Source of the DNA: Candidatus Sumerlaeota bacterium
GTDB taxonomy: Bacteria > Sumerlaeota > Sumerlaeia > SLMS01 > JAHLLQ01
Assembly: GCA_021772755.1 (NCBI GenBank)
Contig: JAJFLJ010000120.1
Span: 1 to 35,430, forward strand
Direction: 5' to 3'
Length of the DNA: 35,430 nucleotides
Below the pieces are notes generated by a model. It made no database searches. It was not told the DNA's origin and saw nothing but the letters and a program-made list of their open reading frames with translations. Shown here piece after piece: positions 1 to 35,430 of the stretch; position 1 is the stretch's first letter, and every line of letters starts with the position of its first letter. Made by a program: the position numbers and the translations under genes.

Positions 1-1
1 C

Positions 2-313
2 TGGAGGTGGACCGGCCGCGCGCCCAACCGCAGTTCGATGCGGGTGGAGACGGACGGCCCGGCGCGTCTGACGGTTGCGGAGACCATCGCTCCGGGCTGG
101 CAGTACCGGATCGGCGGGGAGGGTGCCTGGGAGAAACAGAGGACGGTGGAACTGCACCGGGAAATCGACGTACCGGCGGGGACGACCATCGTCGAGTGGC
201 GCTACCGGCCCTTCGCGTGGCGGGCGGGTCTGTTCCTCAGCGGGCTGGGCCTGGCGCTGGTGCTGGCGATCGGGCTCTCGCGGCGAAACCGGGCGACCGC
301 CCCGCGCGCCTGA
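2..313 (+). CDS. YfhO-like membrane protein, C-terminal fragment (cut by window edge)
   Basis: Only the last ~103 residues are present; the gene begins left of the window. The visible part contains a soluble beta-rich segment with APGWQYRI, then a single hydrophobic segment (about AGLFLSGLGLALVLAIGL) and a short basic tail. The PGW motif followed by a VPAG turn and a final membrane span is the typical C-terminal pattern of YfhO-type multi-span proteins, which are linked to glycosylation of cell-wall or surface polymers. The same pattern recurs at the end of the complete YfhO-like gene at 13955-16420 (YPGWTIGI, then a final membrane span). Assignment is by this resemblance only, because the N-terminal membrane domain is not in view. 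It converges on rpsT, with a strong hairpin between the two. Confidence 0.7.
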   Translation, partial: WRWTGRAPNRSSMRVETDGPARLTVAETIAPGWQYRIGGEGAWEKQRTVELHREIDVPAGTTIVEWRYRPFAWRAGLFLSGLGLALVLAIGLSRRNRATAPRA

Positions 314-319
314 CCGCCC

Positions 320-359
320 GGCCAGAAAGGAATCGGGCTCCGGTTGCCCGGAGCCCGAT
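320..359 (-). terminator. Rho-independent terminator of rpsT
   Basis: A perfect 12-bp inverted repeat (332-343 with 348-359, loop TTGC) is followed on the minus strand by a T-rich stretch (TCCTTTCT). It lies 35 bp past the rpsT stop. The T-rich side fits rpsT; for the converging plus-strand gene the hairpin has no T tract but may still act as a barrier. Confidence 0.75.
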
Positions 360-394
360 GGAACGTCGATGGGGGGATTTCGCGCGGTGGGCGG

Positions 395-676
395 TTAGGC
401 CGCGACCGCCGGGGTCTTGGCTTTGGCGACGGCCTTGGCCAGTCGCGAGGTGCGGCGCGCGGCGTTGCGCTTCTTGACCAGATTGGTCTTGGCCGCCTTG
501 GCGAGCTTGCTCTGCGCCAGCTGGAGCTTGCTGTCCAGACCCTCGGTTTCGCCCGCTTCGGCGGCGACGCGGACGGTCTTCATGGCCGTGCGCATGGCGG
601 CGCGCTTGGAGCGGTTGCGCTCGCGGCGGCGTTCGTTCTGGCGGACTCGCTTCTCTGCGGACTTTTTGTTCGGCAC
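395..676 (-). CDS. rpsT: 30S ribosomal protein S20
   Basis: S20 binds 16S rRNA early in assembly of the small subunit. The protein is short, very basic and alanine/lysine-rich, with the family's N-terminus (PNKKSAEKRVRQNE) and helical body, and is of normal length. Start choice: an ATG exists at 685, but the clear Shine-Dalgarno AGGAG (686-690) abuts it with zero spacing. The GTG at 676 lies 9 nt from that site and gives an N-terminus MPNKKSAEKR that matches ordinary S20 proteins (93 aa). I therefore prefer the GTG; the ATG would add only MPA. The gene stands alone and ends in a strong terminator. Identification is firm, the exact start less so. Confidence 0.95.
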   Translation of the reverse strand: MPNKKSAEKRVRQNERRRERNRSKRAAMRTAMKTVRVAAEAGETEGLDSKLQLAQSKLAKAAKTNLVKKRNAARRTSRLAKAVAKAKTPAVAA

Positions 677-876
677 GGCGGGCATCTCCTGAAATTGAAA
701 CCGGCGCAGGCGGGGGCGTGTGGTTCGGACCCTCCGCGACGGGCCGCGTTGTGTGCGCCAGCCCGGCGGCGCCGGTCAAGCCCTTTCGGGGGGAGAATCC
801 CGAAGAAAACCCTTGCCTGAGGAGGGGCCGTGACTGCATCTCCCCGTCCCGCCCGCGAGGGCGGTTTCCGCTCGGT

Positions 877-963
877 GCCGTCGTGGCGGAACTGGCAGAC
901 GCGCACGGTTCAGGTCCGTGTCCTGGCAACAGGGTGGAGGTTCGACTCCTCTCGACGGCACCA
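877..963 (+). tRNA. tRNA-Leu (anticodon CAG)
   Basis: Class II cloverleaf with encoded CCA. Acceptor GCCGTCG (877-883) pairs with CGACGGC (953-959), discriminator A960 and CCA 961-963. Anticodon stem CACGG/CCGTG encloses the loop TTCAGGT, giving CAG. The long variable arm (CCTG-GCAA-CAGG) and the T arm GGAGG-TTCGACT-CCTCT are all visible. CAG reads CUG, the dominant Leu codon in this GC-rich DNA. Confidence 0.97.
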
Positions 964-1001
964 TTCAAATAAACAACGAAGCGCACTGAGTCCGGTGAGG
1001 T

Positions 1002-1032
1002 TGGCCCTGTCTTTCGACAGGGCCAGCTTCTT
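1002..1032 (+). terminator. Probable terminator after tRNA-Leu
   Basis: A perfect 10-bp stem (1002-1011 with 1016-1025, loop TTTC) lies 38 bp after the tRNA and is followed by a weak T-containing run (GCTTCTTG). It also sits beyond the end of the converging minus-strand gene at 1098, so it may serve both directions. Confidence 0.55.
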
Positions 1033-1097
1033 GATCAGCCGCCTGGCCGAGTCTGGCGGCGCGTTGGGCCATCCTGTGCGCAACTTCGAGGCGGCGG

Positions 1098-2288
1098 CTA
1101 TGGGGCGATTCTTACCCGGCCTCTGAGTCCGTCCTGGTACATTTCATCCCAGGCTTCGCAGAACGGGCGAATGGCCCCTTCGGCCAGTTGGAGCCGCGCC
1201 GCGTTGGACGGGTTCTGTTCCACCCACGACTCGTGGAACGCGCCGATGGCTCCGAGCGACATGCCAAGCAGGGCGACATCGAAGAACGTGTCGATGCCTT
1301 CGAGTTCGTGGCCGCCGAGGAAGAGTCGCGAGATGAAGCGCCGGGAGCAGACGCCGTCGAGGCGGAACTCGATCTTCGATCCGGTTCTTCCTTCCAGGTT
1401 CCGGACATAGTCGTCGTGCCCGCTGTCGAACTGCCGGTGTTCTTCGTCGGCGAGAGAGAGGCAGGCGGCTTCGCAGATCGCGGCCGGCGAGGGTGCCCCC
1501 TCCTCGATGGAGGTGTCGTTCCCGCCCAGGATTTCCACCGCGTTGATCAGGAGTTCCTGGGCGAAGAGCAGGTGCGACGACGGGCCGATTTCGATCGTCC
1601 GGACAGTCTCGCCGTTCGTTCCGAGCAGTTCGAAGACTGCGGGCGTGGCCTCGAGTTCGATCAGCCGGGACGCCGTGTCCTCGTCGATGAGATGGCGATA
1701 GGGAGGCGCTCCCGTCTGGAGCATGGTGAGCATCGTGTCGTGGATTTCCGCAGCCTCTTCGGCGGATTCCTCCAGGCGGTCGACGTTCTCCGGACCGACC
1801 ACGCAGCCCAACTGGGGATCGAAGACCACGATGCGTTGGGCACGCACGGCGTCGTCGCGGAGGATGCCCGCGATCCGCGCGTTGTGGGCGGCGATGTCCG
1901 CCCCCATGGAGACCATCATCGGGTAGAGCCCGCCTTCGGCGGCGAACTCGAACATCATCTCCTGAATATGCCCCAGCTCCTCAGGCGGTTCGATTCTGTC
2001 GGACTTCATCCACCGATGGTAAACGGTCCGGTCGTCTTCGTCCTGTAGATACATGTCGACTTCATCCGAATCCGCGTCCCTGAAGTACGGCTTCATGATG
2101 TAGTGGTAGATTCGGTCTCCCAGTTCGTCGTTCACGAACCGGGACGGAAAGAAGCTCTCGTCCTCGTCTTCATCGGACCCGTCCTCGACATCCCCGATAT
2201 CCTCTTCCTCCATTTCGTCCAGGAATTCGTTGATTTCGTCGACGGACACGCCGTCCGCCATCTTGAAGAAATACAGGTCGTAGCTCAT
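1098..2288 (-). CDS. Acidic protein of unknown family
   Basis: Predicted 396-aa soluble protein; I do not recognise the family. The start at 2288 is well supported: GGAGG lies 7 nt upstream and gives the N-terminus MSYDLYFFK. Such MSYDLYF-type starts occur in various uncharacterised bacterial proteins. Residues ~18-48 form an extremely acidic stretch (many Asp/Glu), followed by FFPSRFVNDELGDRIYHYIM. No signal peptide or membrane span is seen. The C-terminal third is mixed alpha/beta with a helical end. It is flanked by hairpins on both sides (1002-1025 and 2390-2421), so it looks like a single-gene transcription unit between tRNA-Leu and the membrane protein at 2462. No function is proposed. 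Confidence 0.8.
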   Translation of the reverse strand: MSYDLYFFKMADGVSVDEINEFLDEMEEEDIGDVEDGSDEDEDESFFPSRFVNDELGDRIYHYIMKPYFRDADSDEVDMYLQDEDDRTVYHRWMKSDRIEPPEELGHIQEMMFEFAAEGGLYPMMVSMGADIAAHNARIAGILRDDAVRAQRIVVFDPQLGCVVGPENVDRLEESAEEAAEIHDTMLTMLQTGAPPYRHLIDEDTASRLIELEATPAVFELLGTNGETVRTIEIGPSSHLLFAQELLINAVEILGGNDTSIEEGAPSPAAICEAACLSLADEEHRQFDSGHDDYVRNLEGRTGSKIEFRLDGVCSRRFISRLFLGGHELEGIDTFFDVALLGMSLGAIGAFHESWVEQNPSNAARLQLAEGAIRPFCEAWDEMYQDGLRGRVRIAP

Positions 2289-2389
2289 GATCCCGCCTCC
2301 CATGATGATGAAGCGATCGGCACCAACCGAATCGACGATAAGGTGGGTGACGGGCGATCCGGCGCTCAACCGGTTTTTGGCAGAGAATC

Positions 2390-2421
2390 GGCCTGTCTGA
2401 GCCCTCAAGATCAGACAGGCC
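2390..2421 (-). terminator. Hairpin, possible terminator after the gene at 2462-3538
   Basis: A perfect 11-bp inverted repeat (2390-2400 with 2411-2421, 10-nt loop) lies 40 bp beyond the stop of the minus-strand gene at 2462. There is no immediate T tract; CCAAAAACC on the minus strand follows about 10 nt later. It could terminate the upstream unit or be a transcript-end structure. Confidence 0.45.
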
Positions 2422-2461
2422 AGCGGCCCGCATGCGTCTGCGGATGCGGTCGCTCGCGGCG

Positions 2462-3538
2462 TCAAAGGAGGGTGAGGGAGAGGAGGAAGACGCCGATCTG
2501 GATGACGAGATAGGTGTGCAGGACATTGCCCGCCTTTTCCTCGAGTATCTCCATGGCGCCCATGATGATGGCGCGGGAGAGAAAGTACCACCCGGCGAGA
2601 CCCGCCCAGACGCCGAAGACCGGAATGAAGCGAAGGCAGAGCAGCAGGACGGCGACGGGAAAGAGGGAGAGCGCGCCGGCGGTCACCATGGATTTCCAGA
2701 GGGGGAAGTCGGTGACCTGCTCGAGGCGGGACGCCCAGAAGAGATAGCACCCACCGACGATGCTGGCGATGACGAGGTAGGCGAGGAAGGAGAGGAGCCC
2801 GATGGCGCGGCCCGTCAGGGGAATATCGACCCAGCCGCCTCCGCCGTCGTCGAAGGAAACGGAATCGGAGTCGAAATCCTCGTCGTCGATGGCGACCTGG
2901 TCGAAGCCCATGGCTGGGCCGAGGCCCATGACTTCGATGCCGAGGGGTGCGTCGAACTCGCCATCGTCGTCGTAGTCCAGGTCGGGAAGGTTGGAATCGG
3001 GAGCGGGGGTGCGGGCGGCTGCGGGGGACGAATCCGGCTGGGGAGTGGGCGTCGGGGCGGCAGCGGGGCCGGTGATGGTGCCGCGGGCCAGTTCCGTACG
3101 CATGAAGTCGATCTGGTCGATGGCGGCGGCGGGGATCTCCTCGCGGGCTCCGCCGCCGGGGACGACGACGGTGAAGGTTCGCGCCGCCCCCGCGTAGGAG
3201 ATGATCCGGGCGCGGTCTCGGACCGTGCCGTTCGCCAGACGCATGCGGGCGACGCGCCCGCCGATTCCGTCGCCGGCGTCGAAGTCGATGCGGGCGATGT
3301 GGGAGGGCTCGACGGGGTGGACGGCGGGGTCGGTGGCGCCGCTCTCCAGCAGGCGGATCATGAAGAGGTCGGGCGCGGCTTCCGGCGACCAGGAGTCCAC
3401 CTGGGCTCCGGCGATTTCCGTTCCGGCGCGGGTGAGGACGAGATCGGCGCGGGCGGAGGCGAGGAGGGCGCAAAGCATGAGAAGCGAGAGTGCGCATCTC
3501 GCGAACGCCGCCGGGCGAAGCTGCAGCCTGTTCTTCAT
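2462..3538 (-). CDS. Secreted/membrane protein of unknown function with C-terminal membrane spans
   Basis: 358 aa. A Sec-type signal peptide is visible (basic start MKNRLQLRP, hydrophobic core, cleavage likely after SARA near residue 31). The following ~110 residues are a soluble domain starting DLVLTRAGTEI that resembles small beta-barrel repeats reading as G-x-V-x-G-x-I type strands. Next comes a Pro/Ala/Thr-rich linker (about 165-185) and an acidic Asp-rich segment (about 186-225). The C-terminal ~130 residues hold about four hydrophobic segments (for example AIGLLSFLAYLVIASIV and LVIQIGVFLLSLTLL), arranged like a small integral membrane domain. I cannot name a family. It follows the radical SAM gene by 59 nt on the same strand and may be co-transcribed. 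No good Shine-Dalgarno is seen; the start is chosen from the signal peptide. Confidence 0.75.
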   Translation of the reverse strand: MKNRLQLRPAAFARCALSLLMLCALLASARADLVLTRAGTEIAGAQVDSWSPEAAPDLFMIRLLESGATDPAVHPVEPSHIARIDFDAGDGIGGRVARMRLANGTVRDRARIISYAGAARTFTVVVPGGGAREEIPAAAIDQIDFMRTELARGTITGPAAAPTPTPQPDSSPAAARTPAPDSNLPDLDYDDDGEFDAPLGIEVMGLGPAMGFDQVAIDDEDFDSDSVSFDDGGGGWVDIPLTGRAIGLLSFLAYLVIASIVGGCYLFWASRLEQVTDFPLWKSMVTAGALSLFPVAVLLLCLRFIPVFGVWAGLAGWYFLSRAIIMGAMEILEEKAGNVLHTYLVIQIGVFLLSLTLL

Positions 3539-3597
3539 GGGTGGATGGTTCGCGCCGCGAAGAGGATGCTCAAGGACATTTCACGGACGGAGGGCGA

Positions 3598-4857
3598 TCA
3601 GGAGCGGATAAGGTCTTCGACGCGGGAGCCGACGCGGTCCATGACCTTGAGGGCGGAAACGGAGAGCGAGCGGCGGACTTTTTCCAGCCGCCGGTCGGCT
3701 TCCTCGTAGAACGACTCGTCGCACATGCTGTGGGTGAGGGGGCACTCGTTGTGGGTGTGGCAGGAGGGCGTGGTGCGCTTGAGGCGGCGGTTGCCGTAGG
3801 AACTCTGCTCGCGCAGGAGCATGAAGCGGCGGAGTTCCTGTCGGACCTCGCGCATGGCGCCGCCGCGCCAGACCTCGAGGAGGGACTTGTCCATCAGGTT
3901 GTCGACGGGACCCACGGAAGGCTGGATGAACAGCCAGCAGCAGGGATAGACGGCCTGGGTGCCGGTGATGGTCATGGAGTGCCAGGCGATGTAGCAGAAC
4001 TTGTTCGCGAAGCTCGCGGGGCGGCCCGGAGCGGCTGGGGCGGGAACCCCCTCGGCCTGGAGCTCGCGGTGCATGTCCGCGATCGCCGTGTCGAGCCCCC
4101 ACTTCGAGATGTGGAAATGGGCGATGCCGTTGTCAGCGTCCTCGCGGGCGACCTCGCGGTAGAGTTCGACGATGCGGGGCACGTCGCTCTCGTCGAGCTG
4201 CAGTTCGGGGTCGATGCCGTAGAGATCCTTGAACGGGATCAGGTCGGCGCCGAGTTCGCGCCCCAGTCGGTACATCTCGGGGATGAGTTCGATGGTGGGC
4301 TTGTAGACGAAGAACTGGATGACGAGGCGCTTGAAGTTGGGGTTCCGCTTCTTGAGTTCGGCGACCTGGCGGGTCATTTCGACGGCGCGGTCGAAGAACT
4401 TCGCCGGCAGCCCCATGCCCTGCTCGTAGGTCTCGCGCGTGGGGTAGTTGAGGCTGACGCTGATGCTGCCGATGGAGAGGTCGGCCATGGAGTCGAGAAC
4501 GCGGGGCGTGAACTGGGTGCCGTTGGTGGTCAGCTGGTCGAGCGCGACGCCGCGAGCGGCGAGAAAGCGGAAGAGATCGGGGAGATGCGGATGCAGGGTG
4601 GGCTCGCCGCCGCCGGCGAGGCGGATGCTGCGCAGGCCGTTGTCGATGGCTTCGCCGAGTATCTCCTCGGCGCGGGGCCAGAGGATGCTCTTGCCGTTGT
4701 GGAGATTCTCGCTGTTGCAGAAGAAGCAGCGGGCGTTGCACTTGTCGACCCAGTCGAGTTCCAGATGGTAGGGTCCGCCATAGACCTCGCCGTCGACGAT
4801 GCCTCTCAGCATCGTCTCGCGGTCGTCCTGGGTGAGATAGTCGAATCCGTGGATCAT
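3598..4857 (-). CDS. Radical SAM protein with SPASM-like C-terminal cysteines
   Basis: 419 aa from the ATG at 4857, which has AGAGG 5 nt upstream; an ATG 54 bp earlier lacks a ribosome site. The radical SAM cluster motif CX3CX2C is at Cys40, Cys44 and Cys47 (CNARCFFC), and the SAM-binding GGGEP is at 82-86. The C-terminal part has further cysteines (288, 306-307, 366, 372, 379), consistent with a SPASM-type auxiliary iron-sulfur region. The enzyme should cleave S-adenosylmethionine to start radical chemistry. The substrate is unknown: SPASM members include peptide maturases and sugar-modifying enzymes. No precursor peptide gene is obvious beside it; PilT lies upstream and a membrane protein downstream. 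The core call is secure, the substrate open. Confidence 0.92.
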   Translation of the reverse strand: MIHGFDYLTQDDRETMLRGIVDGEVYGGPYHLELDWVDKCNARCFFCNSENLHNGKSILWPRAEEILGEAIDNGLRSIRLAGGGEPTLHPHLPDLFRFLAARGVALDQLTTNGTQFTPRVLDSMADLSIGSISVSLNYPTRETYEQGMGLPAKFFDRAVEMTRQVAELKKRNPNFKRLVIQFFVYKPTIELIPEMYRLGRELGADLIPFKDLYGIDPELQLDESDVPRIVELYREVAREDADNGIAHFHISKWGLDTAIADMHRELQAEGVPAPAAPGRPASFANKFCYIAWHSMTITGTQAVYPCCWLFIQPSVGPVDNLMDKSLLEVWRGGAMREVRQELRRFMLLREQSSYGNRRLKRTTPSCHTHNECPLTHSMCDESFYEEADRRLEKVRRSLSVSALKVMDRVGSRVEDLIRS

Positions 4858-4889
4858 TCGCGCCTCTGGAAGGCGGTTGTGGAGGGGTG

Positions 4890-4920
4890 CCGTTCCGATC
4901 GCAAGGGGCATTCGGAACGG
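4890..4920 (-). repeat. Inverted repeat in the leader of the radical SAM gene
   Basis: A perfect 9-bp inverted repeat (4890-4898 with 4912-4920, 13-nt loop) lies in the 123-bp gap between the pilT stop and the radical SAM start, 33 bp ahead of the start. It has no T tract. It could be a weak terminator of pilT, a leader structure or an operator; nothing decides between these. Confidence 0.35.
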
Positions 4921-4980
4921 GCCTGCCGGTCCGTCCGGGATCGCTGGTCGGGATTGTCGCTGGCCGCGCCGGCCGCGCTC

Positions 4981-6102
4981 CTACATCGTGGGCTGCGCGG
5001 TTCCGACGCTCTTGCGGGCGGTATCGCCGCCGCCGCCCGCCGGTCCGAGGCCGAACTGGCGCCGCATCTCCTCGGGCTTCTTGGCGTTCAGCAGGGCGAT
5101 GTCCTTGGAGATGATGCGGCGGTTCGCCATTTCGGCCAGGCTGCGGTCCATGGTCTGCATGCCGAACTTGGTGCCGGCCTCCATGAAGGCGGGAATCTGG
5201 TGGGTCTTGCCCTCGCGGATCATGTTTCGCACGGCGTCGGTGCCGACGAGGATTTCGAGAGCGGCCATGCGGCCCGGCTGGATCGTGGGCAGCAGGCGCT
5301 GGCAGAGGATGCCTTCGATGACGCCGGCGAGCATGATGCGGATCTGCTCCTGCTGGTGCGGGGGAAACACGTCGATGATACGGTCGACGGTCTGGACGAC
5401 GTCGACGGTGTGGAGCGTGGAGAAGACCAGGTGTCCCGTTTCCGCCGCGGTCACGGCGGAGGAGATCGTTTCGAGGTCTCGCATTTCGCCGACCAGGATG
5501 ACGTCGGGGTCCTGGCGCAGCGCGTACTTCAGGGCGTCGGCGAAGGAGACGGTGTCCTCGTTGACTTCGCGCTGCTCGATGAGGGCCATCTTGTGGGAGT
5601 GAAGATACTCGATGGGGTCCTCGATGGTGATGATGTGGGTGGGGCGCTCGCGGTTGATGACGTCGATCATCGAGGCGAGCGTCGTGGACTTGCCGGAACC
5701 GGTGGGGCCGGTGACGAGGGTGAGCCCGTTGGGCCGGCGGCTGAGCATGCCGAGGATCTTCGCGGGAAGGCGAAGTTCCTCGAAGGACATGATCTTCTGC
5801 GGAATCGTACGGAAGGCCGCGGCGACGCTGCCGCGCTGGAAGTGGGCGTTGACGCGGAAGCGGGCGAGGTCGGTGACGCTGAGGGAGAAGTCCAGGTCCT
5901 TGTTCTCCTCGAACTTCTGCTTCTGAAGGTCCGTGAGAATGCCGTAGACGAGGCGGCGGGTGTCGGCCGGCGAGAGAGGCGGGTGATCCATGTTCACGAG
6001 CGAGCCGTGAACGCGGATGACGGGCGGGCGGCCGACGCAGATGTGAAGGTCGGACGCGCCCTGGTGCACGGTGTTGCGCAGCATTTCGGTGATGTCCAGC
6101 AC
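4981..6102 (-). CDS. pilT: Type IV pilus retraction ATPase PilT
   Basis: 373 aa from a GTG at 6102 that has AAGGAG 7 nt upstream; longer in-frame starts lack a site. PilT is the hexameric cytoplasmic ATPase that depolymerises type IV pili for twitching motility. Visible motifs: Walker A GPTGSGKST (132-140), Asp box THIITIEDPIEY (155-166), Walker B VILVGEMRD (201-209), His box ETGHLVFSTLHT (221-232), and the PilT-specific AVRNMIREGK (290-299; usual form AIRNLIRE), which separates it from PilB-type assembly ATPases. The C-terminus ends in a Gly-rich tail. No pilB, pilC or pilin operon is next to it; the only pilin-like gene here is at 24264. The next gene downstream is the radical SAM gene. Confidence 0.95.
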   Translation of the reverse strand: MLDITEMLRNTVHQGASDLHICVGRPPVIRVHGSLVNMDHPPLSPADTRRLVYGILTDLQKQKFEENKDLDFSLSVTDLARFRVNAHFQRGSVAAAFRTIPQKIMSFEELRLPAKILGMLSRRPNGLTLVTGPTGSGKSTTLASMIDVINRERPTHIITIEDPIEYLHSHKMALIEQREVNEDTVSFADALKYALRQDPDVILVGEMRDLETISSAVTAAETGHLVFSTLHTVDVVQTVDRIIDVFPPHQQEQIRIMLAGVIEGILCQRLLPTIQPGRMAALEILVGTDAVRNMIREGKTHQIPAFMEAGTKFGMQTMDRSLAEMANRRIISKDIALLNAKKPEEMRRQFGLGPAGGGGDTARKSVGTAQPTM

Positions 6103-6298
6103 GGAATGGCTCCTTTTGGCCGGGTGCGGGGCCGTTCGCACCCGTGCGCTCTCGTTGCGGCCCTGGGGAAGGTGTCGGCAGTCAGCAGATAACGGCCCCC
6201 CTTCGCGGTCAACGGGGAAGAGGGGCTTCGGCGGGTCCGCCCGGGGTGGCAGAGCGGCCACGAACGGGCTGGATCGACCGGATTCGCTGCGGCGAGAG

Positions 6299-8737
6299 CT
6301 ACCCCCGTTCGATCAGTCCGTCGAGCTTGCGGATGATCGCATCGATCTGGCGGTCGTGACGGAAATTGTAGGCGGCTTCGGCGGTATACGTGGAGAGCCT
6401 GCCGGCTTGCCTTTCGGTCAGCGTTCCGCCTGTCTCCAGGAACCTTGCGGCACCGCTGAACAGTGTCGTAAACGGGTGAATAGTCGTACGGGAGTGGAGA
6501 GCTTCGGACTCGATCGCGTCGGAGAGCAGGTCGAACGCCTCGCCGAACAACCTCTCCTTTCCGCGTTGCTCCGCTTCCATTTGCTTCAGGATGATCTTCG
6601 CCAGCGTGGTTTGCGTGAAGGGGTGCTTCTCGATCGCGACGGCATGCCGCGCGTGGGATATGGCGATGGCGAGATCGGTTTCCGCGGCGAGCAGCGCGCG
6701 CTGTTCCCAGTAGCGGGAATTCCATTCCCAGGCGGACTGAACCGCCACGTAGAAACTCTCGCTCATGTGGTCGAGAAACGGGCGGACGATCTTGTCCACG
6801 TCGAACAGGCGCTGTGCAAGGCGCGCCTCGGGTGAGCGGAGCTTGATGGCCATCCGGTTCACCATCGGCGCGAGGGACTTGGCGATGGCGATGAACACGT
6901 CCAGCAGCAGCCCGCGCTCGGTGCGCTGAACGCTGTGCAGCAATCTGTCCGCCACGGCGGAATTCAGGGGGATCGCGAAGTCGCTTTCGAGCGGGCTCAC
7001 GGCTAGCCTCAGCGGATGCCCCTTGTCGAGCAGTTCGCGAACCGCGTACAGAGGGCCGGACGCGGACTGAAGTACACTGAAACGGATACCGGCGGAATGG
7101 CAGTGGTGCGCGAGTGCCGCAGCCACATAGACCGGTCTGGCATCGGCTGGAGTCTCGCCCCACAATTCCTTCACGATCGAGTCGAGCGCCCTGAAGTCCT
7201 CCAGGATTCTGCACACCGCGACGGTCACGGAGTCGCCCGACAGAACCTGCGCGAACCTTGCCGGGTCCGTGATCGCCTGCTTGCTGGCCACAAGGCCGAA
7301 TCCGCGATAGCTCTCCAGAAGCTCCCGAAGCTCGGTCTGGTCCAGCTTGTCCAGAACCACATTGATCGTCGGCACGCCTCCGAAGACGATATCGATCAGT
7401 TCGGATCTGTAGTTCCGTTCCGCGCCCAGTACGACGACCCTCTCGGACACTTCCGAATGGGAAATGATTTCGAGTATCTGTTCCGCGTGGTCGCCGAGTC
7501 TGTCGGCAAGCAGCACGAAGGGGCGGTCCAGTTCCTTGAGATACCCGATCGCCGCTCTCGTGTCGATACGCATGTTCGTCTTGATGGAAAAGACGTATAC
7601 GCCCGCCTGCGCCAGGGAGTGCGCCACGCGCATGGCCGTGGTGCTCTTCCCCACCCCCGCTTCGTCGAGAACCATGACGAGCGCCGGTCCCGAACGCCCC
7701 CGCGCGTTCAGCAAGCGCCTGGTCTCCTCGTAGATTCGGGTGTTTGCCCTGCGCTCGACGTCGAGGTGCTGGTTGATATCGCTCCATTCGGGTTCGCGCC
7801 CGCCGAGAAACGGTCCGGGAAGCGCACTTCGTGCCTCCTCCTTTCCCTCGACGAACTCGAAGTCCGAGAAGAAGCGGAGCAGCGTCGGGGGCGCGACGGA
7901 GGCGAGCCGGAGATTCGATCGGTCGGGAAGAACGAGGTCGCTGACCGTCGGCCTGCTGGGAAGCCCCTTGTCCAGAACCCTCAGGAATCCCTCCAGAGTA
8001 CCCTCGAACAGCACCAGTCCATGGCGCTCGCAGTGGTGCCTCGTGATCCTGTTCGGATTCGGTTCGACCAGGAATGACGGGCCACGATCCTTCATCGGAG
8101 TATGGGCGGTGCGTTGACTCAGATAGAATTCGAGATCGATTTCGTTCAGAGACGTCCCTGCGATGATGAACGGTTCGGTTGCCAGTATTCCGGACAGCAT
8201 GTGCATCCAGTGGTTCTGCTCCCGCATGTACCTGGCGTATTCGGTGTGGGAGAACACGTAGCCCGTCGACGGCTCTCTCGCCGTGCCGTGAAGGTGCACC
8301 AGATTCACGCACTCGTGCTCGGGTGTCGGATCGAACGCTGAGTTGAAGTTCAGAGAGCCGAGCCGCTGCTTTGCGGCGCCGTTCCCCCTGTAAAGGGCTT
8401 CGAGAACATCGTCGATATTGAAGGTGAACATTCGCCGCCACAGGAACGTCGGCAGGAGAGCGAGTGACGGGCCGGGAGTGCATCCGGAATACGGCTTCGT
8501 AAGGAATCTCTCGACCTGCTCCGGGGACAGAAGCTGTGCGGCCTGCGAAAGAGGTGTCGTTTCCGGAACGTCGAGGGTCGAGCAGAGTTCCTTGCGCAGG
8601 TCCTCGGCACTCTTGACGCGCTCGCCGGCCGCGTTCGTGCTGTCCAGCGATATCCCCGATCCCAGCAGAAGATTGTATCGGCCCCGAGACAAACTCAGAA
8701 TCATGGTCCGGAACGTTTCGTTGGAAAGCTCGGCCAT
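6299..8737 (-). CDS. SIR2 domain-P-loop NTPase (STAND-like) protein, probable anti-phage defence
   Basis: 812 aa; start ATG 8737 has GAGGAG 5 nt upstream. The N-terminal ~260 residues are a SIR2_2-type NAD-binding domain: GSGIS (26-30), FNIDD with Asn107, HLHG with His150, and GTSLNEID (194-201). Asn and His are the residues used by SIR2 NADases. A P-loop NTPase follows with Walker A DEAGVGKST (358-366) and a Walker B-like FVLLADRL (407-414), then a long helical C-terminus (about 520-812) suited to sensing. This order (SIR2, NTPase, helical sensor) is that of Avs5/SIR2-STAND proteins, which on phage infection deplete NAD+ and abort growth. Codon use looks less GC-biased than its neighbours, and no partner gene is intact beside it, which suggests horizontal acquisition. 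The domain call is firm; the defence role is inferred. Confidence 0.85.
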   Translation of the reverse strand: MAELSNETFRTMILSLSRGRYNLLLGSGISLDSTNAAGERVKSAEDLRKELCSTLDVPETTPLSQAAQLLSPEQVERFLTKPYSGCTPGPSLALLPTFLWRRMFTFNIDDVLEALYRGNGAAKQRLGSLNFNSAFDPTPEHECVNLVHLHGTAREPSTGYVFSHTEYARYMREQNHWMHMLSGILATEPFIIAGTSLNEIDLEFYLSQRTAHTPMKDRGPSFLVEPNPNRITRHHCERHGLVLFEGTLEGFLRVLDKGLPSRPTVSDLVLPDRSNLRLASVAPPTLLRFFSDFEFVEGKEEARSALPGPFLGGREPEWSDINQHLDVERRANTRIYEETRRLLNARGRSGPALVMVLDEAGVGKSTTAMRVAHSLAQAGVYVFSIKTNMRIDTRAAIGYLKELDRPFVLLADRLGDHAEQILEIISHSEVSERVVVLGAERNYRSELIDIVFGGVPTINVVLDKLDQTELRELLESYRGFGLVASKQAITDPARFAQVLSGDSVTVAVCRILEDFRALDSIVKELWGETPADARPVYVAAALAHHCHSAGIRFSVLQSASGPLYAVRELLDKGHPLRLAVSPLESDFAIPLNSAVADRLLHSVQRTERGLLLDVFIAIAKSLAPMVNRMAIKLRSPEARLAQRLFDVDKIVRPFLDHMSESFYVAVQSAWEWNSRYWEQRALLAAETDLAIAISHARHAVAIEKHPFTQTTLAKIILKQMEAEQRGKERLFGEAFDLLSDAIESEALHSRTTIHPFTTLFSGAARFLETGGTLTERQAGRLSTYTAEAAYNFRHDRQIDAIIRKLDGLIERG

Positions 8738-8879
8738 TTCCGCTCCTCTCGCGATAGGTAGCTGAAAATCCGATTCTCCGTTTGGAGGCGCAAGACCGAA
8801 ACTGCGAATCGCCCTGCGGCGGCCGCGGGATGCGAATGTGACGCTGCTTCGGTAGGTCAGCCGAAGTCCGGTAGAACGG

Positions 8880-9080
8880 TCACCGTGACAGGGTTGCGTC
8901 CAGTAGCGCCGCCATCTCCATCGTGGTCGCGTTCCCCGGCTCTCCATTCGCGGATGTGTTGGAGGCGCCCACCACGAGTCCCTCCTTGGAGCGTTCGCCC
9001 ACCTCGCTTACCAACGATCTGACCACCGCTCCGCAGAACGTCGGCCCGGGGTGCGATTCATCGATGCAAGACCCCTGTCC
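8880..9080 (-). pseudogene. Possible C-terminal remnant of an unknown gene upstream of the SIR2 gene
   Basis: A 66-codon stop-to-stop frame (stop TGA at 8880-8882, upstream TGA at 9081-9083) reads like real protein: DESHPGPTFCGAVVRSLV near its start, an EGLVVGASNTSANGEPGN segment, and a helical end EMAALLDATLSR. Third codon positions are strongly GC, as in true genes here. There is no ATG; a GTG at the AVV segment (GGAG only 2 nt upstream) could start a 48-aa product, but the frame looks more like the tail of a longer gene that was cut or frameshifted. It lies on the same strand as the SIR2 gene, 142 bp upstream of its start. The family is not recognised. Confidence 0.3.
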
Positions 9081-9115
9081 TCACCCCACACGACTCAGCC
9101 CACCGCAGTCGTGGG

Positions 9116-9142
9116 TTGACATGTCTGAATCGCGGCTATCCG
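9116..9142 (+). promoter_or_regulatory. Possible sigma70-type promoter
   Basis: TTGACA (9116-9121) is a perfect -35 consensus. A poor -10 candidate TATCCG follows at 9137-9142 with 15-bp spacing, shorter than the usual 17. It is placed 35 bp ahead of the start codon at 9177 and directly after a hairpin, a reasonable position for a promoter of the small secreted ORF and the genes that follow. Confidence 0.35.
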
Positions 9143-9176
9143 TTTGCTGCATCTAGTTCAACTCCGGGAGTTCCCC

Positions 9177-9437
9177 ATGAAGACCGCTTCTCTCTCGCTG
9201 GCGCTGTCCGTCGCGCTGCTGGCCCCCGTCGTTGCGTTCGAATGCGACGACGCAAGTCAGGTCCCCTGCCAGGACGGCACACTGGACAACGGCGAAAACG
9301 GAGACACGGGGACCGGTTCGTTCAGCCCGTGGAGCATCCGGGTCTGCTCCGGTCCTCGATCCGACAGGAACCCTGCCCGTCGAGCTGGATTCCTTCTCCA
9401 TCGAATAGTCCGGGGCTGGGCTGGAGGCCGACAGTGA
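9177..9437 (+). CDS. Small secreted protein, possibly frameshifted
   Basis: The start is well supported: GGGAG 6 nt upstream of ATG 9177 and a clear signal peptide (MKTASLSLALSVALLAPVVA). The mature part begins FECDDASQVPCQDGTLDNGEN. As read, the frame gives 86 aa and ends in an Arg-rich tail typical of out-of-frame GC-rich DNA; its TGA (9435-9437) overlaps the next start as GTGA. In the frame one base later (codons from 9301) the same DNA reads SGSAPVLDPTGTLPVELDSFSIE and stops at 9406-9408, which looks more protein-like. So either the 86-aa form is right and coupled to the next gene, or a +1 shift near 9310-9345 truncates a ~77-aa secreted protein. Function unknown. Confidence 0.45.
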   Translation: MKTASLSLALSVALLAPVVAFECDDASQVPCQDGTLDNGENGDTGTGSFSPWSIRVCSGPRSDRNPARRAGFLLHRIVRGWAGGRQ

Positions 9438-10303
9438 GACGTTTCCTACTTCTGGCGCTCGCGATGGGCGCCCTGCTCTCCACAGCCGTCGCGCAGGAGA
9501 GCCAAGACGCGTCCGACGGTTCGCTGACGGTGATCGCGTACAACATCCGGGTCGGGCTGGGCATGCCGGGAAGTTCCGACGCACCCGGTCCGCAGGAGAA
9601 TCTCGCGAAGATCGCCGCCTTCATCGCCGGGCAGAACGCCGACGTCGTGCTGCTCCAGGAGGTCGACCGCCTTCGTTCCCGCACGGGCGGTCAGGACCAG
9701 GTGGCGGTGCTGGGCGAGGCGACGGGAATGCACACGGCGTTCGCTCCGGCGATCGTCGATGGCGAATCGCAGTACGGCATTGCGATCCTGAGCCGGGAGC
9801 CCCTGGAGGACGTGCGGGCGGTGGAGCTTCCGCGCATCGACTATTCGGAAACGCATCCGGACCTGCCGGCCTGGTTCTCGGAGCAGCGCGTCGCGCTGGT
9901 GGCGCGGATTCCCGGCGGCGTGACGGTGATCGACACGCACCTGGGCCTGACGAAGGAGCAGCGCGGGCGTCAGGTGCGGCAGTTGGCGGAGATCGCCGCG
10001 TCCGAGCGGGAAGCCGGCCGCGCCGTCGTGCTGGGCGGCGATCTGAACGCGGAGCCGGACGCGCCCGAGCTCATGCCGCTGCGGCGTTCGCTGCGCGACG
10101 CGTACCAGAACCTGAAGCGAAAGAACGGCCTGGTGGAGGACATGCCGATCCGCGAGCGGAACACGTTTCCCGCGGATGAACCGGACCGGTGCATCGACTA
10201 TCTGTTCGTGGACGGCGATGCGTTCGATGTCACTTCGGTGGAGGTTCCGGAGGTCGTGCTGAGCGACCACCGGCCCGTCGTCGCGAGGCTGCGGCGGAAG
10301 TAG
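9434..10303 (+). CDS. Secreted endonuclease/exonuclease/phosphatase-family protein
   Basis: 289 aa from a GTG at 9434 with GGAGG 6 nt upstream. Residues 1-20 form a signal peptide ending TAVA-Q, so the enzyme should act in the periplasm or outside. The catalytic set of the EEP (exonuclease III/DNase I/sphingomyelinase-like) fold is complete: AYNIR with Asn37, LLQEVD with Glu76, DTHLGL with His169, GGDLN with Asp203 and Asn205, Asp255 in IDYLF, and LSDHRPVV (His279). These coordinate a divalent metal and attack a phosphodiester. Substrates in this fold range from nucleic acids to phospholipids, and nothing here decides which. It is followed by the GT9 gene after 91 bp and may share its transcript. 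Confidence 0.9.
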   Translation: MRRFLLLALAMGALLSTAVAQESQDASDGSLTVIAYNIRVGLGMPGSSDAPGPQENLAKIAAFIAGQNADVVLLQEVDRLRSRTGGQDQVAVLGEATGMHTAFAPAIVDGESQYGIAILSREPLEDVRAVELPRIDYSETHPDLPAWFSEQRVALVARIPGGVTVIDTHLGLTKEQRGRQVRQLAEIAASEREAGRAVVLGGDLNAEPDAPELMPLRRSLRDAYQNLKRKNGLVEDMPIRERNTFPADEPDRCIDYLFVDGDAFDVTSVEVPEVVLSDHRPVVARLRRK

Positions 10304-10394
10304 CGTTCCCCCACTCTCTCCTTGGCAAGGCACCGTGCCCGTGAAACCTAGGCGGGCAGTATCGATTCCGACCGATTCGAGCCGACGAACGTCC

Positions 10395-11549
10395 ATGCCG
10401 CGCCCCGGTTTCCATCCCGAATGCCGCCACTATACGGGGTACAAGCCGTGCCCGAAGGGCGGCGACGACTGCGATGCGTGCGGTCCGGAGGACATGCGCG
10501 GGACGGAAATCCTCGTGATCAAGCTCGGCGCGATGGGCGACGCGCTTCGCAGCAAGTGTCTGCTGCCCGGTCTGAAGCGGCGCTGGCCGCGATCGTGGAT
10601 CGTGTGGCTGACGAATCCCGGCAGCGAAGCGATCGTGCGCGACCCGATGGTGGACGAGATTCGCGTGCTGAACGCGGAGGGTCTGCTGGCGCTGGAGGGA
10701 CGGCGCTTCGACGCGCTGTTCTGTCTGGACAAGGACGCGGCGGCGCTCTCGCTCTCGCGCCGGATCGACGCGGCGGCGAAGTTCGGATACGCCCCGACGG
10801 CGCACAACACCGTCGATGTGTGGAACCAGGGTTCGGAACACGCGCTGCGGATGGGGCTCTCCAACGAGTTCAAGTACCGCCGGAACGAACTGACGCATCA
10901 GCGGATTCTCTATCGCATGGCGGAGCTCGAGTACGAGGGCGACGGGTACGGGCTCTCCATCCCCGACGCCTCGCGGGCCGCCGCCGGCGCGATGTTCGAG
11001 CGCTTCGGTCTGCCGCCGGGCCGTCCGGTGATCGGCATCAACACGGGCTGCGGCCCGGTGTTCGAAACGAAGGCGTGGACCGTCGAGGGCTTCGCGAGTC
11101 TGCTGAAGAGCATGGGCGGCGCGGGCGACGCGTCGCTGGTACTGCTGGGAGGCCGGCAGGAAGAGGCGCTGCACCGCGAACTGATGGCCGCGTGCGGGGA
11201 ACTCGCCGGAAGAACGGTCTTCGACAGCGGAAACTTCAATTCGCTGGAGGACTTCTTCGCGATCGTCGACCGCTGCGACGCGGTCCTGTCCTCCGACAGT
11301 CTCGCCATGCACGTCGCCATCGCGCTGAAGAAGCGCGTCGTGGCGTTCTTTGGCCCGACCTGCGAGCAGGAGATCGACCTGTTCGGGCGTGGCGAGAAGA
11401 TCGTGACGGACTTCGAGTGCTCGCCCTGCTATCTGAAGACGTGCGACGTGCGGCCCTCGTGCATGCAGTCGATGAAGGCGCAGGACGTGGAAGACGCGCT
11501 GCGGCGGGCGTTGGCAGGCCGCCAACCCGCCGGCCGAACCGGCACCTAG
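10395..11549 (+). CDS. Glycosyltransferase family 9 (heptosyltransferase-like)
   Basis: 384 aa from ATG 10395, chosen because it opens directly on a compact cysteine region; a GTG at 10335 with a weak AAGG would add 20 residues. The GT-B fold of heptosyltransferases is visible: N-terminal ILVIKLGAMGDALRSKCLLPGL, and C-terminal VIGINTGC, LVLLGGRQEE, and SSDSLAMHVAIALKKRVVAFFGPT, which form the nucleotide-sugar half. It should transfer a sugar onto lipopolysaccharide core or a similar acceptor at the inner membrane. Unusual are two cysteine clusters: Cys10, 19, 26, 29 ahead of the fold, and Cys342, 345, 350, 356 near the end, which could bind a metal together. The next gene starts 8 nt after the stop, so the two are very probably one operon. 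Confidence 0.9.
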   Translation: MPRPGFHPECRHYTGYKPCPKGGDDCDACGPEDMRGTEILVIKLGAMGDALRSKCLLPGLKRRWPRSWIVWLTNPGSEAIVRDPMVDEIRVLNAEGLLALEGRRFDALFCLDKDAAALSLSRRIDAAAKFGYAPTAHNTVDVWNQGSEHALRMGLSNEFKYRRNELTHQRILYRMAELEYEGDGYGLSIPDASRAAAGAMFERFGLPPGRPVIGINTGCGPVFETKAWTVEGFASLLKSMGGAGDASLVLLGGRQEEALHRELMAACGELAGRTVFDSGNFNSLEDFFAIVDRCDAVLSSDSLAMHVAIALKKRVVAFFGPTCEQEIDLFGRGEKIVTDFECSPCYLKTCDVRPSCMQSMKAQDVEDALRRALAGRQPAGRTGT

Positions 11550-11556
11550 CCCCTCC

Positions 11557-13203
11557 ATGGACTCCCCCCCGCAGGAAACCCCGAACGCCCCCGCCGCGGA
11601 ATCGCGCGTTTCGATCCTGGCGCGGCGCGCCAACTGGTTTCTGATCGCGCTGCTGCCGGTCGTGGCGGTGTTGCTGTTCGTGGGCTACCGCCCCGTCGCG
11701 CGCAGCTCCGCGGCGATGGCCTATCCCTACCAGCTCGATCCCGAGGAAGGGTTTCTTCTCGACCAGGCGATTCACATCGCGCGCGGAGAGACGATCTATC
11801 CCCCGATCGACGACTATCCGTACACCGTGGGCAACTATCCCCCGGTCTATCCCGCACTGGTGGCGGGGATGCTGGCCGTGGCGCCGCCGGGACTCGCGCT
11901 GGGGCGGGCGGTGGTGCTGCTCTCCGTGCTGGTCATCGTGGCGGCGATCAGCAACATCGTGATTCGCGAGACGGGACGCGCGATCCCGGCGGTCCTGGCG
12001 GCGACGCTGTTTCTGGCGACGTGGGAACTGAACGACTGGATCGCGTACGCGCGCGCCGACCTGCCGGCGATCGCGTTCGGCATGGCGGGTCTGGTCGCCA
12101 TCACGTCGCCGCGAAGACGCACCGGCATGGTCGCGGGCGTGCTGCTGTTCGCGTTCGCGTTCTTCACGAAGCAGACGCAGGTCGTCGCGCCGGCGGCGGT
12201 CGTGATCGGGCTGCTGTGGGCCAGAGAGACGAACCGGGCGGGGCTCTTCTGCGTGCTGCTGGCCGCCGGATGCGCGGTGCCGGTGGCGGTGCTGAACGTC
12301 GCGACGAACGGAGAGTTCCTTCGCCACACGGTCGCGTACAACGCGAACGAGATGCACTGGGACCAGCTGCTGGTGTGGATTCGGTTCGTGTGGGAATGGT
12401 CGAAGTTCGCCCTGCTCGCGATCGCGGCGTTGTGCGTTCCGTTCGCGTGGGCGCGGATTCGCGGCGGAGCGAACCGCCTGCCGGGACCCGCGCCCGGAGC
12501 GGGACGCGAGATGCTGGCGACGGCGGTGGCCTTCACGGCGCTGAGCGGACTCTCCCTCGTTTCGACGGCGAAGGCCGGCGCGGCGGGGAACTATCTGCTG
12601 GAGTTCCGCGCGGCGGGCGCGTTGCTTACCGGCCTGGCGGTCGGCAGGCTCGCGAATCTGGCGGAAACGAACGCGCTGCCTCTGCGGCGCGTGGTGCGGA
12701 TCGCGCTGGGAACCGCGGTCGTTCTGCTCTGGATCCACGCCGGTTCGTTCTTCACGAACCACAGCGCCAGAGCGCCGGTTCCGCGCCACACGTTGCTCTC
12801 GCCCGGGCCTGCCGAGCGCGAGGGCGAACTGTTCGGCTATCTCCTTATCGCGATCCAGGACACCCCCGGCGACGTGCTCTGCGAGTGGCCCGTGTTCACG
12901 ATCCTGGCGGGCAAGGAAGTGCTCTACCAGCCCTTCATCATGGCGCAGCTCGCGCGCGAGGGCGTCTGGGACCAGAGCGCGTTCGTGCGCGACCTGCGGC
13001 GCCAGCGCTTCGAGCTGATCGTGACCACCCAGGACCTGTCCGGCAACGGACCCTTCGCGGGCTTCACGGACGAAATGCGCGAGGCGATTCTCTCGTCGTA
13101 CGAACGCAAGGAGATCATCGGCCAGTACTACCTGTACCGCCCCCTCGGCTCGGTGCGAAAGTCCTTCACACCGATGGTGGCCAGCTCGGGCCGCGCGGGG
13201 TAG
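11557..13203 (+). CDS. GT39-like membrane glycosyltransferase (ArnT/PMT type)
   Basis: 548 aa, multi-span membrane protein. After a short cytoplasmic start comes a first membrane span (WFLIALLPVVAVLLFVGY), then a loop with YQLDPEEGFLLDQAIHIARGETIYPP and TVGNYPPVYPAL. An early acidic pair followed by a G-x-x-x-Y-P and a Y-P-P region is the pattern of lipid-linked-sugar transferases of the GT39/RgtA-D/ArnT superfamily. About nine to ten hydrophobic spans follow, then a ~150-residue soluble C-terminal domain (from about 410) facing the periplasm. It should move sugar from a polyprenyl-phosphate donor to an acceptor; which sugar and acceptor are unknown. It lies 7 nt after the GT9 gene, consistent with a joint role in surface glycan assembly. 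Confidence 0.82.
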   Translation: MDSPPQETPNAPAAESRVSILARRANWFLIALLPVVAVLLFVGYRPVARSSAAMAYPYQLDPEEGFLLDQAIHIARGETIYPPIDDYPYTVGNYPPVYPALVAGMLAVAPPGLALGRAVVLLSVLVIVAAISNIVIRETGRAIPAVLAATLFLATWELNDWIAYARADLPAIAFGMAGLVAITSPRRRTGMVAGVLLFAFAFFTKQTQVVAPAAVVIGLLWARETNRAGLFCVLLAAGCAVPVAVLNVATNGEFLRHTVAYNANEMHWDQLLVWIRFVWEWSKFALLAIAALCVPFAWARIRGGANRLPGPAPGAGREMLATAVAFTALSGLSLVSTAKAGAAGNYLLEFRAAGALLTGLAVGRLANLAETNALPLRRVVRIALGTAVVLLWIHAGSFFTNHSARAPVPRHTLLSPGPAEREGELFGYLLIAIQDTPGDVLCEWPVFTILAGKEVLYQPFIMAQLAREGVWDQSAFVRDLRRQRFELIVTTQDLSGNGPFAGFTDEMREAILSSYERKEIIGQYYLYRPLGSVRKSFTPMVASSGRAG

Positions 13204-13548
13204 TCAGCCGGCGCGGCTCTTCAGAGCCGCCAGGTGCGCAGCGGCTTTCTCGCGGTCGGCGGGCGACTGGCGCCGGTCGTCGCGCGCGACTTCCAAATAG
13301 CGCTCCCATGCCGCGATGGTTCGCGCCGTGGGGCCTTCGATCCGTTCCAGCGCGAACGCCAGGTTGTAGAAGTTGCCCGCCATCGCGGGGTCGAGCCGCG
13401 TGCCGTAGTAGAACATGAGGCGCGCGGTTTCGACGTTGCCGCTCTCGAACTCGACGCTGCCCTCGAGAAAGAGACCTTCCGCTGCGGCGGTGTCCCGCAG
13501 ACGAAAGGCGATCTTGAGAAGAAGGGTGAATTTCGGTGCCCAGGACAT
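13204..13548 (-). CDS. Small TPR-like protein
   Basis: 114 aa, soluble, helical. The middle reads as tetratricopeptide-like repeat: LFLEGSVEFESGNVETARLMFYYGTRLDP, then MAGNFYNLAFALERI and WERYLEVARDD, with the A/G and Y spacing of TPR helices. TPR domains mediate protein contacts; the partner is unknown. The start lies 7 nt after the stop of the lipoprotein gene on the same strand, so the two probably form a small operon and may act together. Its stop directly abuts the stop of the GT39-like gene on the other strand. Confidence 0.75.
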   Translation of the reverse strand: MSWAPKFTLLLKIAFRLRDTAAAEGLFLEGSVEFESGNVETARLMFYYGTRLDPAMAGNFYNLAFALERIEGPTARTIAAWERYLEVARDDRRQSPADREKAAAHLAALKSRAG

Positions 13549-13555
13549 GGGCGGA

Positions 13556-13873
13556 TCAGTTCTGCGGGGGGCCGTCCGGTGGCGGCTGGTAGCGGCTCGG
13601 CGGGTCGATCTGGGGGACGATGAGGTCGTCGATGAAGAGGTCTTTTTCCAGGAGATAGCGGAACTGGTTCCGCTCGCAGTCGGCCCACTGCCGGTCGTCC
13701 ATGATCTGCTCGACGCGCTGGAAGCTGCCGGTCGCGACGAAGACGTCCTTCAGTTCCCGGTAGCGGTCCATGCTCAGATAACAGCGTTCGGAGGGCGCGG
13801 TGGCGCAGCCCAGGGCGCCGAGGGCGAACGAGCCCGCCAGAAGGGCGATCAGCGGTTTCGGAAACCGGTTCAT
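13556..13873 (-). CDS. Small lipoprotein of unknown function
   Basis: 105 aa. The N-terminus MNRFPKPLIALLAGSFALGA leads to a lipobox LGALGC with Cys23 as the predicted lipidated residue, so the protein should be anchored in the inner or outer membrane. The mature part is short and charged (YLSMDRYRELKDVFVATGSF and VEQIMDDRQWADCERNQFRY) and ends in a Pro-rich tail. Two further cysteines (31 and 66) could form a disulfide. There is no obvious ribosome site; the start is fixed by the signal peptide. It is transcribed ahead of the TPR-like gene. Family not recognised. Confidence 0.75.
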   Translation of the reverse strand: MNRFPKPLIALLAGSFALGALGCATAPSERCYLSMDRYRELKDVFVATGSFQRVEQIMDDRQWADCERNQFRYLLEKDLFIDDLIVPQIDPPSRYQPPPDGPPQN

Positions 13874-13954
13874 GGGCGGATGGTCCGGCCGAGCCTCTGG
13901 CGACGCAACGGGTTCTTGCGCCGCAGGGGGGCGGGGCGGCGAGGTATGGGTACG

Positions 13955-16420
13955 ATGACGGCATGGACGGACAAGAACGAAGCCCTCCGCTGGCGCGAGC
14001 TCCTGCCCGCCGCCGGGATTCTTCTGCTGCTGCTGGTGTTGTTCCACGGCGGCGCGGTCTATGGCGCCATCGTCTTCTGCGGCGGCGACATCATCAACCA
14101 GGACCACCCCCTGCGCCAGTACTGGCTGCGGGAGGGATTCCTGACGGGGTGGTACTCCGCAAGCTTCTCCGGCTATCCCTTCTTCGCCAACACCCAGGCC
14201 GGGGTTCTGTACCCGCCGAACCTGCTGTACTGGATCGGGCTGCCGGTGGAGCGGACGACGACGTGGCTGGTGCTGGGGCATTCCCTGGCGGGAGCGCTGG
14301 GGTTCTATGCGTTCGCGCGGCGGTGGACGTCGCGCCTGGTGGCGCTGCTGCCGGCCTTCCTCTGGATGTGCGGGGGGTATCAGCTCCTGCGGAACACGAA
14401 CGGCGTGGTGATCTTCACGTACGGGATGAACTGGATTCCGTGGATGTGGCTCGCCGCCGAGCGCTGCGGCGACGGAGCGAAGCGCTGGACGATCCTCCTG
14501 GGTCTGTTCGGCGCGATGCAGTTCCTGGCCGGAGCGCCGCAGCTCGTCCACATCACCTGGTGCGGACTGCTGGTCTGGCTGGTCGGGCGCGGCGTGGCCA
14601 TGGGTTCGTGGCGCGAGCGCGCGTGGCTGGCGGCGCACTGCGCGGGGGCGGTCGTGCTGATGACGGTCATCGCGTTTCCCCAGCTCTGGGCGTCCTGGGA
14701 GTTCAGTTCCCTGGGGGCTGGGCGCGGAGCCGACAGCAACTGGGACTACATCGCGCGCGACTCGTTCCTCCCGCGTCTGTTCATCGCGATTCTGCTTCCG
14801 ACCTTCTTCGACGTGGGCAACGCCGAAGCGACGTACTGGGGCGGAACGACGGGCTATCTGGAAACGAACGTCTATATCGGCGCCGCGGCGCTGGTCCTTG
14901 CGGCGTTCGGGTTCGTCTTCGCGGCGACGGGTGTTCGCCGGCGCGGCGGCGGAGAGAGGGATACGCTGCGGCTCTGCACGGTGTCGGCGATCCTGGCGGT
15001 CGCCGGAATGTCGATCGCCCTGGGCCGGCACTTCTTCGTCTTTCGGATCCTGTTCGATCTGGTGCCGGGGTTCGACATGTTCCGCGTGCCGGCGCGGTGG
15101 CAGCTCTGGTGCGTGGCGCCGGCGATCCTGTTCGGCGGCATCGGGCTGCAGGCGCTCCTCGATTCCGCGGGGCAGGGTCTTTCGTCCAGAACCGCCCGTC
15201 GGGCGTTCATCGTGTGGGCGTGCGTCTCCGGCGGCGCCATCGCGTTGTGCGCGACGCTGCGAATCGCGACGCCGGCGCTGCTGACCTTCTTCGGGTTCGA
15301 CCTGGTGGAGAGCTTTCGCATGTCGCCGGAGCTGGCGGAAACGGCGCGCCGCAGAGCGGAGCGCGCCGGCGAATGGGCGCTGGGCACGGTCGCCATCGCG
15401 GGCTTCGCCGGAGCGGCCGTCATCCTGCGCCCGACGGGCCGCAACGCGCTGCTCTTCGTGCTCGGACTCGTCATGGTGACGGACCAGCGGCTGTACTGGG
15501 CGCCGTTCTCCCACGCGGTTCCGACCGACATACCCCGCGCGGAGCTTCCCACGGAAGCGCCCTATCACCGCATCGCGGCATCCGGGTTCCAGGAATACTT
15601 CTACCCCGAAACGGACGCGGTGCGGTCGCTGAGGGCCGGCGGCGAAGGGCGCCTCTTCTTCACCGACAGCCTGTACTTCTACGGCGTCGACGAATTCGTG
15701 CGCGAGTTCTACGCCGACCGCCCCGCCGTCACCGGGATGGAATCGATGCGCGGCTACTATCCGCTGCTGCTCCGGTCCTACGTCGACGACTTCTTCTCGA
15801 TCGCATACGGCGAGAACGAACAGCGCCCCGCGCCCGGCGCGTTCCTGGCCAGCCCGCTGATCATGAACCGCTGGCCCATCGACGCGTACAATGCCGACCG
15901 CATTCTGCGGTTCCGCACGCCGCGCGAGCCTCCGTCGGTGACCGACCAACTCCTCTCCACGGGCATCGTACGCGCCGAGGAGTTCACCTTCAGCGGCGAG
16001 TACGGCTCGTTCACGCTGGAACGCTGGGAAAACCCGCACGCGCCCGGCTGGGCGTGGCTCTCCACCGAGAGCGAATGGCCCGGTCTGGAGGGCCGAATCC
16101 AGGGAGTCGAACTGCGGGACATGGTTCGCGGCGCCGACAGCATGACGTTCGGAATGCCCGTGCCGGAGGAACCGGCGGAGGGCGTCTGGCTTCACTTCGC
16201 GGAAGTCGATTATCCCGGCTGGACGATCGGTATCGACGGAAACCGCGCCGGAGAAGGCCGGTCGGTGGAGGTTTCCGGGCGCGCCGGAGAGACGATCGAG
16301 GTGGAGCGACGGTTCGCGCTGCCGCTGGCGACGCGGGTCGGACTCCCGATTTCGGCGTTCGCGTTCCTGGCGGGAATCGCCGGAGCCGTGCTGGCAAGAC
16401 CCCGTCGCGAGGACGGGTAG
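13955..16420 (+). CDS. YfhO-like multi-span membrane protein
   Basis: 821 aa from ATG 13955 (GAGG 10 nt upstream); an ATG at 13946 is also possible but too close to that site. The first span (LLPAAGILLLLLVLFHGG) is followed by a loop with GDIINQDHPLRQYW and GYPFFANTQAGVLYPPN, a pattern of the YfhO/GT-C type in which early acidic residues and a YPPN loop mark the catalytic face. About eleven to twelve spans follow, including FRVPARW, then a large soluble C-terminal domain ending with YPGWTIGI and a last span. YfhO proteins are implicated in glycosylating lipoteichoic acid or other envelope polymers; the role in a diderm is unclear. Two further YfhO-like genes occur at the two ends of this window. 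Confidence 0.85.
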   Translation: MTAWTDKNEALRWRELLPAAGILLLLLVLFHGGAVYGAIVFCGGDIINQDHPLRQYWLREGFLTGWYSASFSGYPFFANTQAGVLYPPNLLYWIGLPVERTTTWLVLGHSLAGALGFYAFARRWTSRLVALLPAFLWMCGGYQLLRNTNGVVIFTYGMNWIPWMWLAAERCGDGAKRWTILLGLFGAMQFLAGAPQLVHITWCGLLVWLVGRGVAMGSWRERAWLAAHCAGAVVLMTVIAFPQLWASWEFSSLGAGRGADSNWDYIARDSFLPRLFIAILLPTFFDVGNAEATYWGGTTGYLETNVYIGAAALVLAAFGFVFAATGVRRRGGGERDTLRLCTVSAILAVAGMSIALGRHFFVFRILFDLVPGFDMFRVPARWQLWCVAPAILFGGIGLQALLDSAGQGLSSRTARRAFIVWACVSGGAIALCATLRIATPALLTFFGFDLVESFRMSPELAETARRRAERAGEWALGTVAIAGFAGAAVILRPTGRNALLFVLGLVMVTDQRLYWAPFSHAVPTDIPRAELPTEAPYHRIAASGFQEYFYPETDAVRSLRAGGEGRLFFTDSLYFYGVDEFVREFYADRPAVTGMESMRGYYPLLLRSYVDDFFSIAYGENEQRPAPGAFLASPLIMNRWPIDAYNADRILRFRTPREPPSVTDQLLSTGIVRAEEFTFSGEYGSFTLERWENPHAPGWAWLSTESEWPGLEGRIQGVELRDMVRGADSMTFGMPVPEEPAEGVWLHFAEVDYPGWTIGIDGNRAGEGRSVEVSGRAGETIEVERRFALPLATRVGLPISAFAFLAGIAGAVLARPRREDG

Positions 16421-16450
16421 GGATTCTGGGAGAGCGGAGCTGGAGAGAGG

Positions 16451-16528
16451 TGGTATCCCGGACGGGATTTGAACCCGTGTTTTCGCCGTGAAAGGGCGAT
16501 GTCCTAGACCAGGCTAGACGACCGGGAC
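16451..16528 (-). tRNA. tRNA-Glu (anticodon UUC)
   Basis: Minus-strand cloverleaf with encoded CCA (16451-16453). Acceptor GTCCCGG (16528-16522) pairs with CCGGGAT (16461-16455) with one G-U pair; the anticodon stem TCGCC/GGCGA encloses CTTTCAC, giving TTC. The T loop GGTTCAAATCC is standard. It is about 0.8 kb from the terminase pair, and tRNA genes are common phage integration sites. Confidence 0.96.
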
Positions 16529-16778
16529 GCCGATTGCGCCCGCCAGTGCTTCGGCGGGGGTCCGAAACCTATTGAGCAGCCGGGCGGGGTCAAGCCCGGA
16601 AACGCGGGGCCGCACGGTTCGGGCCCGAGCGACGCTTCGGCAAAGCGAATGCCGGCAGTCTGGCCCGGCCCTGCCCGCCTGATAGCCAGCAGCCACCAGG
16701 CCCGCCACTCCGGCCCTCTCCGCGTCCCTGCATCGTCTGTTGGATTGATCGATCGCGACTCGCGTCGCGTGCGCCGTC

Positions 16779-17102
16779 CTACGCCGAAAACGAACTCCCG
16801 CACGAGCACGTCCGCTTCGCGTTCGGGTTCACGAAATTGAAGCCGCCGTTCAGCAGATCCGTGCTGTAGTCCAGCTTCATCCCGTTCAGGAACAGATAGC
16901 TCTTCGGATCGACGAACACCCTCACCCCGCCCTGCTCCAGCACCGTGTCCTTCTCCTTCGCCGCCTCGTCGAACGCCAGCGTATAGCTCAGCCCCGAGCA
17001 GCCGCCTCCCACCACGCCCACGCGCAGACCCCACTCCTCGCGGTTCTCCAGTTTCAGCAGCCGCTTCACTTCCACCACCGCCGCTTCGGTCAGCTCGATC
17101 AT
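16779..17102 (-). CDS. A-type iron-sulfur cluster carrier (IscA/ErpA/SufA family)
   Basis: 107 aa, normal for the family. Start ATG 17102 has AGGAG 9 nt upstream. The three conserved cysteines are present: Cys35 in GGGCSGLSY and Cys99/Cys101 in the C-terminal TCSCGSSF. These bind a [2Fe-2S] or [4Fe-4S] cluster or iron, which is delivered to apo-proteins in the cytoplasm. The motif LDYSTDLLNGGFNFVNPNA is also typical. There is no isc or suf operon around it, so it is a stand-alone carrier; ErpA, IscA and SufA cannot be told apart from sequence alone. It is transcribed away from the terminase genes. Confidence 0.93.
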   Translation of the reverse strand: MIELTEAAVVEVKRLLKLENREEWGLRVGVVGGGCSGLSYTLAFDEAAKEKDTVLEQGGVRVFVDPKSYLFLNGMKLDYSTDLLNGGFNFVNPNAKRTCSCGSSFSA

Positions 17103-17335
17103 ACGTAAACGCTCCTGCACATTTGCCCGTCGAAATCGTCGGTCGATACGCGCCGCGCACCGTCCGCACACACCGTCTAGCGAGGACTCTGCCAACCCCG
17201 CCCGCCTCTCTGGCAAGCTCAAATCCCCGGTATTTCCACCCATTTTCCCACCACTCCCATTTCTTCCGCCCCTTCCTGAAACACATTCCCCCTTCCTCCA
17301 GGGTCTCCCGTATCCGCTGCCGGAGCCGCCCCCGC

Positions 17336-17608
17336 ATGCCCGACCAACCCGCCGCCGACCGCCTCGCCCGCGCCGAAGACATCCTCGACCGCTGGCTCGA
17401 TCTCTTCGACGACGCCCTCCGCGAAGCCCGCCCCGACCCCTCCAGAACCACCGAACTCGCCAACGTCTTCACCATCCTCAAGCGCATCCACGAAATCCGC
17501 ATCCTCGCCCTCAAGACCGCCCAACTGGAGGCCGCCGCGCATGACTCTGCCGGACCCGCGTTCGATCCAGACCTGTTCGGAGGAGACCTTCAGGACTCTT
17601 CTGAATAA
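17336..17608 (+). CDS. Small protein overlapping the terminase; candidate terminase small subunit
   Basis: 90 aa, helical and acidic. Start ATG 17336 is preceded by GGAG about 10 nt upstream. It begins MPDQPAADRLARAEDILDRW and has a second helix pair TTELANVFTILKRIHEIRILAL, then an acidic tail. Its position directly ahead of, and overlapping by 68 nt with, a terminase large subunit, and its size, are what phage small terminase subunits show. No helix-turn-helix is clear, so the name rests on context only. It is probably translated together with the large subunit. Confidence 0.55.
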   Translation: MPDQPAADRLARAEDILDRWLDLFDDALREARPDPSRTTELANVFTILKRIHEIRILALKTAQLEAAAHDSAGPAFDPDLFGGDLQDSSE

Positions 17609-19229
17609 CGCCGACGCCGAACTCCGCGGCTGGCTCTTCTTCGTTCGCGCCCGCCGCGACCCCGAACTCTTCGCCCGCATCGCCACGCCCCACGCCCTCC
17701 GCCTCCCCTTCGCCGAATACCACCGCACGCTCTTCGCCTGGCACCGCCTCATGGGCGCCGTGCCGCTCGCCAGCCGCAACGGCCTGCGCTTCGCCCTCGC
17801 CGCGCCCCGGGGCAGCGCCAAGTCCACCATCGTCTCCTACATCCTCGCCCTGCACGACATCGTCTACGAGACGGAACGCTACCTCGTGCTGCTTTCCGCC
17901 ACGCGCCACCAGGCGCGCCAGCGCCTCGCCGCCATTCGCCGCGAACTCTCCGGCCGCACCCCGCTCACCCGCTGGCTCGGACCCCGCGCCGCCCAAATGC
18001 GCGTCGAGTCCTCCGCCGGCACCCTCACCGCCGGTCGCGTTCGCGTCGATGCCTACGGAGGCGGCTCCGAAATACGCGGCATCGGCCACGACTCCTGGCG
18101 GCCCACCAAGATCATTCTCGACGACGCCGAATCCTCCGCAGCCGCCGAATCGCCCCGCCGCCGCGCCCGCATTCACGACTGGTTCGGCGAAGTCGTCGAG
18201 CACCTCGGCGCGCCCTCCACCCACATCCTCGCCATCGGCACCGTTCTCCACCCCCAGAGCCTTCTCGCCACCCTGCTCGGCCGCAGCGACTTCGAGTCTC
18301 TGCGCTGTCCCGCCATCGCGCGCTTCGCCGAACCCTCCCCCGAATGGAACCGCTGGCGCGCGATTCTCACCGACCGCTCACTGCCGGAACGGCGCGAAGC
18401 CGCCCGCGCGTTCTTCGAGGAACGCCGTGCCGACATGGAACGCGGCAGCAGCGTGCTCTGGCCTGCTCTCGAAGACTACGAGCACCTCATGGCCCGACTC
18501 GTCGTCCAGGGCCGCCGCACCTTCTACCAGGAAAAGCAGAACGAGCCCCTCGGCCCCGAAGACGCTCTCTTCGATCCCGCCGTCTGCTGGCGCGCACGGC
18601 GCATTCCTGGCGGATGGCGCGTCATGCCGCCGACGGACGATCCGTCGCGCGAGCGCGAATACGCCGACGATGCGTTGCGCCGCTTCGGCTATCACGACGC
18701 GGCCCTCGGCAAGTCCGGCCGCAACGCCGGCGACTTCGCCGCCCTCGCCACCGTCGCTCTCGCCGAAGACGGAACGCTGATTCTCGAGTCCGTCTGGCTC
18801 AGGCGCGCCGCCCCAACCGAACAGATCGCCGCCATGTTCGACGCCCACGACCTCCGCCCGTTCGAGCGCCTCGCCATCGAAGGAACCGGCTTTCAGGAAC
18901 TCCTCACCATGCCCATCGCCGAGGAACGCCGCCGCCGCGAAGCACTCCGCCGCCGCGCCGATCTTCCTCTCGTCGTCGTCAAGCCCCGCCGCGCAAAGCA
19001 CATCCGCATCGCCGCCATCGAACCGTTGCTCGGCAACGCACGCCTCGTCCTCTCCGACACGCTCCCCGAGGAATTCCACACCGAACTCTCCCGCTATCCC
19101 CGCTCCGTCCACGACGACGCCCTCGACGCCACCGCAGGCGCCGTCGATCTCGCCCTCCAGGGCGCGACCGGTGCGCGCCAGCCCTCGCCCGCCCGCATCG
19201 AACGCCCCGAACGCATCGCCGGATTCTGA
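17541..19229 (+). CDS. Phage-type terminase large subunit
   Basis: 562 aa. Start ATG 17541 has GGAGG 9 nt upstream and lies inside the preceding gene. The N-terminal ATPase has Walker A APRGSAKST (88-96) and Walker B IILDDAE (191-197). The C-terminal RNase H-like nuclease shows its acidic set: Asp386 in YHDAALG, Asp398 in NAGDFAAL, Glu447 in AIEGTGF and HDDALDA (524-530). This is the usual motor that cuts concatemeric phage DNA and drives it into capsids. All key residues are kept and the gene is full length, yet no portal, capsid, tail, integrase or lysis gene is nearby. Codon use (C-ending codons) resembles the host genes at 31167-33318, so recent arrival is not obvious. It is either an isolated prophage relic or a domesticated module. 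Confidence 0.88.
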   Translation: MTLPDPRSIQTCSEETFRTLLNNADAELRGWLFFVRARRDPELFARIATPHALRLPFAEYHRTLFAWHRLMGAVPLASRNGLRFALAAPRGSAKSTIVSYILALHDIVYETERYLVLLSATRHQARQRLAAIRRELSGRTPLTRWLGPRAAQMRVESSAGTLTAGRVRVDAYGGGSEIRGIGHDSWRPTKIILDDAESSAAAESPRRRARIHDWFGEVVEHLGAPSTHILAIGTVLHPQSLLATLLGRSDFESLRCPAIARFAEPSPEWNRWRAILTDRSLPERREAARAFFEERRADMERGSSVLWPALEDYEHLMARLVVQGRRTFYQEKQNEPLGPEDALFDPAVCWRARRIPGGWRVMPPTDDPSREREYADDALRRFGYHDAALGKSGRNAGDFAALATVALAEDGTLILESVWLRRAAPTEQIAAMFDAHDLRPFERLAIEGTGFQELLTMPIAEERRRREALRRRADLPLVVVKPRRAKHIRIAAIEPLLGNARLVLSDTLPEEFHTELSRYPRSVHDDALDATAGAVDLALQGATGARQPSPARIERPERIAGF

Positions 19230-19243
19230 ACCTTCCACCAACG

Positions 19244-19270
19244 AAAAAGGAGCCGGCCGACGCCGACTCC
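19244..19270 (-). terminator. Rho-independent terminator of sppA
   Basis: On the minus strand a 9-bp stem with one C-A mismatch (19270-19262 with 19257-19249, loop GTCG) is followed directly by TTTTT. It begins 28 bp after the sppA stop and also lies just beyond the end of the converging terminase gene. Confidence 0.75.
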
Positions 19271-19297
19271 CGAAATCCCGAATCCCCGCACTTCCCA

Positions 19298-20524
19298 CTA
19301 CATTTGAAACCGGTACTCCATCTTCGCCATGCCGGCCTGGTGTCCGCCGAGCGCCTCCGCCTTCTGCTTCACGATGCCGAACAGCGACGGCTGCGGCTTC
19401 GGCGTATGGACGATGCCCGTGCCTTCGGGAAGGCCAAGATCCGTGCGCATCGCCTCGACCACGTCGTCCAGCGTTCCGATCTCGTCGACGAAGCCGTACT
19501 CCACCGCCTGGTTGCCGCTGAAGATGCGCCCGTCCGCGTACTCGCGAAGGTGCGCTTCGACGTCCTCGTCCGAAACGTCTTCGGTGTTGCGAAGGGTCTG
19601 ATCGCCGGATGCGAGCACCTCCCGCGCGGAGTCGGACCGGCTCTGGAGAACGATCGAGAAGAAATCCTCGTACACGTCCGAGACCATCTCGTCCAGCAGC
19701 GCCTTCTCCTTCTCAGTCAGCGGCCGCGCGCCGCTGCCGATGTCCTTGAACTCGCCGCTCTTGATCGTGCGCGGCTCCAGCCCGATTTTCTCCACCAGGT
19801 CCTGATAGCCCCAGAAGCTCAGGATCACGCCGATGCTGCCCGTGATCGTTCCTCCGTTGGCGTACACGCGGTCCGCCCCCATCGAGACGTAGTAGCCGCC
19901 GCTCGCCGCGACGTCGCCCATGCTGGCGTACACCGGCTTGTTCTGCGCGCGGAACTCCTCGATCGCCTCGTACAGGTCGTGCGTCGCGCTCACCGCCCCG
20001 CCGGGGCTGTTGACGCGAACCACCATGCCCTTGATGGAGTCGTCCTCGGCCCACTTCAGCACCAGGTTCTTCAGCCGCGCCGTGTCCGCGCCGTACCCAA
20101 CGCCTTCGCCGAGCACGCCTTCCACCTCCAGCAGCGCGATACGCTGTCCGAAGGGCAGCGAAAACCCGGAACCGACCACTCCGGCCCCGATGAACGTGAT
20201 CAGTGCTCCTCCGCCCACGAATATCAGAACGATCAGTCCGATAATCAGACCGATGGGACTGCGCTTCATGCGGCGTGGGGGCGGTGCCTGCCAGGGCGGC
20301 GGACCGCCCGGGCGGTGGGGCTGCCAACCCGCTCCCGGCGGAGGCCCGGACTGCCACTGCGGCGGAGGGCCGGGTTGCTGGTAGTAGCCCGGAGGCGGCC
20401 CCTGCTGCGGGGGAGGCGCTGCCGCCTGGCCTGCGGGGGGCTGAAGCGGCGGCGGCTGGGCCGGAGGCTGCTCCGGCGCCGCAGGAGGCTGGTACTGCTG
20501 ATTTTCGTCGCGAGGTTCGCTCAT
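19298..20524 (-). CDS. sppA: Signal peptide peptidase SppA with long Pro-rich N-terminus
   Basis: 408 aa. Residues 1-85 are cytoplasmic and extremely rich in Pro, Gln and Gly; a membrane span follows (about 90-116). The peptidase domain carries the Ser-Lys dyad: Ser208 in GDVAASGGYY and Lys260 in IKSGEFKD, 52 residues apart as in short bacterial SppA proteins; the flanking VNSPGGAV (171-178) and ITGSIGVI (227-234) are also typical. SppA degrades remnant signal peptides in the membrane and acts as a serine peptidase of family S49. The single-domain length matches Gram-positive-type SppA, not the double-domain E. coli form. The Pro-rich head is an addition of unknown role. The start has little ribosome-site support but gives a natural MSEPRDEN. 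Confidence 0.92.
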   Translation of the reverse strand: MSEPRDENQQYQPPAAPEQPPAQPPPLQPPAGQAAAPPPQQGPPPGYYQQPGPPPQWQSGPPPGAGWQPHRPGGPPPWQAPPPRRMKRSPIGLIIGLIVLIFVGGGALITFIGAGVVGSGFSLPFGQRIALLEVEGVLGEGVGYGADTARLKNLVLKWAEDDSIKGMVVRVNSPGGAVSATHDLYEAIEEFRAQNKPVYASMGDVAASGGYYVSMGADRVYANGGTITGSIGVILSFWGYQDLVEKIGLEPRTIKSGEFKDIGSGARPLTEKEKALLDEMVSDVYEDFFSIVLQSRSDSAREVLASGDQTLRNTEDVSDEDVEAHLREYADGRIFSGNQAVEYGFVDEIGTLDDVVEAMRTDLGLPEGTGIVHTPKPQPSLFGIVKQKAEALGGHQAGMAKMEYRFQM

Positions 20525-20729
20525 CTCGAATCAACCGTTCCGAACGGGAGACGCGATCCCGTCGAGATTTGTGTCAGGGTCGTCTTGCCGCATGAACGCG
20601 TTTCCGGCCCACACGGCGGGATCATGCGTGCAAAGGACGGTCCAGGACAAGCGGTGATCGTGCCGCCTTCCCCGCCGGTCGCGAGTTGGCACTTGCTCGC
20701 CGGCAAATCCGCCGTTTCATTGACCCGTC

Positions 20730-21581
20730 ATGTCGAATTCCGCTCCGCCTCCCGGCCTGGTCCGCGTCGCCGCCATCGTCGAATACGAGGGCACGGCGTA
20801 CGAGGGCCTGCAATGGCAGGCCAGCGGCCCCACCATTCAGGGCGAGATCGAGAAGGCCGTGCGGAAGTTCGGCGTCGAAGAGCCCCGGTTTCGCGCTTCC
20901 GGCCGCACCGATTCCGGCGTCCATGCCCGCGGCCAGGTCGTCGCCGTGGACCTGCCGGCGTCGATTCCCGGGAATAGCATCGCCAGCGCGGTGAACTGGC
21001 ACTTGCCGGCGGACATTCGCTTTCGCCGCGCCGTCGCCTGCGATCCGGAGTTCGATCCGCGCCGCGACGCGCGCCTGCGCACCTACCGCTATCTGCTCTG
21101 CGGCGGCCAGCCCATGCCGGCGATGATGCGCAACCGCATGGGGCGGGCCCGCACGCGGCTCGACATCGGGGCGATGCGCGAAGCGGCCGGCGCGTTCATG
21201 GGCGAGCACGAGTTCCGCGCATGGCGGTCGACGCTTTGCCAGGCGAAGCGCACGGTGCTGGAGATTCGCCGGTTCGACATCGACGTCTGGCGCGACCGCG
21301 CGTCCCACGAAGGCGACTGGCAGACGTTCGAGGTCACCGTCGCCTGCCGCTCGTTCCTTCACCGCATGGTCCGGTTTCTGGTGGGGGGCATCGTGCGCGT
21401 CGGATGCGGCGAGCTGCCGGTCGAATCCCTTGCGGATCACCTGCGGGAAGCGACGCTGCCGCCGCGCGTCGCGCCGGCGGACGCGTGCGGACTGTCGCTC
21501 GAACGCGTCGACTACGCGGAAGGCAGGAACCCCTTCGGCGGCGCGCCCATTCCGGGCCAGGCGGGCAGCGGCGCCGGATAG
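20730..21581 (+). CDS. truA: tRNA pseudouridine(38-40) synthase TruA
   Basis: 283 aa, slightly longer than usual because of a short N-terminal leader and a Gly/Ala tail. TruA isomerises uridines 38, 39 and 40 in the anticodon stem-loop of many tRNAs. The catalytic Asp61 is in the invariant ASGRTDSGVHARGQV; further family marks are YEGTAYEGLQWQ (substrate side) and SFLHRMVRFLVGGIVRVG (C-terminal domain). It is divergent from sppA (205-bp gap) and converges on the amidase gene with only 17 bp between stops. No clear Shine-Dalgarno is seen before the ATG. Confidence 0.95.
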   Translation: MSNSAPPPGLVRVAAIVEYEGTAYEGLQWQASGPTIQGEIEKAVRKFGVEEPRFRASGRTDSGVHARGQVVAVDLPASIPGNSIASAVNWHLPADIRFRRAVACDPEFDPRRDARLRTYRYLLCGGQPMPAMMRNRMGRARTRLDIGAMREAAGAFMGEHEFRAWRSTLCQAKRTVLEIRRFDIDVWRDRASHEGDWQTFEVTVACRSFLHRMVRFLVGGIVRVGCGELPVESLADHLREATLPPRVAPADACGLSLERVDYAEGRNPFGGAPIPGQAGSGAG

Positions 21582-21598
21582 GCCGGGGCGCCGCGGTT

Positions 21599-24115
21599 CT
21601 ACTTCACCTTCCAGGAGTCGGGGGGCGGAAGCGGGCCGTCGAAGAACTCGAGCACGCGGTCCATCACGTCGGCGCGCACGTCGGCGCCGCGAATCGTCTC
21701 GAAGGGAAAGCCCAGAACGACGGTCTTCGACGTGCCGCCGGTGTCCTCCCAGGCGAGCGCCGCGCCCCCGCCGCTGCCATAGCGCGCGATGCGCACCGAA
21801 CCGTTGATGGGGGAGATGACGTCGGGAAACTGCGCGTCGTACATGGTCGTCGTCGGGTTGAAGTTGATGGCGATGCCCTCGAGGATGCTCCCGGCGTCGC
21901 CATCGACGGCGTAGGAGTTGGCGTCGTCGGAGACGTAGTCCGCACGCAGTTCGCCCTGGTAGAAGGCGGCGTCGCCGCCGAGGGCTTCGAGGTCCCAGCC
22001 GATTTCCGACCCCGAGATGAACAGCTTGCCGCCGCCCGCCAGGAACGTCGTCAGGAGCGCGCGCTCCGTGTCGTCGAGCGTTTCGTCCTCCGAGGACTCC
22101 TCGCCGCAGATCCAGAAGACCGCGTCGTAGTCCGTAAGGACCACGCTGCCGGAAACGACCGCTTCGTTGGAGCAGGAGTCGAACGTCGCGGGACGCGCGG
22201 CGATGGCCTGGGCGTGCTGGACGAGATAGTCGCGCGCGTTGATCTGGCGCGGAATGACGCGGTTGAAGGACCCGCCGCCGCCGCTGGGGCCGCCGATACC
22301 GCTGGCGGCGAACTCCGTCGGCGAGAGTCCGCGGTCGATGCGGTCGAACCCGTTCACGATCAGTCGGGGCGACGCCTCCGTCGGCGGCCTGCGCACGGCG
22401 ACGGGTTCGGGTGGAAGGGACTCGCCGCCCGCGTTCGTGGCGACGACGCGGAAATACGTCGTGCTGTTCGACCGGACATCGGTGAAGACGTGGGACGTCG
22501 TGTCGCCGCCGGCGACGACGGTCGGGTTGCCGAATCCGTAGCCGTTCGGCGAACGGTAGATGACGTAGCCCGCGGCTTCCCCCCCGACCACTCCGTCGAA
22601 AGGCGGCTTCTGCCACTTCAGCGTCACGGTGCCGTCGGCCGCGGCGCGGGCCTCGACGTGCGTGGGTGGCGCCGGCGGAAAGACGAGAGGGCCGCCGCCG
22701 AACTGGTTGAAGTAGCGGATGACGGCCTGCTGCGAGGCGCGGGCGATGCCGTCGCGAACGCGCAGGTCGCGCATCAGCTCCGCTTCGTCGGGGTTGCCGT
22801 GGGCGGCGACTTCGATGATCGTCGCGTCCATCTCGGGCTGCGATCCGTTGACGTTCGTGGGGTCCATGCGGTCGCCGCGAATCTCGCCGAATTCGATGTC
22901 GGTGCGGTCGAGGACGAGACTCAGGCCCAGCTGCACGCGGTCGGGCCACGGGTTTTCCAGCGGCGGCGATCCGATCGCCACGAGGTCGGTGTTCAGTTCT
23001 GCGGCGACGATCTCCGCCCACTCCTCCTGGTTCGGCGTGGTGGAGGCCGGGGTGTTGTTGCCGTTGAAGAGACCGATCGAACCGGGGTCGAACGCGTTGG
23101 AGTGGAAGCTGAGGTAGATGCGGTCGGTCAGAGGGCCCTCCTGCTCGCGGTTCATCCAGCCGGTCATGTAGATGGGCGCGCTGACGTTGTTGTCCTGGTT
23201 GTTGAGGCCGCGCTGGTAGATGGCGGAGGGCGCGCCCTGGCCGACGCCCTTTTCGATCCAGTAGAGCGACGCCTCGTCCTCGCGCGACTTGCCGGAGACG
23301 CCGCCGCCGCGGTCGATGTCGCCCATTCCGTTGCCGAAGCGAATGGCGTCGGCGACGACGACCGAACCGGGTGTGCCCGAAGAGCGGTTCGAGATCTCGA
23401 CGCAACCCGCCGAGCCGGCGTCGAAATGGTACGTGCCGAGATAGACCCAGCCCTTGCCGACGCGCCGGTGGTTCACGCGCACTTCCGTGACGCCGCCGGT
23501 GTGGACGACGCGATAGAGCTGGTCGGCGACGCGGTCGGCGCCGTCGCGCGCCCAGGTGTAGACGGGATAGAAGCCGGCGGAGGGAATGTTCGGCGCGTAG
23601 CGCGCGACGGCGGTCTGCGTCGCGGCGACGACCGCGACGCGATCGTGCACCGTGTCGGCGGGGGAGCCGAAGTACTGCGCGTCGGTGCCTGCGGTCCACG
23701 CCGCGTCGGGAACGAACGTCACGCCGGGATCGTCGTTGTCCAGGACGACTTCGACGGGCTGGCGGCCGACGGGACGAAACGGAACGACGGTGGCGCCGGC
23801 GTTGAAGGCGTACTCGGCGAACAGCGTCAGCTGGTCGGCGTTGCCCAGGTCCTCGACCATTCCGTTGTTGATGCCGCGCTGGGTGAACCAGGCGCCGTTG
23901 CCGGGGCTGTTGGAGGTCCAGCCGTGGCCGCCGCTGGTGTAGACGATGCGGCCGGAAAGCGCGCCGGAGGGCTGGGTCGCGGGATTGTCGTAGGACGTTT
24001 CGGACCTGGCGGTGGTCAGCGCGGCGGAGTCGAGGGCGGTCTCGAAGGCTTCCTGGGCGCGCAGGGGCGCGAACATCAGGATCGCGAGAACGGTGATGGC
24101 GAAATGGCGTTTCAT
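21599..24115 (-). CDS. Secreted N-acetylmuramoyl-L-alanine amidase with golvesin-like insert and FN3 domain
   Basis: 838 aa; signal peptide MKRHFAITVLAILMFAPLRA. The amidase_3 fold appears split: GGHGW with His64 and Glu88 at the front, SFHSN with His338, and IIEVAAHGN with Glu435, which would be the zinc ligands and the catalytic Glu. Between them (about 145-262) sits a golvesin/xanthan-lyase-C-like domain (FYPVYTWARDGADR, VNHRRVGKGWVYLGTYHF, VVVADAIRFG). After residue 480 comes a fibronectin type III domain (PAPPTHVEARAAADG to about 580) and a C-terminal ~250-residue domain with FISGSEIGWDLE that resembles a class I glutamine amidotransferase-like fold. It should cleave peptide stems from peptidoglycan in the periplasm. 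The start ATG has GAGG 3 nt upstream. Confidence 0.85.
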   Translation of the reverse strand: MKRHFAITVLAILMFAPLRAQEAFETALDSAALTTARSETSYDNPATQPSGALSGRIVYTSGGHGWTSNSPGNGAWFTQRGINNGMVEDLGNADQLTLFAEYAFNAGATVVPFRPVGRQPVEVVLDNDDPGVTFVPDAAWTAGTDAQYFGSPADTVHDRVAVVAATQTAVARYAPNIPSAGFYPVYTWARDGADRVADQLYRVVHTGGVTEVRVNHRRVGKGWVYLGTYHFDAGSAGCVEISNRSSGTPGSVVVADAIRFGNGMGDIDRGGGVSGKSREDEASLYWIEKGVGQGAPSAIYQRGLNNQDNNVSAPIYMTGWMNREQEGPLTDRIYLSFHSNAFDPGSIGLFNGNNTPASTTPNQEEWAEIVAAELNTDLVAIGSPPLENPWPDRVQLGLSLVLDRTDIEFGEIRGDRMDPTNVNGSQPEMDATIIEVAAHGNPDEAELMRDLRVRDGIARASQQAVIRYFNQFGGGPLVFPPAPPTHVEARAAADGTVTLKWQKPPFDGVVGGEAAGYVIYRSPNGYGFGNPTVVAGGDTTSHVFTDVRSNSTTYFRVVATNAGGESLPPEPVAVRRPPTEASPRLIVNGFDRIDRGLSPTEFAASGIGGPSGGGGSFNRVIPRQINARDYLVQHAQAIAARPATFDSCSNEAVVSGSVVLTDYDAVFWICGEESSEDETLDDTERALLTTFLAGGGKLFISGSEIGWDLEALGGDAAFYQGELRADYVSDDANSYAVDGDAGSILEGIAINFNPTTTMYDAQFPDVISPINGSVRIARYGSGGGAALAWEDTGGTSKTVVLGFPFETIRGADVRADVMDRVLEFFDGPLPPPDSWKVK

Positions 24116-24263
24116 GGTCCTCTTCTTCCTCCGGCGAACGTGGCAGAAGCCCGAATGCGGGGGCGGAGGCGCGGCGTCAAAGGAAAGGCTGGGTCGTCGC
24201 GCTTCTCGGAAGTGTTGCTCGGGGCGGCGACCGGTCTTCCCGCCGCCGCCCCATGCACTTCGT

Positions 24264-25016
24264 TCAGTAGACCGACCAACCCACAACGCCACTGTCCGCG
24301 TTCTGGGCGGCAACGGCCTGCAAAAGACCAGAACCTGCGGCGTAACCCGTCGGCGTCGCCCCGCCGAACGTGCGATAGATGCTTCCGAAGGAAGTCGTTC
24401 CGTTTGTCGGATCGTAGAGCAGAAGGATCGGACCGTCGATGGCCGTATCGTTCGCCAGCACGCCGCCCAGGGTGTGGATGGCCAGGTCCGGCCCCGCGCT
24501 TTGCAGAAGACAAGCCGTCGCAGACGATTCCCAGGCCCCGGTGAAGCCATCGTCGATCGTTTGCACTCGATTGGTGTCCGACCACGACTGGTAGAGATAG
24601 CTCCACGGATCCGACGAGAACGAGCCGGGGTCGAACGCGGAGGGGCTGCTGCCGGAAAGCGCCATCGCCGTCGTTCCCGTGTACCGCGCAACGGGCACGA
24701 ACGGATCCCCCGGAGTGGCCGTCGCGACATAGGCGACCGGTGTGGTAAGGCGCTCGAGCACGAACTCGGAGAAGCCCCCGGAGGGACTTCCGACAGGGTC
24801 CCCGGAGGGCAGACAGGCGGGGTAGGAACCCCAGTCGGTCCGGTACGCTTCGAGACCCAGACCGAGCGCCTGCATCTCGGACCGGACTTCGGCGATATCC
24901 GCCTGGACGACGGCGCGGCGATAGTTCGGAATGGCGATCACTGTCAGTACGGCGACGATCGCGGTGACGACCAACAACTCCGCCGGGGCGAATCCCCGGC
25001 TCTTCGCATTGTGCAT
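24264..25016 (-). CDS. Type II secretion/type IV pilus-like pseudopilin
   Basis: 250 aa; start ATG 25016 with AGGAG 7 nt upstream. The N-terminus MHNAKSRGFAPAELLVV is a class III signal: prepilin peptidase should cut after Gly8, and Glu at mature position 5 is kept, while the usual FTLIE reads FAPAE here. The hydrophobic helix VVTAIVAVLTVIAIPNY follows. The rest is the G-type globular domain found in many uncultured phyla: ALGLGLEAYRTDWGSYPAC, TTPVAYVATATPGDPF, SAGPDLAIH and YDPTNGTTSFGSIYRTFGG. Such proteins are usually called prepilin-type N-terminal methylation domain proteins; their cargo or filament is unknown. No secretion operon is adjacent. Confidence 0.88.
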   Translation of the reverse strand: MHNAKSRGFAPAELLVVTAIVAVLTVIAIPNYRRAVVQADIAEVRSEMQALGLGLEAYRTDWGSYPACLPSGDPVGSPSGGFSEFVLERLTTPVAYVATATPGDPFVPVARYTGTTAMALSGSSPSAFDPGSFSSDPWSYLYQSWSDTNRVQTIDDGFTGAWESSATACLLQSAGPDLAIHTLGGVLANDTAIDGPILLLYDPTNGTTSFGSIYRTFGGATPTGYAAGSGLLQAVAAQNADSGVVGWSVY

Positions 25017-25142
25017 CGATCTGCTCCTCCCTCGGATTGGGGCCCGGCGGTTTCCAACGCCACCGGGTCCGTGTACTGCACTCCACCTGTACCCACGATG
25101 CGGTCCGTTCTTCCACGGGCAAGGCCAATGTGGCACCGCCTC

Positions 25143-26726
25143 TCAGACCGTCAGCTCCTCGCCATTCTCGCGAAAGCGCACCTCGTAGAGGTCGCGCCGG
25201 CGGTCGCGCCAGTTCTGCGTCGAACCGTCGTAGCGGTGGCGGCGCAGCAGTTCGATGTCCAGGTCCTGCGTCACCAGCGTTTCGATGTTCGGCGTGCATT
25301 CGGCGGCCACCGCGTCGCGGCTGAAGGGAATGTCGGCCGGCGTAAAGATACCCGACTGCGCGTAGTGGATGTCGGCGTTGTCGGCCAGCGGCAGGTTGCC
25401 CGTGGCGCCCGAGATCGCGACGTACAGGTGGTTCTCGATGCACCGCGCGATGGCGCAGTGCCGCACCCGCAGGTAGGCCTGGCGGCTGTCGGAGTTGAAC
25501 GGGCAGAAGACGATCTGCGCGCCCTTCTTCGCCGCGATGCGCGCGAGCTCGGGAAACTCGATGTCGTATCCCGCCAGAATCGCCACCCGCCCGCAGTCCG
25601 TGTCGAAGACCTCCACGCCGCTTCCGCCCACCACGCCCCACCACTTCCATTCCGACGGCGCGACGTGCAGCTTGTACTGCCGCTCGATCGTTCCGTCGCG
25701 GCGGAACAGGTACGACACGCAATAGAGGCTCTCGTCCTCCAGGGCGAACTGCGACCCGCCCACGATGTTCACGTGGTGCCTGATCGCCAGGTTCGCGAAC
25801 AGCTCCAGATACCTCGGCGTGTACTCCACCAGGCTTCGCGCCGCCTGCGCCGGGGTGCGCGCGCGCACGAAGGAGAGCAGCTGCGTCGTCACCAGTTCCG
25901 GAAACACCACGAAGTCCGACTTGTAGTCCGACGCCGTATCGACGAAGAACTGGCACTGGCGCTCGAACCCCTCGAAGTCCGGAATGGGCCGCATCTCGTA
26001 CTGCACGACCGAGAGGCGCACCGTCTGCACCGGGCGCACGACGCGCTTCTTGTGCGGACGGTAGTCGATGTTGGTCCACTCCATGTGCGTCGCCCACCCG
26101 CCGCTGTCCTCGTCGGTCGGCATATAGTCCTTCAGCAGCTGCTTCAGCTCGAACCCGTTGGAGAGCTGCGTGGTCAGCACCTGGTCGTAGACCGTCTTGT
26201 CCTGCACGTTCTCGACGTACTCGTGCGCCGTCATGCGGTCCTTCATCTTCAGATAGCCCGGAATGCGGCCGCCGATCACGATTCCCCGCAGGTTGCGCTG
26301 GCGCGACAGCTCCTTGCGCGCCTCGTACAGCCGCCGCGCGAGCTTCATTCCGCGAAACTTCGGATGCACCATGACCTCGATGCCATAGAGCATGTCCCCC
26401 TTGGGGCAGTGGTTCCGGATGTATCCGCCGTCGGCGATCGACTTCCAGTCGTGCCAGTCGGAATACAGATCGTAGTCCACGATCAGACAGCTGGCCGACG
26501 CCGCCAGCTCGCCGTCCACCTCGACGCAGAACTGCCCCTCGGGAAAGATCGCCTGCTGGCTGTCGAACTGCGCGCGCTCCCAGGGCTGCATCCCGGGAAA
26601 GCACGCCAGCTGAAGCTCCACGATGCGCTCGAAATCGTCGGGCCGCTGGTTGCGCAGCACCACCCGCCGCTCGAACTCTCTCGGATCGATCAGCCGTTCG
26701 CCTGTCTCTTCGTTCTGTTTCGCCAC
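25143..26726 (-). CDS. GNAT acetyltransferase-nitrilase fusion with altered nitrilase nucleophile
   Basis: 527 aa from a GTG at 26726 (GAGGA 9 nt upstream), which gives the usual length of the bifunctional GNAT/carbon-nitrogen hydrolase family. The N-terminal GNAT domain (about 20-215) has the acetyl-CoA loop in [20 protein letters not shown]. The nitrilase domain (about 235-495) keeps Glu277 (FPELVT) and Lys352 (RQYKLHVAP) of the catalytic Glu-Lys-Cys triad, but the Cys site reads [13 protein letters not shown], i.e. Gly386 where CYD is expected. Cys424 and Cys429 lie elsewhere in the fold and are not in the motif. The domain may therefore be non-hydrolytic, with the GNAT half still active. 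The substrate of the family is not established. Confidence 0.88.
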
Positions 26727-26863
26727 GGACGGGATTCCTCGGGACTCGGATGGAAGGACAATGCCCTCTCGCGCCGCCCGAAGGCAAGCGGCGTCGGAGA
26801 GCCGGATCGCCGATTTCGCGCGGAGAACCCGACAGCCCGTCGCTTGTGGGGGGATGTGCGTTC

Positions 26864-26884
26864 GCTTGGGCGGGACGCCCAAGC
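26864..26884. repeat. Intergenic inverted repeat
   Basis: A perfect 9-bp palindromic hairpin (GCTTGGGCG with CGCCCAAGC, loop GGA) lies between the methyltransferase stop and the GNAT-nitrilase start. It has no T tract and reads almost the same on both strands, so it could be a bidirectional transcript-end structure or a dispersed REP-like element. Confidence 0.5.
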
Positions 26885-26902
26885 CACCCTCGAGGGGCAT
26901 CG

Positions 26903-26947
26903 CTACCAACTTACCAGCTTACCAACTATCAACTACCAACTATCAAC
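26903..26947. repeat. Heptad microsatellite (CTAYCAA-type)
   Basis: An AT-richer array in very GC-rich DNA. The clearest part is two exact tandem copies of a 14-mer, TACCAACTATCAAC (26920-26933 and 26934-26947), each made of two 7-mers of the form CTAYCAA. A degenerate stretch precedes it at 26903-26919. It ends at the base next to the stop codon of the methyltransferase gene (26948-26950). Confidence 0.85.
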
Positions 26948-28528
26948 CTACGCTCCCATTCCCTTCGCGCCGACCATATAGTAGTCCTGGGGGCCGAAGA
27001 GGAGCGCGTTCAGCTTCTCGAAGGCCTCCCGGTTCGCGCCGTCTTCGGGCGGCCGCAGTCGGTCGCTTTCGGCCACGGCGTTGATGCCCTCCCATTCCGC
27101 GACGAGAAGTCCGGCGGTTTCCATCAGCAGTTCCAGTACCTGGGGAAAGACCAGGCGTTCGTGGGAGAGGTCGAAGTGGAACCATTTCATGGCCATGAAC
27201 GTGTTGGGATTCAGCGTTTCCAGCACGATGACGCCGCCGGGCCGCAGAACGCGCCGCGCCTCGCGGAGAAGCGTCATGATCGCGTCCGGCGGAAGATGCT
27301 CGATGAACTGGAACGCCGTGATGGCGTCCCAGGACTCGTCGGGCTGCGCGGAGAGGTGTCCGATGGCGTCCGCCTCCTCCACGGGCACGTCGCGTTCGCG
27401 CGCCAGGCGCACCATCGAGGAGTTGAGATCGATGCCGCGCGCGTTGAAACCCGCTTCCCGGGCGATCTCCACGAAGACGCCGTCGCCGCACGCCAGGTCC
27501 AGCAGGCGGGGACGCTCCGCCCCGCCGAGATGGCGCCGGATCGTATCGACGTAGCGCGACTGGCGCTCGCGCAGAATCCGTTCGTCCCCGCGAAACTGGC
27601 GCTGGAACCGGAAGTAAGCGAGTTCCAGTTCCCGCGCGGCGAGCTCCTGTCCGATGGACGACGTTGGCGCGGGCTGCGGCGGTGCCGCCCCGGCGGGCGC
27701 GGCGCCGGAAGAGGCAACGGAGGCGCGCTTGACCAGGTCGGCGACCATCGCGCGGTACTCCGTCGCCTGAAGCAGCTTCGCGTTCGCCTCGCGCAGCGCG
27801 CCCTCCGTTTCGCCGGCGCGTTTCTCCAGCGCGCGATACGCCTCGTCGATCCACGCATAGCGGTCGTTCACGGCGTTCGCCTGGCTGGTGGCGGCTTCGC
27901 GCGCGGCGGAGGTGAGCGCCTCGGCCTGCGCGAAGCGTTCGCGAATCTGCGCCTCGCGCGTCGCGCGTTCCTCCGCCAGCGCCGCGTCGCCTTCCGTCTG
28001 GCGGCTGCGGGCGAGTTCCTCCGCGTCGGAGAGCGCGCGAAAGAACTTCTCGTTTCCCGACTGGACCTCGCGGACAAGCCACTCGTCGCGTTCGCGCAGG
28101 CCCTTCAGCGCGGACTCGATCACCGCGAGCCGTTCCGACGCCGCGTCCTGGAAATCCCGGTGCAGGTCCTCGATGGCGACGATGCGCTTCTGTACGAGGT
28201 CCATGTGGTTCGCGAGGATCTCGAATCCCCGCAGCGTCTGCGCGTTGACGACCGCCTGGGGACCGGCGAGGGGCCGCAGCAGGCGCAGCCAGATGCGCTT
28301 GACCAGCGTGAACCGCCCGCCGGGCTGCACCTTGTCGACGGCGTTGTTCTCGCCGAGGGGCGGAAGCACGGACTCCTCGAAGACCGCCAGCGTGGGCGGC
28401 ATCGGAATGCTCGCCGGATCGGCGGGGCGCGATCCCGCGCCACCGGCCGGTTCGCCGACCGCTTCCGGGCCGTCCTTCAGCAGGCGCTCGATGTTGCCGA
28501 TGATTTGCTGCGCGTCATAGCGTCCCAT
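26948..28528 (-). CDS. Coiled-coil SAM-dependent methyltransferase of the O-antigen-export neighbourhood
   Basis: 526 aa. The N-terminal ~110 residues are a low-complexity and basic region (FTLVKRIWLRLLRPLAGP). Residues ~110-270 form a long, charged, helical stretch suited to a coiled coil. The C-terminal class I methyltransferase has motif I LLDLACGDGVFVEIA (342-356), the acidic GIDLNSSMV (365-373), ITAFQFIEHL and the LRPGGVIVLETLNP strand. Its start overlaps the Wzt-like gene by 52 nt, so the two are translated together. Methyltransferases joined to coiled coils and Wzt ATPases cap O-antigen chains and thereby control their length (WbdD is the studied case), a reasonable role here. No kinase domain is seen. 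The start has no clear ribosome site. Confidence 0.85.
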   Translation of the reverse strand: MGRYDAQQIIGNIERLLKDGPEAVGEPAGGAGSRPADPASIPMPPTLAVFEESVLPPLGENNAVDKVQPGGRFTLVKRIWLRLLRPLAGPQAVVNAQTLRGFEILANHMDLVQKRIVAIEDLHRDFQDAASERLAVIESALKGLRERDEWLVREVQSGNEKFFRALSDAEELARSRQTEGDAALAEERATREAQIRERFAQAEALTSAAREAATSQANAVNDRYAWIDEAYRALEKRAGETEGALREANAKLLQATEYRAMVADLVKRASVASSGAAPAGAAPPQPAPTSSIGQELAARELELAYFRFQRQFRGDERILRERQSRYVDTIRRHLGGAERPRLLDLACGDGVFVEIAREAGFNARGIDLNSSMVRLARERDVPVEEADAIGHLSAQPDESWDAITAFQFIEHLPPDAIMTLLREARRVLRPGGVIVLETLNPNTFMAMKWFHFDLSHERLVFPQVLELLMETAGLLVAEWEGINAVAESDRLRPPEDGANREAFEKLNALLFGPQDYYMVGAKGMGA

Positions 28529-30219
28529 GCGGGTGCGGGTTCCCCCTTCTTCAGACTCGCGACGGCGTAGACGGCGAGTCCGAGCTCGCGCTGCGCGCCG
28601 CCTGCTTCGCGCCACACGCGATCGACGGCAAGCTCGAACAGCCGCGCCACGCCCATCGCGTTTTCCGGGAGCACGAACTCCAGCACGGCGTAGCGCCCCT
28701 GGATTTCCGCGCGTCCGCAATCGCCCAGGCCGACGCACGCGAGCGACGCGGCGACCGCCTTGTCGCCATCGTCCTCCGGCGGAGTGACCACGGCAATGGC
28801 AACGCGGTCCGATTCCGGTCGAAAGACGAACACGCCGCGCCCGCCCATCCAGCGAAACGCGCACTCTTCCCCGCCCTCCACCGCGCCGAAGCCCGAGAGA
28901 AAGGGCGACGGAAGAACCTCGCCCGGCAGAAGCGGGTTCGGAAGATTCGGAAACACGGCTGCGAGCGCCTCCTCCGCCGTTCGCGCTTCGGCGGCGCGGC
29001 TGGCGGACCATTCGGGCTTCAGCAGCACGCGCCCGTATCCGCGCTTGTCGGGCGGAGCCGCCACGCGAAACGCTGCGGCGCGGTCCGTCCAGTCGTAGCA
29101 TTCGTCCAGATGCGTTTCGTCGCGGTGCACGGCGACGGCGATACTGTAGTCGCCCTCGCCGATCGTCAGCGGCATTCGCACGTCGAGGTCCACGGACTCG
29201 CCCGGCTCGAAGTCCCCCAGCGCCATTCCCATCAGCGCCGTGTTCGTGCCGAAGACGTCTGTGCCCAGATGATCGCGAATCAGCACGCCGGCCGTCGGAT
29301 TCGACACGCGCCCGAAGAACACGATGCGCACGCGGATCGTGCAGTGTTCGCCGGCGACGACGCTTTCGACGGCGCGACCGGTCGCGTCGAGCAGCGCGAC
29401 CTTCGCCACCAGGGCGTGAAACGTCCCCGACCGCTTCGGCGCGTCCGTTCCGGCGCGTCCGTCGGCGGTCCATTGCACCGCCATCTCGACGTTCCCCTCG
29501 CCCTTCGCGGCCAGCAGCGCGCCGTACTGCTCCAGCACGTCCTGGGCGGGGCCGCGCGACACCACGCCCCCGCGATCGAGCAGCACCGCTTCGTCGCAGA
29601 GCGCCGACACGGCGTTCGCGTCGTGGCTGACGAAGAGGATCGTGCAGCCCGACTCGCGAAAGTCCTTCATGCGCCGGATGCACTTCTGCGAAAAGCGCGC
29701 GTCCCCCACGGAGAGCGCTTCGTCCACGATCAGCACGTCGGGCCGCGACGCCGCCGCGATCGAGAATCCCAGGCGAACCACCATTCCCGACGAATACGTG
29801 CGGATGGGCTGGTCGATGAAGGGCCCCAGTTCGGAAAACGCGACGATGTCGCGCTCCGCCGCCGCCAGTTCCTCCGAACTCAGACCGAGAAGCCGTCCGT
29901 TGACGTGAATGTTCTGGCGGCCGGTGAACTCCGGGTGGAATCCCGTGCCGAGTTCCAGGAGCGCGGCGACGCGTCCCTGCACGTCGATCGAGCCCTCCGT
30001 GGGAATCAGCGTTCCGGCGATCAGCTTCAGCAGCGTGGATTTCCCCGCGCCGTTCGGCCCCACGATGCCGACGGTGCGGCCCTCCGGAACGTTCAGCGTC
30101 ACGTCCCTCAGCGCCCAGAAGTCGCGGGCGCCGCCGGACATGCCGAACCACGCCATCAGACGCTGGCGCGGTCCGTCGTAAAGCCGGAACCGCTTGCTGA
30201 CGTGGCGCAGTTGAATCAT
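28477..30219 (-). CDS. Wzt-like polysaccharide ABC exporter ATPase with extended C-terminus
   Basis: 580 aa. The ATPase (1-235) has Walker A GPNGAGKST (54-62), the signature TYSSGMVVRL (141-150), Walker B VLIVDEALS (162-170) and the H-loop VSHD (197-200), with the GTGFHPEFTGRQNI segment that marks the polysaccharide/teichoic-acid exporter group (TagH/Wzt). A Wzt_C-type beta domain (about 265-390), which recognises the capped glycan end, follows. A further ~170-residue domain (about 410-560) has no counterpart in ordinary Wzt and reads as mixed beta, possibly carbohydrate-binding. No Wzm permease gene is in the window. It follows DUF177 by 19 nt and leads into the methyltransferase. It should power export of surface polysaccharide across the inner membrane. 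Confidence 0.9.
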   Translation of the reverse strand: MIQLRHVSKRFRLYDGPRQRLMAWFGMSGGARDFWALRDVTLNVPEGRTVGIVGPNGAGKSTLLKLIAGTLIPTEGSIDVQGRVAALLELGTGFHPEFTGRQNIHVNGRLLGLSSEELAAAERDIVAFSELGPFIDQPIRTYSSGMVVRLGFSIAAASRPDVLIVDEALSVGDARFSQKCIRRMKDFRESGCTILFVSHDANAVSALCDEAVLLDRGGVVSRGPAQDVLEQYGALLAAKGEGNVEMAVQWTADGRAGTDAPKRSGTFHALVAKVALLDATGRAVESVVAGEHCTIRVRIVFFGRVSNPTAGVLIRDHLGTDVFGTNTALMGMALGDFEPGESVDLDVRMPLTIGEGDYSIAVAVHRDETHLDECYDWTDRAAAFRVAAPPDKRGYGRVLLKPEWSASRAAEARTAEEALAAVFPNLPNPLLPGEVLPSPFLSGFGAVEGGEECAFRWMGGRGVFVFRPESDRVAIAVVTPPEDDGDKAVAASLACVGLGDCGRAEIQGRYAVLEFVLPENAMGVARLFELAVDRVWREAGGAQRELGLAVYAVASLKKGEPAPAWDAMTRSKSSATSSAC

Positions 30220-30238
30220 GGCGACGCCGGTCGCGCGT

Positions 30239-30793
30239 TCACGATCCCAGGTCGCGGCGCAATCGCGCGATCTGGGCCTGCCAGGAATTCGGAAGGGGCT
30301 CCTCCGCCGGCTTCGCCGACGCACCGCCCGCGATCGCCTCCCCCAGCTCTCGCCCGTGCGGGCATTCCCGCAGCGACTCGTACTCGCACGAGGGCAGGTC
30401 CGGCAGCGCCAGCATCAGCTCCTCGCGGAGGTGCTCCGTCGGGTCGAGGATGTCGCCCGTATAGAACTGCCGCTCCTCGTCCTCCGGATCGTCCGGATAG
30501 TCCTCCTCCTGCGACTTCGGCAGGAAGACCGTCTGAAAGGTCACGTCCAGGGGAATCTCCATCGGATGCAGACAGCGAACGCAGTCCACCCGCGTCGTCG
30601 TCGTCATCCTGCCCGTCAGAAGGACGTTGTAGGGCCCGGCGAGCCTTGCGGTCACCGACCCCCGGATGGGGCGGTCGAAGCGGAATTCCGGATCGTCGAG
30701 GAGATCGAACTCGGCCGGCGCGAACTCGAAGTCCCGCTCGATCGGGCCCTTCAACAGGCGCTCGACTTCGATTCTCAGGGTGCTCTTGCTCAT
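30239..30793 (-). CDS. YceD/DUF177-family protein
   Basis: 184 aa; start ATG 30793 with GGAGG 7 nt upstream. DUF177 (YceD) proteins are linked to 23S rRNA accumulation and normally sit before rpmF. The family's cysteine pairs are present: Cys71 and Cys74 in DCVRCLHP, and Cys136 and Cys144 in SCEYESLRECPHG, likely binding zinc. Acidic stretch (95-108) lies between. The C-terminus PNSWQAQIARLRRDLGS is longer than in many members. Unusually, no rpmF, plsX or fab genes follow; the next gene is the Wzt-like ATPase. Confidence 0.88.
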   Translation of the reverse strand: MSKSTLRIEVERLLKGPIERDFEFAPAEFDLLDDPEFRFDRPIRGSVTARLAGPYNVLLTGRMTTTTRVDCVRCLHPMEIPLDVTFQTVFLPKSQEEDYPDDPEDEERQFYTGDILDPTEHLREELMLALPDLPSCEYESLRECPHGRELGEAIAGGASAKPAEEPLPNSWQAQIARLRRDLGS

Positions 30794-30910
30794 GGGGACG
30801 CCTCCCGCAAATGGGGACGGCGGCACGTTCGGGGCGAAAACCCGGGCGGTCAACGGGAGTTGGACGAGCCCTGCGGCCGTGTGCGGCCCGGTTGCGGCGG
30901 CGAGGAAAAC

Positions 30911-30986
30911 TGGCAGGGGAGGCAGGGCTCGAACCTGCGACATCGGGCTCCAAAGGCCCGCGTTCTACCAGCTGAACTACTCCCCT
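30911..30986 (-). tRNA. tRNA-Gln (anticodon UUG)
   Basis: Minus-strand cloverleaf with encoded CCA (30911-30913) and G discriminator. Acceptor AGGGGAG pairs with CTCCCCT; D arm GTTCAGCTGGTAGAAC; anticodon stem CGGGC/GCCCG encloses CTTTGGA, so positions 34-36 are TTG; T arm GCAGG-TTCGAGC-CCTGC. The body resembles tRNA-Trp in outline, but the anticodon position gives Gln. Confidence 0.93.
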
Positions 30987-31166
30987 GCGGAAGAGCCGGA
31001 ACGCTCGGCGCCGCCCTGCTCGCTGTCAACGGCGAAGCCCCGCGGCTATTCGTCGCTGCCAACTTCGTCTTGCGCTTGGCGTCCGAATCGCCCTCCCATG
31101 AGGAGACGATACGGAGGCATTTCGACTTTCTTTCGCGGGCTGCGGCCCCTCCGAAGGCGGCAACCG

Positions 31167-31982
31167 ATGACGACGACAACCACCGGCCTCGTTCTCCAGT
31201 GCGCGGGACTCAGCGACCGCGGTCTCAAGCGCGGTCACAACGAGGACAGTCTCTCCGTCGTTCCCGACATGGGTCTGTTCATCGTCGCCGACGGCATGGG
31301 GGGCCACAACGCCGGCGAGGTCGCCAGCCGCCAGGCCATCGAGTCCATCGTCGAGTTCCTTCGCCGCGTCGAGGGCGAGGACTTCACATGGCCCTTTCCC
31401 CCCGACCCCAACCGCACGCCCAGCGAGAACCGCATCAGCACCTCCATCAAGCTCGCCAACCGCGACGTCTGCAATCTCTCCCTCGAGCACCAGGAATACA
31501 GCGGCATGGGGACCACCCTGGTCACGCTGATGATGGACCCGGAAAGCTCCCGCGCCATTCTCGCCCACGTGGGCGATTCCCGCGCCTACCTGCTGCGCAA
31601 CGGCGCCCTCAACCAGCTCACTCTCGACCATTCCTGGGTCTCCGAGCAGTTGCAGAAGAACATCATCACGCCCGAAGAGGCCAAGAACCACCGCTGGAAG
31701 AACGTCATCACCCGGGCCCTGGGCAACAAGCTCGAGGTCGATGTCGATGTCATCTCGCACGATGTCCAGGCGGGCGACGTCTTCATGCTGTGCAGCGACG
31801 GACTCTCCGGCATGGTGGACGACCGCGAGCTGGAGAAGATCATCCTGGATCACACCGACCTCGAGGACGCCATCCGCGCCATGATCCGGGCCGCCAACGC
31901 CTCCGGCGGCCTCGACAACATCACCATCATTCTGGTTCGCTTCGTGCCCGACATGGAGCGGGCCAATGACGACACCAGCTGA
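31167..31982 (+). CDS. PP2C-family serine/threonine protein phosphatase
   Basis: 271 aa from ATG 31167 (weak AAGG 9 nt upstream). It is a cytoplasmic metal-dependent phosphatase of the Stp1/PrpC type, which removes phosphate from Ser/Thr of proteins, usually opposing Hanks-type kinases. Motifs in order: DRGLKRGHNEDS with Asp27, VADGMGGHNAGEVAS with Asp42, GMGTTLV, HVGDSRAYL, LCSDGLSGMV with Asp211, and LDNITIILV with Asp250; these hold the two to three metal ions. A 10-15 residue insertion (about 70-90, Pro-rich) lies between motifs. The kinase partner is not in the window. It overlaps the DUF445 gene by 17 nt, so the two are coupled. It is divergent from tRNA-Gln. Confidence 0.93.
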   Translation: MTTTTTGLVLQCAGLSDRGLKRGHNEDSLSVVPDMGLFIVADGMGGHNAGEVASRQAIESIVEFLRRVEGEDFTWPFPPDPNRTPSENRISTSIKLANRDVCNLSLEHQEYSGMGTTLVTLMMDPESSRAILAHVGDSRAYLLRNGALNQLTLDHSWVSEQLQKNIITPEEAKNHRWKNVITRALGNKLEVDVDVISHDVQAGDVFMLCSDGLSGMVDDRELEKIILDHTDLEDAIRAMIRAANASGGLDNITIILVRFVPDMERANDDTS

Positions 31983-33318
31983 TCCGCAAGTCCCCGAAGC
32001 CTCCTCCAGCACATCCACCGACCGCAGCGCCGCCAGTGGCTCGCTGCAATGGATGCTTCGCGCCTGCACGGTCCTCGCCGTTCTTTCCCTCGCCGGGATC
32101 GCGTGGCTCGGCGCCGCGCGGCTCGTTCCCGGGGTTCCCGCCCCCGCGCCCTGGATGCGCGCCGCCGTCATCCTGCTGGTCAGCGGCGGCATCGGCTTCG
32201 GCACCAACTGGCTCGCTATCAAGATGCTCTTTCGCCCCCGCGACCCGCATCCCTGGCTTCTCTTCTGGCCCCAGGGGCTGCTCCCCCGCGAGCAGGGCCG
32301 CCTCGCCCGCGCTCTGGGCCGCGTCGCCGCCGAGCGCCTGCTCCGGCCCGACGCCATCGTCGACAGCCTGAACGACGAGAAGCTCCGCGCGCCTCTTGGC
32401 CGCGCCCTGCGCGACGAACTCGAGCTCGTGCTGGCCCGCCCCGAAACGCGCGAACTCCTGACGCGCGCCATCGCGCGCGGGTTGCGCGAGCGCGGCCCCT
32501 CTCTCGTCCGACGCCTCAGACCCGAACTGCGCGCCGCCATCGAGCAGGCCATCGACGACCACCTCACCCCCGACCGAATTCTCCAGTGGATGCGCGCCGC
32601 CGTGCACCGCTTCGCCGCCAACCGCGAAATGCGCCGCGCCCTGGCGAAATGGATCATCCGCCAGACCTCCGGCGAAGGCGTCATGACCCAGATCATGGAG
32701 GCCATCCGCGAGCAGTTCTTCCGCTATCGCGAGCGCCATCCCGTGCGCGGGTTCCTGGCCGAGCAGTTCGTCATCGACTGGGACGACCTTCGCCGCGGAA
32801 TCGCCGACACGCTCAAGTCGGAGGAAGCCACCGAGGACCTCGCCAACATCCTGGTCGATGCCGCCGGTTCCGTGATGGAGCGCCTCCACGAGGCGGATGC
32901 GGCGGAGTTCGTCGCCGACGCCCGCCGCGCCATTCTCGACCGGGTGCTGGACTGGGTCGAAGAGGAGGGCGTCAACGTCCTGGCCGAACGCGTCGGCCGC
33001 ATGGCGGATTCCCCCGGTGCCTGGCAGGCCGTCGAGCAGGCTCTCGACGAGATGATCGAACGCGTTCCCGACGCGCTCTTCGACCCCGAAGACGGCCAGC
33101 TTCGCCCCGCCGTTCGCGCCCGCGTCAATGCGCTGCAGATGCGCATCGTCGAGAGTTTCCCCGTCGCCGACATCGTCGAGCGCCAGGTCCTGGACATGGA
33201 CCCCGCGGCGGTGGAGGCGATGGTCGACGAAGTCGGCCGCCGGGAACTCGCCGCCATCCAGGTCCTGGGCATGGTCATCGGTGCGCTCGCCGGGGGCCTT
33301 TTGCTGCTGGTGCTCTAG
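31966..33318 (+). CDS. DUF445-family membrane protein
   Basis: 450 aa. The N-terminal membrane part has two spans (about 30-53 and 65-85) with the family hallmark GGIGFGTNWLAIKMLFRP in the loop after the second one. A long helical soluble part follows (about 100-425), with many charged heptad-like segments, and a final span closes the protein (VLGMVIGALAGGLLLLVL). The function of DUF445 (YheB-type) proteins is not established; they are inner-membrane anchored. Start ATG 31966 lies within the end of the PP2C gene with GGAGCGGGCC ahead of it, which points to translational coupling and perhaps a functional link to the phosphatase. Confidence 0.88.
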   Translation: MTTPADPQVPEASSSTSTDRSAASGSLQWMLRACTVLAVLSLAGIAWLGAARLVPGVPAPAPWMRAAVILLVSGGIGFGTNWLAIKMLFRPRDPHPWLLFWPQGLLPREQGRLARALGRVAAERLLRPDAIVDSLNDEKLRAPLGRALRDELELVLARPETRELLTRAIARGLRERGPSLVRRLRPELRAAIEQAIDDHLTPDRILQWMRAAVHRFAANREMRRALAKWIIRQTSGEGVMTQIMEAIREQFFRYRERHPVRGFLAEQFVIDWDDLRRGIADTLKSEEATEDLANILVDAAGSVMERLHEADAAEFVADARRAILDRVLDWVEEEGVNVLAERVGRMADSPGAWQAVEQALDEMIERVPDALFDPEDGQLRPAVRARVNALQMRIVESFPVADIVERQVLDMDPAAVEAMVDEVGRRELAAIQVLGMVIGALAGGLLLLVL

Positions 33319-33372
33319 CCTTCGGCGCGATTCCCCCTCGCGCCCCCGCCCCGCAGCCGGTGGTCTCTCCCC

Positions 33373-35430
33373 ATGCGCGCCGCCCTTCTTCGACGTCCCT
33401 GGGTCTTCTACGCCGCATCGGCGGCGGTCTTCCTGTCGATGGGGTTGGCGCAGTTCCCCGAGACCCTCGCCGGCCGTCTGGTCTGGGACGAACGCGTCGC
33501 CGAATACATCCCGTGGCGGGTGGAGGCCGCGCGCCTGATTCGCGACGGAGAGATTCCCCTCTTCACCGAACGCGTCTTCGGCGGAATGCCCGTGCTTTCC
33601 ATCGGCTACACCGGCGTTCTCTATCCGCCGAACTGGCTCTACGTTCCCTTCGGTCCGCTGGTGGCGAACTGGCTCGCGGTGCTGCACACGGTCGTCGGCG
33701 GGCTCGGGATGCTGGCGTATCTTCGCGGTCGCCGGCTTTGCCGGTTCGCCTCGTTTTGCGGAGCCGTCTTCTTCGCTGCGGGAACGTTCGGCCTGATGCA
33801 CACGAGCCATGTCGCCATGCGCGAAGCCGCCATGATCGGCCCGTGGGTGGCGTGGGCGGCGTGGCGCATCCGGCGCTGCCCGAAGCTCTCCCGCGCGACC
33901 TGTCTGGCCGCGATCCTGGCGCTGCAGGTCGCCAGCGGATATCCGCAGATCACGCTCTTCACGCTGTTCTGGCTCTTCTTCGACTGGATTTCCGCCGCCT
34001 CGCCCACGAAGCTCTTCGCGAAACGAACGCTCGTCTCCGCCGGCGGCGGTATCGTCGCCGCGATGCTCGTCGCGCCGCTCGTCCTGAGTGCCAGCGGAAT
34101 CCTCGACAATACCGTGCGCCCCAACGTCACCGTCGAACAGTGGATCATGTCGGGCTTCGCCCCCGGCTACAGTCTGCTCTTCCTGAATCCCGAAGCGTAC
34201 GGCCTTCCGCTGAAGGACTGGACCGGCGAGGGCTATGCCGGCGAGATCGTCATCACCATCAATCTCGCGGCATGGTCGCTGTGCGCCATCGCGCTGCCCG
34301 CCTGGCTGCTGCGGCGGCGCAAGTCGCCCCGCGTGCGCCGAATGGCCGCTCTGCTGGCGGGGATCGTCGTCGCCTGGATGTTCGCCCTGGGCAGTCACCT
34401 CCCCGGCTACGAAGCCCTCTTCGAGGTTCCGCCCTTCGGGCTCTTCCGCATTCCCGCGCGCTGGCTCTGGCTCTCGACGACGCTCGCGTGCGTGGGTGCC
34501 GCGTCGGGCATTCATGCCCTTGCGGGAGTCTCCATCCCGCGGCGGACCGCGCTTGCGACGGGCGGCGTCGTTCTCTTCGGCGCGATCGTCTCCGCAGTCG
34601 TTCTCGCATTTGGAGGCGAAGCGGACACGTTCGACAGACTCCTCGCCGGAGCCGCGGCGACGCATTTCACGGTCGCCGCCGTTTGCCTGGTCTGCGTCTG
34701 CGCGCGGCGCGGAGCGATGCTCCCCGCCGCCGCCATCGTCGCCATCGCCTGCACCGTCCAGTACCGCACGCTCGCGCCGAACGTCTCCATCGCCAGCATG
34801 GACCCACTGGAGCTGTACGGCGACCCGCCTCCCACGCTCGCGGCCGCGCCGCCCTCCGACGTCGTGCGGCATTTCACCTTCCGCATGCGCGAAGCGCCCC
34901 ACCGCGCAGAAACGATGCCGCATAGTACCGCGCTCTTTCGCGGCTACCGCTCGCTCGACGGCTACTGCCCCCTCGTTCACCGCGAGATGGGCCACTACCC
35001 GAAGATATCCGGCGACGGCGGCATCTGGCTCCGCGACGAGTTCTTCGCCGAGCCCTCCGTCCTCGAAGCCTTCGCCGTGTCCCACGTCTCCTTCGATCTC
35101 GGAACGTTCACGCCCGAACAGCGCGATTCGCTGCACCGCCGCGACGGCACCGACTGGCGCATCCTCGCCGAAACGCAGGACTTCGCCATCGTCGAGCTCC
35201 TCCGAACCGCACCGCGCTTCCATCTCGCCGCGCAATGGCACGCCACCGACGAACCGCGTCCCATTCTCGACAACTGGTGGCAGCGCGAACCCGCCCGCGC
35301 CGAACGCACGATCCTGGTGGATCCCGCCCTTGCGGAGGGATTCCCCCCCCAGGACCAGCCGCTGGGGCGCGGAACGGTGAAGCCGCTGGCGCTCGGCGGT
35401 TCCGCGCAGACCTTCGAGGTCGAAGCCGAC
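33373..35430 (+). CDS. YfhO-like multi-span membrane protein, N-terminal part (cut by window edge)
   Basis: 686 codons are visible and the C-terminus lies beyond the window. Start ATG 33373 opens MRAALLRRPWVFYAASAAVFLSMG, a first membrane span, followed by a catalytic-type loop WDERVAEYIPWRVEAAR and GGMPVLSIGYTGVLYPPNWLY. The GVLYPPN and FRIPARW motifs match the YfhO-like gene at 13955 (GVLYPPN, FRVPARW). About ten hydrophobic spans follow, then a soluble region ending in ...AQTFEVEAD at the edge, which is where the family's C-terminal PGW segment would begin. Role as for the paralogue: envelope glycosylation or lipid-linked sugar handling, inferred. It lies 54 bp after the DUF445 gene with no terminator seen between. 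Confidence 0.85.
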   Translation, partial: MRAALLRRPWVFYAASAAVFLSMGLAQFPETLAGRLVWDERVAEYIPWRVEAARLIRDGEIPLFTERVFGGMPVLSIGYTGVLYPPNWLYVPFGPLVANWLAVLHTVVGGLGMLAYLRGRRLCRFASFCGAVFFAAGTFGLMHTSHVAMREAAMIGPWVAWAAWRIRRCPKLSRATCLAAILALQVASGYPQITLFTLFWLFFDWISAASPTKLFAKRTLVSAGGGIVAAMLVAPLVLSASGILDNTVRPNVTVEQWIMSGFAPGYSLLFLNPEAYGLPLKDWTGEGYAGEIVITINLAAWSLCAIALPAWLLRRRKSPRVRRMAALLAGIVVAWMFALGSHLPGYEALFEVPPFGLFRIPARWLWLSTTLACVGAASGIHALAGVSIPRRTALATGGVVLFGAIVSAVVLAFGGEADTFDRLLAGAAATHFTVAAVCLVCVCARRGAMLPAAAIVAIACTVQYRTLAPNVSIASMDPLELYGDPPPTLAAAPPSDVVRHFTFRMREAPHRAETMPHSTALFRGYRSLDGYCPLVHREMGHYPKISGDGGIWLRDEFFAEPSVLEAFAVSHVSFDLGTFTPEQRDSLHRRDGTDWRILAETQDFAIVELLRTAPRFHLAAQWHATDEPRPILDNWWQREPARAERTILVDPALAEGFPPQDQPLGRGTVKPLALGGSAQTFEVEAD

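Follow-up and report, generated by a model that had tools for sequence, protein, structure and literature searches.

The window, the whole stretch of 35,430 nucleotides analysed here, belongs to a Sumerlaeota MAG (3.96 Mb, 312 contigs, 80.7% complete). It carries a gene for a protein with a SIR2 domain and a STAND NTPase, whose features are listed in Table 1. The surrounding genes encode a PilT-family ATPase, a radical SAM protein, an endo/exonuclease-phosphatase family protein, a GT9 glycosyltransferase, an Fe-S biogenesis protein and SppA, in agreement with the housekeeping neighbourhood described in a first-pass annotation of the same DNA. A PADLOC scan found no credible defence neighbour of the gene, which stands alone in its own genome. 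Translation from an alternative ATG at 8947 would yield a product 70 amino acids longer. Since the relatives lack these additional residues and a Shine-Dalgarno-like sequence precedes the ATG at 8737, we take the latter to be the right start.

Table 1 Features of the SIR2-STAND gene and its insertion (positions in the window)
Feature	Position	Strand	Details and basis
SIR2-STAND (Avs5-like) gene	6299..8737	-	812 aa, ATG at 8737, no internal stops
Shine-Dalgarno-like AGGAG	8743..8747	-	5 nt upstream of the 8737 ATG; read from sequence
SIR2_2 domain PF13289 (residues 102-232)	8042..8434	-	Pfam E 1.1e-15
GSGIS NAD-binding motif (residues 26-30)	8648..8662	-	translation and alignment
T105-F-N107-I-D109 catalytic motif	8411..8425	-	corresponds to TTNxD of Avs5/ThsA/DSR
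H150-G151 catalytic HG motif	8285..8290	-	translation and alignment
nSTAND_NTPase5 domain PF25199 (residues 310-444)	7406..7810	-	Pfam E 3.8e-19
Walker A GVGKST (residues 361-366)	7640..7657	-	translation and alignment
Walker B-like FVLLADR (residues 407-413; D412 then R413)	7499..7519	-	alignment
R441, candidate arginine finger/sensor	7415..7417	-	inferred by analogy with PaAvs5-1 R438
C-terminal region (residues 455-812), alpha-solenoid/TPR-like putative sensor	6302..7375	-	AlphaFold, Foldseek
Y663-x13-W677-x-Q679 Avs5 'pivot' signature	6701..6751	-	spacing and alignment
Approximate insertion carrying the gene	6225..9433	.	the corresponding site of same-genus genome G001 lacks it

Comparison with G001 delimited the insertion. 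Homology between the two genomes ends at ~6224 and restarts at ~9434, giving an insert of ~3.2 kb, and in G001 the orthologues of the PilT gene (87-90% identical) and of the endo/exonuclease-phosphatase gene lie ~150 bp apart. In G004, a genome of another genus, the glycosyltransferase gene directly follows that of PilT, and the SIR2-STAND gene is absent there as well. This break in homology and the tight spacing in both genomes indicate insertion of the gene at a site that is otherwise empty. A search of the insertion borders for target-site repeats or an insertion sequence yielded nothing clear. Because synteny with a relative genome holds on both sides, binning contamination is an unlikely source of the gene.

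At 61.5%, the GC content of the gene is lower than that of the remaining window (67.5%). It is also lower than in every one of 137 ORFs that served as a crude genomic background (z -2.7), each at least 250 aa long and taken from ~278 kb of the genome (19 stretches plus the window). The GC3 of the gene falls within the range of this crude sample (z -0.3) and is not an outlier. The first-pass annotation had taken less GC-biased codon use as a hint of transfer. Transfer itself is supported by the low total GC and by the empty site in the same genus, whereas GC3 contributes little to the argument. The gene was probably acquired horizontally, and it appears to be intact and recently inserted.

Upstream of the gene, the inserted stretch also contains a short ORF on the forward strand (9178-9437), which begins MKTASLSLALSVALLAPVVAF and resembles a truncated signal-peptide protein. 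A second SIR2_2 protein is encoded in the same genome (L002, G000:C54:1-2045), in an open frame of 1283 aa that is cut by the contig start; its visible part has no nSTAND5 match. Elsewhere in the window, at 17541-19229 on the forward strand and near tRNA-Glu and tRNA-Ser genes, lies a gene for a terminase-large-subunit-like protein (phrog_38, E 2e-69). This gene is present in 34 of the 41 genomes searched, nearly all of them Sumerlaeota, and is mostly single-copy; its product is 73% identical within the genus and ~40-60% identical across the class. The classic portal family PF04860, the one portal family covered by the search, was found in only 2 of 39 genomes. Possibly, the phrog_38 gene represents a terminase that has been domesticated, or it belongs to a gene-transfer-agent-like element that the phylum has retained.

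The SIR2_2 and nSTAND_NTPase5 matches of the SIR2-STAND protein both exceed the Pfam curated cut-offs. Together with the helical C-terminus seen in the AlphaFold model, they uphold the order of SIR2, P-loop NTPase and helical C-terminus given in the first-pass annotation, as well as its description of a full-length protein with key residues kept: the 812 aa are uninterrupted, and GSGIS, N107, H150 and GVGKST are all present. N107, D109, G151, G363 and K364 were invariant in alignments of 28-32 diverse relatives. The position and conservation of R441 make it a candidate arginine finger. Judged on the sequence, the motif set of this protein is far beyond chance.

An AlphaFold2 model of the protein was computed from a 28-sequence alignment, with a pLDDT of 88.4 and a pTM of 0.86. 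Its top Foldseek match was 9jap, the 'Helical structure of EfAvs5(SIR2-STAND)' (E 5.5e-22), followed by human SAMD9 (E 4e-17) and the AVAST5 filament 9nc9 (E 1.7e-15). The global TM-score to EfAvs5 was low (0.31), and full-length TM-scores ranged from 0.3 to 0.5, plausibly because a closed model is being compared with what we assume to be an open filament state. When the C-terminal region (pLDDT 90.3) was searched alone, SAMD9 and the AVAST5 filament were among the best matches; for the filament, TMq was 0.44-0.49 at 5-6 Å over ~280 columns, with weak E values of 0.03-0.1. The C-terminus is accordingly modelled as an α-solenoid of helical hairpins, a putative sensor. Human SAMD9 resembles the window protein in its STAND-like core and C-terminal solenoid fold, a likeness already noted for PaAvs5, but it is eukaryotic, ~10% identical and carries another effector.

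The same region contains a signature known from tested proteins. PaAvs5-1 has a conserved Y661 and W675 and an invariant Q677 (PMC12931631), and the spacing of Y663, W677 and Q679 in the window protein is identical to it, with a chance of 0.27% in shuffles. Of the short relatives, 19 of 29 show the Y..W-x-Q pattern, among them EfAvs5; all 26 long relatives (the ~1040-aa proteins described below) lack it, and it turns up in 4% of shuffled sequences. Its presence indicates that the C-terminal region carries an Avs5 hallmark. The earlier view of the C-terminus as being of unrecognised type therefore had to be given up, since it is predicted to form an Avs5/SAMD9-like solenoid with the conserved Avs5 Y/W/Q residues.

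Profile comparisons led to the same family. A profile of the clade of the window protein (P0001) alone matched solved Avs5 structures through its SIR2 part (9nah, E 8.5e-17; 9jap, E 1.8e-16). This clade-only profile, A5, gives the fair figure against 9jap, while the E value of 6e-115 obtained with profile A6 is inflated because A6 includes EfAvs5-clade rows. A profile-profile comparison with 9jap covered 480 columns of SIR2 and NTPase at a probability of 97.9, and, like the nSTAND5 match, it places the NTPase segment among the STAND NTPases as first proposed. More broadly, the profile matches of the family lead to the NADases ThsA, DSR2, Avs5 and KomC.

We then compared individual residues. 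PaAvs5-1 needs N110, D112, H or N153, G362, K363, E410 and R438 (PMC12931631), whose counterparts in the window protein are N107, D109, H150, G363, K364, D412 and possibly R441. In both proteins, the Walker B motif has a single acidic residue followed by an arginine (FVLLAD412-R413 here, IIFIE410-R411 in PaAvs5-1); PaAvs5-1 has NG where the window protein has HG. PaAvs5-1, PaAvs5-2 and PaAvs5-3 share with it the domain order, the catalytic N/D, Walker A and the spacing of the Y/W/Q pivot (PMC12931631), but their sensor sequences are unlike and their NTPase is called nSTAND3 (PF20720) instead of nSTAND5 (PF25199). Since nSTAND3 and nSTAND5 match EfAvs5 (9jap) equally well, this call is no strong difference from Avs5. 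EfAvs5 has the same succession of SIR2, STAND NTPase and helical C-terminus and keeps the W-x-Q pivot, although it is only ~13-15% identical, has H-I-N-G where the window protein has H-L-H-G, and falls, as the only Avs5 reference in the tree, into a different clade. The AVAST5 filament (9nah/9nc9) combines a SIR2 and NTPase profile match, a C-terminal solenoid and a YWxQRA motif common to both with a low overall identity.

Other families were considered as well. SIR2-nSTAND5-TPR-CSD proteins of ~1040 aa, such as WP_125320575 of a Vibrio plasmid and L004 of the Sumerlaeota genome G001, have the same N-terminal SIR2 and nSTAND5 domains but extend further at the C-terminus, where they carry TPRs and a cold-shock-like domain. 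They were ruled out as the closest family by the tree and by the missing Y..W-x-Q pivot. This family (L004, L005, L006 and L007) occurs on plasmids and in many phyla and keeps the SIR2 and NTPase motifs; some of its members show a weak cold-shock-domain match at the C-terminus. DSR1/DSR2, in which DSR helical domains follow SIR2, and Thoeris ThsA, in which a SLOG (STALD) domain follows SIR2 and ThsB is the partner, were also rejected. The DSR2 profile match is limited to the SIR2 part, stopping at residue 239, and the window protein has a P-loop NTPase, which DSR2 is not known to have; of the Avs5 and DSR structures with which the first-pass annotation had proposed a comparison, EfAvs5 9jap is the best match. 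For ThsA, only residues 101-212 match, there is no SLOG domain, and no TIR was found among the flanking genes scanned.

The Avs5 model of PADLOC-DB 2023 did not match the window protein. EfAvs5 9jap did not match it either, so the model, an annotation rule and not a biological definition, is too narrow to exclude membership. One relative, L008, does match it (E 4.6e-9).

Close full-length relatives are few: L008 from Vicinamibacterales (45% identical), L009 from Methylibium rhizosphaerae (42%) and L086 from a Burkholderiales genome (38%). A further one, L088 (G711, an Acidobacteriota-set genome), is 44-50% identical in two pieces, and L087 and L089 are more distant. In a quick tree with some long branches, the window protein and relatives from Acidobacteriota and Burkholderiales formed a small clade apart from EfAvs5 and the ~1040-aa proteins. 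Among the 40 Sumerlaeota genomes searched, the gene of this clade was found in the window's own genome only; G001 carries a distant long relative. No relatives were found among viral contigs and phage records, and a single-protein plasmid search returned only relatives of 20-23% identity over the N-terminal two thirds.

The loci of the relatives look like those of a mobile defence gene. Gene GC was below that of the flanks at all 10 homologue loci, by 4 to 22 points. L009 adjoins prophage portal, head protease, major head and tail genes, and L086 has a fragment of a phage integrase and an rve-type transposase nearby. At L008 (4101-17322), HmaA and HmaB flank the relative and share its strand, and HmaC and IetA come next on that strand; the locus may be a composite defence operon. 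Hma is a predicted anti-phage defence system (PMC8565338). At L088 (8119-11739), a DDE_Tnp_1 transposase gene (8834-9778) interrupts the reading frame, and the gene is therefore broken in that genome.

The profiles, the 9jap match, the PaAvs5 residue signatures and the defence and mobile context of the relatives favour the predicted defence role that the first-pass annotation had suggested. We consider it probable that the window gene was acquired horizontally and is a one-gene defence encoding an anti-phage protein of the Avs5 type (SIR2-STAND), which would act by phage-triggered NAD+ hydrolysis. By analogy with solved and tested Avs5 proteins, we infer not only this activity and its phage trigger but also oligomerisation and protection. 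In the resting state, the C-terminal α-solenoid would hold the STAND NTPase closed. Binding of a phage component to the solenoid would then change the shape of the nucleotide-loaded STAND module, and the protein would oligomerise, by analogy into a filament built of dimers, the form that Avs5 activity requires (PMC12700824). The SIR2 domains, once aligned, would hydrolyse NAD+ to nicotinamide and ADP-ribose, thereby stopping the infection.

The same machine could instead answer to another trigger, such as plasmids, mobile elements or general cell damage, or serve as a superinfection-exclusion or addiction module of a prophage or island. The prophage head genes and the integrase and transposase genes beside some relatives, together with the plasmid location of more distant ones, would fit such a role. 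However, tested Avs5 proteins respond to phage, one relative lies within the predicted anti-phage Hma operon and the C-terminal fold matches AVAST5, which leaves this alternative unlikely. We regard as highly improbable that the protein is a non-immune NAD-dependent enzyme or regulator, namely a deacetylase-like SIR2 with a regulatory NTPase whose role, next to the gene for the pilus ATPase, would be housekeeping: although the gene is flanked by housekeeping genes only, it is missing from the corresponding site of G001 and G004, its distribution is patchy, with no close relative in the 40 Sumerlaeota genomes, its GC is low, its relatives occur in defence context, and the profile matches lead to NADases. 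Equally improbable is that the gene is a recent arrival lacking function or expression, as could be suspected from the split relative at L088, from the upstream stretch 8738-9433 holding only short ORFs and from a scan of the insertion that found no sigma-70-like promoter (a consensus that is uninformative for Sumerlaeota), since the reading frame is complete, every motif is kept and a Shine-Dalgarno sequence is present.

The Avs5-type protein of the window is a divergent member of a known family and not a new kind of system, and its general mechanism would be no surprise to the specialist. More tentatively, the small clade (the window protein, L008, L009, L086 and L088, with L087 and L089 more loosely attached) might represent an Avs5 subtype as yet without a name, whose sensor solenoid, and therefore class of phage trigger, would be its own; in at least one lineage it might have become an added abortive-infection arm of Hma, between HmaA and HmaB; we think this less probable than its opposite. 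With this finding, predicted NADase immunity of the Avs5 type reaches the uncultured phylum Sumerlaeota, and a small mobile clade emerges that goes unnoticed in standard defence annotation (PADLOC 2023). Finally, the relatives in the Hma operon and beside prophage genes offer ready material for finding out which phage proteins Avs5-type solenoids recognise.
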